From Solwaraspora sp. WMMD791 (lineage in GTDB: Bacteria; Actinomycetota; Actinomycetes; Mycobacteriales; Micromonosporaceae): 64,000 nt of DNA. The translations under genes were made by a program, and so were the position numbers. How positions within the stretch are numbered: position 1 is the first letter of the stretch; each line of letters opens with the position of its first letter. The notes below the pieces were generated by a model that searched no databases, had not been told where the DNA came from, and saw only the letters and a list, made by a program, of their open reading frames with translations. The stretch spans positions 2,170,001 to 2,234,000 of the forward strand of contig NZ_CP120737.1 in NCBI RefSeq assembly GCF_029581195.1. Direction: 5' to 3'. Positions 1-64,000 of this stretch are shown here, piece by piece.

Positions 1-70
1 GGACCGCGACGAGCGCGTCGGCCAGCTCGGCCCGCCGGTCCCCGTCGGTACGCCGGTCGTGGGTCGTCAC
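1..70 (-). CDS. YggS/PLP-homeostasis-like protein, 5' fragment (cut by window edge)
   Basis: A GTG at 70 overlaps the ftsZ stop as GTGA and opens a frame that runs off the window start. It reads [20 protein letters not shown] and continues AV. The RRAELA-x-AL stretch resembles the N-terminus of YggS-family pyridoxal-phosphate-binding proteins, which sit downstream of ftsZ in many actinobacteria (ftsZ, pgeF, yggS, sepF). If so, pgeF is not between them here. Only 23 codons are visible, so the family call rests on N-terminal resemblance and context. Confidence 0.5.
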
Positions 71-1176
71 GAGCCGTTCTTCAGGAAGTCCGGAACGTCC
101 ACGTCGTCGAAGAGCACCCGGCGGGTCTGCGGGGTCGGCGGCTGGGGCGCCGGCGCCACCGCCGGGGCGGCCGGCGACACCGGGCTCGCGGGTACCTTGC
201 GCGGGCCTTCGGCCGGCTTGTACGCCGGTGCACCGCCGTCGAACCCGGCGGCGATGACGGTCACCCGCACCTCGTCGCCGAGCGCGTCGTCGATGACCGC
301 ACCGAAGATGATGTTGGCGTCGGCGTGTGCGGCGTCGGTGACCAGCTGGGCCGCGTCGTTGATCTCGAACAGCCCGAGGTCGGAGCCGCCGGCGATGGAC
401 AGCAGCACCCCTCGGGCACCGTCCATGCTCTGTTCCAGCAGTGGGCTGGAGATGGCGGCCTCGGCGGCCTCGACGGCACGGTTCTCGCCCCGGGCGCTGC
501 CGATTCCCATCAGCGCGCTGCCGGCCCCACTCATGACGCTCTTCACGTCGGCGAAGTCCAGGTTGATCAGACCCGGCGTGGTGATCAGATCGGTGATCCC
601 CTGGACACCGGAGAGCAGCACCTGGTCGGCCTGGCGGAAGGCGTCCATCATGCTGATCCCCCGGTCACCGAGGGCCAGCAGCCGGTCGTTCGGGATGACG
701 ATCAGGGTGTCGCACTGGTTGCGTAGTTCCTCGATGCCGGCCTCGGCCTGCACCTGCCGGCGCTTGCCCTCGAACGAAAACGGTCGGGTCACGACGCCGA
801 TGGTCAGCGCACCGAGCTTGCGGGCGATGTTGGCGACCACCGGAGCGCCGCCGGTGCCCGTACCGCCGCCCTCGCCACAGGTGACGAAGACCATGTCGGC
901 GCCCTTGAGCACCTCCTCGATCTCGTCGCGGTGGTCCTCGGCGGCGTTCTTGCCGACATCGGGGTTGGCCCCCGCGCCGAGGCCCCGGGTCAGCTCGCGG
1001 CCGACGTCGAGCTTGACGTCCGCGTCACTCATCAGCAACGCCTGGGCGTCGGTGTTGATCGCGATGAACTCGACGCCCTTGAGGCCAACCTCGATCATCC
1101 GGTTGACGGCGTTGACGCCGCCTCCGCCGATGCCGACGACCTTGATGACCGCCAGGTAGTTGTGCGGAGGTGTCAT
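67..1176 (-). CDS. ftsZ: Cell division protein FtsZ
   Basis: Tubulin-like GTPase that polymerises into the cytokinetic Z ring. The 369-residue product begins [15 protein letters not shown]. It carries the nucleotide-binding [13 protein letters not shown] signature, the NTDAQAL motif and the T7 region, then a Pro/Ala-rich linker. It ends in the conserved C-terminal peptide [12 protein letters not shown], which docks partners such as SepF. The ATG at 1176 was chosen over an upstream in-frame start at 1230 because it matches the family N-terminus and has a GAAGGGAAGG ribosome site. It is the last dcw gene and has its own upstream promoter. Confidence 0.98.
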
Positions 1177-1275
1177 CGGGGTGCCTTCCCTTCGAGATTG
1201 GCGGGCGCCGGCCTGACCCGGTTGGACCACGGAGGACAGACCCGTCGTACACGAGAGCGCGGGCGGAACCCTAAC

Positions 1276-1304
1276 CCTCTACTAGAGGCTCAGGGCTATG
1301 TCAA
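1276..1304 (-). promoter_or_regulatory. Probable ftsZ promoter
   Basis: On the minus strand TTGACA (1299-1304) is followed after 17 nt by TAGAGG (1276-1281), close to the actinobacterial vegetative consensus TTGACN/TAGRRT. Transcription would begin near 1269, giving about 90 nt of leader before the ftsZ ATG at 1176. It lies in the 284-nt gap between ftsQ and ftsZ, the only large gap in the distal dcw cluster. This fits the separate ftsZ promoters known in Streptomyces. Confidence 0.7.
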
Positions 1305-1460
1305 CCACTGCGCCTCTCGTGGCAACGTAAGCGCACGTACGGCGTGATCCAAGGACCACGACGGCGTGTCGCCCGGCGCACCGCACCGAGTCCGACCCGG
1401 CACCCCGTAATGTACCTTCTGCACGGAGCCGTCCTGAAATCACGCGAACGGCACGCCGGG

Positions 1461-2398
1461 TCAGCGGATCGTCACCACATCCGGTGCGCTGACGTCCATG
1501 ACGGTGCCCGCACGTTCCAACAGCGCGTCCGCCACCTGTGCCTTGACCTCATTGTCGGTGGCGTCACCCCAGATCACCACCCGGTCGTCGGCGAGGCGCA
1601 ACTGGATCCCGGCCGGGCCGCTCACCTCGAGCTCGACGAGCAGCTCCCGCAGCGGAGCGGTCAGCGCGCCGAGCACACTCACCGCGTCACGCGCCAGCCC
1701 CTGGTCGAACTCCGCAGCCGTCAACCGGATCACCGCCAGCCCGTCCGGACGGGTCGTCACCGTCCGAAATCCCACCCCGGCGGCGTCGACGACCAGGTAC
1801 GCGTCGCCCTGCGGCACCACGGCCGCCGGCACCCGCTCCACCACGGTGATCACCAACGTACCGGGCCAGTCGCGGCTGGCCACCGCGCGCTCCACCGCCG
1901 CCAGGGCGGCGACCCGGTCGGCCACCGCGGTCAGGTCCACCCGGGCCAACGGCGTGCCGACCGGCACGTCCGCAGCGTCCCGTACGGCGTCCTCCGTGGT
2001 CACCACGGCCCCGGCGACCTGCACGCGGTCCACGCCGAACACCGAGGTCGCCGCGACCACCCACCACCCGGTCAGGGCCAGCGCCAGCACCACACCGCCG
2101 ACCGCCCAGGGCAGCGCCGCCCGCAGTCGTCGGCGCCGGGCCCGGCGCATGAACCGGCGGACCGACGGCGGCACCGCCTCGCGACTGGCCCGAACCAGGC
2201 GCCACCGGCGCCCCGGCCGGGACCCGGTGCGTGACTCGGCGTCGGGGCCGCCACCGGAACCGGTCCGCACGCCGGCGACACCACCGCCCGGCGACCCGGT
2301 CGACCGACCACCCGGGCGGGCGGCACCGGATCGGGGTACCCCCGGTCGGCCGGCCGCCGCCCGGCCGAGGCCGGGTCGCCCCGGTCGGCCGGTGGGCG

Positions 2399-2402
<4 letters not shown>
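1461..2402 (-). CDS. ftsQ: Cell division protein FtsQ (POTRA domain)
   Basis: Bitopic divisome protein that links FtsB/FtsL and controls septal synthesis. The first ~90 of 313 residues are a Gly/Pro/Arg-rich cytoplasmic tail. One membrane segment follows (about residues 97-118, ALPWAVGGVVLALALTGWWV). The POTRA domain begins at VFGVDRVQVAGA and the FtsQ beta domain follows. The ATG at 2402 overlaps the murC stop as ATGA, so translation is coupled. The long basic N-terminus is typical of actinobacterial FtsQ. Confidence 0.93.
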
Positions 2403-3829
<1,427 letters not shown>

Positions 3830-3851
3830 GTGGTCACCTTCCCGTTGCGGG

Positions 3852-4958
3852 TCATCGGGACACCGCCTCGTAGACGAAGTCGAGCAGTGCCTCGTCGCCG
3901 TCGCGACGGCCGTACGCGGCCGCCGCCGCACCCATCGCCGCCAGCCGCTGCGGATCCCGGGCCAGCGGCACCACGACCTGCTCGATCCAGGCCGGGGTCA
4001 GCTCCGCGTCGTCGACCAGCAGCCCACCGCCCGCCTCGACCACCGGCAGGGCGTTGCGCTTCTGCTCCTGGTTGCTGTGCGGGTACGGCACGTAGACGGC
4101 CGGCAGCCCGATCGCGGCCACCTCCGCGCAGGTCATCGCCCCGCCCCGGCACACCATGAGGTCGGCGGCGGCGTACCCCAGCTCCATCTCCGACAGGTAC
4201 GGCAACGTCACGTACGGCGCCGGAAGATCGCTGGGTACGGAGATCGGCTCGTTGCGCGCACCGATCGCGTGCAGCACCTGCACACCCGCGCGGGCCAGCT
4301 CCTTGGCGGCGCCGGAGACGGCCAGGTTGATCGACCGGGCCCCCTGTGAGCCGCCGGAGACGAAGATGGTCGGCAGGTCGGGGTGCAGCCCGAAGTGGGC
4401 CCGGGCTGCGCCCCGGGCGGCGGCCCGGTCGAGTCCGGCGATGCCCCGGCGCAGCGGCACACCGACGACCCGCGCGTGCCGCAGCGACTCGGCCTGCACC
4501 GGCTGGTGCGGGAAACCGACCGCGACGTGCTTGGTGAACCGCATCCCCATCCGGTTCGCCACCCCCGGTGGCACGTTCACCTCGTGCACCACGATCGGCA
4601 GCTCACGCCGCCAGGCCGCCAGGTACGCGGGCACCGAGACGTAGCCGCCGAACCCGACGACGACGTCGGCCTGCACCTCGTCGATCACCTTGCCGGCGGC
4701 GCGGGCGGCCTTGAACATCCGGTCCGGAGTACGCACGAGGTTCATGTTGACCGACCGGGGCAGCTGATGTGCGGGGATCAGCCGCAGATCGTAGCCGTGC
4801 GGCGGAATCAGTTCGTTCTCCAGCCCCTTGGGGGTACCGAGGCAGGTGATCCGGACGCTCGGATCGTGCCGGCGAAGGCAGTCGGCGAAAGCGAGCAACG
4901 GGTAGATGTGCCCGCCGGTACCTCCACCCGCCAGTACCACCGATCGCAGCGGACCCAT
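3852..4958 (-). CDS. murG: Lipid II synthase MurG
   Basis: Peripheral membrane GT-B glycosyltransferase that transfers GlcNAc from UDP-GlcNAc to lipid I, making lipid II. The 368-residue product opens MGPLRSVVLAGGGTGGHIYP, with the two glycine-rich loops of the family, and has a GGSQGARSIN motif in the C-terminal half. The ATG at 4958 is preferred to one two codons upstream (4964) because AGGAG sits at proper spacing only for the internal ATG. It is followed by murC after 22 nt. Confidence 0.96.
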   Translation of the reverse strand: MGPLRSVVLAGGGTGGHIYPLLAFADCLRRHDPSVRITCLGTPKGLENELIPPHGYDLRLIPAHQLPRSVNMNLVRTPDRMFKAARAAGKVIDEVQADVVVGFGGYVSVPAYLAAWRRELPIVVHEVNVPPGVANRMGMRFTKHVAVGFPHQPVQAESLRHARVVGVPLRRGIAGLDRAAARGAARAHFGLHPDLPTIFVSGGSQGARSINLAVSGAAKELARAGVQVLHAIGARNEPISVPSDLPAPYVTLPYLSEMELGYAAADLMVCRGGAMTCAEVAAIGLPAVYVPYPHSNQEQKRNALPVVEAGGGLLVDDAELTPAWIEQVVVPLARDPQRLAAMGAAAAAYGRRDGDEALLDFVYEAVSR

Positions 4959-5078
4959 CAGCATCTCCTCTCGCTCGCTCCGGTGGACGCGGCGGCCGGC
5001 GTGTCGCCGACGGCGAGCGCGACACCACCGACGGTACGTGCGGACCGCCGGGCCCGGGCACGCCTTCGCGGGGGTACG

Positions 5079-6758
5079 TTAACGTCCGTCCCGGCGCTTC
5101 GGCGCACGGGGCGTCGCCGACCCGCCGGAGCTGCCGAAACGCGCCTGACGGTCGGCCGGCCCTGACTGACGGGACTGACGGGACTGACGGGGCGCGGGCT
5201 CACGGGGCTGACGGGGCGCGGCACCGGGCTGGCGTGGCTGACCCGACTTGCCGCCCTCGCGTGGCGCGACGCCGGTCATCCGGGGCTTCGCCGGGTGTCG
5301 CCGACGCGGCACCGGCGGCAACGGAGCCCAGAGCAGGCGGACCCAGCGGGCCGGCGGACGGGCGTTGAGCGCCCGCGCGGCGTCCGGCTCCGCCCGGGCG
5401 AACGACGCCAGCATGCCGATCGCGGCCAGGGTCACCACCAGCGCACTGCCGCCCGCCGAGATGAACGGCAGGGGGATGCCGGTGATCGGCAGCAGGCCGA
5501 CCACCCCGCCGATGTTGATCACCGCCTGGCTGATCAGCCAGCTGGCCGCAGCGGCCGCGGCGAGCCGGCGGAACGCGTCGTCGACCCGCCGGGCGATGCG
5601 CAACGCGGTGTACGCCAGGACCGCGAACAGGGCCAGCACCACGACGCAGCCGACCACACCGAGCTCCTCGGCGACGATGGCGAAGATGAAGTCGTCCTCG
5701 GCCTGTGGCAGGTAGCCCCACTTCAACCGGCTGGACCCGAGCCCCTCGCCGAACCAGCCGCCGTTGGCGATGGCGTACCGGGCCTGTAGCGCCTGGTAGC
5801 AGTCGTCGACGCACTGGTCCGGCGGGGTGAAGAACGACGTGAGCCGGGCGAGTCGGTAGTTGTCCGCGTCCTGGGCGCCGGAGCCGGCGCCCTGCCAGGC
5901 GGCAGCGATCAGCAGGCCGATGCCGGCCAGGCCGACCGCGCCGAGCGTGGCGAAGATCCGCAACGGGACGCCGGCGGCCCAGAGCAGCCCGACGACCAGC
6001 GCCAGGATGCAGAGCATGGTGCCCAGGTCGTTGTAGCCGACCAGCAGGAACAGCAGTCCGACGGCGGGAAACAGCGGGATCGCCAGTTGCCGCCACTGGC
6101 CCAGGTCGGCTCCCTTGCGGGCGATCACGTCGGCGCCCCACAGCACCAGCCCCAGCTTGGCCAGCTCGGAAGGCTGCAGCTGGAACGAGCCGAAGTAGAG
6201 CCAGAGCAGATGGGCGCGGACCGGGCCGATCTGGGCCTGTGGCCAGCCGGCGAGCGAGGCGAGCAGCAGCATCCCGTTGAGCACCAGCAGCAACGCGACG
6301 GAGGTGCCGAGGATGACGATGCCCAGTGCCCGGAACGTGCGTCCGGGCAGCCGCTGGCACAGCCAGAACGCGACCAGGCCGATCACCGCGAAGGTCGCCT
6401 GGCGGCTCAGGACGCTGAACGCGCTGCCGTCGTCGATGTAGGCCTTGATGCTGGTCGCCGAGAAGACCATGGTCAGGCCGATCATCAGCAGCAGGCCGCT
6501 GCTGAAGATCAGCAGATAGTACGAGGCGAGCGGTCGGGCCAGCATCCCGCGCAGAGCGGCCAGCCCACCGCCGAGGTCCCATCCGCCGCCACCGGTCTGC
6601 GGCGGCACGGGCTGACCGGACGCCGCCGGGTGCTGGCCGGTCGCGGACCGGACCGACGAGGTCTGGCCCGGACCGGTCGCCGTGGTGCGGGTCGACGAGC
6701 CCGGGCCCGGACCGGTCGGCGCGGTCGTGGCGGCAGGCTGGTCCGGATCGCCGCTCAT
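5079..6758 (-). CDS. ftsW: Peptidoglycan polymerase FtsW (SEDS family)
   Basis: SEDS glycosyltransferase that polymerises lipid II at the septum with FtsI. The 559-residue product has a ~75-residue Pro/Thr-rich cytoplasmic N-terminus. About ten membrane segments follow, with the family motifs GEGLGSSRLKWGYLPQAEDDFIFA and ITGIPLPFISAGGSA. The basic tail of ~110 residues includes RQSRQSRQSGP, encoded by a short 9-bp tandem repeat. The start at 6758 has AAGGGA before it. It directly follows mraY, with no murD between. Confidence 0.95.
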   Translation of the reverse strand: MSGDPDQPAATTAPTGPGPGSSTRTTATGPGQTSSVRSATGQHPAASGQPVPPQTGGGGWDLGGGLAALRGMLARPLASYYLLIFSSGLLLMIGLTMVFSATSIKAYIDDGSAFSVLSRQATFAVIGLVAFWLCQRLPGRTFRALGIVILGTSVALLLVLNGMLLLASLAGWPQAQIGPVRAHLLWLYFGSFQLQPSELAKLGLVLWGADVIARKGADLGQWRQLAIPLFPAVGLLFLLVGYNDLGTMLCILALVVGLLWAAGVPLRIFATLGAVGLAGIGLLIAAAWQGAGSGAQDADNYRLARLTSFFTPPDQCVDDCYQALQARYAIANGGWFGEGLGSSRLKWGYLPQAEDDFIFAIVAEELGVVGCVVVLALFAVLAYTALRIARRVDDAFRRLAAAAAASWLISQAVINIGGVVGLLPITGIPLPFISAGGSALVVTLAAIGMLASFARAEPDAARALNARPPARWVRLLWAPLPPVPRRRHPAKPRMTGVAPREGGKSGQPRQPGAAPRQPREPAPRQSRQSRQSGPADRQARFGSSGGSATPRAPKRRDGR

Positions 6759-6916
6759 CCGGACCGTCCCTTCGTCCCGCGCATCGGTCCATCATCGGCG
6801 GTGCCGCCGGGGTCGGCACGGCACCACGGCCAGCCCCGGCGTGTCGCGACAGTCAGATCACCCCCGGTCACCGCCGGTCAGCAGCGACCGGCATCCGCCG
6901 GGTCGGTCCGGTCCGG
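6759..6916. other. mraY-ftsW junction lacking murD
   Basis: Only 158 nt separate the mraY stop (6917) from the ftsW start (6758). In most actinobacterial dcw clusters murD (about 1.4 kb) lies exactly here. No Mur ligase fragment is visible in any frame of the junction, and no MurD homologue occurs elsewhere in the window. murC, murE, murF and the distinct MurT are all intact. Confidence 0.85.
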
Positions 6917-8037
6917 TCAGCCCATCACGGCGAGGAACTCGCTGTAGAACAGGCCCAGCCCGATCGCCACACCGATTCCGGCGATGATCCAGAACCGGAC
7001 GACGATGTTGACCTCGCTCCACCCGGCGAGTTCGAAGTGGTGCTGCAGCGGCGACATGCGGAACACCCGCTTGCCGGTGGTCCGGAACGAGATGATCTGG
7101 ATCACCACCGACATCGTGATGATCACGAACAACCCGCCGATGATCAGCAGCAGCAGCATGGTCCGGGTGGCCATCGCCATCCCGGCGATCAGCCCACCCA
7201 GGCCGAGCGCCCCGGTGTCACCCATGAAGATGCGCGCCGGTGAGGTGTTCCACCACAGGAAGCCGACACAGGCACCGGCGGCGGCCCCCGCGATCAGCGC
7301 GATCTCCAGTGGGTCCCGCACCTGGTAGCAGTACTCGGCCGTGTAGTTGGGGTCGGCGCACCAGTGTCGGTACTGCCAGAACGCGATCAGCGCGTACGCC
7401 CCGAGGACCATCACCGACGCGCCGGTGGCCAACCCGTCGAGCCCGTCGGTCAGGTTCACCCCATTGGTCGTCGCCATCACCACGAAGATGAAGATGACCA
7501 CCGACACGGCCTTGCCGACGTCGAGCGCGTCGATGTCCCGGATGAACGAGATGGTGGTGCTGCCGACCGTCTCGGTGTTGGTCGCGTCGCCGGTGGCGTC
7601 CACCATCGTGCTCGGGAAGTAGAGCGCGATGATGCCGAAGACCGCGCCGACCAGGATCTGGCCGAGCAGCTTGCCGCGCTTGTTCAACCCGGCGCTGTTG
7701 CGCTTGCGGACCTTGAGGAAGTCGTCGATGAAACCGACCGCGCCGGAGAAGACCAGCAGGCCGAGCAGGACCAACGCGGTGATGGTCGGCCCGATCTGGG
7801 CAATCTGCTGCTCCGGAAGGGTGGTCAGGGCCAGGTGCCCGGCGACGTAGGCGATCACCGTGGCGACGATGAAGACCACGCCGCCCATCGTCGGTGTGCC
7901 CTTCTTGCCCTGGTGCATGGCGGGGCCCTCGGCCCGGATCGGTTGGCCGGCCTTGAGCCGGGTGAACACCTTGATGGCCACCGGCGTACCGAACAGTGAC
8001 ACCAGGAACGCCACGGCCGCCGCGACGATGACAGCCC

Positions 8038-8041
<4 letters not shown>
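6917..8041 (-). CDS. mraY: Phospho-MurNAc-pentapeptide transferase MraY
   Basis: Integral membrane enzyme that attaches phospho-MurNAc-pentapeptide to undecaprenyl phosphate, making lipid I. The 374-residue product has about ten membrane segments. Family motifs include GTPTMGG (near residue 55), the acidic [16 protein letters not shown] loop, [10 protein letters not shown] and [12 protein letters not shown], plus the late PLQHHFE histidine cluster. GTG at 8041 ([10 protein letters not shown]) overlaps the murF stop as GTGA and replaces a longer upstream reading with no family resemblance. Confidence 0.96.
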
Positions 8042-9503
<1,462 letters not shown>

Positions 9504-9507
<4 letters not shown>

Positions 9508-11030
9508 GACTGACCCACCAGCGCACCGAAGCGGGCGGTCAGCGCCGCCGCCAGCTCCACCCGGTCGTCGAACGGCAGGATCTGGCCGTCGATCTCCTGG
9601 CCCTGCTCGTGCCCCTTGCCCAGCAGGGCTATCACGTCGGCCGGGGCGGCCAGCCGGACCGCCTCGTCGATCGCGGCCCGCCGGCCGGCGACCTCCACCA
9701 CCTCGGCACCGCCGGCCTCGTCCGCCCCCCGGCGCAGCTGCGCCCGGACGACCGCCGGGTCCTCGGTCCGGGGATTGTCGTCGGTGACGATCACCAGGTC
9801 GGCACCGCGCGCGGCGGCCTGCCCCATCGTCGGGCGCTTGCCCCGGTCCCGGTCGCCACCGGCGCCGATGACGCAGATCAACCGGCCACGCCGGGACCGG
9901 CTCAGCCCGCGCAGCGCGGCCAGCACTGCCACGATCGCGTCCGGTTTGTGGGCGTAGTCCACCACACCGAGCACGGGTCCGGGCGCGTCGACCTGCTCCA
10001 GACGACCGGGTACGCCGGGGCAGGCGGCCACCCCGGCGGCGGCGGTCACCGGGTCGACGCCCAGTGCGACCAGGGTGGCGATGGCCAGCAGGGCGTTCGC
10101 CACGTTGTGCCGCCCGGGCAGGCCCACTCCGGCCTCGATCGACACCCCGTGCGGACCGAGGGCTATGAAGTGCTGCCGGTAGCCGTCGTCGCTGATCGCG
10201 GCGGCCCGCCAGGTCGCGGCGGCGTCCCCGGCGGCCGAGTAGGTGACCGTGTGCGGGCGGCGCAGCGGCGTCAACGCCGGGTCGTCGTGGTTGAGCACCT
10301 CGATCGCGCAGCGGCCGTCGAAGAGTCGGGCCTTCGCCGCGAAGTAGTCGGCGGCGTCGGCGTGAAAGTCCAGGTGGTCGGAGCCGAAGTTGGTGTAGCC
10401 GCCGACGGCGAACCGCACCCCGCCGACCCGGTCCAGCGCCAGCGCGTGGCTGGACACCTCCATCACCACGCTGGCTACGCCCCGTTCGGCGGCCACCGCC
10501 AGCATCGCGTGCAGATCGGTCGCCTCCGGTGTGGTCCGGGCGCTGGCGACCACCAGGTCGCCGAGCCGGGTCTCCACGGTGCCGATCAGGCCGGTGCGCT
10601 GGCCGGCGGCCCGCAGCCCCGCCTCCACCAGGTAGGCGGTACTGGTCTTGCCGGCGGTCCCGGTCAACCCGATCATCGCCAGCCGCTGGCTTGGCGCGCC
10701 GTAGACCGTCGCCGCGACCGGCCCCAGGACGGCCCGGGGGTCGGCCACCACCAGGGCGGGCACGGTGGCGGCGGCAGCCGCCGCGGCGCCTGCCGGGTCG
10801 GTGAGCACGGCGAGGGCCCCGCGTGCGACGGCGTCGGCGACGAACTCGGCGCCGTGCCGCCGGGCTCCCGGCAGCGCCGCGTACAGGTCACCGGGGCGGA
10901 CCTCGCCGCTGGCGTGGGTGATTCCGCTGATCAGTGGGTTGTCGCCGACCGGTGGCGGCACTGCCACCGAGGCGGCGAGTTCCGCGAGCGGAACCGGACG
11001 ATTGGTGCGGGGTCGTGGATTGCCGGGCAC
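9504..11030 (-). CDS. murE: UDP-MurNAc-dipeptide--meso-DAP ligase MurE
   Basis: ATP-dependent ligase adding the third stem residue. The DDNPRTEDP motif is the DNPR signature of meso-diaminopimelate-specific MurE. Other family motifs are GLTGTAGKTSTAYL, TTPEATDLH and YTNFGSDHLDFH. The 508-residue reading begins at GTG 11030 (VPGNPRPRTNRPVPLAEL) with GTAGGG upstream. An in-frame start at 11093 would add 21 residues with no family resemblance. It overlaps murF by four nt and lies 106 nt after ftsI. Confidence 0.95.
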
Positions 11031-11136
11031 GGCGCTAGACCCTACCCGGTCCACGGGCGCAGACCGTGCAGCGGCGTACCGGTCGCACCGCATCGCGCAG
11101 CGTTTCGCCCGTACGGATGAGTCCCGGTGCAGGTCG

Positions 11137-13452
11137 TCACGGGTGCACCACGAACTCCGGTGGCGCCGTACCGCTGGGCGGCACCCGGTAGTGCAGCAAG
11201 GTGAAGCGCATCATGTCGCGAAACGCCGGCGCCGGGATCTCCCCACCGCCGCCACCGGGTACGTGTGCCACCACGGCGATGACGTACCGGGGGTCGTCGG
11301 CCGGGGCCATGCCGATGAACGAGGCCACCTCGCCCGGCTGTACCCGGCCCTCGGCGATCAGCCGACCGGTACCGGTCTTGCCGGCCACCCGGTAGCCGGG
11401 GATCGCCGCGGCGGTGCCGGTGGCGCCGGGGATGGTGGTGACGCCCTCCATGATCGTGCGGAGCGCGGCGGCGTTGTCCGCGCTGAGCACCCGTCGGGTG
11501 GTCGGCGGCGTGGTCGGCGTGCGCTCGCCGTCGTCGTCGACGATCTCCCGGACGATCCGCGGCTGGACGTAGACGCCGTCGTTGGCGATGGTGGCGTACG
11601 CCGCGGCCATCTGCAGCGGCGTGGCGTCCACCGAGTGCCCGAGCGGCACCGACCCGTACGACGAGGCGCTCCACTCGTCGATCGGCAGCACCCGGCCCCC
11701 CGCCTCGCCCGGCAACCCGACGCCGGTCGGGCTGCCCAGCCCGAACGCCTGCTGGTAGGCGTACAGCCGCTCCGGACCGAGCAGGTCGGCGATCTTGATC
11801 GTTCCGACGTTCGACGAGTAGGCCAGCATCCCGGCCAGGCTGGTCGGCACGCCGGCCTCGATCGGTCGGGTGTCCCGGAAGGTGGTGTCGCCCTTGCGGA
11901 TCGTCGGTCCCAGGTCGAGCGTGGTCTCCGGCTCGATCAGACCCTCCTCCAGGGCCGCGCCGAAGACCAGCGCCTTGTGCACCGAACCCGGCTCGACGGT
12001 GAAGGTGGTCGCGATGTCCTGCCGGTCGGCCGGGTCGCTGGACCAGGCGTCGGCCGCGTTGTACGTGGGGTGGCTGGCCTGGGCCAGCACCTCACCGGTG
12101 TGCGCGTCGAGCACTACGGCGGCCCCCACCCCGTCGGCGTACGCCGACATCGCGGAGCTGAGCAGGCGCTGCACCTCGAACTGCAGGTCCCGGTCGATGG
12201 TGAGCACCAGGGAACTGCCCGGCTGCGGCTCGGTCTCCTGCCGGTAGCCGCCCGGGATCTCGGCCAGCCGCAGTTCCCGGTTGCCCTGCTCGGCGACGCG
12301 CTGGCCGTTCACACCGCGCAGCACCTCGTCGTAGCGCGCCTCCAGGCCCTCCAGTCCGTTCATGTCCGTGCCGACGAAGCCGATCAGGTTGGCGGCCAGG
12401 TCGTTGCCCGGCACCTCGCGCCGCTCGTCGTAGTCGACACCGATGCCGTCCAGTTCCAGTGCCAGCACGGCCTCGGCCACCTCGACGTCGACGCCCCGGG
12501 CGAGGAACTCGAACCGCGACTCCTGCCCGTCCGGGCGGGTCTGCGGCACCAGCCGCTCCAGCAGCGTCGACCGGGGGATCCCGAGCAACGGGGAGAGCGC
12601 CTCGGCGGCCGCCTGCGGATCCTCGACCAGGCCCGGATCGGAGTAGACGAACCGGGCGGCGACGCTGTGCACGAGGACTGCGCCGGTGCGGTCGTAGATG
12701 CTGCCGCGTGGCGCCGGCACCACCACCGGGGCGCCGATGCGGTCCCGTACGCCGCCGTCGGCGTAGGCCGGCGCGTCGACGACCTGGAGCACGACCAGCC
12801 GGATCCCGATCACCGCGAACATGGTGAGAGTCAGGAAGGTGCCCAGCCGCAGCCGCCGACGCGGGTCGGCGAGCCGGGGCAGGCTCCGGCGACGACGAGC
12901 GGGGCCGTCCCGGCGGGCAGCGCCGGCACGGGAGGCGGTCGCGCCGGCACCGGAGGCGGTCGCGGTGGCGCGCCGCTGGGCACCGGGCCGGGGCGCGGTG
13001 CCGCCGGACCGCCGGGCAGCATCCGCGCCGGTACGCCGACCGGCGGTCGACGCCTCCCGGCGACCGACCGGCTCGGCGCCAGGCGAGGTGCCGCCGGCGG
13101 CACCCGACCGGTTCGCGCCGCCGGTGGTGGTCCTGCCGCCGGTGGTGGTCCGGCCGCCGTCGAGCACCTGAAGCGCCGGCCGGAACGGGTCGCGGCTGCG
13201 ATCGGCGGCCCGCGCGGTACGTCGCTGTTCGGCCGACTCCCGCACCGTCCGACCACGGGGGGTGTAGGCACGGGCGTCGGCGATCCCACCGAGGGCGGTG
13301 CCGTCCCGTGCGGTGGCCTCCCGGCCGGTGCCGCCGGTCCGGCCGGTGCCGCGCCGGGCACCACCGGCGGCGGCGCCGGTTCCCGGCGTAGCGGAACCGC
13401 CGCGCCGGGAACCCTGCGGTTCCCGGCGCGGCGGATCGGCACGGTCAGCCAC
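11137..13452 (-). CDS. ftsI: Septal class B penicillin-binding protein FtsI (PBP3)
   Basis: Septal transpeptidase that crosslinks peptidoglycan with FtsW. The 771-residue product has an unusually long cytoplasmic N-terminus (about 200 residues rich in Gly, Ala, Thr and Arg). One membrane anchor (about 201-223), a dimerisation domain and the transpeptidase domain follow, with active-site S490-V-H-K, S546-S-N and a later KTGTG. No PASTA repeats are seen. GTG at 13452 lies six nt after the ftsL stop. Most family members have far shorter N-termini. Confidence 0.96.
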   Translation of the reverse strand: MADRADPPRREPQGSRRGGSATPGTGAAAGGARRGTGRTGGTGREATARDGTALGGIADARAYTPRGRTVRESAEQRRTARAADRSRDPFRPALQVLDGGRTTTGGRTTTGGANRSGAAGGTSPGAEPVGRREASTAGRRTGADAARRSGGTAPRPGAQRRATATASGAGATASRAGAARRDGPARRRRSLPRLADPRRRLRLGTFLTLTMFAVIGIRLVVLQVVDAPAYADGGVRDRIGAPVVVPAPRGSIYDRTGAVLVHSVAARFVYSDPGLVEDPQAAAEALSPLLGIPRSTLLERLVPQTRPDGQESRFEFLARGVDVEVAEAVLALELDGIGVDYDERREVPGNDLAANLIGFVGTDMNGLEGLEARYDEVLRGVNGQRVAEQGNRELRLAEIPGGYRQETEPQPGSSLVLTIDRDLQFEVQRLLSSAMSAYADGVGAAVVLDAHTGEVLAQASHPTYNAADAWSSDPADRQDIATTFTVEPGSVHKALVFGAALEEGLIEPETTLDLGPTIRKGDTTFRDTRPIEAGVPTSLAGMLAYSSNVGTIKIADLLGPERLYAYQQAFGLGSPTGVGLPGEAGGRVLPIDEWSASSYGSVPLGHSVDATPLQMAAAYATIANDGVYVQPRIVREIVDDDGERTPTTPPTTRRVLSADNAAALRTIMEGVTTIPGATGTAAAIPGYRVAGKTGTGRLIAEGRVQPGEVASFIGMAPADDPRYVIAVVAHVPGGGGGEIPAPAFRDMMRFTLLHYRVPPSGTAPPEFVVHP

Positions 13453-13458
13453 GCTGGC

Positions 13459-14034
13459 CTACTCCCCTGCCCCCTGCGGGCTGGTGATGGCCGGCTCACC
13501 GGTGGCCGGCTGCGGTACGCCGATCACCCGCCCGTCCGGCAGTCGGATGAACGCCGGCGGACCGGACTCGACCAGGCCGAGCTTGCGGGCCTGGGCAGCC
13601 AGGTTGTTCGGTGCCTCGTACTGCGCGATTTCCTTCTTCAGCTGCTGCTCCTGCACGTCCAGGCTGGACTGCTGCTGCTGCAGCGTGCCGATCCGGATCG
13701 CGTTCTCGTTGATCTTCGTGTTCACCAGCAGCACGCCGAGCACCCCACCGACGACGACCACCAGGATCATCGCGATGAACGGTGCCCGTGGCACCGCGAC
13801 CGGCGCCGGCGGTGCCACCCGCAGCTGTGGCGGCCCGGCCGGTGCCGCGGTGTCCCTGACCCGGACCTGGTCCGCCGTCATGGGCTGCTCCTGCAGCGCC
13901 GCGCTGCCCTGGGTCGCGTAGCCACCCGTCGAGGTGGTACGCCGCGCCGCGGTCCGGCCCCCCGACCGCGGTGCGCCTGCCCGGGCGCTGCGCTGACCGA
14001 CCTGCCCCGAACGGTCGCGCTTGTCTACGTTCAT
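13459..14034 (-). CDS. ftsL: FtsL-like septum formation protein
   Basis: Small bitopic divisome protein: 191 residues with a ~85-residue basic cytoplasmic tail and one membrane segment (about 86-108, [18 protein letters not shown]). A Gln-rich coiled coil follows ([20 protein letters not shown]), then a Pro-rich end. Position between rsmH and ftsI, topology and the coiled coil identify it, since FtsL sequences are poorly conserved. The ATG at 14034 overlaps the rsmH stop (ATGA). Confidence 0.85.
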
Positions 14035-15179
14035 CTCCCCTCCCCCTGTTCGTTCGCGTCGCGACCCCCATCGCGACGTCGCCGCCGGCCGGTTGCTCCG
14101 TCCGGTGTGGTCCGCCCGGACGCCGCCGCGCCGGGCCGGTGGTGCACGGGTGCCGGACGGGGCCGTTCGCGGGCGGCCCCGTCCTTGTCCCGGGTGGCGG
14201 TGCCCACTTTGGTCACCGCCGTCTGTCCGATGCGCTCCGCCGCTCGTAGCCGTACCGACGCCGCGCGTGGGTTGGCCGCGATCTCCGCCTCGCTGGCCAG
14301 CTCGGCGCCCCGGGTCAGCAACCGGAACGTCGGGCCGGTGCCGGGCAGTTCGACCGGCAGGTCCAGCGGTGCGCTGCTGCGTACCCTGCCCGCCAGCGAC
14401 TGCTTGGTGATCCGGTCCTCCAACGACTGGTAGGACATGACCACCAGGCGGCCGCCGACGTGCAGCGCGTCCAGCGCGGCCGGCAGTGCTCCGCGGAGCG
14501 CTGCCAGCTCCTCGTTTACCTCGATTCGCAGTGCCTGAAACGTTCTCTTCGCGGGGTTTCCCCCAGTTCTTCGGGTAGCGGCCGGAATGGCGGTCTCCAC
14601 CAGCTCCGCCAGCCGCGCCGACGAGGTGATCCGCCGCCGCGTCCGTTCCCGCACGATCGCCGACACGATCCGGCTGGCGAACCGCTCCTCGCCGTACTCA
14701 CGCAGCACCCGTACCAGGTCTCCGGGGGGATAGTCGTTGACGATCTCCTCGGCGGTCCGGCCACGGCTCTGGTCCATCCGCATGTCCAGCGCCACGTCCC
14801 GGGCGTATGAGAAGCCCCGGTCGGCGGCGTCCAGCTGCAGCGACGACACCCCGAGATCGAACAGCACGCTGTCCACGCCGGACAGTTCGAGCTCGTCGAG
14901 CACCGTGGGCAGCTCGTCGTAGACCGCGTGGACCAGGTGGACCCGGTCGGCGTACGCACCGAGCCGGGCCCGGGCGTGTGCCAGCGCCTCCCGATCCCGG
15001 TCGAGCCCGACCAGGGTCACCGAGGGAAAGGCCGCCAGGACCGCCTCGGCGTGCCCGCCGAGCCCGAGGGTGGCGTCGACGTGCACGGCTGCCCGGTCAC
15101 CGCGACCGAGCGCGGGAGCGAGCAGCTCGAGACACCGCTCGAGCAGCACCGGTACGTGCGTACCGCGAAGCTCCCCCAT
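14031..15179 (-). CDS. rsmH: 16S rRNA (cytosine1402-N4)-methyltransferase RsmH
   Basis: SAM-dependent methyltransferase acting on C1402 of 16S rRNA. The product begins [20 protein letters not shown], with the SAM-binding [14 protein letters not shown] motif, [12 protein letters not shown] and the FQALRIEVN segment. At 382 residues it is about 60 longer than usual because of a basic Arg/Gly/Pro-rich tail. ATG 15179 has GGGGGT upstream and fits the family start; an upstream in-frame ATG at 15302 does not. Confidence 0.95.
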
Positions 15180-15441
15180 GTCGACCCCCAGTGACCCTGC
15201 CTGCCGTGTGTTCGCGCCCGGTTGTCCGTGTCGCCGCTCGTCGTACCGCCAGATCCCCATCCGCTCTACTCCCGCCCACCGGCGAACCGTTGCTGGAAAC
15301 ACGCGCCTGGCGCCGGGGAAGTGGCGCCAGGTGCGGGAGCGGCTGGAGATCTCGCAGTACGTCGGACGGCCGGTGCCGACTGGTGGCTCTCGCGTCAGCC
15401 ACTGCCGCCGGCCGCCGCCGGCGTGTCGACCATCCGTTGCC

Positions 15442-15873
15442 CTACAGCCCGCCGGGCAGCACCCCCTCCTCGATGTCCGCGAAGTCGTCCTCGCTCTCGG
15501 AGAGGTACTGCTCCCAGGCCTGCCGATCCCAGACCTCGACGCGGCTGCTGGCCCCGATCACCACGAGGTCACGGTCGAGGCCGGCGTACTCGCGCAGATG
15601 CGCCGGGATGGTCACCCGGCCCTGCTTGTCCGGCACCTCGTCGTGCGCGCTGGCGAAGAAGACCCGGCTGTACGCCCGAGCCGCCTTGTGCGTCATCGGC
15701 TGGGTGCGCAACTGGTCGGCGATCCGCTGGAACTCCGGCATCGGGAACACGTACAGACAGCGTTCCTGCCCCTTGGTGATCACGACACCTCCCGCCAGCT
15801 CGTCCCGGAACTTGGCTGGAAGGATCAACCGGCCCTTGTCGTCCAGGCGCGGAGTATGGGTGCCGAGAAACAC
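15442..15873 (-). CDS. mraZ: Transcriptional regulator MraZ
   Basis: AbrB-fold DNA-binding protein (143 residues), first gene of the dcw cluster and autorepressor of the operon in studied bacteria. The GTG at 15873 gives the canonical N-terminus [20 protein letters not shown], and the second half repeats the [15 protein letters not shown] motif. AAGGGGGG precedes the start. Its probable operator lies about 75 nt upstream. The 262 nt to rsmH show no gene. Confidence 0.96.
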
Positions 15874-15946
15874 GGCCCAACCCCCCTTGCCCTTGTACGG
15901 CATTCGCGGTGCCGCATCCCCCGGGGCCGGCGGGCCCTCCCGGCCC

Positions 15947-15982
15947 CGCCATTGCGCCCCACTCTACTCCACTTCCCTCCAC
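15947..15982 (-). promoter_or_regulatory. MraZ operator: four TGG boxes at 10-bp period
   Basis: Read on the minus strand, TGGAG, TGGAG, TGGGG and TGGCG recur every 10 bp, three of them as GTGGRG. The + strand complements start at 15977, 15967, 15957 and 15947. E. coli MraZ binds TGGGN direct repeats with 5-nt spacers, the same period, so autoregulation is inferred. The array overlaps the predicted mraZ -10 box. Confidence 0.75.
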
Positions 15983-15988
15983 CTGCAA
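15961..15988 (-). promoter_or_regulatory. Probable mraZ/dcw promoter
   Basis: TTGCAG (15983-15988) and TAGAGT (15961-15966) are separated by 16 nt on the minus strand; the -10 is a perfect match to TAGRRT. The core lies inside the TGG-box array, which fits repression by promoter occlusion. Transcription would start near 15954, leaving an ~80-nt leader before mraZ. Confidence 0.65.
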
Positions 15989-16044
15989 CCAGAATCGCGG
16001 CCGGAACACGCCCAATTGCTCGGCAAAACCGCACGTCAATCGGG

Positions 16045-16060
16045 GTGGTGCCAGGTGGAG
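16045..16060 (+). promoter_or_regulatory. MraZ-like box pair, plus orientation (proximal to mraZ)
   Basis: GTGGTG (16045-16050) and GTGGAG (16055-16060) repeat at the same 10-bp period as the mraZ operator but on the opposite strand, facing murT. With only two boxes the call is weaker than the four-box array. Confidence 0.4.
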
Positions 16061-16222
16061 GGCGCGGCGGCACGACGCCGGTCCACTTTCCGACAGGCAC
16101 TCGACAGGGCCCGGCGAATTCCCGCTCGGTACGGCGTTGCCGAACGATTCCCGCGCCGGACGGCCATTTCCGCCCACCCGCGCACCCGTTCCGCCCACCC
16201 GCGCACCCGCCGGGCGGCGGTG

Positions 16223-16238
16223 GTGGAGGAAAGTGGAG
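16223..16238 (+). promoter_or_regulatory. MraZ-like box pair upstream of murT
   Basis: Two identical GTGGAG hexamers (16223-16228 and 16233-16238), again at 10-bp period, lie about 135 nt upstream of the murT start and point toward it. They match the GTGGAG boxes of the mraZ operator exactly. MraZ control of murT-gatD is inferred. Confidence 0.45.
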
Positions 16239-16359
16239 GGCCGCACGGGAGGGTCGGGCACCGGGTCGGTGTGTCGACACACGGTCCACCGCACAGGCCA
16301 CCCGGCACCCGCAGGGGCCAACCGCCTGCGTGCGTCGATCGCCGCCGGGTGGGGTCCGG

Positions 16360-16365
16360 TAACCT
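16360..16365 (+). promoter_or_regulatory. Candidate -10 box for leaderless murT mRNA
   Basis: TAACCT is followed by 7 nt and the murT GTG, placing the expected transcription start at the start codon. No ribosome-binding sequence precedes murT. No convincing -35 is seen. Confidence 0.4.
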
Positions 16366-16372
16366 CGCTCGC

Positions 16373-17608
16373 GTGACGGACGCGAAGATGCCTCTGCGGG
16401 CGAAGGTGGCAAGCTCGGTGTCGCGCACCGCCGCGGCGTTGTCGCGGGCCGCTGGACGCGGCGACGGTTCGGTGATCGGCGGCTGGCTCGGACTCAAGAT
16501 CGACCCGGAACTACTGGCCCACCTGGCCGCTGGTCGGGCGATCGCGCTGGTGTCCGGCACCAACGGCAAGACGACCACCACCCGGCTGGCGGCCGCGGCG
16601 GTCGGCGTCCTCGGCCGGGTCGCCACCAACTCGTTCGGTGCCAACATGCCCACCGGCCACACCTCCGCGCTGGCCAAGGCCGGCGCGACGCCGTACGCCG
16701 TGCTCGAGGTCGACGAGCACTACCTGGCCCAGGTACTGGACGCCACCAACCCCCGGGTGATCGCCCTGCTCAACCTCTCCCGCGACCAGCTCGACCGGGC
16801 CAAGGAGGTGGCGATGATGGCCCAGCTGTGGCGGGTGGCGCTGGCCGAGCACCAGCATGTCAAGGTCATCGCCAACGCCGACGACCCGATGGTGGTGTGG
16901 GCCGCCACCACCGCTGGTGCCGTCTCCTGGTTCAGCGCCGGCCAACGCTGGCACGACGACTCCTGGGTCTGCCCGGAGTGCGGTTCGGCGATCCAACGCG
17001 CCGAGAACCAGTGGTGGTGCAACGGCTGCCCGCTGCGGCGCCCGGATCCCGAGTGGGTGGTCGACGAGGACGGCGTCATCGACCCGACCGGCGCCTGGCA
17101 CAAGGTGGTGCTGCAACTGCCCGGACAGGTCAACATCGGCAACGCGGCCACCGCGTTGGCGGTGGCCGCGGAGTTCGGCGTACGGCCGGTGGACGCGGTG
17201 ACCCGGCTGGCCACGGTGACCTCGGTCGCCGGCCGGTACGCCCAAGTGGTCCGCAACGGACGCAACATCCGGCTGCTGCTGGCCAAGAACCCGGCCAGTT
17301 GGCTGGAGGCGTTCGACATGGCCGAGCAGGCACCGACCCTGTTGTCGATCAACGCCCGGGATCCCGACGGGCTCGACACCTCCTGGTTGTTCGACGTCGA
17401 CTTCTCGCCGCTGCGGGGCCGGCAGGTGCTCATCACCGGCGACCGGGCGTTCGACCTGGCCGTCCGGCTGGAGATCAACGACGTACCGTTCCTGCACGTG
17501 GCGACCCTGAACGCGGCGATCGCCTCGGTCCCGCCGGGGCGGCTGGAGGTCATCGCCAACTACACCGCATTCCAGGACATCCGAGCGGAGCTGGACCGTG
17601 TCAACTGA
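16373..17608 (+). CDS. murT: Lipid II isoglutaminyl synthase, Mur-ligase subunit MurT
   Basis: With GatD it amidates the alpha-carboxyl of D-glutamate in lipid II, forming D-isoglutamine. The 411-residue product has the Mur-ligase P-loop SGTNGKTTTTR (61-71), a four-cysteine zinc ribbon (C200-P-E-C203 and C216-N-G-C219) inserted in the middle domain as in characterised MurT, and a DUF1727-type C-terminal domain. GTG 16373 gives VTDAKMPLRAKVA; ATG at 16388 is an alternative. It overlaps gatD by 11 nt and diverges from mraZ. Confidence 0.94.
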   Translation: MTDAKMPLRAKVASSVSRTAAALSRAAGRGDGSVIGGWLGLKIDPELLAHLAAGRAIALVSGTNGKTTTTRLAAAAVGVLGRVATNSFGANMPTGHTSALAKAGATPYAVLEVDEHYLAQVLDATNPRVIALLNLSRDQLDRAKEVAMMAQLWRVALAEHQHVKVIANADDPMVVWAATTAGAVSWFSAGQRWHDDSWVCPECGSAIQRAENQWWCNGCPLRRPDPEWVVDEDGVIDPTGAWHKVVLQLPGQVNIGNAATALAVAAEFGVRPVDAVTRLATVTSVAGRYAQVVRNGRNIRLLLAKNPASWLEAFDMAEQAPTLLSINARDPDGLDTSWLFDVDFSPLRGRQVLITGDRAFDLAVRLEINDVPFLHVATLNAAIASVPPGRLEVIANYTAFQDIRAELDRVN

Positions 17609-18347
17609 GTCCTTCCCGGCCATCGGCCCGTCGATCGGCGGGCCCAGCGTGCTGCGACTGGTCTGGATCTACCCGGACCTGCTGTCCACCTACGGCGACC
17701 GGGGCAACCTGCTGATCCTGGCCAAACGGGCACAGCAGCGCGGGATCCCGGTCGAGCTGACCGAGATCCGCTCCGACCAGGCGGTACCGCAGGCCGCCGA
17801 CATCTACCTGCTGGGCGGTGGCGAGGACGGCCCGCAGGCCCTCGCCGCGCAGCGGCTGCGCGCCGACGGCGGGCTGCACCGGGCGGTCAGCCAGGGTTCG
17901 GTGATCTTCGCGGTCTGCGCCGGCTATCAACTGCTGGGGACCTCGTTCTTCGCCAAGGGCACCCGGTGCACCGGACTGGAGCTGCTCGACCTGCACTCCG
18001 ACCGGGGACCCAGCCGGGCGGTCGGCGAACTCGCCGGCGACATCGACCCCCGGCTCGGTCTGCCGCCGCTGAGCGGCTTCGAGAACCACGGTGGCCGCAC
18101 CCACCTGGGCACCGGCGTATCGCCGCTGGCCCGGGTCACCGCCGGCGTGGGCAACGACGGCGCCAGCGAAGGGGCCTGGCGCGGCAACATCCTGGGCACG
18201 TACGCGCACGGCCCGGCGCTGGCCCGCAACCCCGCGCTGGCGGACCTGCTGCTGCGCTGGGCGATCGGTGCCGCCAGCCTGCCGCCGCTCAACGACATGT
18301 GGGCCGACCGGCTGCGGGCCGAACGGATGGCCGCGATCCGGACTTGA
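17598..18347 (+). CDS. gatD: Lipid II isoglutaminyl synthase, glutaminase subunit GatD
   Basis: Class I glutamine amidotransferase supplying ammonia to MurT. The 249-residue product has the nucleophile in FAVCAGYQLLG (C107) and the catalytic histidine in TYAHGPAL (H204). It begins at GTG 17598 inside the end of murT. The last codon's third base and the TGA stop fall within the terminal TTGA (18344-18347) of the adjoining TnpB element, so the insertion provides the stop. The native C-terminus was probably only slightly different in length. Confidence 0.93.
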   Translation: MSTESFPAIGPSIGGPSVLRLVWIYPDLLSTYGDRGNLLILAKRAQQRGIPVELTEIRSDQAVPQAADIYLLGGGEDGPQALAAQRLRADGGLHRAVSQGSVIFAVCAGYQLLGTSFFAKGTRCTGLELLDLHSDRGPSRAVGELAGDIDPRLGLPPLSGFENHGGRTHLGTGVSPLARVTAGVGNDGASEGAWRGNILGTYAHGPALARNPALADLLLRWAIGAASLPPLNDMWADRLRAERMAAIRT

Positions 18348-19507
18348 CAATCCTCCCCGCCCTGAAGGACGGGGAGGCCCTGGGTCGCACCAAGGGGTTC
18401 CTGCTTCACCGACGACCGCCCCGTCCGAGAGGAGGACTCCCGGTGAGGTCTTACACCGCCTCCACAGGCAGTCACGGAGAGCCCCTCCGCGAGGATGTTG
18501 CGGGCCGCGTTGACGTCCCGGTCGTGGGTCCGCCCGCACCGGCAGGTCCACGACCGGACCGCCAACGGCATCCGCTCGGCCAGTGCGCCGCAGGCGGAGC
18601 ACAGCCGGGTCGACGGGAACCAGCGGTCCACGACCACCAGATCCCGGCCGTACCAGTCGGCCTTGTAGGCCAGCATGGTGCGGAACTGCCGCCAGGCCGC
18701 GTCCGAGGCGGCGCGGGCCAGACTGTGGTTGGCGACCATGTTGCGGACGGTCAGGTCCTCGATCACGATCGTTTGGGTTCCACGAACGAGCCGAGTGGTC
18801 AGTTTGTGCAGGTGGTCACGGCGACGGTCGGCGATCCGGGCATGGACGCGGGCCACCGCCAGCCGGGCTTTGGCCCGGTTCGCCGAGCCTTGGGCCTTCC
18901 GCGCGAGGTTCCGCTGGGCGCGGGTCAGCCGATGCCGGTCGCGGCGTTCGTGCCCCGGGTTGGGGATCTTCTCCCCGCCCGAGAGGGTGAACAGGCTGTC
19001 GAGACCGGCGTCGACCCCCACCGAGCCCGAGCAGGCCGGGGCCGGCTCGATCCGGTCGTCGCAGAGCAGGGAGACGAACCAGCGGCCCGCCAGGTCCTGC
19101 GACACCGTCACCGTCGACAGCGATACACCCTCCGGCAGGGGCCGCGACCAGACGCTGTCCAACGGTTCGGACATCTTCGCCAGGGTGAGCCGGCCGTCGC
19201 GCCACCGGAACGCGCTGGCCGTGTACTCCGCCGACCGCCGCGACCTCTGCCGCAGCGCCTGTTGCAACGGCACCGACGACACCTCGGCGAGGAACGCGAA
19301 CTCGTCGGTCTTCTTCCACGACGTGAGCATCGCCGAGGTGGCGTTGTAGGTGACCCGTTCCCGCCGCAGGATCCACGCCTGCGTGCGGGCGGCCAGGGCC
19401 ATGTCGTAGACCAGCCGCACACAGCCGAACGTCCGGGCAAGCTCGGCGGCCTGCCGGGGAGTGGGGTGGAAGCGGTACCTGAACGCCCGCTTCACGGTCC
19501 TGGACAC
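17927..19507 (-). CDS. tnpB: RNA-guided endonuclease TnpB (reads through element end)
   Basis: RuvC-type nuclease of IS200/IS605 elements. With GTG 19507 as start (VSRTVKRAFRYRF), the catalytic residues D166 (GVDAG), E250 (IVIEDL) and D331 (DRDVNAARN) are all present, as is the zinc ribbon C303/C306/C322/C324. The body therefore looks active. GTG 19495 is an alternative start. No stop codon occurs before the right-end hairpin: the frame continues about 139 codons antisense through gatD to 17927. The extra tail is templated by flanking DNA and is not part of the family fold. Confidence 0.85.
   Translation of the reverse strand: MSRTVKRAFRYRFHPTPRQAAELARTFGCVRLVYDMALAARTQAWILRRERVTYNATSAMLTSWKKTDEFAFLAEVSSVPLQQALRQRSRRSAEYTASAFRWRDGRLTLAKMSEPLDSVWSRPLPEGVSLSTVTVSQDLAGRWFVSLLCDDRIEPAPACSGSVGVDAGLDSLFTLSGGEKIPNPGHERRDRHRLTRAQRNLARKAQGSANRAKARLAVARVHARIADRRRDHLHKLTTRLVRGTQTIVIEDLTVRNMVANHSLARAASDAAWRQFRTMLAYKADWYGRDLVVVDRWFPSTRLCSACGALAERMPLAVRSWTCRCGRTHDRDVNAARNILAEGLSVTACGGGVRPHRESSSRTGRSSVKQEPLGATQGLPVLQGGEDCQVRIAAIRSARSRSAHMSLSGGRLAAPIAQRSSRSASAGLRASAGPCAYVPRMLPRQAPSLAPSLPTPAVTRASGDTPVPRWVRPPWFSKPLSGGRPSRGSMSPASSPTARLGPRSECRSSSSSPVHRVPLAKNEVPSS
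18344..18377 (-). ncRNA. Right-end hairpin / omega-RNA scaffold 3' end
   Basis: The perfect 8-bp stem CCTCCCCG/CGGGGAGG closes a CCTTCAGGG-type loop and is followed on the minus strand by ATTGTCAA. In TnpB elements the guide RNA scaffold covers the tnpB 3' end through this hairpin, and the guide is read from the flank. Here the flank is antisense to the gatD 3' end, so the guide would match the pre-insertion gatD site. Confidence 0.5.
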
Positions 19508-19514
19508 AGTCCAC
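18344..19514 (-). mobile_element. TnpB-only IS200/IS605 (IS1341-like) element
   Basis: A minus-strand tnpB with a right-end hairpin at 18351-18376 (CCTCCCCG, loop, CGGGGAGG). The end reads TCAA on the minus strand, like the ISDra2 right end. No Y1 transposase (tnpA) accompanies it. The right boundary next to gatD is inferred from the TCAA motif; the left boundary was not resolved and lies somewhere between the tnpB start and the VTT gene at 19663. Confidence 0.65.
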
Positions 19515-19617
19515 AATCTAACGATCCGACAGGCGAGCCTTGGGGCGGCGTGTGGATGGACGCCGATCCGCCCCGGCGGCAGACCGGCGTTCCCCGTCCC
19601 GCTCCGCAGGAGTTCCG

Positions 19618-19645
19618 TTTCCTGCCCGGCCTGAAGACCGGAGTA
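19618..19645 (-). repeat. Orphan TnpB-type right-end-like hairpin
   Basis: On the plus strand TCCTGCCCGGCCTGAAGACC (19620-19639) aligns closely with the start of the genuine right-end hairpin (TCCTCCCCGCCCTGAAGGAC) in the same orientation, with a CCGG/CCGG stem around CCTGAAGA. It lies beyond the 5' end of tnpB and upstream of the VTT gene. It may be a relic of an older element. Its role is unknown. Confidence 0.4.
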
Positions 19646-19662
19646 TCCACGGAAGGAATCCG

Positions 19663-20418
19663 ATGAGGCGGCTGCGGCAGGCGCTACGCGAACCGGCGGT
19701 CGCCCGGTTCGCGGCCCTGCTCGCGCTGATCGCCGGCTGCGGTCTGCTGGTGCTGCTGATCCCCCGGCCCGACCTGGCGGCCCTGTCCGGCCTGCCGGAC
19801 CGGCTCGGCATGGCGGCACCGGTGCTGGCCGTGGTGGGCGGCGCCCTGCTGCTGACCGTACTGGTGCCCCGGACCTTCATCACGCTGACCTGGGGCGCGC
19901 TGTTCGGCCCGGTCGCCGGAGCCGGTTACAGCCTGGCTGCGGCGACGCTGGCGGCGCTGATCGGCTTCGGCGTCGGCCGGTGGCTCGGCCGCGAGTACGT
20001 CGCCAGCCGTACTTCGGCGGCACCGGCGGGCGGCCTGGCCGGCCGGACCGGTCGGGTCCGGCTGCGGCTGGCCCAGTTGGACCGGTGGTTCACCACCCAG
20101 AGCGTGCTGGGGGTGGTGACGGTCCGGCTGCTGCCGGTCAGCGGCTTCGGGATGGTCAGCCTCGGCTACGGCACCACCGGAGTCCGGCTGACCCCGTTCC
20201 TGATCGGCAGCGTGCTCGCCTCGACGCCGACCGCCGTCGGCTACGCGGTGCTCGGTGCGGCCGTGGTCGCCCCCGGTGAGGTCAACTGGCTGGCCGCCGC
20301 GCCCGCCGGGCTGGGTGCGGCGGCCACCGTCGCGCTGCTGCTGCGGTGGCGCCGCGCGGTTCGCGCCAGTGCGGCCGCCGCCCGGGTGCCCGACCGCGAC
20401 GTCACCGCGTCGGCGTAG
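19663..20418 (+). CDS. TVP38/TMEM64 (VTT/DedA-like) membrane protein
   Basis: Integral membrane protein of 251 residues with about five to six hydrophobic segments. The VTT-domain core reads VLVPRTFITLTWGALFGPVAGAGYSLAAATLAALIGFGVGRWLGR, followed by VRLLPVSGFGMVSLGYG. Family members are implicated in lipid movement or envelope homeostasis; the substrate here is unknown. ATG 19663 has GGAAGGA upstream and excludes an in-frame extension into the insertion-sequence region. It overlaps the convergent QorB-like gene by 17 nt at the 3' ends. Confidence 0.87.
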   Translation: MRRLRQALREPAVARFAALLALIAGCGLLVLLIPRPDLAALSGLPDRLGMAAPVLAVVGGALLLTVLVPRTFITLTWGALFGPVAGAGYSLAAATLAALIGFGVGRWLGREYVASRTSAAPAGGLAGRTGRVRLRLAQLDRWFTTQSVLGVVTVRLLPVSGFGMVSLGYGTTGVRLTPFLIGSVLASTPTAVGYAVLGAAVVAPGEVNWLAAAPAGLGAAATVALLLRWRRAVRASAAAARVPDRDVTASA

Positions 20419-21229
20419 CCGGGCCGGACCGGGTCGACGCAGCCACGGCCGCCGCGACGTCGAGCGGGTCGGCGGGATCGCGACCGAGCAGCCGGCCGAG
20501 ATCGTCGCCGGTGGCGTCGAGCAGCCCGTGCCGTACCGCGCTCGCGATCGACACCAGCATCGGCGGTTGGAACGGCAGCAACCCCGCCGTGTCCGCCAGC
20601 CGGGCGCGGTACTCCCCCAGGTCGATGGTGCGGTGTCCGACGCCGAGTCGGGCAGCGACCTCACCGGCGGTCACCGGCCGGCCGACCAGGTCGTAGCAGC
20701 GGCCGGCATGCTCAGGTGCGGCGACGGCGACCAGCGCGGCGGCCTCGGCCAGGTCGGCCCGGACGACCGCGGCCAGGGCCCCGGCGCCGAAGGCGGACTC
20801 CAGCCCCTGCGGGCCCCAGGTGAGCAGCGCCCCGAACAGTTCGGCGTACAGCCCGTTGCGCAGCACCGTCCAGCCCAGGCCACTGGCGGTCAGCAGCTGT
20901 TCGGTGACCCGGTGGGCCAGCGCGAAGCCGAGATGATCGCCCGCCGTGGTCAGGCTGGTGTACACCACCTGGTCGACCCCGTCGCGGACGGCGGCGTCGA
21001 TGACCGCCCGGTGGCGGGCGATGACCTGGTCGTCCTCGGCGTAGCCGGCGGAGACCAGCACCAGCGTCCGGACGCCACGCAGATCGAGGTCGGCCGGCCG
21101 GTCGAAATCCAGGTGCCGCAGACCCGGGCGCGGTGACCGGCTGGCACCGGTGACCGGCACCCCGCTACGGCCCAGCCGGTCGACGATGTCCGCACCGAGG
21201 TGTCCGGTGGCACCCGTGACAAGGATCAT
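20402..21229 (-). CDS. NAD(P)-binding NmrA/QorB-like quinone oxidoreductase
   Basis: Atypical short-chain dehydrogenase of 275 residues. The N-terminal GATGHLGADIVDRL Rossmann loop and a QVVYTSLTTA segment resemble QorB-type NAD(P)H:quinone oxidoreductases and NmrA-like sensors. AGGAGG lies 9 nt before ATG 21229. It is transcribed divergently from an HxlR regulator across 80 nt, the arrangement of qorB/ytfH in E. coli and qorA/qorR in Corynebacterium. A role in quinone or electrophile detoxification is inferred. Confidence 0.85.
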   Translation of the reverse strand: MILVTGATGHLGADIVDRLGRSGVPVTGASRSPRPGLRHLDFDRPADLDLRGVRTLVLVSAGYAEDDQVIARHRAVIDAAVRDGVDQVVYTSLTTAGDHLGFALAHRVTEQLLTASGLGWTVLRNGLYAELFGALLTWGPQGLESAFGAGALAAVVRADLAEAAALVAVAAPEHAGRCYDLVGRPVTAGEVAARLGVGHRTIDLGEYRARLADTAGLLPFQPPMLVSIASAVRHGLLDATGDDLGRLLGRDPADPLDVAAAVAASTRSGPATPTR

Positions 21230-21282
21230 TGATGAGGTCCTCCTACTCGCCGTTGCGTTCCTGCGGCGATCGTCCCCATCCC

Positions 21283-21296
21283 TGTCGGCACGGACA
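21283..21296. promoter_or_regulatory. Candidate HxlR operator
   Basis: An imperfect inverted repeat TGTC-N6-GACA in the 80-nt divergent spacer, 14 nt before the regulator's ATG. It is the only clear dyad in the spacer; assignment is inferred from position. Confidence 0.3.
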
Positions 21297-21309
21297 AGAA
21301 GGCACTCTC

Positions 21310-21732
21310 ATGTCACCCACGCACACCGTGGTAACCACCTCGGCCGCACAGCTGGAGCCGTGTGGGCGCGCCGAGCATCCCGACTGCGGCATCCGCGACG
21401 TGCTGGACCGGCTCGGTGACCGATGGTCGGTCCTGGTCGTGGTCGAGTTGGCGGCCGGGCCACGGCGCTTCCGCCAGCTGCAACGGTCGATCGACGGCAT
21501 CTCGCAGCGCATGCTCACGCTCACCGTCCGTCGGCTGGAGCGTGACGGGCTGGTCACCCGTACGGTCTATCCGACCGTCCCCGCCCAGGTCGACTACCGG
21601 CTGACCGACGTCGGCGCCAGCCTGACCCACCTGGTCAAGGCGCTGGCCGACTGGTCACTCGCGCACCGACCGGTGATCGCCGCCGCCCGACAGCGCTACG
21701 ACGACCGCGCCGGCGGGCACCGGGTCGGCTGA
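21310..21732 (+). CDS. HxlR-family (QorR-like) redox-sensing regulator
   Basis: A 140-residue winged-helix regulator: PDCGIRDVLDRLGDRWSVL, FRQLQRSIDGISQRMLTLTVRRLERDGLVTR and DYRLTDVGASL are the family core. C26 sits at the position of the conserved cysteine used for thiol-based sensing in QorR/YodB; a second, C18, is nearby. ATG 21310 with GAAGG upstream is preferred to a start at 21229. It probably represses the divergent QorB-like gene. Confidence 0.87.
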   Translation: MSPTHTVVTTSAAQLEPCGRAEHPDCGIRDVLDRLGDRWSVLVVVELAAGPRRFRQLQRSIDGISQRMLTLTVRRLERDGLVTRTVYPTVPAQVDYRLTDVGASLTHLVKALADWSLAHRPVIAAARQRYDDRAGGHRVG

Positions 21733-21735
21733 ACC

Positions 21736-21769
21736 GTGCCGGCCCGCAGCTGACGCTGCGGGCCGGCAC
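21736..21769. terminator. Bidirectional hairpin terminator between HxlR gene and leuS
   Basis: A perfect 15-bp stem (GTGCCGGCCCGCAGC and its complement) with a 4-nt TGAC loop starts 4 nt after the regulator stop and lies 23 nt beyond the convergent leuS stop. It has no U-tract, as is common in actinobacteria. Confidence 0.75.
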
Positions 21770-21791
21770 GCCGGTGGCAGGAGCACTGGCG

Positions 21792-24632
21792 TCAGGGCAC
21801 CACGCTGACCATCCGGCCCGGGACCACGATCACCTTGCGCGGCGTACGGCCGCCCAGGTGCTCGGCGACGGCGGCCAGCGCGGCGGCCCGTACCTCCTCC
21901 TCGCCGGCTTCGGCCGGCACCTCCACACGCCCCCGGACCTTGCCCGCCACCTGCACCGGGTAGGTCACCGAAGCGGCCCGCAGCAGCGCCGGGTCGGCCA
22001 CCGGGAAATCGGCGTACGCCAGGGAGCCGGTGTGGCCCAGCCGCTGCCACAGCTCCTCCGCCACGTGCGGGGCGAACGGCGCGAGCATCAGGACCAGCGG
22101 CTCGGCCACCTCCCGGGGCGTCGCGGGCAGCCGGGTCAGCGCGTTGGTCAGCTCGATCAGCTTCGCGATCGCCGTGTTGAACCGCAGCCCGTCCATGTCG
22201 GCGCGGACACCGTCGACGACCCGGTGCGTCAGCCGACGCAGCTCGTCGTCGGCGGGCGCGTCGGTCACCCGGGACGCGCCGGAGTGCTCGTCGACCAGGG
22301 CCCGCCACACCCGCTGCAGGAACCGGTACGAGCCGACGACCGCCCGGGTCTCCCACGGGCGGGAGACCTCCAGCGGGCCCATCGACATCTCGTACACCCG
22401 GAAGGTGTCGGCACCGTATGCCTCGCACATCTCGTCCGGGGTGACCACGTTGCGCAGGCTCTTGCCCATCTTGCCGTACTCACGGTTGACGGCGACGTCG
22501 CCGTGGAACCAGCCGCCGTCGCGTTCGGTCACCTCGGCCGCGTCGACGTAGGCGCCCCGCGCGTCGGTGTACGCGTACGCCTGGATGTAGCCCTGGTTGA
22601 ACAGCCGGCGGAACGGTTCGACGCTGGAGACGTGCCCCAGGTCGAACAGCACCTTGTGCCAGAACCGGGCGTACAGCAGGTGCAGCACGGCATGTTCGAC
22701 ACCGCCGACGTACAGGTCGACGCCGCCGCAGTCGGCCGCCGACGCCGGCCCCATCCAGTACCGCTCGTTGGCCGGGTCGACGAACGCGTCGCTGTTGGTC
22801 GGGTCGGCGTAGCGCAGCTCGTACCAGCAGGAGCCGGCCCACTGCGGCATCGTGTTGGTCTCCCGACGGTAGCGACGCCGGCCGGCGGGTGCCCCCGGCA
22901 CACCGGTCAGGTCCAGCTCCACCTCGACCCAGTCGGTGGCCCGCGACAGCGGCGTCTCCGGGTCGGACCCGGCGTCGTCGGGGTCGAAGGTACGCGGCGA
23001 GAAGTCGTCGACCTCGGGCAGCTCCAGCGGCAGCAGCTCGTCCGGCAGGGCGATCGGCAGACCGGTTTCGTCGTAGACGATCGGGAACGGCTCGCCCCAG
23101 TAGCGTTGCCGGCTGAACAGCCAGTCCCGCAGCCGGTAGGTGACCGCGCCCCGGCCGTGGCCGCCCGCCTCCAGCCAGGCGATGATCCGTTCCTTGGCCT
23201 CGGTCACTCCCAGGCCGTTCAGGAAGTCGCTGTTCATCGCGGGGCCGTCACCGGTGTACGCCTTGCCGGTGAAGCCTTCCGGCGGCGTCACGGTTCGCAC
23301 GATCGGCAGGTCGAACACCTCGGCGAAGTCCCAGTCCCGCTCGTCCTGCGCGGGCACCGCCATGATCGCCCCGGTGCCGTAGCCGGCCAGCACGTAGTCG
23401 GCGATGAAGATCGGCAGTCGGGCGCCGTTGACCGGGTTGGTGGCATAGGCGCCGACAAAGACCCCGGACTTGTCCCGGCTCTCGGCGTGCCGCTCGGCGT
23501 CGGTGCGGCCGGCGGCCTGCTTGCGGTACGCCTCGACCGCCTCGGCCGGGGTGGCGTGCCCACCGGTCCACGCCGGGCGGGTGCCCTCCGGCCAGGCCGC
23601 CGGCACCAGCGCGTCGACCAGGGCGTGCTCGGGGGCCAGCACCATGTAGGTGGCGCCGAAGACGGTGTCCGGGCGGGTGGTGAAGACCTCGATCGGCGCG
23701 GCGTCGGTCGGGAAGGTGATGTGCGCACCGGTGGACCGGCCGATCCAGTTGCGCTGCATCAGCTTGATCGGCTCCGGCCAGTCCAGCAGGTCCAGGTCGT
23801 CGAGCAGCCGGTCGGCGTACGCGGTGATCCGCATCATCCATTGACGCAGGTTGCGCTTGAAGACCGGGAAGTTGCCACGCTCGGAGCGGCCGTCGGCGGT
23901 GATCTCCTCGTTGGCCAGTACGGTGCCCAGGCCCGGACACCAGTTGACCGGCGCCTCGGAGATGTACGCCAGCCGGTGTGCGTCGACCGCCTCGCGACGC
24001 TCCCGGTCGGTCAGCTCCGACCAGGCACGCCCGTCGGGGGTCGCCCGCTGCCCGGACTCGTACGCGGCGATCAGCTCGCTGACCGGGCGGGCCCGGCCGG
24101 CGTCGGCGTCGTACCAGGAGTTGAAGACCTGCAGGAAGATCCACTGGGTCCAGCGGTAGAACTCGACGTCGGTGGTGGCCACCGACCGACGGTCGTCGTG
24201 GGCCAGCCCCAACATGCGCAGCTGGGCCCGGTACCGCTCGATGTTGGCCTCGGTGGTGGTGCGGGGGTGCTGACCGGTCTGCACCGCGTACTGCTCGGCG
24301 GGCAGCCCGAACGCGTCGAAGCCCATCGCGTGCAGTACGTTGCGCCCGGCCATCCGCTGGTAGCGGCCGTAGCAGTCGGTGCCGATGAAGCCCAGCGGGT
24401 GACCGACGTGCAGCCCGGCCCCGGAGGGGTACGGGAACATGTCCAGCAGGAAGAGCTTGTCGGCGCCGGCGCGCGGGTGCTCCGGGTCGGCCAGCGGGCC
24501 GGTCGGGTTGGGCGCGTGGAACGTACCGTCCTGTTCCCAGCGCTGCTGCCACCGCCGTTCGATCTCGCCCGCCATCGCGGCGGTGTACCGGTACGGGGGG
24601 ATGTCCGCTCCGGTCTCGGCTGCCTCGCTCAT
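21792..24632 (-). CDS. leuS: Leucyl-tRNA synthetase
   Basis: Class I aminoacyl-tRNA synthetase charging tRNA-Leu. The 946-residue product has the HIGH-type motif ([16 protein letters not shown]), a CP1 editing domain rich in TTRPDT and [10 protein letters not shown] signatures, the KMSKS-type loop [10 protein letters not shown] and an anticodon-binding end. ATG 24632 ([16 protein letters not shown]) with GAGGTGG upstream is chosen over 24737, which lies inside the leader terminator. A leucine-codon leader peptide and a terminator precede it. Confidence 0.97.
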
Positions 24633-24723
24633 CGTCGGTCGCCACCTCAGGTATCGGTCGTGGGCTGTCATTTGTCGGTCCGGGGGCCGGGCGTCGGTCC
24701 GGGGCCGGGGGTACCCGGGCATG

Positions 24724-24748
24724 AAAAAACCCCTCACGCAGGAGGGGT
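24724..24748 (-). terminator. Attenuator terminator in the leuS leader
   Basis: On the minus strand ACCCCTC, a CTGCGT loop and GAGGGGT are followed by a run of T (six in total). This is a classic intrinsic terminator 92 nt before the leuS start, after the leader peptide. U-tract terminators are uncommon in this window, which supports a regulatory role. Confidence 0.85.
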
Positions 24749-24749
24749 C

Positions 24750-24810
24750 GCCGTGCTGTCGCCACCGACGGGGCCGTAGTGGGTCAGGCCTCCGGGTGGG
24801 TCAGCACGGC
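24750..24810 (-). promoter_or_regulatory. Leucine attenuator alternative helix
   Basis: GCCGTGCTG, at the 3' end of the leader peptide (24802-24810), is perfectly complementary to CAGCACGGC (24750-24758), immediately before the terminator stem. A second possible pairing joins GGAGG (24789-24793) with CCTCC of the terminator's 5' arm. A ribosome stalled on the leucine codons would alter which helices form. The exact switching model is inferred. Confidence 0.6.
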
Positions 24811-24839
24811 CGGAGAAGGAGCAGGAAGGCACCGGCCAT
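24801..24839 (-). CDS. leuS leader peptide MAGAFLLLLRPC
   Basis: A 12-codon frame with four consecutive leucine codons (CTG CTC CTT CTC) just before its end. It begins at an ATG six nt after a TAGACT -10 box, so it should be translated from a leaderless mRNA. Position, leucine run and downstream terminator are those of a classical transcription attenuator sensing charged tRNA-Leu. Confidence 0.8.
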   Translation of the reverse strand: MAGAFLLLLRPC

Positions 24840-24845
24840 ACCGGT

Positions 24846-24851
24846 AGTCTA
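24846..24851 (-). promoter_or_regulatory. -10 box of the leuS leader transcript
   Basis: TAGACT on the minus strand, 6 nt before the leader-peptide ATG at 24839. The -35 is weak (TCGATG at 17 nt). Confidence 0.6.
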
Positions 24852-24883
24852 CCGGTACCCGCAACTCACATCGACGGGCCTCC

Positions 24884-25015
24884 GGCGCGGCCGGGGCCCA
24901 CTGCGGGCTCAGTCCCGGCGCAGCCGGGGCTCACTGCGGGCTCAGTCCCGGCGCAGCCGGGGCCCACTGCGGGCTCAGTCCCGGCGCGGCCGGGGCTCAC
25001 TGCGGGCTCAGTCCC
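24884..25015. repeat. Four tandem 33-bp repeats after mnhG
   Basis: Four contiguous 33-bp copies (24884, 24917, 24950, 24983) differ at one or two positions, such as GCGCGG/GCGCAG and GGGGCCC/GGGGCTC. Each contains GCGGGCTCAGTCCC and can fold locally. The mnhG stop codon lies in the last copy. No spacers exist, so it is not CRISPR. Confidence 0.9.
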
Positions 25016-25394
25016 GGTCCCGGCCGGGCTCCATGGCGGTGTCGCCCAGATCCGTTCCGGTCCGCGCCGCAGGCTCGGCGAGGTCGTCGAACCGGCTCTG
25101 CGCCGACATCGGCGTGCCGGACCGGTAGGCGGCCCGGGCGAGTGCGTACCCGCCGACCGGGGCGGTGAGCAGCTGCAGAAGGATGGCCAGGGCCACCACG
25201 ACGGCGGTACGCGGGCTCGGCAGCAGGGTCAGCACGCCGAGCAGGACCAGGGTCAGCCCCAGGCTGGCCGCCTTGGCGACGGCGTTCATCCGGTTGTAGA
25301 TGTCCGGTAACCGCAGCAACCCGATCGCGGTGATCCCGATCAGCAGGGTGCCGGCGCCCAGCAGCACCGTGGCCAGGACCGTCGAGACGTTCAC
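25008..25394 (-). CDS. mnhG: Mrp Na+/H+ antiporter subunit G
   Basis: Small membrane subunit of the Mrp cation/proton antiporter: 128 residues with three membrane segments. The family motif LPDIYNRMNAVAKAASLG lies near residue 30. A charged C-terminal tail runs into the 33-bp repeat array, whose last copy supplies the stop. GTG 25394 overlaps the mnhF stop. Last gene of the operon. Confidence 0.92.
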   Translation of the reverse strand: MNVSTVLATVLLGAGTLLIGITAIGLLRLPDIYNRMNAVAKAASLGLTLVLLGVLTLLPSPRTAVVVALAILLQLLTAPVGGYALARAAYRSGTPMSAQSRFDDLAEPAARTGTDLGDTAMEPGRDRD

Positions 25395-25648
25395 CGGCTC
25401 CTCCGTTCCACCAGGCGGGCGAGCGCGACGGTCGCCAGGAACCCGACCAGGGTCGCGGTCAGCACGAGGTCCAGCAGGGCAGGGATCCGCAGCCGGGCGG
25501 CCAGGACCGCGACGGCGGCGATGAAGACGAAGAAGCCGAAGTCGAGCGCGGCGGCCCGGTCGGCGTCGGTCGGTCCGACGACGAGCCGGACGATCGCGGC
25601 CAGCATGGCCGCCGCGAGTACGCCGAGGACGAGATCGAGTCCGGTCAC
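25391..25648 (-). CDS. mnhF: Mrp Na+/H+ antiporter subunit F
   Basis: An 85-residue subunit with three membrane segments and the conserved VVGPTDADRAAALDF motif after the first. GTG 25648 overlaps the mnhE stop (GTGA), and its own stop overlaps mnhG. Confidence 0.92.
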   Translation of the reverse strand: MTGLDLVLGVLAAAMLAAIVRLVVGPTDADRAAALDFGFFVFIAAVAVLAARLRIPALLDLVLTATLVGFLATVALARLVERRSR

Positions 25649-26124
25649 GACGGGTTCACCTCCGGTCGTCCCTGATCGCCGGCGTCACCAGACCGGTCCG
25701 GCCGGTCCGAGACGCCGGCGTCACCAGACCTGTCGCCAGCGTCCTGGACCGGCCGGACCGCCGGCAGCATGCGGTCCTGCAGCCGGGCTAGCTCGGCGCG
25801 GAAGGTCTGCGGGTCCTCGGCGTGCATGCCGTGGACGAACAGCGTCGGCGGGTCCTGGCGGATCGCCACGGTCAGTGTTCCCGGGGTGAGCCCCACCGCC
25901 AGCGCCATCAGCACGACCTCGGTCGGGGTCCGGGTCCGCAGCCGGATCTCGACGATCCCCGGCGACAGGCCGCTGCCCGGCGTGACGATCTCCCGGGCGA
26001 CGACGAGGTTGGCGACCACCAGCCGTACGGCGAAGTAGCCGATGAACCGCGACACCCGGACGGTCCGCAGCGCGAACCGGCCCGGCGGACTCGCCCACCA
26101 GCCGGTGCCGCCGCGCCCGCTCAT
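25645..26124 (-). CDS. mnhE: Mrp Na+/H+ antiporter subunit E
   Basis: A 159-residue subunit with the family core TPGTLTVAIRQDPPTLFVHGMHAEDP and a preceding membrane region starting at FIGYFAVRLVVANLVVA. The C-terminal ~25 residues are a Gly/Asp/Arg-rich low-complexity tail. ATG 26124 overlaps the mnhD stop. Confidence 0.92.
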   Translation of the reverse strand: MSGRGGTGWWASPPGRFALRTVRVSRFIGYFAVRLVVANLVVAREIVTPGSGLSPGIVEIRLRTRTPTEVVLMALAVGLTPGTLTVAIRQDPPTLFVHGMHAEDPQTFRAELARLQDRMLPAVRPVQDAGDRSGDAGVSDRPDRSGDAGDQGRPEVNPS

Positions 26125-27707
26125 CGCCCGGTCACCGCCTCGACGTACGCCTGTGGGTCGATCAGGCCGGCGGCGGCCTCGGCGGCCAGGTCGAGCAAGG
26201 GTGCGGCGGCCGGACCGAGCAGCAGGGTGGCGACCGCCAGCGCCAGCGCCGGCACGGTCATGGCCGGTCCGATCCGCGCCGGCGGCCGGACCCCGACCTG
26301 CTCCCCGACGTCGACCGGGGCACGGACACCGACCGGGGCGCCCGGCTCGGGCCGCGCTGCGGAGCCGGCGGAGTTGGGTGCCCGGGTGACGCCGGCCGGG
26401 CCGGCCGGACCGGACGGCGGTTCACCCCAGAAGACCAGGTCCCAGATTTTGATCATCGAGATGAGGGTTCCCAGGCTGACCACCACCGCGACGGTGAAGA
26501 TCAGGTAGTCGCCGTCGGCCGCGGCCGCCCGCAGCAGGAGGAACTTGGCCAGGAAACCGGAGAACGGCGGCATACCGGCCAGCGACAGGGCCGCACCGAT
26601 GTAGGCGAGCGCGAGGAGCCGGTGCACCGCCGCGAGACCGCCGAGCCGGTCCAACCGGTCGGTGCCGTAACCCACCGTCACCGCGCCGGCGGACAGAAAC
26701 AGGGCCGCCTTGACCAGGATGTACTGGACCAGGAAGAAGATCGCGGCGGTCAGCGCCGCCGGGCTGAACAACGCCAACCCGATGAGCAGGTAGCCGATCT
26801 GACTGACCATGTGGAAGGCCAGCACCGTACGCATGGTGTGCTCACCGAGCGCCCCCAGCACGCCGATCACCATCGTCACCACGGCGGCGATCCCGATGAG
26901 CCACTGGTACTGCACGGCACCGTCGTAGACCACCGCGACGATCCGCAGGATCGCGTAGACGCCGACCTTGGTCAGGATCCCGGAGAAGAGCACGGTGACC
27001 GTCGGTGGCGCGTACGGGTAGCTGCGCGGCAGCCAGCCGTGCAGCGGCACCACCGCGGCCTTGACCGCCAGGGCCAGCAGCACGACCGCCCCGGCGACGA
27101 CCAGCTCACCGGACCCGGTGGCGCCCGCACCGGCCAGTTCACCGAGGTCGACGGTGCCGGCCACGGCGTAGACCAGCCCCACCCCGGCCAAGAAGATCGT
27201 CGACGCCAGCAGATTGACCGTGACGTAGACCCGACCGGCGGTGATCCGCTCCCGCCCACCGCCGGTGGTCAGCAGCACGTACGAGGGCACCAGCATGACC
27301 TCGACCATGACGAAGAGGTTGAACAGGTCGGCGGTGAGAAACGCCCCGTACGCGCCGGCGCTGGTGATGAGCACCAGTGGTACGAAGAAGGGTCGCCGGT
27401 CGTCACCGGAGCCGGCGGCGAACACGCCGCACGCCAGTTGCACCACCGCCACCGTGACGATCAGCAGGGCGCTGAGGGTGTCCGCCGCGAGGCTGATCGC
27501 GATGCCGGCCGGCCAGCCGCCGATCCGTTCGGCGATGACGTCACCGTCGCGGGTGCTGGCGAGCAGGACGGCACCGTCGACCACCACGGCCGCCGAGGTC
27601 GCCAGCCACCCGGCCCGGTGCAGCGCCGCACGCCCGGGCAGCGCCGTCAGCAGCCCGGCGACCACCAACGGCAGCACGATCGGAAGTACCAGCGCCGTGC
27701 CGGTCAT
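26121..27707 (-). CDS. mnhD: Mrp Na+/H+ antiporter subunit D
   Basis: NuoL/M/N-like proton-translocating subunit: 528 residues with about 14 membrane segments. It has the conserved VKAAVVPLHGWLPRSYPYAPPTVTVLFSGILTKVGVYAILR region and the later AALFLSAGAV and LSLAGMPPFSGFLAKF motifs. A Pro/Ala/Gly-rich insertion precedes the last membrane segment. It overlaps its neighbours by four nt on both sides. Confidence 0.95.
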   Translation of the reverse strand: MTGTALVLPIVLPLVVAGLLTALPGRAALHRAGWLATSAAVVVDGAVLLASTRDGDVIAERIGGWPAGIAISLAADTLSALLIVTVAVVQLACGVFAAGSGDDRRPFFVPLVLITSAGAYGAFLTADLFNLFVMVEVMLVPSYVLLTTGGGRERITAGRVYVTVNLLASTIFLAGVGLVYAVAGTVDLGELAGAGATGSGELVVAGAVVLLALAVKAAVVPLHGWLPRSYPYAPPTVTVLFSGILTKVGVYAILRIVAVVYDGAVQYQWLIGIAAVVTMVIGVLGALGEHTMRTVLAFHMVSQIGYLLIGLALFSPAALTAAIFFLVQYILVKAALFLSAGAVTVGYGTDRLDRLGGLAAVHRLLALAYIGAALSLAGMPPFSGFLAKFLLLRAAAADGDYLIFTVAVVVSLGTLISMIKIWDLVFWGEPPSGPAGPAGVTRAPNSAGSAARPEPGAPVGVRAPVDVGEQVGVRPPARIGPAMTVPALALAVATLLLGPAAAPLLDLAAEAAAGLIDPQAYVEAVTGR

Positions 27708-28216
27708 CGGCCCTCCCGCTGGTGCCGCGTCCCGCCGGGGTCGGCCACCCCGTCGTCGCGGACAGTTCCGCCGCCCCGGGCAAGTTCGTCGGTGACCGCA
27801 CGTGGTTCGGTCAGCACCGGCTCGGCCGGCGCACCGGCCGTTGGACCAGCGGCACGCCGTGGTGCGGTCGGCGGCGCCGCCGGAGTCGGCGACGGCGGCG
27901 CCTCGCCGAGTTCGAGGTCGGGCCGGTCGCGCTCAGGTGGGCTGGCCAGGGTGAGGGCGAGCAGATACACGGTGATCCCGAAGGTGATGACGATGGCGGT
28001 CAACGCGAACGCCTGGGGCAACGGGTCGGCGGTGGTGGCACGGTCCACCTCGCCGAGCGGTGGTTCCCTCCGCCACAGCCCGCCGGCGGCCAGCAACAGG
28101 GCGTTGACGGCGTGCCCGAGCAGGACGAATCCGATGATCACCCGGATCAGGCCCCGGTGCAGGATCAGGTACACGCCGGCGGCGGTCAGGATGCCGACCA
28201 TCAGCGCTACGGTCAT
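27704..28216 (-). CDS. mnhC: Mrp Na+/H+ antiporter subunit C
   Basis: NuoK-like subunit of 170 residues, with three membrane segments and the [12 protein letters not shown] segment. About 60 residues of Pro/Ala/Arg-rich tail make it longer than usual members (about 110-125). ATG 28216 overlaps the mnhAB stop. Confidence 0.93.
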
Positions 28217-31056
28217 CGCGTCGACACCTCCCGGGTGGCCCCGGTGGGCACCGACGCGGCGACGGCTCGCTGCCGCTCGACGACCGGACGCACGTCGGTC
28301 GCGCCCAGCCGGTCCACCGCCGCGGTGACCAGTCCGACCACCATCAGGTAGATGCCGACGTCGAACAGCGTCACCGGTGTCACGGACAACCCGAGCGCCG
28401 ACACCGCCGGGGTGTGCTCCGGAGTGAGGAACGGCTCGCCGAGCAGCAGCGCGGACAGCCCGACGGCCAGGCAGGTCAGCAACCCGCCGGCCAGCAGCGG
28501 TGCCGGCCGTAGCCAGCGCCGCGCCGCCACCCGGCTGCCCCCGTGGGCCAGTTGCCCGAGACCGATCGCGGCCCCCGCGACCAGCGCGGCGATGAAGCCA
28601 CCGCCGGGTTCGTCGTGGCCACGCAGGAACAGGTACGCGGAGACGACGAGCATCACCGGGGTGAGCAGCCGGTGCGCGAACCGCAGCACCAGGTCGGGGC
28701 CGCCACCGCCGGAACCGCCAGCCGCGCTGGTCGTGCCGGTGCCGTCGGGGCCGTCTCCGGAGCGGCCGACCCGGCCGGCCCGGAACAGTCCGATCAGGCC
28801 GAGCGCCACAGCGACCAGGACACTGGCCTCACCGAGGGTGTCGAACGCCCGGAAGTCGACCAGGATCACGTTGACCACGTTCTCGCCGCCGGTCTGCGGC
28901 TCGGCGGTACGCAGGAAGTAGTCCCCCGCTGTCGACAGCTCCCGGCGGCCGGTCAGGGCGAGCGTGGCCACGACCGCGACGATCCCGGCGGCGGCCGCGA
29001 GCGCGCCGGCGAAACAGCTCACCGGCTGCCGCCCGGCCCCGGGCAGCCGGGCCGGCAACCGCCGCAGCACGAGCATCCCGACCACCGCGGTCAGCACCTC
29101 GACCAGCATCAACGTCAGCGCGACGTCCGGCGCACCGGCGAGCAGGAACCAGGTGGCGACCAGCAGGCCGACCAGGCCGAGCAGCGCGATCGCGGCCAGT
29201 GCCGAACGGGCCGTCACGATCCCGGCGGTCGCCACCGCCACGAGCACCAGCAGTGGCCAGTCGCCGGCGGTGGGGCCCGTCGGCGGCCACAGCGGTGACG
29301 GCGGCGACGACGCGAGCGCCCAACTGCCGACCGCACCCAGCAGCACCAGCAACAGCACCGGTCGGAACAGGTGGGCGCCGGGTGAGTCGTAGCGGGCCGG
29401 GCGGCCGACCAGATGACCCAGTCGCAGCAGCGTCGCATAGCTATGGTCGAACATGGTCGCGCCGGCGGGTGGCAGCGGCACCGCGTGCACGATCCGGTCG
29501 ACCCGGGCGCGGGCGGCGAACAACGCGAACCCGAGCCCGACGGCCAGGACCGACAGCCCCAGCGCCGGGGTGAACCCGTGCCAGAACGCCACGTACGGCG
29601 GTTCCCCGCCCGGGTCGGCGTTGCGGGTGGCCTGGTCGATCAGCGGGCCGAGCAGGGCGGCGGCCGGGCCGAGCATCAGGCTGAGCAACGCCGCCACCCC
29701 GGCCGGGGCGAGGAAGGTCAGCGCCGGCTCGTACAGGTCGGGTTGCCGGGTGGGCCCGGCGAAGGTCTCGTAGACGATCCGCGCGCCGTAGGCGAAGGTC
29801 AGCGCGGACGCCGACACGGCCAGCACCTCGGCGGTCGGGCTCAGCCAGGGATCCACCCCGGTCCGGATCAGCGCTTCGAAGATCGCTTCCTTGCTGACGA
29901 AGCCGAGCAGTGGGGCCAGTCCGGCCATCGACATCGCCGCGAGCCCGGTCAGGGTCGCGGTCACCGGCATCACCCGGCGCAGCCCGGACAGCTGGCGGAT
30001 GTCGCGGCTGCCGGCTTCCCGGTCGATGATGCCGACGAGCATGAACAGGGTGGCCTTGAACAGCGCGTGGGCCACCGTGTGCAGCACTGCGGCGGCCAGG
30101 GCGGCCGTGGTGCCGACCCCGATCACGCCGACCAGCAGGCCCAGTTGGCTGACCGTCGAGTAGGCCAGCATCGCCTTGAGGTCGTGTTGGCGCAACGCCA
30201 GGAAGGCACCGAGCACGGCGGTTCCGAGCCCGCCGAGGACCAGTGTGATGGTCCAGGCCGGTTGACCGGCGTAGACCGGCGAGAAGCGGATCAGCAGGTA
30301 GATGCCGGCCTTGACCATCGTGGCCGCGTGCAGGTACGCGCTGACCGGGGTGATCGCCACCATCGCGCTGGGCAGCCAGAAGTGGAACGGGAACTGCGCC
30401 GACTTGGCGAACGCCGCGACGATCAGCAACGCACCGACCGCCCAGGCCGCTGGGGAGGCGAGCAACCGGTCCGGGCGAGCCAGGATCGTGGTGAGGTCGG
30501 CGGTGCCGAGGGTGCCGACCAGGATCACGACGGCGGCCAGCAACGCCAGTCCGCCGCCGGCGGTGACCAGCAGGGCCCGGGTCGCCGGTCGGGCCGCCGC
30601 CGGACTGGCCAGGCCGATCAGGAAGAACGAGCAGAGCGTGGTCAGTTCCCAGAACAGGAACAACAGCACCATGTCGGACGCGAAGACCAGGCCGAGCATC
30701 GCGACGGTGAACAGGGTCAGCAGGGTGTAGAGGCTGGTGCACCGGGCGTCCGGGGTGAGATAGCGCGGACAGTACATCATGATCAGCGCGCCGACGCCGA
30801 GCACGAGCAGCCCGAAGACCATCGACAGGCCGTCCAGACGCAGCGCGAACGCCACCTCCAGCGACGGCAGCCACGGCGCGGTGACCGCGACCGCGCCGTT
30901 GTCGAGCACCACCGGCATCCGCGAAGCGAGTAGTCCGCAGCTGACCAGGTAGCCGAGGGCGAGTGGATATCCGGCGTCCCGACCGAGCAGACGGGTGAGC
31001 AGTGGTGCGGTGGCGGCGAGCCCGGTCAGCAGGACCAGCACCGCGACCATGGTCAA
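28213..31056 (-). CDS. mnhA: Fused Mrp antiporter subunits A and B
   Basis: A 947-residue multi-spanning protein, first gene of the mnh operon. The N-terminal two thirds are NuoL-like ([69 protein letters not shown]). A DUF4040/MbhD region and a C-terminal MnhB domain ([34 protein letters not shown]) follow. TTG 31056 has GGGGAG at 7 nt; ATG 31050 is an alternative. The A-B fusion is common in actinobacteria. Confidence 0.94.
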
Positions 31057-31072
31057 CGCCGGACTCCCCTAC

Positions 31073-31114
31073 CGCAGCCAGCGCGACGGCGCCCGCAGCC
31101 AGCGCGACGGCGCC
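31073..31114. repeat. 21-bp tandem duplication upstream of mnhAB
   Basis: Two perfect CGCAGCCAGCGCGACGGCGCC copies plus a partial third, in the 99-nt gap between the stress-protein stop and the mnhAB start. They could affect read-through into the antiporter operon. Confidence 0.8.
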
Positions 31115-31155
31115 CGCAGCCGGTCGTCGTGCCCGTGGCCGTGGCGCACGCCATC

Positions 31156-31818
31156 TCAGGCGTCCTCGGTCGCGGCGAGCAGGACCGGTCGGTCGGCGTG
31201 GCGCACCACCTGGTCGGCGACGCCACCGAGCAGCCGGGTGGACAGGCCGCTGCCCCGCCGCCCGATGACGATCAGGTCGACGTCGTTGCGGCGAGCGGTG
31301 TCCAGCAGCGCCCGCGCCGGGGTGCCGGTGAGGATCTCCGTACGGCTCGCTCCGGCCCGGCCCCCGGCGGACGCCGCGCCGGCCCGGTCCCGCAGCACCT
31401 CTCGGGCGCGGGCGAGGTCCTCGTCCTCCTCCTCGGTCCGTTCGTCCGGGTCGACCTGGGGTGCCAGGTCGACGACCGTGGCCAGGATCAGCTCGCCGAC
31501 CCGGTCACCGAGCACCTCCCGGGCGGTACGCAGCGCCCGGTCGGCGTCGGCGGACCCGTCCACCGCGACCAGCACCCGTGGGCCGGCGGCGGACGCCGAC
31601 CGGCCGGGTCGCCCCGGCGCGGTCCGGGTCTCCAAACGTCCGGTGCCGGTGGCACCGCGTTCCATCGCGATCGGGACGAACAGCAGTCCTAGCACGGCAC
31701 CGAGCAGATACCAGTACCAGGCGCGCCGGCCCCGCCGGGTCATGAACACCGCGACCGCGGTGACTCCGGAGAGCACCCACACCACGACGACGACCGCCAC
31801 GTACCCGGCCGTGGACAT
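31156..31818 (-). CDS. Membrane-anchored universal stress protein
   Basis: A 220-residue protein: two N-terminal membrane segments (about 4-26 and 33-50), then a UspA domain starting PRVLVAVDGSADADRALR. It ends with the ATP-binding type loop IGRRGSGLSTRLLGGVADQVVRHADRPVLL. ATG 31818 with GAGAGGAG at 6 nt is chosen over the longer frame from 31944. It precedes the Mrp operon on the same strand, 99 nt upstream, so a shared stress or ion role is possible. Confidence 0.85.
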   Translation of the reverse strand: MSTAGYVAVVVVVWVLSGVTAVAVFMTRRGRRAWYWYLLGAVLGLLFVPIAMERGATGTGRLETRTAPGRPGRSASAAGPRVLVAVDGSADADRALRTAREVLGDRVGELILATVVDLAPQVDPDERTEEEDEDLARAREVLRDRAGAASAGGRAGASRTEILTGTPARALLDTARRNDVDLIVIGRRGSGLSTRLLGGVADQVVRHADRPVLLAATEDA

Positions 31819-32327
31819 CCGACTCCTCTCCGTACCGCCCGCCAGGGGCCGCACCCGCGTCCGGCGGACCGGATGACCTGGACCGCGTGAGATGTCGCGA
31901 TGTACTGCCCAGTCCGTGCCACGGTGAATCCTGCTGTCCGTCACGTCCCCTTCGGGTAGGTGTCAGCAGCGAATGGACCGACCCACCCGTGAGTCGGCGA
32001 CGATCACGGACGGTTACCCGGGCCGGCCCGGTTCATGTCCGACGACGCCCAGGTCCTGCGGGTCGTCGGATCGGTTGAACCCGCACGGTCACCACCACGT
32101 ACTCCAGTCGGGAGGCGGACCCCGGCTGCCTGGGCCGGGCCGGGTCATCCTGCGGATGGCGCGGCGACGGGAGGCCGGGTCATCCTGTGGATGGCGTCAG
32201 GTAGGAGAATGGATAGCCTGAGAGGCGTGTGGGGTACCTGCGGCGGGTGGCAACGGTGCCCACGTGACCCGGCGGCGGGCGGCCGGACCGACCGGTCCGC
32301 TGACGCCGCACGACGAGGAGGAGGGTC
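31819..32327. other. 509-nt intergenic region between the usp gene and moxR
   Basis: Divergent promoter region with no convincing gene. It holds a pair of near-identical 24-bp direct repeats (32138-32161 and 32173-32196, one mismatch). A possible -10 for the moxR operon, TAGCCT (32214-32219), would give a ~100-nt leader; no good -35 is visible. Confidence 0.6.
32138..32196. repeat. Two 24-bp direct repeats upstream of moxR
   Basis: GGCCGGGTCATCCTG, N, GGATGGCG occurs at 32138-32161 and 32173-32196, with a 35-bp offset. Each carries the near-dyad CATCCTGNGGATG. The pair lies about 20 nt upstream of the candidate -10, so a regulator-binding role is plausible. Confidence 0.6.
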
Positions 32328-33395
32328 GTGACCCAAGACATCTGGGACGATCTGGGTGCTCCGTTGCCCCATGACGAGTTCCGCACCGTGACCGATGCGA
32401 TCGTGGCCAACATCGAGCAGGTCATCGAGGGGAAGACCGCAACGGTCCGGTTGGCGCTCGCCGTCCTGCTCGCCGAAGGCCACCTCCTGATCGAGGATGT
32501 TCCTGGCGTCGGCAAGACCAAGCTGGCCAAGACGCTCGCGCGGTCCATCGACTGTTCGGTACGCCGGATCCAGTTCACCCCCGACCTGCTGCCCAGCGAC
32601 GTGACCGGGGTCAGCGTCTACAACCAGGACAACCACGACTTCGAGTTCAAGCCCGGAGCGGTGTTCGCCAATCTGGTGGTCGGTGACGAGATCAACCGGG
32701 CGTCACCGAAGACGCAGGCCGCGTTGCTGGAGTGCATGGAGGAGCGGCAGGTCACCGTCGACGGTACGACCTACGAGCTGCGCACGCCGTTCATGGTGAT
32801 CGCCACCCAGAACCCGATCGAGATGGAGGGCACCTATCCCCTGCCGGAGGCACAGCGGGACAGGTTCACCGCCCGGATCGCGATGGGGTACCCGGATCCG
32901 AGCGCCGAGTTGGCGATGCTCGACGGACACGGTGCGGTGGACCCCATCCACCAGTTGCGGCCGGTCTCGGACGCCAACGGCGTACGGCAGCTGATCGCCA
33001 CCGTCCGGGAGGTGCACGTGGCCGACCCGGTCAAGCAGTACGCGGTGGACCTGGTGACCGCGACCCGGGAGTCCCCGGAGCTGCGGCTGGGCGCGTCGCC
33101 CCGGTCGACCCTGCAGCTGCTGCGCACCGCTCGTGCGGTCGCCGCGTTGGAGGGCCGCGACTACGTGCTCCCCGACGACCTGCAGGCACTGGCCGTGCCG
33201 GTGCTCGCCCACCGGCTCATCCCGACCGCCGAGGCGCAACTGGCCCGGCGTACCACCGACGCGATCATCGCGGAGCTGGTCCACCGGCTCCCGCTGCCGC
33301 ACGAGCGGCAGCGGCCGGCGGCAGCGGCGTACGACGGTCGGCCCTTCGGTGCCGAGGGCGTGGCGCCGGTGCCGTTCGATTCCCGGGGGCGCTGA
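32328..33395 (+). CDS. MoxR-family AAA+ ATPase
   Basis: A 355-residue cytoplasmic chaperone-like ATPase. Walker A is EDVPGVGKTKLAKTLA (about 60-75) and Walker B is VVGDEINRASPKTQAAL; ATQNPIEMEGTYPLPEAQRDRF is a MoxR signature. GTG 32328 follows GAGGAGGAGGG. First gene of a three-gene operon with DUF58 and transglutaminase proteins, a conserved actinobacterial set of uncertain function. Confidence 0.94.
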   Translation: MTQDIWDDLGAPLPHDEFRTVTDAIVANIEQVIEGKTATVRLALAVLLAEGHLLIEDVPGVGKTKLAKTLARSIDCSVRRIQFTPDLLPSDVTGVSVYNQDNHDFEFKPGAVFANLVVGDEINRASPKTQAALLECMEERQVTVDGTTYELRTPFMVIATQNPIEMEGTYPLPEAQRDRFTARIAMGYPDPSAELAMLDGHGAVDPIHQLRPVSDANGVRQLIATVREVHVADPVKQYAVDLVTATRESPELRLGASPRSTLQLLRTARAVAALEGRDYVLPDDLQALAVPVLAHRLIPTAEAQLARRTTDAIIAELVHRLPLPHERQRPAAAAYDGRPFGAEGVAPVPFDSRGR

Positions 33396-33398
33396 TCG

Positions 33399-34697
33399 AT
33401 GCGTGAGGCGCTGCGCGGCCTAACCACCCGCGGCCGGTCGTTCCTGGCGGCCGGCACCGCGGCGGTCGTGTCGGCGCTGATCCTCGGCGAGAAGGACCTG
33501 CTGCGGGTCGCCATCCTGTTGGCCCTGCTCCCGCTGCTGGCCGCGGCCTACGTGGGTCGCAGCCGGTACAAGCTGGCCTGCACCCGCTCGTTGGAGCCGC
33601 ACCGGGTGCCGGTGGGCGCCAACGCCCGGGTGGTCCTGCGCCTGCACAACCTGTCCCGGTTGCCGACCGGCACCCTGCTACTGGAGGACCGGCTGCCGTA
33701 CGCCCTGGGGACCCGCCCCCGGGTGGTGCTGGAACGGCTCGGCGCCCAGCAGGCGAGTTCGGTGGCGTACACGGTGCGCGCCGACGTCCGGGGCCGCTAC
33801 GAGGTCGGACCACTGGTGGTCCGACTGACCGACCCGTTCGGGTTGTGCGAGTTGACCCGGGCGTTCCCCAGCGTCGACCGGCTCACCGTGATCCCGCAGG
33901 TCACCGCGCTGCCGACGGTCCGGCTGGCCAGCGAGTACGCCGGCTCGGGCGACAGCCGGGCCCGGTCGGTGGCGGTGCACGGCGAGGACGATTCGGCGAC
34001 CCGGGAGTACCGGCGCGGCGACGACCTGCGCCGGGTGCACTGGAAGTCGACCGCCCGGACCGGGGAACTGATGGTGCGCCGTGAGGAGCAGCCCTGGGAG
34101 AGCCGGGCCACCGTGGTGCTCGACACCCGGGCGTACGCCCACCAGGGTGACGGACCGACGGCCAGTTTCGAATGGGCGGTGGCGGCGACCGCGAGCGTCG
34201 CCGTACACCTGCGCGGCAACGGTTACCGGCTGCGGCTGGTCACCGGCCTCGGCGTCGACACCGACGCGACCGAGGCCGACGGCGACGGCCTGCTGCTGGA
34301 CTGTCTGGCCGATGTCACCGCCAGTCAACGCAGCGACGTCGCGACCCTGGTCGAGCAGGTCCGTCGCCGGTCGGACAGTTCACTGGTGGTGGCCGTGCTC
34401 GGCGCGTTGACCCTGCCCGAGGCCGAGTTGCTGGCCGGGTTGCGCGGCAACCGGTCGACCTGCGTCGCGCTGTTGATCGACAGTCACGGCTGGCTGAACC
34501 TGGGCGACAGCGAGCGGGCCGAGGCGGCCCGGACGCAGGGGGCGGCGGCGCTGTCGCTGTTGCAGAGCGGCTGGCGGGTGATCGGAGTGAACCACGGCGA
34601 CCAGTTGCCGTCGTTGTGGCCGCAACTGGCGCGTGGACCACAGGGCTTCGCCTGGCGGGCGGCGTTGGCCGAGACGGTAGCCGGAGGTGTCAAATGA
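33399..34697 (+). CDS. DUF58 domain-containing membrane protein
   Basis: A 432-residue protein with two N-terminal membrane segments (about 15-50) and the DUF58 signature REYRRGDDLRRVHWKSTARTGELMVR near residue 205, followed by a von Willebrand-like C-terminal region. It starts 3 nt after moxR and ends in an ATGA overlap with the next gene. Confidence 0.92.
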   Translation: MREALRGLTTRGRSFLAAGTAAVVSALILGEKDLLRVAILLALLPLLAAAYVGRSRYKLACTRSLEPHRVPVGANARVVLRLHNLSRLPTGTLLLEDRLPYALGTRPRVVLERLGAQQASSVAYTVRADVRGRYEVGPLVVRLTDPFGLCELTRAFPSVDRLTVIPQVTALPTVRLASEYAGSGDSRARSVAVHGEDDSATREYRRGDDLRRVHWKSTARTGELMVRREEQPWESRATVVLDTRAYAHQGDGPTASFEWAVAATASVAVHLRGNGYRLRLVTGLGVDTDATEADGDGLLLDCLADVTASQRSDVATLVEQVRRRSDSSLVVAVLGALTLPEAELLAGLRGNRSTCVALLIDSHGWLNLGDSERAEAARTQGAAALSLLQSGWRVIGVNHGDQLPSLWPQLARGPQGFAWRAALAETVAGGVK

Positions 34698-37174
34698 CCG
34701 GCCGCAGACATCTGGGCCTGGTCGCCGCGGCGGCCACCCTGATGGCCGCCGCCCCGATGGGGACCATCTTCGCCAGTTGGACCTGGTTGGTGCAGTGTGC
34801 GATCACCGTCGCGCTGGTCTCCGGGGCCGGCCTGCTGGCCCGGACGCTGGGCGGACCGGCCTGGCTGCACCCGGTGGCCATGGTGGGTGCCCTGCTGCTC
34901 GGGCTGACCTGGCTGTTCCCCAGCGGCGACGAGTTCCTCGTGGTGCTGCCCTCCCCCGCGACCTTCGCCCACTTCGGCGGACTGTTCGCCCAGTCCGCGC
35001 AGGACGTGCACGCCTACGGCGTACCGGTGCCCGACGGCGACGCCCTGCTGTTCATCACGGCCCTGGGCATCGGCGCGGTCGCCGTCGTCGTCGACGTGCT
35101 GACGGTGACGTTGCGCCGGCCCGCGCTGGCCGGTCTGCCGATGCTGGCCATCTACTCGGTGCCGGTGGCGATCTACGTGGACAGTGTGCCGGCGGTGCCG
35201 TTCGTGGTGGGCGCGATCGGTTACCTGTGGCTGCTGATGGCCGACAACGTCGACCGGGTACGCCGGTTCGGCCGACGCTTCACCGGCGACGGCCGGGACG
35301 TGGACGTGTGGGAGCCGTCGCCGCTGGCCGCCGCCGGCCGCCGGCTGGCGCTGGTCGGTGTGGTGGTCGCGGTGGCGGTTCCGGTGGCGATCCCCGGGAT
35401 GACCTCGGGGCTGCTGACCAATCTCAGCGGTGCCGGCGTGGGCGGCACCGGCCTGGGCACCGGACCGGGGCAGGTGAACCTGTTCGCGGCGTTGAGCGGC
35501 CAGCTCAACCAGAGCGAGGTCACCGAGATGCTGCGGGTGACGACGAACGATCCGGATCCGGGGTATCTGCGGATCGGGATCGCCGACGAGATCAGCCAGG
35601 AGGGCTTCGCCAACCGGTCGCCGGGTGGGCGGCCAGGGTCGGCGTCGGCGCTGCCCGACCCTCGGGAGGATCCCCGGCTGCTCAGCACCGGGGTGACCCG
35701 GGAGGAGTTCGAGGCGACCGTCGAGGTCGCGCAGGGCTTCAACATGGCGTTGCTGCCGACGTACCCGGTGCCGGTGCGGATGCGCGACGTGGACGGCAGC
35801 TGGGCGTACGACCGGACCGCACAGGTCGTCTTCTCCGGCCGGTCCCGGGCACGGGGCATGACCTACGGCTTCGACTACGTCCGTTCCTCGTACACGCCGG
35901 GCGCGCTGCGGCGGTCGCAGCCGCTGCCGGCCGACGACGACCTACGGGTACGGCTCACCGAGGTGCCGCAGGTCCCGCAGGTCACGGCCCTGGTCGAGGA
36001 GTTGACCGCGGGTGCGCGGACCGACTACGACCGGGTACGGGCGATCTACGACCACTTCTCCCGTGACAACGGCTTCACCTACAGTCTGGCCACCGAGGGC
36101 GGTACGGCCAGCCAGGACATCGTCAACTTCCTCGACAACAAGGTCGGCTTCTGCCAGCAGTACGCGGCGGCCATGGCGTGGCTGGTACGGGCCGCGGACA
36201 TTCCGGCCCGAGTGGCGTTCGGCTTCACCAACGGCTCCCGGCGGGTGGAGAACACCTACACGTTGACCAACCTCAACCTGCACGCCTGGACCGAGGTCTA
36301 CTTCGACGGGCTCGGCTGGGTGCCGTTCGATCCCACTCCGGCGGCGAGCGTGCCGGGGTCGGTGCGCTCCGAGTGGGCGCCGGACGTGGACGCCCCCGAC
36401 GAGGCCGGTCCGTCCGCCGCGCCGACCGTCGGGCCGACCGCCGGGCCGTCGGCGGCGCCGCTGCCGCAGACCGATCCGAACAACGTCGGCCCTGGTGACG
36501 AGGGCCTGGCCGGGGCGTCGACCACACCGACGGGCCCGAGGTGGCCGTTGTGGACGCTGGCGGCGGTGGCGGTCCTGTTGGCGCTGGCGGCGGTGCCGGC
36601 GGTGCGACGGGCCACCGTACGTCGCCGGCGGCTCAGCCGCACCCTGAGCTCGGCGTCCGGGGACGGCACCGACCTGGCCCCGGCACCCGACGGCGGAGCC
36701 GGCCCGGTCATGGTGGTCACCGGTGCCGACCCTGGGGCGGCCCGGGCGCATGCGCACGCCGCCTGGAGCGAGCTGATCGACACCATGGTCGATCTGCGGG
36801 TGCCGGTGGACCGGTCGGAAACGCCCCGGGCGACCGCCGAGCGGCTCGCGGCGATCGGGTCGGTCCGCGACGGCGGGGCGACCGACGCGGTACGGCTGCT
36901 CGGCCGGGCCGAGGAGCGGGCGCGGTACGCCCGGCAGCCGATGCAGGGCGGGGCGTTGGTCGAGGCGCTCGACCGGACCCGGGCGGCGTTGGCGGCGGGC
37001 GCGAACCGTCGGACCCGGCTGCTGGCCCGGCTGCTGCCGCCGTCGGTGCTGCTGCACTGGCGCGCACAGGTCGTGGACACGTACGGGCGGTTGTTCGGGG
37101 TGGTCGCGCAGTGGCGGGACGCCGCCGCCCGGTTCAGCCCGCGCCGGCTGTTGGCGAGCCGGCTGGGCCGCTGA
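34694..37174 (+). CDS. Transglutaminase-like membrane protein (TgpA/DUF3488 type)
   Basis: An 826-residue protein with about six N-terminal membrane segments (DUF3488 region) and an extracytoplasmic transglutaminase-like domain. The catalytic triad C487 (GFCQQYA), H530 (LHAWTE) and D546 (FDPTP) is intact. A Pro/Ala-rich linker, one further membrane segment and a DUF4129-type tail follow. ATG 34694 overlaps the DUF58 stop, ruling out the longer upstream frame. Substrate unknown. Confidence 0.92.
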   Translation: MTGRRHLGLVAAAATLMAAAPMGTIFASWTWLVQCAITVALVSGAGLLARTLGGPAWLHPVAMVGALLLGLTWLFPSGDEFLVVLPSPATFAHFGGLFAQSAQDVHAYGVPVPDGDALLFITALGIGAVAVVVDVLTVTLRRPALAGLPMLAIYSVPVAIYVDSVPAVPFVVGAIGYLWLLMADNVDRVRRFGRRFTGDGRDVDVWEPSPLAAAGRRLALVGVVVAVAVPVAIPGMTSGLLTNLSGAGVGGTGLGTGPGQVNLFAALSGQLNQSEVTEMLRVTTNDPDPGYLRIGIADEISQEGFANRSPGGRPGSASALPDPREDPRLLSTGVTREEFEATVEVAQGFNMALLPTYPVPVRMRDVDGSWAYDRTAQVVFSGRSRARGMTYGFDYVRSSYTPGALRRSQPLPADDDLRVRLTEVPQVPQVTALVEELTAGARTDYDRVRAIYDHFSRDNGFTYSLATEGGTASQDIVNFLDNKVGFCQQYAAAMAWLVRAADIPARVAFGFTNGSRRVENTYTLTNLNLHAWTEVYFDGLGWVPFDPTPAASVPGSVRSEWAPDVDAPDEAGPSAAPTVGPTAGPSAAPLPQTDPNNVGPGDEGLAGASTTPTGPRWPLWTLAAVAVLLALAAVPAVRRATVRRRRLSRTLSSASGDGTDLAPAPDGGAGPVMVVTGADPGAARAHAHAAWSELIDTMVDLRVPVDRSETPRATAERLAAIGSVRDGGATDAVRLLGRAEERARYARQPMQGGALVEALDRTRAALAAGANRRTRLLARLLPPSVLLHWRAQVVDTYGRLFGVVAQWRDAAARFSPRRLLASRLGR

Positions 37175-37512
37175 CCCCCCGGCGGACCACTTTCGGGAAT
37201 CCGGCCACCTGTGGCCGGCGGGCCCGGCATAATCGCCCTCGTGCCACAGCGGCGATCCGTCGAGCGCGGTCAACGGACCGACGGGACAGTTCGCGCCCCG
37301 GTCCGGGGCGCTGCCGTGGTGTGCGACCGCGCTGCCGTGGCATGCGCGACCGCGACCAGGGCACGGGTAGCGGCGCCGGTCACGATCACCCGGTCGCCGG
37401 CACCGGCCAACGACGCAGAGTCAGGCGGCGATGCCCGGGGCACGGTGGCACCGGGCACGACGCGTTCACCCGGGCCGGGCAGGTCCCGGGTAGCAGGGCT
37501 CCGCTGGTCAGG
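37175..37512. other. Intergenic region with convergent flanks
   Basis: 338 nt between convergent genes. It contains a hairpin terminator at 37201-37218. The remainder is GC-rich, with open frames on both strands that have no ribosome site or recognisable domain; no gene is called. Confidence 0.6.
37201..37218 (+). terminator. Hairpin terminator after the moxR operon
   Basis: CCGGCCAC-CT-GTGGCCGG is a perfect inverted repeat 26 nt beyond the transglutaminase stop. No U-tract. Confidence 0.6.
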
Positions 37513-37899
37513 TCAGCGGTGGCCCTCCGGCCGCTGGCGCCAACGCTCCTCCAGCCGGTCGATCAGCGATGACCGTCGCCCGCTGCGGGTCCTGCGGCTC
37601 GTCGTCCCGCCGACCACCCGCAGATCGGGTGCGCTGGACTTGCGCTGGGACTGCATGGCGAACGCCGCAGCGCCGAGCATGACCACGAAACCGGCCACGC
37701 CCAGCAGCGGCACTTTGCTCACTGTGCCGTAAACGACCAGGGCAAGGCCAATGATGATCACACCGGCAGCGACGAGCAGGCGACGCCGCGCGTGGAAACG
37801 CGGGTCGCTGGCGCGCACGGCCGAGGCGAATTTGGGGTCCTCGGCAAGCGACCGCTCGATCTGCTCGAACAGCCGCTGCTCGTGCTCCGAGAGCGGCAC
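37513..37899 (-). CDS. DUF3040 domain-containing membrane protein
   Basis: A 128-residue protein typical of actinobacteria. It starts PLSEHEQRLFEQIERSLAED, the DUF3040 hallmark, followed by two membrane segments (about 39-80) and a basic tail. GTG 37899 has GGAGGAG at 5 nt. Function unknown; such genes often lie near cell wall or division loci. Confidence 0.92.
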   Translation of the reverse strand: MPLSEHEQRLFEQIERSLAEDPKFASAVRASDPRFHARRRLLVAAGVIIIGLALVVYGTVSKVPLLGVAGFVVMLGAAAFAMQSQRKSSAPDLRVVGGTTSRRTRSGRRSSLIDRLEERWRQRPEGHR

Positions 37900-38161
37900 G
37901 GCACTCCTCCCCGGTCACCGTTGGTCGGCCCGGTCGGACCGACAGACCGTGGCAGCCAACCGGCTGCTTACCCGCAAGTCTACGAGGGGGTTCGCGGGTC
38001 GGAAAGCCGGACGACGGACCGCCTAGGTTGATTTTCCGTCCGGTGGACGTCATCACCTGGTAACAGCGTAGCCGCCCGTTCCCACTGAGTCCCGTCCGCC
38101 CTTCGGCCAGCATCGACAAACCGGGCGATCTTCGCGCGATCGGGTTACCCCGTCGGCTGAG

Positions 38162-39373
38162 TCACCCGGTGGCCACCAACAGTGGGATGGCCAGCTCGAC
38201 CTCGGTCGCCCCGCCGTGGAATCCGACGAGTGCCGACATACCGGGTTCTGTCGCGGTGGACAGCACCACGTACCGGTCCTGGCAGGTCACCACGACGTCA
38301 CCGATGCGGGCCTGGTGTGCCGGCGGCACCGGGCCGAACCAGCCCGCCTCGATCAGTGCGTTCCGTTCGGTCACCTCGACGGCCGGTCCGAGAACCGCCC
38401 GCCAGGCGGCCACCACGTCGGCGGCGGCGCCCGGCCGGGTGTGCAGGTAGCGCACCCGGGGTTCGCCGGCCACCACCCGTACCCCCTCCTGCAGCCGGGG
38501 ATCGGCGTCCAGGTCGACCCGGTACGCCGGCCCGGCCGGCACGTTGAGCTGGCCGTGGTCGGCGGTCACCAGCAGCGCCGCGTCCGACGGCAGCCCGTCG
38601 ACCACCCGTCCGATCAGCCGCTCCAGCCCGGCGGCGGCCAGCTGCCACTGCGGTGAGTCGACCCCATGGACGTGGCCGGCCCGGTCGAGGTCCGGGTGGT
38701 ATCCGTAGACCAGGGCCGGCCCGTCGGCGACGGCGACCGCCGCCAGCAGGCCGGCGGCGAGATCGTCGACGCCGTCGGCCTCCCGGTAGGTGCCGCCCCG
38801 GTTGGCCGCGACGGTCAGCCCGCTGCCGGCGAACTCACCCCGGCTCACCACGCTCACCGCGACGCCGGCGGCGGCAGCCCGCTGCCAACAGGTGTCCAGC
38901 GGCTGCCACGACATCGGGTCCGGGTCGTCGGTCCAGTAGGTGTGGGTCAGCACCCGGTCGGTACCCGGCATCAGGAGGCGGAAGCCGAGGACACCGTGTG
39001 CGCCGGGTGGGGTGCCGGTGCCGAGGCTGACCAGACTGGTGGGAGTGGTCGACGGGAAACCGGTGGTCAGGCGGCGGGCGTGCCGGCCGGCGGCCAGCTG
39101 CGCCAGGGCCGGGGCGTGTCGACCGGCAGCCGGCAGCTGGTGCCAGCCGAGGCCGTCGATCAGCAGCACGACGACCCGCCGTACGCCGGCCAACGGGTCG
39201 GCCAGCCGCAGCGGGTCGACCGCGCCGGGCACTCCGAGGACGGCGAGCACACTGGGCACGACCTCGGCGAGGCTGGCCACGCCGTACTCGGGTCGGGCCG
39301 GGCGCAGCAGGTGCGCCGGGGTGGCCGGCGGCTCGGCGTCGACTCTCGCGCTGGGCGGCTCGGCGTCACTCAT
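38162..39373 (-). CDS. Alkaline phosphatase superfamily / nucleotide pyrophosphatase-type phosphodiesterase
   Basis: A 403-residue protein. Metal-binding and nucleophile motifs are LLIDGLGW (D73), GFPSTTPTSLVSLGTG (Thr nucleophile region near 109), HPDLDRAGHVHG and VTADHGQLNV. This is the type I phosphodiesterase/nucleotide pyrophosphatase pattern. No signal peptide is seen. ATG 39373 overlaps the upstream methyltransferase stop (ATGA); longer in-frame readings are shadows. Substrate unknown. Confidence 0.9.
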   Translation of the reverse strand: MSDAEPPSARVDAEPPATPAHLLRPARPEYGVASLAEVVPSVLAVLGVPGAVDPLRLADPLAGVRRVVVLLIDGLGWHQLPAAGRHAPALAQLAAGRHARRLTTGFPSTTPTSLVSLGTGTPPGAHGVLGFRLLMPGTDRVLTHTYWTDDPDPMSWQPLDTCWQRAAAAGVAVSVVSRGEFAGSGLTVAANRGGTYREADGVDDLAAGLLAAVAVADGPALVYGYHPDLDRAGHVHGVDSPQWQLAAAGLERLIGRVVDGLPSDAALLVTADHGQLNVPAGPAYRVDLDADPRLQEGVRVVAGEPRVRYLHTRPGAAADVVAAWRAVLGPAVEVTERNALIEAGWFGPVPPAHQARIGDVVVTCQDRYVVLSTATEPGMSALVGFHGGATEVELAIPLLVATG

Positions 39374-40119
39374 GGCGCGGGGCGCCGGGCGAACAGGTGC
39401 AGCTGGGTGGCGAGGTCCCGGTAGGGCGGGTGGGCGGCGGCGGCGAGTTCCAGGTCGAGCACCGCCTGCGGGTCGCCCTCGGCGACGGCCGCCGGCAGCA
39501 GATCGGCCAGTACGCGTACCCCATGGGTCTGCTCGACCTGCAGCCCGGCGGCGACGAGCAGCGCGACGGCGCTGGCCGCGTCGTAGCGGCGGCGCAGGGT
39601 GTCCCGCGTGCCGGCGGTGCCCTGCGGGTCGGTCAGCAACGCGGCGGCGAGGTCCAGGTGGCCGTTGACCGCCCGGGCCAGCACGGCGGCGGCCCGGCCG
39701 GCGACCAGGACGCTGGCCGCGCCGCCGGGGCGCAGCGCGGCGGCCAGGGACTCGACCACCCGGGCCGGATCGTCGACCACCTCCAGCACGGCGTGGCACA
39801 GCACCAGGTCGGCGCTGGCCGGCGCGATCAGGTCACCGAGCGCGTCACCGTCGCCCTGCACGGCCCGGATCCGCTCGGCGACGCCCGCCTCGGCGGCGCG
39901 GCGGGTCAGCGCGGCCAGGGCGTCCGGGCTGGCGTCGACGACGGTGACCTGATGGCCGGCCTCGGCCAGCGGTACGGCGAACCCGCCGGTGCCGCCGCCG
40001 ACGTCGACGACGGTGAGGGTGCGGTCACGGTGGCGGTCCAGCTCCTGCCGCAGCACGGACCAGACCACGGCGGTCCGGGGGCTGACCGTCGGGCCGCTCG
40101 GGATGTGTGTGCGCTCCAC
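39370..40119 (-). CDS. Class I SAM-dependent methyltransferase
   Basis: A 249-residue protein with SAM motif I VVDVGGGTGGFAVPLAEAG, motif II VTVVDASPDAL and the LVLCHAVLEVVDD segment, as in SmtA/UbiE-like enzymes. GTG 40119 (VERTHIPSGPTVSPRTAVVW) matches relatives. It has no ribosome site but a TAGGCT box seven nt upstream, so the mRNA is probably leaderless. It is coupled to the following phosphodiesterase. Substrate unknown. Confidence 0.88.
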   Translation of the reverse strand: MERTHIPSGPTVSPRTAVVWSVLRQELDRHRDRTLTVVDVGGGTGGFAVPLAEAGHQVTVVDASPDALAALTRRAAEAGVAERIRAVQGDGDALGDLIAPASADLVLCHAVLEVVDDPARVVESLAAALRPGGAASVLVAGRAAAVLARAVNGHLDLAAALLTDPQGTAGTRDTLRRRYDAASAVALLVAAGLQVEQTHGVRVLADLLPAAVAEGDPQAVLDLELAAAAHPPYRDLATQLHLFARRPAP

Positions 40120-40126
40120 CCGCGCG

Positions 40127-40132
40127 AGCCTA
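40127..40132 (-). promoter_or_regulatory. Candidate -10 of leaderless methyltransferase mRNA
   Basis: TAGGCT on the minus strand, followed by exactly 7 nt and GTG 40119. Confidence 0.5.
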
Positions 40133-40224
40133 TCGGCCGTCGGGGGCGGCGTGCCCGGCGCGGCCCGCGCGGCCGGTCGGTCGACCGTCCGCAACCGGTC
40201 CGCTCCACCGCCGGTACTGCGCGA

Positions 40225-40254
40225 TTGACGGTATATCGGATTGCACAGTAGTCT
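40225..40254 (+). promoter_or_regulatory. Leaderless promoter of padR-HAAS operon
   Basis: TTGACG (40225-40230), 18-nt spacer, TAGTCT (40249-40254), then 7 nt to GTG 40262. Both boxes are good matches, so transcription should begin at the start codon. Confidence 0.75.
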
Positions 40255-40257
40255 GCA
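40242..40257. promoter_or_regulatory. Candidate PadR operator over the -10 box
   Basis: The imperfect palindrome TGCACAGTAGTCTGCA (12 of 16 symmetric) covers the -10 element, as expected for autorepression by the PadR protein. Confidence 0.45.
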
Positions 40258-40261
40258 CACC

Positions 40262-40594
40262 GTGGATACCACCCAGCTTCTCAAAGGGGTGCTCGACCTC
40301 GCCGTCCTCGCCGTGCTTCGGCACGACGACGGGTACGGCTACGACATCCTGCGCCGGCTGCGTACCGCCGGGTTGACGGAGGTCGGTGACGCCTCGGTCT
40401 ACGGCACGCTGCGCCGGCTGTTCCAGGCCGGCCTGCTCACCACCTACGTGGTCCCGTCCGAGGAAGGGCCGCACCGCAAGTACTACTCACTCAACTCCGC
40501 CGGCCGCGACCAGCTGACCCGCTCGGGTAAGAACTGGCGCGACTTCGCCGCGACCATGGACGACCTGCTCGACGATCGGGGGGTGGCGGCGTGA
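40262..40594 (+). CDS. PadR-family transcriptional regulator
   Basis: A 110-residue winged-helix regulator: TTQLLKGVLDLAVLAVLRHDDGYGYDILRRL, VYGTLRRLFQAGLLTTYVV and PHRKYYSLNSAGRDQL are the PadR core. GTG 40262 gives VDTTQLLKG; no ribosome site, leaderless promoter. Its stop overlaps the next gene's GTG (GTGA), the usual pairing of PadR with a HAAS-domain membrane protein. Confidence 0.92.
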   Translation: MDTTQLLKGVLDLAVLAVLRHDDGYGYDILRRLRTAGLTEVGDASVYGTLRRLFQAGLLTTYVVPSEEGPHRKYYSLNSAGRDQLTRSGKNWRDFAATMDDLLDDRGVAA

Positions 40595-41628
40595 ACGCCA
40601 CGACGCAGATGGAGATCACGCGCTACGTCGAGCAGGTCCGGGCCGCCCTGGCCGACCTGCCGGCGACGGTCCGCGACGAGTTGCTCGAAGATCTGCCCGA
40701 GCATCTGGCCGAGGTCCTCGCCGAAGGCGACGGCACGCTTGTCGACCGGCTCGGCGACCCGACGGAGTACGCCGCCGAACTGCGCGCCAGCGCCGCGCTG
40801 GACACCCCGGCGACGACGCCGGGGGTCGGCCACCGGGTCGCCGCCGCCTGGCAGAGCACCCGCAGCCGGCTGGCCCGGGTCGACCACCGGGTCGGGCCGC
40901 TGCTCGGCTACCGCAGTGCCAGCGAGTTCCTGCGGTTGCTGCGCCCCGCCTGGTGGGTGCTGCGCGGCTACCTCGCCGCGCTGCTCTTCGCCCACCTCGT
41001 CACCGACGGCTCGCCCGGGCTCTTCCCACGTCCGGGCGGCAGCGTCGTCATCGGTCTGCTGGTCCTCGCCGGCTTCGTGACCGCCTCGATCTGGCTCGGC
41101 CGCCGTCAGGCCGGGTTCACCCGCTGGCCCCGCCGGACGCTCACCGCCGCGACCGCTATCGTGCTGATCTTCGGCGCGGTCACCGTGGCGGAGGTCGACG
41201 GCCGATCCCGCAGCAGCACCCCCGGGCCGGTCTACTACCAGAACGATCCGTACACGCAGGTGCTGGACGTGTACGTCTACGACGGGCAGGGCCGACTGGT
41301 AGAGGGTGCTCGGCTGTTCGACGAGAGCGGCCAACCGATCTCGCTCGGCGATCCGTACCGGTGCGAGCACCTCGACTACTCTCGGCAGGGGGTCGAGGCG
41401 GACCCAGCACGGTTCGACAACCCGCAGTACATCTACCCGTTCTGCCCGGAGCTGGCGCCGTTCACGCTCCCCGGTTCCACTCCGACGCCGGCACCGGTGC
41501 GGACGGCACCGAGCGACCTTCCGCTGACCCCGCTGACCCCGACACCGGACCAGCAGGAGCCCGCCGCCGATCCGTCGGCGACGGCGGCCGACCCGACGGT
41601 CAGCGGAAGTCCCGGGACGCCGGACTGA
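40591..41628 (+). CDS. HAAS-domain membrane protein
   Basis: A 345-residue protein. Residues 1-70 form a HAAS/DUF1700-like helical domain (RYVEQVRAALADLPATVRDELLEDLPEHLAEVLAEG). Three membrane segments (about 125-145, 150-168, 185-200) and an extracytoplasmic Tyr-rich domain follow, ending in a Pro/Thr/Ala-rich tail. It is translationally coupled to padR. Its last 29 nt overlap the convergent dnaE2 3' end. Function unknown. Confidence 0.85.
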   Translation: MNATTQMEITRYVEQVRAALADLPATVRDELLEDLPEHLAEVLAEGDGTLVDRLGDPTEYAAELRASAALDTPATTPGVGHRVAAAWQSTRSRLARVDHRVGPLLGYRSASEFLRLLRPAWWVLRGYLAALLFAHLVTDGSPGLFPRPGGSVVIGLLVLAGFVTASIWLGRRQAGFTRWPRRTLTAATAIVLIFGAVTVAEVDGRSRSSTPGPVYYQNDPYTQVLDVYVYDGQGRLVEGARLFDESGQPISLGDPYRCEHLDYSRQGVEADPARFDNPQYIYPFCPELAPFTLPGSTPTPAPVRTAPSDLPLTPLTPTPDQQEPAADPSATAADPTVSGSPGTPD

Positions 41629-44600
41629 CCGGGGTGGTGACCGCGTCCAGCCGGTCGGCGACCAGGTTGAGCACCCCTTCGGCCTTCTCCAGCCGGCCCC
41701 GTACCAGCAGGGCGGCGCTGGACCGGGCCACCGTGCGGTAGCGCAGCCACAGCCCGGGTGAGCAGGTCACGTTGAGCATCCCGGTCTCGTCCTCCAGATT
41801 GACGAACGTCACCCCGCCGGCGGTCGCCGGGCGCTGCCGGTGGGTGACGATGCCGCCGACCCGCACCCGGGTACCGGCGTCGACCCGACCCAGGTCGGCG
41901 ATCGGCACCGCCCCGGCGGCGGCCAGCCGGTCCCGGACGAACCGCACCGGATGGTTCTCCGGCGACAGTCCGGTGGCCCACACGTCGGCCATCAACGCGT
42001 CGACCTCGTCCAGACCGGGCAGGGTCGGCGCGTCGACCCCGACGGCGACGCCGGGCAGCCGGTCGGCGCGTTCCTGCGCGGCGGCCCCGGCCCCCCACAG
42101 CGCCTGCCGACGGGTCAGCCCGAAACAGGCGAACGCGTCGGCGGTGGCCAGCGCCTCCAACTGGGCAGCGGTCAGCCCGACCCGGCGGGCCAGGTCCGGC
42201 ATGTCCCGGTACGGCCCACGCGCGGCCCGCTCGCCCTCGATCCGCTGGGCCAGGTCGTCGCCGATGCCGCGTACCGCCGACAGACCGAGGCGCACCTGCG
42301 GGCCGCCGACCCCCCACTGGTGCGGCGGCTCCCCCGGCGCGCCACCCCACCGGGTACGGGCGTCGACGACCAGGGTGGCCGCCGCGCCACTGGCGTTGAC
42401 GTCCGGCCGGTGCACCCGCACCCCGTGCCGGCGGGCGTCGTCGACCAGGGTCTGCGGCGAGTAGAACCCCATCGGCTGGGCGTTGAGCAGCGCGGCGAGG
42501 AACGGGGCCGGGTGGTAGCGCTTGAGCCAGGCGCTGGCGTACACCAGGTAGGCGAAGCTCATCGCGTGGCTCTCCGGGAAACCGAAGCTGGCGAACGCGC
42601 TCAGCTTCACGTACAGGTCGTCGGCCAGCTCACCGGTGATGCCCCGGCCGGCCATCCCGGCGTACAGCCGGTCGCGGATCGCGGCCATCCGAGACGCCGA
42701 CCGTTTCGACCCCATCGCCCGGCGCAGCTGGTCGGCGCCGGCGGCGTCGAACCCGGCCAGGTCGATCGCCAACTGCATCAGCTGCTCCTGGAACAGCGGC
42801 ACCCCGAGGGTCTTCTCCAGCGCGTTGCGCATCAGCGGATGCGGGTAGGTCACCGGTTCCTGGCCGTTGCGCCGACGGATGTACGGGTGCACCGAGCCGC
42901 CCTGGATGGGGCCGGGACGGATCAGCGCCACCTCGACGACCAGGTCGTAGAAGCAGGTCGGTTTCAGCCGGGGCAGGGTGGCCATCTGGGCGCGGCTCTC
43001 CACCTGGAACACCCCGACCGAGTCGGCCCGGCACAGCATCGCGTACACCTCGGGGTCGTCCAGCGACATGGCGCCCAGGTCCAGTTCGGAGCCGATCAGG
43101 TCGTGCGCGTCGTGCAACGCGGTCAACATGCCGAGCCCGAGCAGGTCGAACTTGACCAGGCCGACGCTGGCGCAGTCGTCCTTGTCCCACTGCAGCACGG
43201 TGCGCCCCGGCATCCGGGCCCACTCCACCGGGCAGACCTCGATCACCGGCCGGTCGCAGATCACCATCCCGCCGGAGTGGACGCCCAGGTGCCGGGGGAA
43301 GGTCTGCAGCTCGTCGGCGTACGCCACCACCTGCGCCGGAATGTCCTGGCCGGCCGCCGCGACCGCGCCATAGTGGTCGATCTGCTTGCTCCAGGCATCC
43401 TGCTGGCCGGGTGAGAAGCCGAACGCGCGGGCCACGTCGCGCACCGCCGACCGGGGCCGGTACGAGATCACGTTGGCCACCTGGGCGGTGTGTTCCCGGC
43501 CGTAGCGGCGGTACACGTACTGGATGACCTCCTCGCGGCGGCCGGACTCGATGTCGACGTCGATGTCCGGCGGGCCGTCGCGTTCCGGGGCGAGGAACCG
43601 CTCGAACAGCAGCTGGTGGCGGACCGCGTCGACGTTGGTGATCCGCAGCGCGTAGCAGACCGCCGAGTTGGCCGCCGACCCCCGGCCCTGGCAGTAGATG
43701 TCCTGTTCGCGGCAGAACGCCACGATGTCGTGCACGACCAGGAAGTAGCCGGGGAAGTCCAGCTTTTCGATCATGTCGAGCTCGTGGTCGAGCTGCCGGT
43801 ACGCCTCCGGGTGGGCCTCGCGGGGGCCGTACCGTTCCAGCGCGCCCCGCCAGGTCAGCTCCCGCAGCCAGCTCATCTCGGTGTGCCCGGCCGGTACCGG
43901 GTGGTCGGGCAGCCGGGGGGCGACCAGCTGCAGGTCGAAGGCGAGCTCGGCGCCGTAGGCGGCGGCCCGGGACACCGCACCCGGGTAGCCGGCGAACCGG
44001 GCCGCCATCTCGGCCCCGGACCGCAGGTGGGCGGTGCCGGCGGCGGGCAGCCAGCCGTCGATGTCGTCCAGGCCGCGCCGGGCCCGGATCGCGGCCAGCA
44101 CGGCGGCCATCCGGTGCCGCGCCGGCGCGGCGTAGTGCACGTTGCCGCTGGCCACCGTCGGCAGGCCCCGGCCGTGGGCCAGCGCGGCGAGGGCATCGTT
44201 GCGGTCGCCGTCGGACGGGTCGCCGTGGTCGGTCAATTCGACCGCGACACCGTCCGCGCCGAAGAGCGCCACCAGCCGGTCCAGCTCCGCGCCGGCGGCG
44301 GCCACCCCGCCGGTACGCAGCGTCGCCGGCACCGGCCCTTTGCGGCACCCGGTGAGCACCAGTACGTGGTCACGCAGCTCGGCGGCGACCTGCTCCAGGG
44401 TGCCGTAGTCGGGTCGGCCCTTCTCCCCGCCGCGCAGCTGCGCCCGGGAGATGACGCGGGCCAGCCGGGCGTACCCGGCCGGGCCACGGGCCAACGCCAG
44501 CAGATGCCGGCCGGCCGGGTCCGGTTCCCCGGTACGCGGCACCGCCCGCCGGTCGCTCTGCTGATCCCCTGCGCCGAGGGACAGCTCGGCACCGAACACC

Positions 44601-44926
44601 GTCGCCAGCCCGTGGGCGGCGGCCGCCTCGGCGAAGCGGACCACCCCGTAGAAGCCGTCGTGGTCGGTGACCGCCAACGCGGTCAGCCCCAGCCGGACCG
44701 CCTCCTCGACCAGCTCCTCCGGGTGGCTGGCCCCGTCGAGAAAACTGAAGTTGCTGTGGCAGTGCAGTTCGGCGTACGGCGTGACCGGCCCGACCCTGGC
44801 GGCGTCGGACGGCCCCGCCGGCCCCGCCGGCGGCACGTACGGTGGCCGTTTACGGGTCCAGCCCGGCGCGTCGCCGCCGTCGCCGTCGACCGCGAGCGGG
44901 TCGACCACCATCGGGTGGCTAGTCAT
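41600..44926 (-). CDS. dnaE2: Error-prone DNA polymerase III alpha subunit DnaE2
   Basis: C-family translesion polymerase of 1108 residues, working with ImuA' and ImuB in SOS mutagenesis. It has an N-terminal PHP domain (YAELHCHSNFSFLDGAS), palm motif GPPDIDVDIESGRREEVIQYVY with catalytic aspartates, helix-hairpin-helix region and a C-terminal OB fold. ATG 44926 overlaps the imuB stop by 8 nt (ATGACTAG). The first ~45 residues are a variable Pro/Gly-rich extension. Confidence 0.96.
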   Translation of the reverse strand: MTSHPMVVDPLAVDGDGGDAPGWTRKRPPYVPPAGPAGPSDAARVGPVTPYAELHCHSNFSFLDGASHPEELVEEAVRLGLTALAVTDHDGFYGVVRFAEAAAAHGLATVFGAELSLGAGDQQSDRRAVPRTGEPDPAGRHLLALARGPAGYARLARVISRAQLRGGEKGRPDYGTLEQVAAELRDHVLVLTGCRKGPVPATLRTGGVAAAGAELDRLVALFGADGVAVELTDHGDPSDGDRNDALAALAHGRGLPTVASGNVHYAAPARHRMAAVLAAIRARRGLDDIDGWLPAAGTAHLRSGAEMAARFAGYPGAVSRAAAYGAELAFDLQLVAPRLPDHPVPAGHTEMSWLRELTWRGALERYGPREAHPEAYRQLDHELDMIEKLDFPGYFLVVHDIVAFCREQDIYCQGRGSAANSAVCYALRITNVDAVRHQLLFERFLAPERDGPPDIDVDIESGRREEVIQYVYRRYGREHTAQVANVISYRPRSAVRDVARAFGFSPGQQDAWSKQIDHYGAVAAAGQDIPAQVVAYADELQTFPRHLGVHSGGMVICDRPVIEVCPVEWARMPGRTVLQWDKDDCASVGLVKFDLLGLGMLTALHDAHDLIGSELDLGAMSLDDPEVYAMLCRADSVGVFQVESRAQMATLPRLKPTCFYDLVVEVALIRPGPIQGGSVHPYIRRRNGQEPVTYPHPLMRNALEKTLGVPLFQEQLMQLAIDLAGFDAAGADQLRRAMGSKRSASRMAAIRDRLYAGMAGRGITGELADDLYVKLSAFASFGFPESHAMSFAYLVYASAWLKRYHPAPFLAALLNAQPMGFYSPQTLVDDARRHGVRVHRPDVNASGAAATLVVDARTRWGGAPGEPPHQWGVGGPQVRLGLSAVRGIGDDLAQRIEGERAARGPYRDMPDLARRVGLTAAQLEALATADAFACFGLTRRQALWGAGAAAQERADRLPGVAVGVDAPTLPGLDEVDALMADVWATGLSPENHPVRFVRDRLAAAGAVPIADLGRVDAGTRVRVGGIVTHRQRPATAGGVTFVNLEDETGMLNVTCSPGLWLRYRTVARSSAALLVRGRLEKAEGVLNLVADRLDAVTTPVSPASRDFR

Positions 44927-46505
44927 AGATGGCCTCCACCACCCAGCGCCCGTCGGCGCGGGCGATCAGCAGGGCACTGCCGTCGGCCAGGGCGACCTGG
45001 AACCGGGCCCGCCGGCGTGCCTCGGCCGGCGCCCACCAGCGTTCGTCGATCGGCCACGGGCCGGCCCAGCCGGTGACGTCGACCGGCCCGGCGGAGTCGA
45101 CGGCCAACCGGGCCGGTACGGCGCTGAGCACCAGCCGGGCGTCGACGGTGACCGGGGCACCGGTCGCGTCGTACACCTCGGCGGGCAGCGGGGCGGGCAG
45201 CACGATCGCCGGGGCCGGCGGCGGCAGCCGACCCGGCCAGGGCGGTTCGCCGGGGCGGTCCGGCACCCGTTCGTCGCCCCACGGGACGAAGCGGACCTGG
45301 TCGACCGGGGACCGGCCACCGCCGGGCACGGCGGTCAGCACCGACTCCGGTCCGAGCAGGCCCTGCACCCGGCTGAGCGCCCGGTGCGCGCGGGCTCGTT
45401 CCTCGCCGGTCTCCCCCCACAGGCCGGGCTGCAGAGCGGCCCGGGCGAGCACCCCGTCGGGGATCAGCCGCAGCCGGATGATCCCGGCGGTCGGCGCCGG
45501 CGGCACCACGGCGGCACCGGCACCCGGCCGGCGGGCGGTGCCGCCGGTCAGCCAGCCGTCGAGCTGCCAGCGCAGCCGGTCGGCGATCGCGGCGGCGGTG
45601 AGTACGCCGTCGTGCCGCCAGACGCGGTGCAGTTCCTGGCCGTGCGCGGTGACCGCGTCGATGCCGAGCCGGGTGCAGGCCAGACCGTGTCCGGCGAGCC
45701 GATCGTGCAGCTGTTCGGCCAGGGCACGGGCGGCGAACGCCGCCACGTCGACCCGGTCGAGCGGATCGTCGTAGTCGGCGGTGACGGCCAGGTCGGGTGG
45801 CGGTCGGCGGGGGGTGAACGGCTGTTCGTCGCGGCCGGCGGACAGCCGGTGGGCCAGGGCCGCGTCCGGACCGAACCGGGCGAGTACGTCCCGGATCGGC
45901 AGGGCGGCGAAGTCGCCGAGGGTACGTAGGCCGAGCCGGCGCAGCAGGTCGGCCAGGTCGGGCCGGCCGAGTACCCGCAACGGCAGACCGGCCAGGAACG
46001 CCGCGCTGGCACCGGGGGCGACGATCCGGCCGGTACGGGCGGCCAGCCCGGCGGCGAAGCTGCCGTCGGCCACCCCCACCTGGCATTCGACCTCGCAGCT
46101 CTGCGCGACGTGTTCGACGATCCGCTCGGCCGCCCGGTCCTCGCCGCCGAAGTAGCGGGCCGGGCCACGGGCGGCGACCATGCACGTTCCGGCGCGGAGC
46201 ACCTCGACACCGGCCACGATCTGCTCGACGGCGGTGACGACCGGCTCGAACGCCCGCGCGTCGCGGGACGGGTCGTGGTCGACCACGGTGAGCCCGGGGC
46301 AGCGGCTCTGCGCCTCCCGGCGGCGCAGTCCCGGGTGTACGCCGTCGGCCCGGGCCGTGGTCGAACAGGCGATCACCCGGTTGGCGTGCAGCACCGCCAC
46401 CGGTGCGGTGGCCGGCACCCCGTCGACGATCTCGGCGGCGGTCACCGGCCAGTCCGGGCACCAGACCACCATGGCCCGGGTGGCGGCCCCGTCGGTGCGG
46501 CTCAT
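44919..46505 (-). CDS. imuB: ImuB-type Y-family DNA polymerase homologue
   Basis: A 528-residue Y-family-like protein (MVVWCPDWPVTAAEI). The usual acidic catalytic residues of DinB are not evident: the first motif reads WCPDWP, as in ImuB, which serves as a scaffold linking ImuA', DnaE2 and the beta clamp. GQELHRVWRHDG is a typical late motif. It starts with an ATGA overlap with a tiny 12-codon frame and ends overlapping dnaE2. Confidence 0.92.
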   Translation of the reverse strand: MSRTDGAATRAMVVWCPDWPVTAAEIVDGVPATAPVAVLHANRVIACSTTARADGVHPGLRRREAQSRCPGLTVVDHDPSRDARAFEPVVTAVEQIVAGVEVLRAGTCMVAARGPARYFGGEDRAAERIVEHVAQSCEVECQVGVADGSFAAGLAARTGRIVAPGASAAFLAGLPLRVLGRPDLADLLRRLGLRTLGDFAALPIRDVLARFGPDAALAHRLSAGRDEQPFTPRRPPPDLAVTADYDDPLDRVDVAAFAARALAEQLHDRLAGHGLACTRLGIDAVTAHGQELHRVWRHDGVLTAAAIADRLRWQLDGWLTGGTARRPGAGAAVVPPAPTAGIIRLRLIPDGVLARAALQPGLWGETGEERARAHRALSRVQGLLGPESVLTAVPGGGRSPVDQVRFVPWGDERVPDRPGEPPWPGRLPPPAPAIVLPAPLPAEVYDATGAPVTVDARLVLSAVPARLAVDSAGPVDVTGWAGPWPIDERWWAPAEARRRARFQVALADGSALLIARADGRWVVEAIYD

Positions 46506-46540
46506 CTCAGCCGCACCACGATCGGCCCGGAGCGGCTCAT
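46502..46540 (-). CDS. Mini-ORF bridging imuA' and imuB (MSRSGPIVVRLR)
   Basis: A 12-residue frame begins at ATG 46540 overlapping the imuA' stop (ATGA) and ends with TGA overlapping the imuB ATG (ATGA). Its first codons (ATGAGCCGC) duplicate those of imuB. It may only relay terminating ribosomes to imuB; a functional peptide is not claimed. Confidence 0.45.
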   Translation of the reverse strand: MSRSGPIVVRLR

Positions 46541-47400
46541 CCCCGCCGTACCACGGTCAGCTCGGGCCGGCCGGAGCGACGTGGCGGACCGGCCGGGGCC
46601 GGCGCGGTGACGTGCGGTGCCGCGGTGACACCCACCACTGGGCCGCCGCCGGGCCGTGGCGACCCGGTGGCGGTGCCGGGCAGCCAGACCCGCACCTGCC
46701 GGGGTCGGCTCATCGCACCCCGGCCCCGGGCGGCGATCACCATCTCCCGGCGGCGCAGCCGGCCCCGGCCCGAGCCGAGCCCTTCCCACCGGCCGCGTAC
46801 CACCTGCAGGGTCACGTCGGCGGCGTCCCACCGGCCGCAGGGCACCAGCACGCAGCCCCGCTGCCGGGCGCGGGCGGCGAGCCGGCCGGTGACCTGCGGT
46901 GTCACGGCGGCGGGGGCGGCGACGACCACCACGTCCACGCCGTCGATCAGCGCGGCAACCACCGTCGGCCAGTCCGGGCCGGGGTGCGGGACCAGCGCCA
47001 GCCGGTCCAGGGCGATGCCCAGCTCGGCGGCGGCACCCGCGCCCAGCGCCGGCACCCCGACGACGGCGCACCACAGGCCGGCCCGGGAAACCTCGGCGAG
47101 CAGGGCCAGCAGCAGGGAGGTGGCACCGAGCCGGGCCGACCGGTGCGGCAGGACGTTGACGGTGGAGCCTCGGCGCAGGCCGCGCCCGGGGAGCAGGCCG
47201 GTCAACGCGGCCGGCACCGGCAACGCCCGGTCGATACCGGGGGCCGGCCCGGTGCCAGGTGCCGGCCCGGTGCCAGGTGCCGACGCGGTGTCGGCGGGGT
47301 GTGCCGCGACGGCCGCCCCGGCCAGGGCGCTCGCCGGGCGGACCAGCCCGGCGGCGACCGCCGCCAACGCCGCCGTCCCGGCCACCATCCGCCCCGCCAT
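46537..47400 (-). CDS. ImuA'-like RecA-fold accessory protein
   Basis: A 287-residue protein just upstream of imuB-dnaE2, the position of ImuA'. It has a RecA-like core (LPGRGLRRGSTVNVLPHRSARLGATSLLLALLAEVSRAGLWCAVVG, then DGVDVVVVAAPAAV) but no clear Walker A lysine. Ala/Pro/Gly repeats (GTGPAPGTGPAPG) lie near residue 45. ATG 47400 has GGGGGAGAGG upstream. The call rests on context plus the fold-like pattern. Confidence 0.85.
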   Translation of the reverse strand: MAGRMVAGTAALAAVAAGLVRPASALAGAAVAAHPADTASAPGTGPAPGTGPAPGIDRALPVPAALTGLLPGRGLRRGSTVNVLPHRSARLGATSLLLALLAEVSRAGLWCAVVGVPALGAGAAAELGIALDRLALVPHPGPDWPTVVAALIDGVDVVVVAAPAAVTPQVTGRLAARARQRGCVLVPCGRWDAADVTLQVVRGRWEGLGSGRGRLRRREMVIAARGRGAMSRPRQVRVWLPGTATGSPRPGGGPVVGVTAAPHVTAPAPAGPPRRSGRPELTVVRRG

Positions 47401-47448
47401 CTCTGCCTCTCCCCCGTGTTCTCGTCCGTACGTGGTACGCGCGCGTCG

Positions 47449-47481
47449 CCCGCCGCCGGCACCACGGATGCCGGCGGCGGG
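47449..47481 (-). terminator. Hairpin between the HEPN gene and imuA'
   Basis: A 13-bp perfect stem (CCCGCCGCCGGCA and complement) with a 7-nt loop, starting 16 nt after the HEPN-gene stop. It could partly terminate transcription before imuA'. Confidence 0.6.
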
Positions 47482-47496
47482 GAGTCACGCCAGGGG

Positions 47497-47949
47497 TCAG
47501 GCGGCCAGCCCGTCGAGGGCGGGTTGGCTGGCCACTCCGAGGGTGTCTTCGACCAGACAGACGAACTCCGTGGCGGCACGCAGCAGGTCGTCGGCTTCCC
47601 GGGCGGTGACCACCCGGGGGATGCCGGCTTCGGCGGCAGCCCGTTTGCTCGCGCCGGCGGCGAAGAAGGTGGCCCACTCGGTCAGCTCGGGGGCGACCAT
47701 CAACAGCAGGGTCCAGACACTGGTGACCCGGTGGCGGCGGGTCGGTGCCGGCCGGGCGCGGGCGGCGAGCATCGCCGCGGCGGCACGTAGCGCCGCCAGG
47801 TGGGCCGCCGCGTAGCGCAGCCCGTCGGGGCGGGTGGCGGTCGCCTCGGTCAGCCCGTGCCGGGCGAGAGCGAGCAGCTGAGCCGGGGTGCGGTTGGGCA
47901 GCAGGTGCGCCGGCACCGTGGGTGCCTGCTGGCTCGGGCTGGTCGGCAT
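47497..47949 (-). CDS. SAV_6107-type HEPN domain protein
   Basis: A 150-residue protein resembling the SAV_6107 HEPN family (RTPAQLLALARHGLTEATATRPDGLRYAAAHLAALRAAAAML, then VTSVWTLLLMVAPELTEWATFFAAGASKRAAAEAG). It contains R45-x4-H50, the spacing of HEPN ribonuclease motifs, although its location in an early helix makes catalysis doubtful. GGAGGAG precedes ATG 47949. It lies directly upstream of the mutasome genes and downstream of tandem SOS boxes. Confidence 0.88.
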   Translation of the reverse strand: MPTSPSQQAPTVPAHLLPNRTPAQLLALARHGLTEATATRPDGLRYAAAHLAALRAAAAMLAARARPAPTRRHRVTSVWTLLLMVAPELTEWATFFAAGASKRAAAEAGIPRVVTAREADDLLRAATEFVCLVEDTLGVASQPALDGLAA

Positions 47950-48016
47950 GGGTCACTCCTCCGCGCGTGTCACCTGTCGGGTGCCCGCCCACGGAGGAAG
48001 ACGTCGGACGGGGCGT

Positions 48017-48063
48017 CGCCGGTGCGGATACGGATGCTTCCCCACACCGCATCCGCACCGGCG
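48017..48063 (-). promoter_or_regulatory. Long inverted repeat in the HEPN leader
   Basis: CGCCGGTGCGGAT and its exact complement (13 bp) flank 21 nt, about 70 nt before the HEPN start. A structured leader element or attenuating hairpin is possible. Confidence 0.5.
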
Positions 48064-48287
48064 ATGCTGGCGGGGTCCGTTGCCCGCCGCCCGGGGGTCG
48101 GGGGCGGCGGGCAACGGTCCTGCCTTGTGGCGCTGGACCCGCGAAAGTCCAGTGCCGGGGTGTGCGGCTCGCGGCGCCGCACTGCCGGGACTCGCGCCGC
48201 GAATCGCTCCTCCCGGCTGGTCAGGACGGGGAGCCCGAGGGCGGAACTGTCGCGGACCGGCGGACCCGACCAGCGGCAGCACCTTTG

Positions 48288-48318
48288 CCGAACACCCGTT
48301 TATCGAACACCCGTTCTA
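48288..48318 (-). promoter_or_regulatory. Tandem LexA (SOS) boxes
   Basis: TCGAAC-ACCC-GTTCTA (48303-48318) is one mismatch from the actinobacterial LexA consensus TCGAACNNNNGTTCGA. A weaker second copy, CCGAAC-ACCC-GTTTAT, starts 15 bp away (48288-48303). They precede the HEPN-imuA'-imuB-dnaE2 genes and lie downstream of the C39 gene, so control of the mutasome side is inferred. Confidence 0.75.
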
Positions 48319-48373
48319 ACCACTTCTCACAGTACACCCTGCCGCCGACAAAAACGCAACGTCGGACACGCCA

Positions 48374-48403
48374 CTGGCCGGGCCCCCGCAGGGACCCGGC
48401 CAG
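48374..48403 (-). terminator. Terminator of the C39-like peptidase gene
   Basis: A 9-bp stem CTGGCCGGG/CCCGGCCAG with an internal C-run/G-run, 14 nt after the gene's stop. No U-tract directly adjacent. Confidence 0.65.
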
Positions 48404-48417
48404 CGCACTGTCACCGA

Positions 48418-49038
48418 TCAGGAGGAGTAGCCACGCGCGGCGACCCAGTCAGCCAGCGCGTCGAGGTCCATCCAGTACTCCTGGCCCTCGAAGTACGGGT
48501 CGGCGATCTTCACCGTGTCACCACCGTCGCGGTAACCGGTCACCGTCAGGTAGTGCCCACCCTCGTACGAGTGCGCCACCCCGTCGACGTCGGTCGCCGT
48601 ACCCATGATGTTCGCAACCACGGCCCGGTCGTCGTCCACGGCCTCACGCACGTCGGCCCGCAGCTTCTCCACGTGCTCCGGCTTGGCGGCGTCCGCGCCG
48701 ATCGCGGTCGTCTCGTACTCGTCGCCACCGGTCATCTCGTTGAGCACCCGGGTCGTCTCCTCGGCCGAGTCGGTGCCGGCCTCGGTCGTACCCAGCTTGT
48801 CCGCCACCTCGTCCTGCGACGGGGCCTTGCCCTGCGCGGTCAGCGCGATCCGCGTCGCCGCCGGGCCGCAGTAGTAGAAGTTCGGCTGCGCCTCGTACTG
48901 CACCCGCACCTCACGCGCACCGCCGTCGGCGGCACCCGGGCCAGCGGCCTGCGCCGCCACGGCGGGAGCGGCCACGACACCACCAGCGGTCAGCAGACCG
49001 GCAACGGACAGCAGAGACTTACGGAAGATCGTGTTCAT
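48418..49038 (-). CDS. Secreted C39-like cysteine peptidase family protein
   Basis: A 206-residue exported protein. A signal peptide (about 1-32, cleavage near AVAAQA) precedes a peptidase C39-like domain: FYYCGPAATRIALTAQGKAPSQDEVADKLGTT holds the cysteine, GGHYLTVTGYRDGG the histidine and IADPYFEG the aspartate. The mature protein is acidic. GGAG lies about 9 nt before ATG 49038. Substrate unknown. Confidence 0.88.
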   Translation of the reverse strand: MNTIFRKSLLSVAGLLTAGGVVAAPAVAAQAAGPGAADGGAREVRVQYEAQPNFYYCGPAATRIALTAQGKAPSQDEVADKLGTTEAGTDSAEETTRVLNEMTGGDEYETTAIGADAAKPEHVEKLRADVREAVDDDRAVVANIMGTATDVDGVAHSYEGGHYLTVTGYRDGGDTVKIADPYFEGQEYWMDLDALADWVAARGYSS

Positions 49039-49586
49039 AGCAGAATCTCCGTTCCGAGGGGGATGAACCCGACACCAGCCGCACGGGCGATGAACGGGTC
49101 ACGAACGGGACAGAACAGAACACGTGCCAAAAAGTCGAGAGAGCGACACCGCCGACCTGCGCACACCCGCCGGTCCAGGCGGGGGGCGGTCTCACGGGCG
49201 CACCGGATACAACCATCGGGGGGTGCCCGGCATTCCGACGGGGCTGCCCGGCGTTTCGACCGGGCCGGCTTCTGCGCGTCGCGACCATGTACAACCACGT
49301 CGACCGGCCGATCATTCCCCAGCCTCACCGGACCGGCCGGTCGGAGCGTCGACCCACCGCACACACGGTCACCGCATGTCACAAAACGCGAACGGGACAT
49401 CACGCCAGACAATATTCCTCAGAGGAATGATTATTCCTCACAGGAATACCGCTCCACCGCAAGTGCCGGTCCGCCAGAGCGGGCGGACCGGGCGTCGTGC
49501 GCTACTCGGTCCAACGCCAGGATCCAACGCCGCCCGGCCGGCCGATGTTCCCCGCGCCCGGGCGCCTCGGACGCCGCCGACCCCGG
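49039..49586. other. 548-nt intergenic region with tandem palindromic operators
   Basis: Between two minus-strand genes; no convincing gene. It is locally AT-richer at 49380-49450, where tandem 15-bp palindromes lie. A minus frame from 49412 overlaps the C39 gene's start region but has no recognisable domain. Confidence 0.55.
49414..49447. promoter_or_regulatory. Two 15-bp palindromes, ATTCCTC-A-GAGGAAT type
   Basis: ATTCCTCAGAGGAAT (49414-49428) is a perfect palindrome around a central A. ATTCCTCACAGGAAT (49433-49447) differs by one base. The 19-bp offset puts both on nearly the same helix face. This is a strong operator signature, but the regulator is not identified. The nearest downstream minus gene is the C39-like peptidase. 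Confidence 0.65.
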
Positions 49587-50501
49587 TCAGTCGCCCGGCT
49601 TCTTCCACAGCACGTACTCCAGCTGCAGCGGGCCCTGCTCGCCGTCGACCGACGTGCGCTGGGTGAGCGTGCCGTACCGGCCGTCGCTGGTCCGGATGCA
49701 GTAGACCGGAAACAGCCGCCGCCACCGGTTGCCGCTGAACATGCCCTGGACCACCTCCTCGTCGTTCCAGGCCGAATCGGGCAGCGACGAACAGCCGCCG
49801 AGGGTGGGCGTACCGTCGTTCCAGTCTGCGGCCTGTGCACCGTTCCGCAGCGCGGCCTGGCCACCGGTCAGCGAGCTCCAGGTGCCGGCGAACCGCGGCT
49901 CCACCAGATCCACCGCCGCCGCGAACTGCGGATCCTGGTCCGGGTCGCCGAACCGCCCGGTATCGAGGTCGTAGTGCAGATCGTCACCGGTGAAGACGAG
50001 CCGGCCGCCGGCGTGGACGGGTTCACTGGCCAGCGCGTCGGTGATCACGAGCGTGGAGTCGACGGTGGGGTCGGCGGTGATGGTGATCCGGTTCTGTTCG
50101 ATCTCGGTGACGAACCGCCCGTCCATGTCGAGACGCAGCTTGCGGGTGGTGTCGATGCGGAACAGGCTGACCTGCGGCGTACCGTCGATCGTCTGGTTGA
50201 TCAACAGGTAGGTGGCGTCCCGGTCGGCCGCCTGCTCGCGGGCCGCCTCCTCGGTGGCGTAGATACCGACCTCGGCGACGATCCGGTACGGGGCCGGCAG
50301 CGCCGCCACCGACTCCTTGGCGATCTCGACGACGATCGGCATGACCGCCTCCTCGAAGGCGGCCATCCGTTCGTCGTCGCCGCAGCCGGCGACGGCGGTC
50401 ACCGTGACGACGGACGCGACGATCCCGGCCACCGTCCGGACCCACCGGCCCGACCCGAGACCTCCGTACGGCCACGATCGTCCCGTTCGCTGCACGCGCA
50501 C
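49587..50501 (-). CDS. Putative lipoprotein of unknown function
   Basis: A 304-residue protein with a basic N-terminus, a membrane segment and the lipobox VTAVAGC-GDD (Cys near residue 40), so it is probably anchored on the outer face of the membrane. The mature part contains helical EEAREQAADRD and Trp-rich C-terminal segments without a recognised domain. GTG 50501 has GAGAGG at suitable spacing; GTG 50495 is an alternative. No obvious operon partner. Confidence 0.78.
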   Translation of the reverse strand: MRVQRTGRSWPYGGLGSGRWVRTVAGIVASVVTVTAVAGCGDDERMAAFEEAVMPIVVEIAKESVAALPAPYRIVAEVGIYATEEAAREQAADRDATYLLINQTIDGTPQVSLFRIDTTRKLRLDMDGRFVTEIEQNRITITADPTVDSTLVITDALASEPVHAGGRLVFTGDDLHYDLDTGRFGDPDQDPQFAAAVDLVEPRFAGTWSSLTGGQAALRNGAQAADWNDGTPTLGGCSSLPDSAWNDEEVVQGMFSGNRWRRLFPVYCIRTSDGRYGTLTQRTSVDGEQGPLQLEYVLWKKPGD

Positions 50502-50612
50502 CTACCACCTCTCCGACCACACCGGCACCGACCTGCCGATTCGCTGATCATGGTGAGGTGGCCGCGCAAGGTCAACGCCCGGTCGGGCGCGGCAAGCGGC
50601 CGCCCGGTCAGC

Positions 50613-53600
50613 TCACCGGCCCACCATCGCCATGTCGAAGGCCGCCGACCGGACGTCCGGCACCGGATGGCGGCGCAGCCGGTGCAGTAGCGACCGCCAC
50701 GGCGGCGACCAGCCGTACCGGTGACCGGCACGGGCGACCGCCACCGCGAACAGCCCGGCCGCCAGGTCGTCCCGGTCGGCGAGCGCCCCGACGACGCCCG
50801 TCAGCACCGCCGGTTCCCAGCTGCCCTCGGCGCGGCGGACCTGGTCGGTCAGCGTCTCGGCGAGTCGACCGGCGAGCACCGGACGGTCGGCGACCAGGTC
50901 GGCGAGCGCGGCCAGCTCGGCCACGACCGGGGGCGCGGTCGGTGCGGCCAGCGGCACCAGGTGGGCGAACAGCCGGGCCGCCTGCGGGGTCAAATCGGCA
51001 AAACCGGCGAGGGTACGCGCGGCGGCCCGCACCGCCGTCCGGTCGGTCTGCGGGTCGGCGTCGCGGCACCAGCGCGTCGCCGCGTCGACGATCCGGTCGA
51101 GGCGGCGGCGGGCCGGCCGGTCCCGCGCCGGGTCGCCGGGCCGGTCGTCGGCCCGGTCCAGCCGGGCCAGCGCAGCCACCGCGACCACCAGCGGCGGCCG
51201 GTCGATCACCGGCGGCGACCCGTCAGCCGCCGCCGGCGATCCATCGGCCGCCGCCGTCGGTTCGTCGAGCAGCCGGATCACCACCTGCATCGCCGACGCC
51301 CACCGGTACGGGTCGTCCAGGTCGGTCAGAGCGGCGACGGTCAACCCGGTCAGGTCGGGTGCCCAGCGGGCCCAGACCGGCAACGCCACCCAGGCCAACC
51401 GGGCCGCTTCCGGATCCGGGTTGCCGGTGGCGGCCACGACCAGGGCGGCGTACCGGGGGCGGTCCGGTTCGGCGATGGTCGACGGTGGTGCGTCCAGCAG
51501 CGCCGCCACCTCGGCCCGCGACGGTGCCGGCGAGTCGGCTCCGCCAGCGACGCCAGCGCGGCCAGCGACACCAGCCGCGCTGGCCAGGATCGCCCAGCTG
51601 GCCGGCACGTCGGGCCGCTGCCGGGCGGCGGCGACGGCGGCGGCCCGCACGTCGGGGTGCTGGTCCACCCGCCGGTACGCCGCGGTGACCACGTCGAACG
51701 CCTCCGGCGGGCCGTACCGGGCGAGCAGCCGCAGCGCCTGTTTGCGGCTGGTCACCTTGCCGGTGCCGAGCGCGACGTCGGTCAGCGTGGCGACCAGCGT
51801 CGACGGCGCGACGAGCCGGGCGGTCCGGCCGGCCGCGTAGACGGCGACCCGGGCCCGGTCGTCGTCTACGTGCCGCAGCAGCACCGGCAGCGCCTCGTCC
51901 GGCCGGTCGGTCCAGGCCAGCGCGGCCAGTGCCGCCTCGGCGATGGTGACGTCCGCCGCGTCGAGGTGCCGGGTGACGACCGCCCAGCCGGCACCGGGCA
52001 CCGGGGCGGCGGAGCTGATCGCCCGTACCCGATGATGTTTGGCCATGCTCCGGTCGGCGGCGATCGACGCCAGCAGGTCGGCGTACGCCTGCTGGTGGCG
52101 GGGCAGCCACCGGGCGACCCGGTGCGCCGGGCCGGGCACCCAGCGGGCACCGGCGGAGAGGAACTTGCCGGTCCGCTGGTCCGCCGGGGTGGTGAACACC
52201 TCGTCGAGCAGATCGGTACGGCGGGCGCAGATCGCCTGCCACACCTCGTGGATCTCCACGGTGGACGCGTCGACGGCGAGGACCTCGCCGACCCGGTCGG
52301 CCCGGGTCGTCGGGTCGGCCAGCCACAGCGTCACCGCCCGGCGGAACACCGCCGACACCACCCCGGGGTGGATCGCCCGGCGCAGCAGCCGCTGCAGGTG
52401 CGGCAGCCGCCAGGCCCGCCGGCCCAGCGACCAGGCGACGGCGAACAGCGGCTCGTACCGGTCCCGGGCCGCCGCGCCCTCGATCCACCGCGCGATCCGG
52501 GCGAACAGATCCCGCTCCTGGCCCCGACGCAGCACCTGGTCGAGCCGACCGAGGAAGGGCAACTGCCGGCCGTCGTACAGGGTGTCGAAGGTCTGCATCG
52601 CCCAGCCGACCAGCGCCGGGTCGGCCGCGTGCCGGCGCAGCACCTGCCCGGCCACGTCGCCGATCGCGGTCAGGCTGGCCTGGGAGGTGTCCCGGGCAGC
52701 CACCGCCTCGGTGACGACGTCGGTCAGCGCCGGCACCGTCGCCGGGGTCAGCAGGCCGACGACCTGCGACAACGCGGTGAGCGCACGGGCCCGTACCGGG
52801 TCCTGGTCGTTGCGTAGCCGGCGCAGCTGCTCGACGGCGGCGGCGACGGCCGCCGGGTCGCCGTTGCGGCCGGCAGCGTCCAGCAGCAGCGTGTAGCCGG
52901 TGCCCCGGGCGGTGGCGTCCGCGCGTCGGGCCGCCGCGACCAGCGCCGGCTCCGCCTCGGCCCAGGGCAGGAACGCGGTGTACGTCAGCGTCAGGTCCTC
53001 GCTGGCCCGGACCCGGTCCAAGCGGAGCATCCGGCGGGCCTCCCGGTGCTGCCAGCGGCGCGGCAGCACGGTCAGCAGCTCGACCGACAGCAGCCGATCG
53101 GCGGTGTCCACGTCGACCGTCACCGCGTCGTACAGCTCGCCCCGACGGGCCGGGGCCAGTGCGGCGAGCAGCCGGGCGGAGGCGTGGTCGGTGCCGTGCA
53201 GGCGTACGCCGAGCGGCGTCAGGTCGGCCAGGTCGGCGTCGCGCAGCCGGTACAGCAGGCCGGACGGCAGCGTCCGGCCGCGCAGCCAGCCGGCCCGCGC
53301 CGGGGCGGTGAGCAGCCGCAGGGTCCGGGCCGGATCCGCGCCGGCCAGTACGCCGTACGCGGTCAGCTCGCCGGGCAGGCGGGTCGTCGGGGCGTACCGC
53401 TCCAGCAGGTCGAACACCCGCGTCGGATGCTGCTGCGCGGTGTGCAGCACGGCGTCGTCCCAGTCGCGCCACCAGTCGTCGCGGGCGACGCCGGACCGGC
53501 CGGCAAGCTGCGTGTCGGCGAAATCGAGCAGTACGGTGGCGTGCCGACGGGCCAGCGCGGCGCCGTTGGCGACGGTGTACGACAGTTGCGGCAGCAGCCG

Positions 53601-54065
53601 GGCGACGGTCTCCGGGCCGCAGGCGGGCAGCAGGACCGCGGCCTCGCCGTCGCCGTACCGGGCGCGGACCGGGTCGATCAGCGCGTCGGCCAGGTCGGCG
53701 CGGCGGGTCGCGCGCAGCGTCCGGTACGCCGTGCGCCGCAGGTCGGACGGGGCGTCGTGCAGCAGCGCCACCACCTCGGCGGGATCCGCCCAGCCGGAGC
53801 GCAGGTACGCGGTGACCGCGACCGCCCGCAGCCGGCGGTCAGGGTCGGTGAACCCGACCCGCACCGCTGCCCGGTCGTCGACGATCACCGCCATGGTGAG
53901 ACCGAGGAACCGCTGGTAGGCGTCGCCTCGTGCCAGCTCGGCGAGCACGGCGGGCAGGTGCCCGGCGGCGGCCAGTCGGCGGGCGTGCCCGGCCAGGGCG
54001 GTCGTCCGGGCGTGGTGGGTCAGCGGGTCGAGGGCGGCGAGCAGTTCGGCGGTGGGGTGCGGCAC
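50613..54065 (-). CDS. Large HEAT-repeat-like protein, function unknown
   Basis: A 1150-residue cytoplasmic protein made almost entirely of Ala/Leu/Arg-rich helical pairs that look like HEAT or armadillo repeats (DPDRRLRAVAVTAYLRSGWADPAEVVALLHDAPSDLRRTAYRTLRATRRADLADALIDP and many similar units). No catalytic motif was seen. GTG 54065 starts MPHPTAELLAALDPLTHHART. It is divergent from a leaderless PadR gene across about 100 nt. It is probably a protein-interaction scaffold. Confidence 0.82.
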   Translation of the reverse strand: MPHPTAELLAALDPLTHHARTTALAGHARRLAAAGHLPAVLAELARGDAYQRFLGLTMAVIVDDRAAVRVGFTDPDRRLRAVAVTAYLRSGWADPAEVVALLHDAPSDLRRTAYRTLRATRRADLADALIDPVRARYGDGEAAVLLPACGPETVARLLPQLSYTVANGAALARRHATVLLDFADTQLAGRSGVARDDWWRDWDDAVLHTAQQHPTRVFDLLERYAPTTRLPGELTAYGVLAGADPARTLRLLTAPARAGWLRGRTLPSGLLYRLRDADLADLTPLGVRLHGTDHASARLLAALAPARRGELYDAVTVDVDTADRLLSVELLTVLPRRWQHREARRMLRLDRVRASEDLTLTYTAFLPWAEAEPALVAAARRADATARGTGYTLLLDAAGRNGDPAAVAAAVEQLRRLRNDQDPVRARALTALSQVVGLLTPATVPALTDVVTEAVAARDTSQASLTAIGDVAGQVLRRHAADPALVGWAMQTFDTLYDGRQLPFLGRLDQVLRRGQERDLFARIARWIEGAAARDRYEPLFAVAWSLGRRAWRLPHLQRLLRRAIHPGVVSAVFRRAVTLWLADPTTRADRVGEVLAVDASTVEIHEVWQAICARRTDLLDEVFTTPADQRTGKFLSAGARWVPGPAHRVARWLPRHQQAYADLLASIAADRSMAKHHRVRAISSAAPVPGAGWAVVTRHLDAADVTIAEAALAALAWTDRPDEALPVLLRHVDDDRARVAVYAAGRTARLVAPSTLVATLTDVALGTGKVTSRKQALRLLARYGPPEAFDVVTAAYRRVDQHPDVRAAAVAAARQRPDVPASWAILASAAGVAGRAGVAGGADSPAPSRAEVAALLDAPPSTIAEPDRPRYAALVVAATGNPDPEAARLAWVALPVWARWAPDLTGLTVAALTDLDDPYRWASAMQVVIRLLDEPTAAADGSPAAADGSPPVIDRPPLVVAVAALARLDRADDRPGDPARDRPARRRLDRIVDAATRWCRDADPQTDRTAVRAAARTLAGFADLTPQAARLFAHLVPLAAPTAPPVVAELAALADLVADRPVLAGRLAETLTDQVRRAEGSWEPAVLTGVVGALADRDDLAAGLFAVAVARAGHRYGWSPPWRSLLHRLRRHPVPDVRSAAFDMAMVGR

Positions 54066-54146
54066 CGGATGATCGTCTCAGCCGCCGGCAACCGGATATC
54101 CGTCAGCGACACATCGGTCGGCGGCGAGCTCTGGACCCCTATGTAG

Positions 54147-54161
54147 ATACCCGAGTATGCT
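54147..54161 (+). promoter_or_regulatory. Leaderless -10 box and PadR-type palindrome
   Basis: TATGCT (54156-54161) precedes the padR ATG (54169) by 7 nt. The palindrome ATAC-CCGA-GTAT (54147-54158) overlaps it. Autoregulation is inferred. Confidence 0.5.
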
Positions 54162-54168
54162 CCTCGGC

Positions 54169-54528
54169 ATGACGCGACCGGTCCAGATCACCACCGGGGT
54201 GGCCCGGGTGCTGGCGGCGCTGCTCGACGACTCTGGCACCGGCCGCTACGGCCTGGAGCTGATGCGGGCCACCGGGCAGCCCAGCGGCACCCTCTACCCG
54301 ATCCTCAACCGACTGCTGGCCGCCGGCTGGGTGCACGCGCAGTGGGAGCAGATCGACCCGGTGGCCGAGGGCCGCCCGGCCCGGCGCTACTACCAGCTCA
54401 CCCCGGACGGCCTGGTCGCCGCCCGCACCGAGCTGGCCGCGCTGTACGCCACGCTGCGCCCGTACGCCCCCGGGGACGCCGGCCCGGCCACCGGCCGACC
54501 CGGCACCGTCACTCCGGAAACCACCTGA
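54169..54528 (+). CDS. PadR-family regulator (second)
   Basis: A 119-residue regulator with the PadR core (ITTGVARVLAALLDDSGTGRYGLELMRATGQPSGTLYPILNRLLAAGWV, RRYYQLTPDGLVAARTEL). ATG 54169 is taken over an in-frame start at 54157 that falls within the -10 box. It is followed after 5 nt by a large membrane protein, likely one operon. Confidence 0.9.
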   Translation: MTRPVQITTGVARVLAALLDDSGTGRYGLELMRATGQPSGTLYPILNRLLAAGWVHAQWEQIDPVAEGRPARRYYQLTPDGLVAARTELAALYATLRPYAPGDAGPATGRPGTVTPETT

Positions 54529-54533
54529 CCGCC

Positions 54534-56819
54534 ATGCTGAGCTGGCTGGTCCACCAACTGTTCACCGTGGCGGCCCGCCGCTGGCCGGCCGCCGACCGCG
54601 CCGAACTGATTCGCGAATGGCTCGCCGAGGCGCACACGCTCCGTAACGAGCCAGGCGTGCCCGCGCCGGCACGGGTCTGGCGGCAGGTCCGGTTCGCGAC
54701 CAGTCTCGCCTGTGCCAGGCGATCCTCGATCGGTGCCGTCGGCACGGTCCCGGTCGACCACGTGGAGTGGACCGCCCGGCACGTCGTCGCCCTGTTCCTC
54801 GCCCCGCTGGCGGCGGCCGTCCTGGCGATCCTCGCCAACGGACCACTATGGATGGCGGCCAGCACCGGCGACCACCTGCCAGCGGCCCTGACCCTGCTGA
54901 GCAGCACCGGGCACGTCGTCGCCGGGATCGGCTGCGGCGTACTGCTCGCCGACCGGATACGCCAGCAGCGGGGGGCAGCGGCCAGCGGGCCGTGGTGCGT
55001 CGCCGCGACGATCCCGGTGCTGGCCGGGCTGATCGTCGCCGGATCGGCCGTACGCCACCTGGCGATCACCCTCACCGGACCGACGGTCACTGCCGCCGTC
55101 ACCGGTCCGGCGGGCACCGTCGTGGGCACGGCCGTCATCGCCGGGACGCTGATCCCGTCGACCGTCGTGGTGGCGGCCCTCGCCCGCCGCGCCACCCGGT
55201 GGGCGCTCGCCGCCGCCGTACCGGGCACCGCCGCCATCACACTGGCCGCGACCTCGACCGCGACCGCGCTCGTCGCCGGGCCGGCCGGAGCGCAGACACC
55301 GTTACCGGTCCCGCCGGGGATCATGCTCGGCGCGGTCGCGCTGTCCCTGACGTACACGGTGCGGGCGGTCCGGCCACGACCGCCGGTGCCGCCGCGACCA
55401 CGGCCGACCCCGGCACCGCGCCTGCTGGTGGCGACGGTGCCGGTCATCGGTGGCGGACTGCTCGTCGCCTACGGGTTCACCCCGTACGGCTGGTGGGCGA
55501 CGCTGCCCACACCGGTCGTCGCGGTCGCCACCCTCGCCACGAACGGGTTCTGTTTCGCCGTGGCACGCTGGGTGGTCGTCCGGATCCCGGTGAGCCGGCC
55601 CGACCCGATCTGGTCGGAGGTCGTTCCCGATCAGCCGGAGCCGGTCCCGCTGCGCCGGTCCTGGCGGGAGGTCCTCGCCTGGGGCGGGGCGGCGGGCGCG
55701 GCGATCGGCTGGGCGGTCACGCTCGCCTACCTGACCCCGAACATCGGGCTGCAGACGCCGTGGCCGCACACCGACGCGGCGCCGGCCGGCTGGGCCGGAT
55801 GGGACACCTCGACCGGCCGGGTCTGGATGCAGGATCTGCAGATGTACGCCATCTGCTGCGTCGCGGTGTGTCTGGCGGCAGCCGCCGCGTACCGGCGCGC
55901 GTCGCTGCTGCCCGCACTGGCCAGCCCGGTCGTGCTGCTCGCCGCGACTGTCGGGGTGATCCGGTCCGGCTGGCACAACCCGGTCGCGCTGCCCTGGCTG
56001 GCCGCTGGGGCGCTGCTGCTCATGATCGCGGCATGGTGGGCGACCGAGCGTCTCGCCCCCGCCCGTCGGCGGACCCCGGAACGCGACAGGCTGCTGATCG
56101 CGCGGCTCGCCGTGCTGGCCGCGTTCCTGGTCCCGGGCAACTACCTCTACGGCGTTTTTCTCAGCGACGGGCCACCGGTCCCGGTGGCGGCGCTGACCGT
56201 GGCCGTCGGCCTGTCGACCGTACTGGCGGTCGTCGCCAGTGCCGCGGTGACCGCGTCCTCGGCGCGGACGTCGATCAGGACGCTGCCCGAGACCACCGCG
56301 GCGGCCTGGTCGCTCACGGTCGGTGCCAGCGCGGCCGTGTTCGGTACGGCGCTGTTCAGCGGCGCCACGACGGCGTCGCCGGTCAGCTACGTCCTGCTGG
56401 CCGTGGCGCCGGCGCTGACAGTGCCGGCCGCCGTGCTGACCATCGCGGCGATCCGCGCCCCACGATCACGTCGCACGCCCGGCGCGGGCCGCGTGTCCCG
56501 GCCTGCCGGCACCGGCCGTCTCCGCCTCGATGTCGTACGCCGCGTCGGGAGCGGCATGGGGCTTGGCGTGGTGCTGCTGACCGGTGGATACGTGGCCCTG
56601 ATCTGCGGCATCGTCCTCGCGTTCGGGATCGGTCAGCTGCTGCCGTGGCTGGAATACCAGCAGAGCTACGAACCGTTCGGCTATCTGCCCGGTGGGGTCG
56701 CGCTCGGTCTGCTGCTGGCCTTTCTCACCCCGTACCTGGTCGAACCGTGGGGAACGTATCCGGCCCGGCCGGCGATGCCGGCGCCGTCACCGGCCGTCGC
56801 CCACTCGTCAGGGTCGTGA
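54534..56819 (+). CDS. Large polytopic membrane protein downstream of PadR
   Basis: A 761-residue protein with a cytoplasmic N-terminus (WLVHQLFTVAARRWPAADRAELIREWLAEAH, a pattern often seen in PadR-linked membrane proteins). More than a dozen hydrophobic segments follow and no catalytic motif was recognised. It starts 5 nt after padR without a strong ribosome site. The stop codon is the first three bases of an inverted-repeat element (56817). A sensor or transport role is not supported by visible motifs. Confidence 0.82.
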   Translation: MLSWLVHQLFTVAARRWPAADRAELIREWLAEAHTLRNEPGVPAPARVWRQVRFATSLACARRSSIGAVGTVPVDHVEWTARHVVALFLAPLAAAVLAILANGPLWMAASTGDHLPAALTLLSSTGHVVAGIGCGVLLADRIRQQRGAAASGPWCVAATIPVLAGLIVAGSAVRHLAITLTGPTVTAAVTGPAGTVVGTAVIAGTLIPSTVVVAALARRATRWALAAAVPGTAAITLAATSTATALVAGPAGAQTPLPVPPGIMLGAVALSLTYTVRAVRPRPPVPPRPRPTPAPRLLVATVPVIGGGLLVAYGFTPYGWWATLPTPVVAVATLATNGFCFAVARWVVVRIPVSRPDPIWSEVVPDQPEPVPLRRSWREVLAWGGAAGAAIGWAVTLAYLTPNIGLQTPWPHTDAAPAGWAGWDTSTGRVWMQDLQMYAICCVAVCLAAAAAYRRASLLPALASPVVLLAATVGVIRSGWHNPVALPWLAAGALLLMIAAWWATERLAPARRRTPERDRLLIARLAVLAAFLVPGNYLYGVFLSDGPPVPVAALTVAVGLSTVLAVVASAAVTASSARTSIRTLPETTAAAWSLTVGASAAVFGTALFSGATTASPVSYVLLAVAPALTVPAAVLTIAAIRAPRSRRTPGAGRVSRPAGTGRLRLDVVRRVGSGMGLGVVLLTGGYVALICGIVLAFGIGQLLPWLEYQQSYEPFGYLPGGVALGLLLAFLTPYLVEPWGTYPARPAMPAPSPAVAHSSGS

Positions 56820-56879
56820 TCCACTTCGCGCTGTCGAACGGCGGCCCGGCGTGTCGAGTCGATCAGCCGAAGTTGATCA
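56817..56879. repeat. Inverted-repeat element, copy A
   Basis: A 63-bp unit beginning TGATCCACTTCG and ending CGAAGTTGATCA, with an internal GGCGTGTCGAGTCGAT-like stretch shared with copy B 0.8 kb away in the same orientation. Termini are nearly perfect inverted repeats. Its left end provides the stop of the preceding gene. Confidence 0.8.
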
Positions 56880-56937
56880 CCATCGTCAGTGCCGGAGGGC
56901 GGCACCGGGCGCTGGTCGCGAGCGCCACCATGGCTGA

Positions 56938-57594
56938 TCATTTCAGCCCGCTTGTGAGTCGAGCGACCAGCCGGCGCGACACCGTCCAGCGGGCGAGCAG
57001 ATGAAAGCTGGAAATCGTTGTGACGGCCACCAGGAGGCCGGACATCGTCACCGTCATCGTCCAACGGCCTGCACTGCGGTCGGCAGGTAGCGGGCCGTAC
57101 CATCCGCGTGGGTCCACCTGCATGGTCAACTGGTCACCGTCGCGGCGTACCCCGATGTCGTGTCGGTACTGCCAGCCGAGGTCCACTCCGGTGTCCAACC
57201 GCGACAGCCGGTACCGCTCGGTTTCGCTGCCGCGCCAGGTGTCGGTCACGACGACCGGTGTCCGTTCACCCGCGAGGTGCAGATAGACCGGGCCGAGCCC
57301 GACGAAGACCGCCCAGCCGAGCAGTACGACAGCCACGAGCGCGACCCGTGACGGCGCCGAAGCCCGAGGGCGAACGGCCCGGACGATGAGCAGTCCCAGC
57401 CCCAGACTGCCGCCGACGAGAGCGGCACCGAGATAGATTCCCCAGTACTGGCCATTGTGGTACAGCGAGCCGCTGTAGACGCAGAGGAGCAGCCAGCCGA
57501 GCACAGCGGCAACGGCGCTCGTCCGCTGGGCGACAGCCCGCCATCCGATCGCTCGCATCCGGGACACCCGGCCGACGGTAACGCCCGCCCGCAT
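56938..57594 (-). CDS. Small polytopic membrane protein, unknown
   Basis: A 218-residue protein with three N-terminal membrane segments (TSAVAAVLGWLLLCVYSG, IYLGAALVGGSLGLGLLIV, VALVAVVLLGWAVFVGLG). An exposed domain with VVTDTWRGSETERYRLSRL follows, then a fourth membrane segment near the end. ATG 57594 is chosen; 57558 is an alternative, and the longer frame from 57639 starts inside repeat copy B. It is flanked by both repeat copies. No family recognised. Confidence 0.65.
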   Translation of the reverse strand: MRAGVTVGRVSRMRAIGWRAVAQRTSAVAAVLGWLLLCVYSGSLYHNGQYWGIYLGAALVGGSLGLGLLIVRAVRPRASAPSRVALVAVVLLGWAVFVGLGPVYLHLAGERTPVVVTDTWRGSETERYRLSRLDTGVDLGWQYRHDIGVRRDGDQLTMQVDPRGWYGPLPADRSAGRWTMTVTMSGLLVAVTTISSFHLLARWTVSRRLVARLTSGLK

Positions 57595-57620
57595 CCCTGC
57601 CGCCGCGCCGCACCACGGGC

Positions 57621-57685
57621 TTGATCCACTTCGCGTCAATAGACAGCGGTACGGTGTGTCGCGTCGATGAGCCGAAGTGGATCAA
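57621..57685. repeat. Inverted-repeat element, copy B
   Basis: A 65-bp unit with perfect 13-bp terminal inverted repeats, TTGATCCACTTCG and CGAAGTGGATCAA, and the internal TGTGTCGCGTCGAT core shared with copy A. The size and ends resemble a small non-autonomous element or a large palindromic repeat. Confidence 0.85.
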
Positions 57686-57977
57686 CGCGGCTATCCGGCC
57701 GCGCAGCGACAGCCGTGCCGAGGTCTTGAATCCGCTGCCGGATCTCGGCGATCGGCACGGACAGGTCGACCGGGTGTACGTCGACCCGGATTCCGGAACC
57801 GGTCAACTGGTAGCTGCCGGACATCGGACCACCGGCGGCGTACACCAGATGGCCGCGGCTCAGCCTATATGTCGTGCAGTACGCCAGCATCTGGTAGACG
57901 TCGGCGTTCGGCGGACGGCCCGGCCCGGCGGCCTCACCAGGCTTGCCCCACGCGGTCGACTGTCGCTGAGCGCGCAC
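57636..57977 (-). pseudogene. mcrC C-terminal remnant
   Basis: The 113-codon frame contains PPNADVYQMLAYCTTYRLSRGHLVYAAG, typical of the C-terminal nuclease region of McrC from McrBC modification-dependent restriction systems. The rest of McrC and any McrB are absent. The last ~17 residues come from repeat copy B, so the fragment's end was replaced by the element. Upstream codons beyond about 57915 lack family resemblance. Confidence 0.7.
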
Positions 57978-58192
57978 CCGGCCGCCGTACCGCGACTCGC
58001 ACCGAATTGCGACATCAACGATCGACGCCGATCAGCAAGTTCGCACGTAGGGTGGATCAGGCTCGTCCGGCAGCTGCCCAGCCGGCCTTGAGCAGGCTCG
58101 GCCGGTGCCCCGACCAGAAGCGGTGTAGCTGCACCCAATCGACCGAGCGCACCGTCACCGGCGGCCGTGGGACCGTTCTACGCCGAGACGGA

Positions 58193-58225
58193 GCTGCGCG
58201 GCACCAGCAGGTGGTGCCGCGCAGC
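58193..58225 (-). terminator. Strong hairpin terminator of the ThuA/GSDH gene
   Basis: A perfect 14-bp stem, GCTGCGCGGCACCA with its complement, around a 5-nt loop, starting 9 nt beyond the stop. No U-tract. Confidence 0.75.
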
Positions 58226-58234
58226 CCTCGTTGA

Positions 58235-61200
58235 TCAGCTGGCGGTGCAGCTCAGCGACGACACGCTGTTCGCGCCGTTGCCGGAGCCGATGAAGCCGAA
58301 CGTCGTACTGGCGCTGGCGCCGAGCGACCCGTTGTAGGAAACGTTGCGGGCGGTCACGTTGGCACCACTCGACGTAACGGTGGCGCTCCAGGACTGGGTG
58401 ACGGTCTGTCCCCCGGTGAACGTCCAGGTGACCGTCCAGCCGCTGATCGACGTGGATCCGGCGGTGACCCGTACCTCACCTTGGAAGCCACCCTGCCATT
58501 GACCCGTCACCGAGTACGTCGCCGCACACGACCGGCCGGTGGGCGGCGGCGTGGTCGGCGGCGCGGTGGTGGGCGGTGCCGTGGTCGGCGGCGCGGTCGT
58601 GGGCGGTGCCGTGGTCGGCGGCGCGGTCGTGGGCGGTGCCGTGGTCGGCGGCGCGGTCGTGGGCGGTGCCGTGGTCGGCGGTGCGGTCGTGGGCGGCGGT
58701 GTCGTACCACCACTGCGGAAAGTGAACTCGTCGACGTCGAACAGGTAGCTGGAGCCGCCGGTGAAGACGAGGAACAGGTTGTGCGTACCGGCCGGTGGGC
58801 TGACCGTGCCGGTGACGGTGGTCCAGGTCTCCCAGCTTCCGGTGGGGCTGACCGTCGCCGTACCGATGACGGGTCCCGACGCCGAGCCGGTCCGCAGCGA
58901 GATGGTACCGCCGGAGCCGGCGGAGGCGACCCGCGCGGTGAACGACGTGGCCCCGGCCAGGTTGTACGGGGTGAACGAGATCCAGTCGCCGTTCTCGATG
59001 TAGCCGACCGCGCTGCCCCCGTTGGCGGAGGCCTTCTCCACGAGGGTGGTGCCCTGCTGGCCGCCGTAGTGCTCGGCCTGGCGGGTCCGGGGCTGCATGA
59101 CCGTCTGCGTCGAGGTCACCGGGATGGTCGCGCCCACCGGGGTGTACTCGGCGACCATGACACCGAAGATGTTCGCGTTCGGGTCGTGTTCGCCGTCGAC
59201 GGTGGTCTGCAGGGTGCCGGAGCAGCCGGTGGCGCTGGTGATGCCGTGGCCATGGCTGTCGTGCCCGAGCAGGTAGTTGACCTTCACCCGGCTGCAGTCG
59301 ATGGTCGCCGCGTTCGGGTCGGTGACCGTGACCTGGAACGGAATGGCGTCACCGAAGTCGAACAGCCGGCCGTTGGTCGGTAGGTCGAGGGTGACCGTCG
59401 GCCGGCCCACCCCGATCACCACGCTCGCGGTGGCGCTGCGGCCGGTGCTGTCGCGCACCGTTAGCGTCGCCGTGAACTCGCCGTTGCTGGTGTACGTGTA
59501 CGACGGGTTCGGCTGCGTCGAGTCGGTGCTGCCGTCCGTGGTGAAGTCCCACGCGTACGTGATGGCGTCGCCGTCCGGGTCGCTGGTCCCGGCCGAGCTG
59601 AACTGTACGGTCAACGGCGCGTTGCCGCTGGTCGGGTTGGCGGTCGCGAGCACGGTCGGGGCCCGGCCGCCACCGGAGTTGTACTCGATGCGGTACACCG
59701 CCGAGCTGGCGTCGCCGCTGCCCCAGCCGGTGCCGTAGTCGAGTACGTAGAGTGCACCCTCCGGCCCGAACTCCAGGTCCATCACCTGGGTGCCGGTGTA
59801 GGCCGGGAACGGTTCGATCGCGCCGACCCCGCCGGAGCCGGTGACGGTGACGGCTTTGATCCACCGTCGGCCGAACTCGCCGATGAACACCTTGCCGTTC
59901 ATCGACGCCGGGAACTTCACGTCGGAGGCGAGCGAGGCGTCGTAGTTGTAGACCACGGCGTCCATCGGAGACAGGCTGCCGCAGCACAGCTCCGGCGGAT
60001 TCTGCTCGCCGCCGTACGGCAGCCAGGCCCGCTGGGACGGGGGCAGTTGGGTGATGCCGGAGTTGTTCGGGGAGTTGTTCACCGGGCCGCCGGAGCAGTT
60101 GAACGGTGCACCGGATGGGCCGGACGGGAACGTGTAGTCGATGTACGGGGTGTTGTAGTTCGAGCAGTACGGCCAGCCGTAGAAACCGGGCTGGGCGATG
60201 CGTTCGAACGCGACATGGTTCGCCGGCCCTCGGTTGGGGTTGGCGGTGCCGGCGTCCGGGCCGTACTCGCCGAGGTAGACGATGCCGGTCGCCTTGTCGA
60301 CGGACATCTTGAACGGGTTGCGGAAGCCCATCGCGTAGATCTCGGGCTTGGTCCTGGCCGTGCCGGCGGGGAACATGTTGCCGGCCGGGATGGTGTAGCC
60401 GCCGTTGGCGCCAGGCCGGATCCGCAGCACCTTGCCCCGCAGGTCGTTGCTGTTGCCGGCGGTACGCTGCGCGTCGTACGCCGGGTTGCGGTTCGGCCTT
60501 TCGTCGATCGGCGTGTAGCCACTGGAGTCGAACGGGTTCGTGTCGTCGCCGGTCGACAGGTAGAGGTTCCCGGCGGCGTCGAAGTCGATGTCACCGCCGA
60601 CGTGGCAGCACATGCCCCGGCTGGTCGGGACCTCGAGGATCGTCACCTCCGACGCCCGGTCAAGGGTATGGTCGGCGTTGACGGTGAAGCGGGCCAGCCG
60701 GTTGTAGCCGTTGAACGGGGCGAACTGTGCCGCCGAACCGGTCGCCGGTGCGTCGCCGCCGGGGGTGTTCAGTGGCGGCGAGTAGTACACGTACACCCAG
60801 CGGTTGGTGGCGAAGTTCGGGTCGGCCTCGATGCTCTGCAGTCCTTCTTCGTCGTGCGTGTAGACCGGGATGGTAAGTGCCACCTTGGTGTTGCCGGCCG
60901 CGTCGGTGTAGCGGATGGTGCCTTCCCGGGAGGTGTGCAGCACTCCCCGGTTGGGCAGCACGGTCATGCCCATCGGTTCACCGACCTCGGCCACCCCCTT
61001 GGCCAGGGTGATCTGGCTGTAGCCGGCCGGTGTCTGGCTGGTCGAGCAGTTGCCCGTGCCCTGCGCGGCGTAGCGGATGCCGCCCAGCACGTGGCTGCGG
61101 AAGTTGGCGTCGCTGAAGCTCTCGTTGGTGTGGCCCATTCCGGTGTACCAGGATCGGCCGCCGTCGTAGTTTCGACACCACGCGATCGGGTGGTCGCTGC

Positions 61201-61789
61201 CCATCGTGCCACCGGTGTAGGTGCTCTCGTCGACGGTGGCCAGGATCCGGTTCTGCGCCCGAGGGTTGGTCCGGTAGTTGTACCACTCGTCGTACCGGTT
61301 CCACGCGGTCGGCAGCCCGGCGGTCGAGGGGTGGGAGCTGTCCTCGATCCGTACGGTCGCGTTCTGGTTCGCGGGGTGGCTGGAGAAGTAGGCGCCGACC
61401 AGGTTGCCGTACCACGACCAGTTGTGTTCGGTGTCGGCCGCCGCGTGGACGCCGGCGAATCCACCGCCGGACCGGATGTAGCTCTCGAACGCCGACTGCT
61501 GGCTGGCGTTGAGCACGTCCCCGGTGGTGGACAGCCAGATGACCGCCTGGAACCGGGACAGGTTGGCGGTGGTGAACTGGCCGGCGTCCTCGGTGGTCTC
61601 GACGGTGAAGTTGTGCTGGTTGCCGAGTTGCTGGATCGCGACGATGCCGGCTGGGATCGAGTCGTGCCGGAATCCGGCGGTCTTGCTGAAGACCAGGACG
61701 GTGAAGTCCGCCTGGGCCTGGGCCGGCACGGCGCTGAAGCCGACGGTGGCCAACACCATGACCAGGCAGAGGGCCAATCTTCGGAACAT
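58235..61789 (-). CDS. Secreted ThuA / PQQ-type sugar dehydrogenase / PKD / CBM6 / CBM2 protein
   Basis: An 1184-residue exported multidomain protein. It has a signal peptide (1-26, AQAQA), a ThuA-like domain (about 28-250, GGGFAGVHAAADTEHNW), a glucose/sorbosone dehydrogenase-like propeller (about 255-700), a PKD domain (about 708-793) and a CBM6-like carbohydrate-binding module (about 900-1028). A PPTTA-repeat linker (about 1030-1080) and a C-terminal CBM2 (SCAATYSVTGQWQGGF onward) complete it. The CBM2 suggests cellulose or chitin attachment. It is divergent from a GH5 cellulase. Enzymatic substrate unknown. Confidence 0.9.
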   Translation of the reverse strand: MFRRLALCLVMVLATVGFSAVPAQAQADFTVLVFSKTAGFRHDSIPAGIVAIQQLGNQHNFTVETTEDAGQFTTANLSRFQAVIWLSTTGDVLNASQQSAFESYIRSGGGFAGVHAAADTEHNWSWYGNLVGAYFSSHPANQNATVRIEDSSHPSTAGLPTAWNRYDEWYNYRTNPRAQNRILATVDESTYTGGTMGSDHPIAWCRNYDGGRSWYTGMGHTNESFSDANFRSHVLGGIRYAAQGTGNCSTSQTPAGYSQITLAKGVAEVGEPMGMTVLPNRGVLHTSREGTIRYTDAAGNTKVALTIPVYTHDEEGLQSIEADPNFATNRWVYVYYSPPLNTPGGDAPATGSAAQFAPFNGYNRLARFTVNADHTLDRASEVTILEVPTSRGMCCHVGGDIDFDAAGNLYLSTGDDTNPFDSSGYTPIDERPNRNPAYDAQRTAGNSNDLRGKVLRIRPGANGGYTIPAGNMFPAGTARTKPEIYAMGFRNPFKMSVDKATGIVYLGEYGPDAGTANPNRGPANHVAFERIAQPGFYGWPYCSNYNTPYIDYTFPSGPSGAPFNCSGGPVNNSPNNSGITQLPPSQRAWLPYGGEQNPPELCCGSLSPMDAVVYNYDASLASDVKFPASMNGKVFIGEFGRRWIKAVTVTGSGGVGAIEPFPAYTGTQVMDLEFGPEGALYVLDYGTGWGSGDASSAVYRIEYNSGGGRAPTVLATANPTSGNAPLTVQFSSAGTSDPDGDAITYAWDFTTDGSTDSTQPNPSYTYTSNGEFTATLTVRDSTGRSATASVVIGVGRPTVTLDLPTNGRLFDFGDAIPFQVTVTDPNAATIDCSRVKVNYLLGHDSHGHGITSATGCSGTLQTTVDGEHDPNANIFGVMVAEYTPVGATIPVTSTQTVMQPRTRQAEHYGGQQGTTLVEKASANGGSAVGYIENGDWISFTPYNLAGATSFTARVASAGSGGTISLRTGSASGPVIGTATVSPTGSWETWTTVTGTVSPPAGTHNLFLVFTGGSSYLFDVDEFTFRSGGTTPPPTTAPPTTAPPTTAPPTTAPPTTAPPTTAPPTTAPPTTAPPTTAPPTTPPPTGRSCAATYSVTGQWQGGFQGEVRVTAGSTSISGWTVTWTFTGGQTVTQSWSATVTSSGANVTARNVSYNGSLGASASTTFGFIGSGNGANSVSSLSCTAS
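58551..58700. repeat. Five 30-bp tandem repeats encoding a PPTTA linker
   Basis: Units begin at 58551, 58581, 58611, 58641 and 58671, nearly identical, each encoding PPTTAPPTTA in the linker before CBM2. Confidence 0.9.
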
Positions 61790-62004
61790 GATTCGGGGGC
61801 TCGCTTTCTGTCGTGAACCTGCGGACAGGCGTGCGCCGAATCACGCCGCGATGGGATCGACAGGAGCGGGGGCGCCGGCTGGCGGTGCATCGAGCCACGC
61901 GCCGGTAGCGGGCGGGCTCGCCGGGCGACCCTGCTCACCTTCGTCTGCGCGAACGCGGTGCCGGCTCCCAGGTCACCGCGCTGCGATCGAAGGTCGTCGT
62001 TGCG

Positions 62005-62034
62005 ACTCTACGGGAGCCACAAAATGGAAGTCAA
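62005..62034 (-). promoter_or_regulatory. Promoter of the ThuA/GSDH gene
   Basis: TTGACT (62029-62034), 18-nt spacer and TAGAGT (62005-62010) on the minus strand, both near consensus. The leader would be about 210 nt. No CebR-type box is seen on this side. Confidence 0.65.
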
Positions 62035-62174
62035 TGAATCCGAAACAGCGTGGACACGTTCCGGGCATGCATCCTTCGGCCCATGGCGCACAGACCCACC
62101 GGGCAATGCCGTTCATTCTGGACGTTGCGGATCACGTCCTTCCATCGCGACCTTGGCACGTCGTAACCTGTCGA

Positions 62175-62188
62175 TGGAAGCGCTCCCA
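62175..62188. promoter_or_regulatory. CebR/CelR-type operator of the cellulase gene
   Basis: TGGAAGCGCTCCCA matches 13 of 14 bases of TGGGAGCGCTCCCA, the operator of the cellobiose-responsive LacI-family repressors CebR (Streptomyces) and CelR (Thermobifida). It lies 62 nt before the GH5 start, just after a possible TAACCT -10 (62164-62169). Cellobiose induction is inferred. Confidence 0.8.
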
Positions 62189-62250
62189 CGGCCTCGCCCG
62201 GCACCCGGGAGCCACCCGAACCGCACACCCCACGACAGGAGAATCACTGC

Positions 62251-64000
62251 ATGCCCTCGATACGGACCCGGTGGGCCGCCACGACGGCGGCCGGCCTACT
62301 GCTCGGGGCGGTCGCCGCCGTCCCGGCCACGACCACGGCAGCCGCCGCCCCACCGGCTGCCGCCACCGGCACGTCAGCTGACGCGTCAGCCGCAGCCGCC
62401 CAGGCCGTACCGGCCAACGACTGGCTGCACACCGACGGGAACACGATCGTCGACGAGGCCGGCAACCAGGTGTGGCTCACCGGCGCCAACTGGTTCGGCT
62501 ACAACGCCACCGAGCGGGTCTTCCACGGTCTGTGGTCGGCCAACATCGAGGCGGTCACCCGCGCGATGGCGCAGCGCGGCATCAACATCGTCCGGGTGCC
62601 GATCTCGACCCAGCTGCTGTTGGAGTGGAAGGCTGGCCAGCCGCTGGCCCGGCCCAACATCAACGCGTACGTCAACCCGGAGCTGGACGGGCTGAACAAC
62701 CTGCAGATCTTCGACCACTGGCTCGGCCTGTGCGAGAAGTACGGTCTGAAGGTCATGCTGGACGTGCACAGCGCCGAGGCCGACAACTCCGGCCACCTCT
62801 ACCCGGTGTGGTGGAAGGGCTCGATCACCTCGGAGGACTTCTACCAGGGCTGGGAGTGGGTGACCGCGCGCTACCGCGACAACGACACGATCGTCGCGAT
62901 GGACGTCAAGAACGAGCCGCACGGCACCCCGAACGACCCGCAGCGGGCCAAGTGGGACTCCTCGACCGACCAGGACAACTTCAAGCACGCCTGCGAGACC
63001 GCCGGCCGACGGATCCTGGCGATCAACCCCGACCTGCTGATCCTCTGCGAGGGCATCGAGGTCTACCCTCGCCCGCACGCCGACTGGGACTCGCCCAACA
63101 CCAACCCGGACCTCAGCCCCAACTACTTCTACAACTGGTGGGGCGGCAACCTGCGCGGCGTCGCCGCGCACCCGGTCGACCTGGGCGCCAACCAGGACCA
63201 GCTGGTCTACTCTCCGCACGACTACGGCCCGCTGGTCTACGAGCAGCCCTGGTTCCAGGGCGAGTTCGACAAGGCATCGCTGACCGAGGACGTGTGGCGG
63301 CCCAACTGGCTGTTCATCCACGAGGACGACACCGCGCCACTGCTGATCGGCGAGTGGGGCGGCCGGTACGGTCAGGACGCCCGGCAGGACAAGTGGCTGC
63401 ACGCCCTGCGCGATCTGATGATCGACTACGGCATCCACCACACGTTCTGGTCGCTGAACCCCAACTCGGGCGACACCGGCGGCCTGCTGCTCGACGACTG
63501 GACCAGCTGGGACGAGGTCAAGTACAACCAGGTGCTCAAGCCGGCGTTGTGGCAGCACGGCGGCAAGTTCGTCGGCCTCGACCACCAGGTGCCGCTCGGC
63601 GGGGCCGGCTCGACCACCGGGATCAGCCTCGGCCAGCGCTACAGCGACGGCGGCGGGGACGACGACGTGACCGCGCCGACCGCTCCCGGCCAGCCGGCCG
63701 CCAGCGACGTCACCGCCGACTCGGTGACGCTGACCTGGGCGGCGTCGACCGACGACGTCGGCGTCACCTCGTACCAGGTGCTGCGCTCCACCGCCGGCGG
63801 CCCGGCCACCCCGGTCGCCACGGTCTCCGGTACCACGTACACCGCCTCCGGGCTGACCCCCGAGACCAGCTACACCTTCACGGTCCGGGCCCGCGACGCC
63901 GCCGGCAACGTCTCGCCGGCGTCGCCGGCACGGACGGTCACCACCGCGCCGGACGACGGCGGCACCGGTGACGACGGTTGCACCGCCACGTACACGGTGA
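62251..64000 (+). CDS. Secreted GH5 endoglucanase with FN3 and CBM2 (3' end beyond window)
   Basis: At least 583 residues, still open at the window edge. An Ala-rich signal region (about 1-34) precedes a GH5 catalytic domain from about 57. It has acid/base E222 in DVKNEPHG, HDYGP and nucleophile E368 in LLIGEWGG. A fibronectin type III domain (about 474-567) follows, and GCTATYTV at the edge is the start of a CBM2. AGGAGA lies 9 nt before ATG 62251. It acts extracellularly on beta-glucan, probably cellulose. Confidence 0.92.
   Translation, partial: MPSIRTRWAATTAAGLLLGAVAAVPATTTAAAAPPAAATGTSADASAAAAQAVPANDWLHTDGNTIVDEAGNQVWLTGANWFGYNATERVFHGLWSANIEAVTRAMAQRGINIVRVPISTQLLLEWKAGQPLARPNINAYVNPELDGLNNLQIFDHWLGLCEKYGLKVMLDVHSAEADNSGHLYPVWWKGSITSEDFYQGWEWVTARYRDNDTIVAMDVKNEPHGTPNDPQRAKWDSSTDQDNFKHACETAGRRILAINPDLLILCEGIEVYPRPHADWDSPNTNPDLSPNYFYNWWGGNLRGVAAHPVDLGANQDQLVYSPHDYGPLVYEQPWFQGEFDKASLTEDVWRPNWLFIHEDDTAPLLIGEWGGRYGQDARQDKWLHALRDLMIDYGIHHTFWSLNPNSGDTGGLLLDDWTSWDEVKYNQVLKPALWQHGGKFVGLDHQVPLGGAGSTTGISLGQRYSDGGGDDDVTAPTAPGQPAASDVTADSVTLTWAASTDDVGVTSYQVLRSTAGGPATPVATVSGTTYTASGLTPETSYTFTVRARDAAGNVSPASPARTVTTAPDDGGTGDDGCTATYTV

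Follow-up and report, generated by a model that had tools for sequence, protein, structure and literature searches.

The leuS leader and its parts

The window, which is the whole stretch of 64,000 nucleotides analysed here from Solwaraspora sp. WMMD791, carries leuS on its minus strand (21792..24632), encoding a leucyl-tRNA synthetase of 946 aa identified by a TIGR00396 match of 866 bits against a cut-off of 548.4. The gene is preceded by a Shine-Dalgarno-like GAGGTGG (24642..24648, minus strand, located by eye) and, farther upstream on the same strand, by a leader of which it would be the regulated gene; the coordinates of the leader parts were counted by eye. A -10-like element, TAGACT (24851-24846), stands 6 nt before the ATG at 24839, with which a leader ORF of 12 codons plus stop begins (MAGAFLLLLRPC, 24839-24801). 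This putative ORF, which lacks a Shine-Dalgarno sequence and whose peptide occurs in conserved forms, appears to be translated from the extreme 5' end. It contains four successive Leu codons, CTG CTC CTT CTC (24824-24813), including the rare CTT (24816..24818), 8 nt before a helix termed P1. The 5' arm of P1, GCCGTGCTG (24802..24810), is made of the last codons and the stop of the ORF, and the 3' arm, CAGCACGGC (24750..24758), lies 43 bases away and abuts the terminator, which starts at the next base. Together, the arms form 9 perfect pairs (GCCGUGCUG, 24810-24802, with the 3' arm, 24758-24750), and the inner part of the hairpin (24759..24801) is variable and longer than in most Micromonospora. 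The intrinsic terminator, GACCCCTC-ctgcgt-GAGGGGTT with its T run (24724..24749), is built from the arms ACCCCUC/GAGGGGU (24748-24742 / 24735-24729) plus one G.U pair, and its six T occupy 24729-24724. The first-pass annotation had proposed these same parts, namely a -10 box 6 nt before an ATG, a 12-codon peptide with four Leu codons, a 9-bp helix joining the peptide end to the bases before the terminator, and a terminator with six T, and all of its coordinates are right.

The 130-nt leader folds with -61.8 kcal/mol against -48.1 kcal/mol for shuffles (z -4.0). A consensus scan of 24600-25000 returned three terminator-like rows, two of which are the leuS-leader terminator, the mean for shuffles being 0.0. 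No promoter-like site was found in the same scan, because the -35 region is poor and the scan requires both hexamers. When Rfam 15 was searched for T-box, Leu_leader and other families, no match up to E 1 was obtained at the leader, which rules out a T-box or another element of that collection there; two sub-threshold matches lie elsewhere within 20000-32000.

Several neighbouring features may be recorded here. A GC-rich 33-bp tandem repeat (24882-25028, 4.4 copies, 93% matches) sits between the leader and the end of an mnhG-like gene (25008-25394), whose last bases it overlaps. Right after the T run (from 24723 downward, minus strand), most Micromonospora-type leaders show GTGCC(C/T) or ATGCCC, as judged by eye. 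Terminator loops are usually free to vary; in the loop of this terminator (24741-24736), CCTG is identical in many families of the alignment and might be a pause site after P1.

Conservation and phylogenetic spread

P1 was detected in 144 of 206 leuS upstream regions, representing 13 family codes, by a search anchored on a CTN codon, GCCG and CGGC; the first four pairs of P1 and the CTN codon 8 nt before it are therefore partly fixed by the selection itself. Duplicates (L208-L211) were excluded. All 83 leuS loci of the window's family have P1, and so do those of codes f18 (22/22), f19 (19/19) and f10 (4/4), most of those of f30 (5/7) and f26 (3/5), and a few others. P1 was absent from the remaining 62 of the 206 regions, including all those of f2 (0/21), f17 (0/21), f14 (0/5) and f24 (0/6). 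In a scan of named genomes covering 80 loci of Micromonospora, Salinispora, Plantactinospora and Verrucosispora, 77 loci show a short ORF with three successive Leu, and the other three have two Leu at that place. Most relatives have three Leu codons in the run as against four in the window, the fourth, CTC, being seen by eye in three further members of the window's genus (L249-L251).

A covariance model, trained partly on the window's family, recovered the complete element from 78 of the family's 81 genomes and from 39 of its 42 genera. The model finds the element once in the window's own genome; a second copy was considered and rejected, the next match scoring 18.3 bits with E 0.5. The Leu run, the helix and the terminator are thus conserved in relatives, as the first-pass annotation had stipulated, and conservation on this scale (83/83 loci, 78/81 genomes) excludes chance as the origin of the element. 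In a class-wide sample, a LeuS match was present in 295 of 296 genomes and 126 upstream regions, the window's own included, were examined, the genomes outside the 126 having mostly the distant LeuS type or not being among those listed. A wider scan of the phylum placed the element in at least 23 of 296 genomes, three of them from another class (f72), a lower bound set by strict filters and by the few candidates scored per genome.

The element is found not only with the LeuS type of the window. It also precedes a distant LeuS type (37-41% identity) in f72 and at L252, L253, L267 and L272, and it is therefore associated with both types. Both are carried by two members of the window's family, G363 (loci L252 and L259) and G364 (L253 and L260), the distant copy having 37-38% identity. 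By eye, the long-type copy has a leader in each of the two genomes; the short-type copy of G364 (L253) has a Leu leader ORF of its own, and the script found no leader ORF before that of G363 (L252). In three genomes of the other class (G615, G603 and G449, loci L269-L271), leader, P1 and terminator stand before the distant LeuS type, and this occurrence suggests either great age or transfer of the element.

P1 as an RNA helix

For covariation, a check proposed in the first-pass annotation, 51 diverse sequences were chosen from the 144 P1 loci and aligned. Both-side changes affect 5 of 10 P1 pairs, and 95.1% of the P1 cells are paired; the first four pairs are invariant. Over P1 and the terminator helix together, 50 both-side cells were counted, compared with 15.4 in shuffles and 1-20 when the helices were slid. 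For instance, compensatory changes yield the arm pairs GCCGUACUG/CAGUACGGC, GCCGCGACGG/CCGUCGCGGC and GCCGCGUAGG/CCUACGCGGC. The P1 duplex has a mean energy of -19.8 kcal/mol. In 4 of the 144 loci the stop has shifted to a TAG overlapping the first P1 base, so that the last residues of the peptide are lost while GCCGCG is retained, and by eye L261, L262, L265, L266 and L272 apparently show the same shift. What is kept is hence the RNA helix rather than the peptide end, and on this comparative evidence P1 is a real RNA helix.

Leaderless start and the sensor codon

In all 144 P1 leaders, TANNNT lies 6-8 nt ahead of an in-frame start, compared with 0.6% of control positions, the script preferring a start with TANNNT upstream where one exists; a Shine-Dalgarno-like match was found in none of the 144, and both observations would fit a leaderless start. 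At the position 8 nt before P1, 141 of these leaders have the codon CTT and the other three CTC; at L103, CTT is the sole Leu codon of the leader. Across 23 long high-GC3 frames of the window, which hold 1416 Leu codons, CTT is used only 16 times. The spacing holds as well when P1 is not used as an anchor: measured from where the final Leu codon of the run starts, the strongest helix begins after 8 nt in 112 of 132 loci and after 7 nt in 17. This test, like the unanchored stop-distance test and the one that allows overlap, needs an LLL ORF and covers 132 of the 206 regions, since 69 lack such an ORF and 5 more lack a terminator. The CTT at 24816..24818 is likely the key sensor codon, as judged from its position and constancy, and conservation lends strong support to a predicted attenuator that would start leaderless and sense leucine.

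The dimensions of the ribosome give this spacing a possible meaning. With CUU in the A site, the mRNA entrance lies right at P1, behind a 5-nt spacer of the kind seen ahead of the helix in frameshift signals; a ribosome at the stop codon covers the whole 5' arm of P1. From the spacing and this footprint it follows that P1 could form while a ribosome waits on Leu and not after it has finished. As far as regulatory codons in other leaders are concerned, changing LVVI to AAAA in Mycobacterium tuberculosis ilvB1 is described as abolishing induction, so that these codons matter there (PMC13236596), and replacing CUA by CUG in the Salmonella leu attenuator as lowering its sensitivity (PMC1183508). 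Regulatory-codon mutations in Streptomyces coelicolor ilvB had no regulatory effect, according to earlier work as cited in PMC1262725.

The conserved leader could also serve basal or antibiotic-responsive control, given that actinobacterial uORF leaders (whiB7/wblC) answer ribosome inhibition, as a title cited in PMC13236596 has it. We regard this as highly improbable, since the Leu codons beside P1, above all CTT, are kept while other residues vary, the downstream gene is leuS, and similarly laid-out BCAA leaders precede BCAA genes.

Abutment of helix and terminator

A classical antiterminator shares bases with the terminator, the two textbook helices competing for the same bases. At the leuS leaders, 131 of 132 loci have a gap of 0-3 nt between the strongest helix and the terminator, although overlap was permitted and stop and terminator lie anywhere from 23 to 71 nt apart; a first version of the test permitted only 3 nt of overlap and was repeated without that limit. 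In the window the gap is 0. It is -1 to 1 at five of the seven loci with the distant LeuS type, the script having found no leader ORF or no terminator at the other two, L252 and L253. By the same simple test, stop-region helices of Escherichia coli attenuators overlap the terminator, with gaps of -12 for thrL, -6 for trpL and -10 for pheM; for leuL and hisL it showed no overlapping stop-region helix.

The first-pass annotation had stated that the leader contains every part of a classical transcription attenuator. In a classical arrangement, a stall would let part of the leader pair with the terminator's 5' arm, and P1 would hold the default state only. The general parts do match: regulatory codons in a leader ORF are present, as is a terminator, and the Streptomyces leuS elements have been termed classical, with antiterminator and terminator (PMC1262725, in the text available). 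However, pairing of upstream RNA with the terminator arm does not rise above shuffles in the 51 sequences (mean z +0.89, lowest -0.67), whereas thrL (-5.3), trpL (-1.9), leuL (-2.2), hisL (-0.7) and pheM (-3.2) of E. coli all give negative values by the same measure. The best alternative duplex is stronger than the terminator hairpin in only 1 of the 51 and reaches just -4.7 kcal/mol in the window, where no antiterminator sharing bases of the terminator 5' arm was found. Among the 18 window-family sequences of the 51, seven have a CGGGCCG that could pair with GGCCC of the terminator (-12 kcal/mol), as is the case in some Micromonospora leaders; this duplex is a possible candidate for an overlapping antiterminator in those seven, does not exceed shuffles, and is absent from the window. 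The part of the earlier claim that concerns the antiterminator therefore does not hold, since the helix merely abuts the terminator and no overlapping one appears above chance, and we consider the classical arrangement rather improbable for leuS. P1 and terminator are compatible in free RNA, both forming in most of 30 displayed loci. The equilibrium probability of the terminator was tried as a discriminator and dropped, since terminators of the E. coli attenuators also reach about 1.

A proposed mechanism

We consider it fairly probable that the element controls leuS by ribosome-mediated transcription attenuation in response to charged leucyl-tRNA, with free P1 physically blocking the adjoining terminator. 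Transcription would begin on the ATG or right beside it, and the 12-codon peptide would be translated by a ribosome starting directly at the 5' end. With leucyl-tRNA in good supply, this ribosome would reach the stop codon and, because that codon sits inside the 5' arm, bar P1 from forming, so that the terminator would fold and transcription end. When leucyl-tRNA is short, the ribosome would wait within the Leu run, whose final and best-conserved codon is the rare CUU; with this codon in the A site, just 5 nt would be left before P1, which could then stand immediately ahead of the ribosome. With P1 formed and its 3' arm ending 0-3 nt before the terminator stem, the terminator would be unable to close in the exit channel of the RNA polymerase without melting P1, and leuS would be read through. 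P1 would thus represent the antitermination state. Raising leuS when leucyl-tRNA is short requires read-through where P1 is free, and a physical block is the simplest account of it, because P1 takes no terminator base.

The same geometry might be given the opposite sign, with P1 aiding termination as a pause hairpin or as the first part of a two-hairpin terminator, and with a ribosome stalled on Leu disrupting P1 to give read-through. P1 and terminator do fold together, and many loci, though not all, show by eye a pyrimidine-G step 10-12 nt downstream of P1, which is what a hairpin-dependent pause would call for. Hairpin clusters less than 15 nt apart are, moreover, reported to act in concert, and neighbouring hairpins are argued to strengthen termination, in the text available of PMC8355165. 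The footprint considered above speaks against this arrangement, the 5' arm lying just beyond a Leu-waiting ribosome and being fully covered only at the stop; P1 would accordingly be mostly formed under starvation and, if it aided termination, would lower leuS when it is needed. We hold this account to be unlikely.

Slightly less likely still is that the stalled ribosome, held beside the RNA polymerase by P1, itself blocks the terminator, P1 being a mere spacer. P1 folds out the variable inner part and thereby keeps the Leu codons at a near-constant distance from the terminator, which suits this account; the tests applied here do not separate a block by the ribosome from the preferred one by P1.

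Similar leaders before BCAA genes

Leaders of a similar layout precede BCAA genes. In the window's own genome, the ilvB leader (MSLTLSSRVLT, then stop; L278, C1:6440308-6441008) has an 11-bp helix with a gap of 0 to the terminator, and its regulatory codons, GTA and CTT, are rare, as in leuS. The leader of cimA, identified as citramalate synthase by TIGR00977, encodes MTRLVLIIGT, then stop (L279, C1:6453303-6454003), and its helix likewise lies at gap 0, followed by the terminator. The gap of 0 depends in both cases on the core terminator arms chosen, since the terminators reported by the script start 3 nt (ilvB) and 1 nt (cimA) inside P1 through wobble or mismatch extension. The gaps of seven BCAA leaders are 0, 0, 0, -2, -2, 4 and 13, the last (L255) probably stemming from a wrong ORF. 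Ile/Val/Leu leaders were also noted in translation before cimA-like frames at L254, L255 and L258. A search of the open-access literature yielded no paper that deals with cimA attenuation in such bacteria.

More tentatively, and with somewhat more doubt than confidence, these leaders may be joined with that of leuS into one actinobacterial type of two-hairpin attenuator. Its antitermination helix would have no base in common with the terminator, would fit flush between a ribosome waiting on CUU and the terminator, and would act by physical exclusion, on the same plan for leuS, ilvB and cimA. If this is true, position alone can decide termination, by a control helix that merely touches the terminator, and programs that search for overlapping helices miss such switches in the high-GC actinobacteria, which are the source of many antibiotics. 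The fixed distance from CUU to the helix offers a simple rule that can be tested.

Comparison with known systems

The first-pass annotation considered a leaderless attenuator of leuS unusual. That point falls in view of two publications: leuS attenuators have been predicted in S. coelicolor and S. avermitilis (Seliverstov et al. 2005, PMC1262725), and the leuS leader peptide of S. lividans (leuL2), seen by RNA-seq, has been reported to be transcribed leaderless and to be followed by a hairpin and uridines (PMC8079986). Control of an aminoacyl-tRNA synthetase by attenuation has itself long been known from pheST (PMC1262725). As described in the available text of these sources, the Streptomyces attenuator has in common with the window its place before leuS, a short peptide with a Leu run (leaderless, as is predicted for the window), a hairpin and a U-tract terminator. 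The leuL2 peptide, MRAVRLLLSEPR, recurs identically in f18, which is thus probably Streptomycetaceae, and the Streptomyces attenuator is very probably the same element as that of the window. The leader belongs with the actinobacterial leuS leader attenuators in that it precedes leuS, has an ORF with a Leu run, and conserves a hairpin at the ORF end and a U-tract terminator. Compared with what is described there for Streptomyces, the present analysis adds the spread over 13 family codes, the fixed CUU-P1 distance, the abutment and the association with two LeuS types. It is the geometry, that is, the fixed spacing together with the abutment, that seems to be new; no description of an abutting antiterminator or of a fixed CUU was found in the open-access literature, which is weak evidence of absence.

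With the thr, trp, pheST, leu and his attenuators of E. coli, the leuS leader shares an ORF with regulatory codons, a stop in or near the controlling helix and a U-tract terminator, and it differs from thrL, trpL and pheM, whose helices overlap the terminator, in its gap of 0. Actinobacterial ilvB attenuators, including M. tuberculosis ilvB1, likewise have a leader peptide, regulatory codons and a terminator; for ilvB1, anti-terminator and terminator are presented as mutually exclusive by predicted folding, abutment not being discussed in the available text (PMC13236596). Finally, the leaderless polycysteine ORFs of mycobacteria (Canestrari et al. 2020) are short ORFs that serve as amino-acid sensors, as is predicted for the leuS leader ORF; a citing paper describes them as acting by translation attenuation, unlike the transcription attenuation proposed here for the leuS leader.
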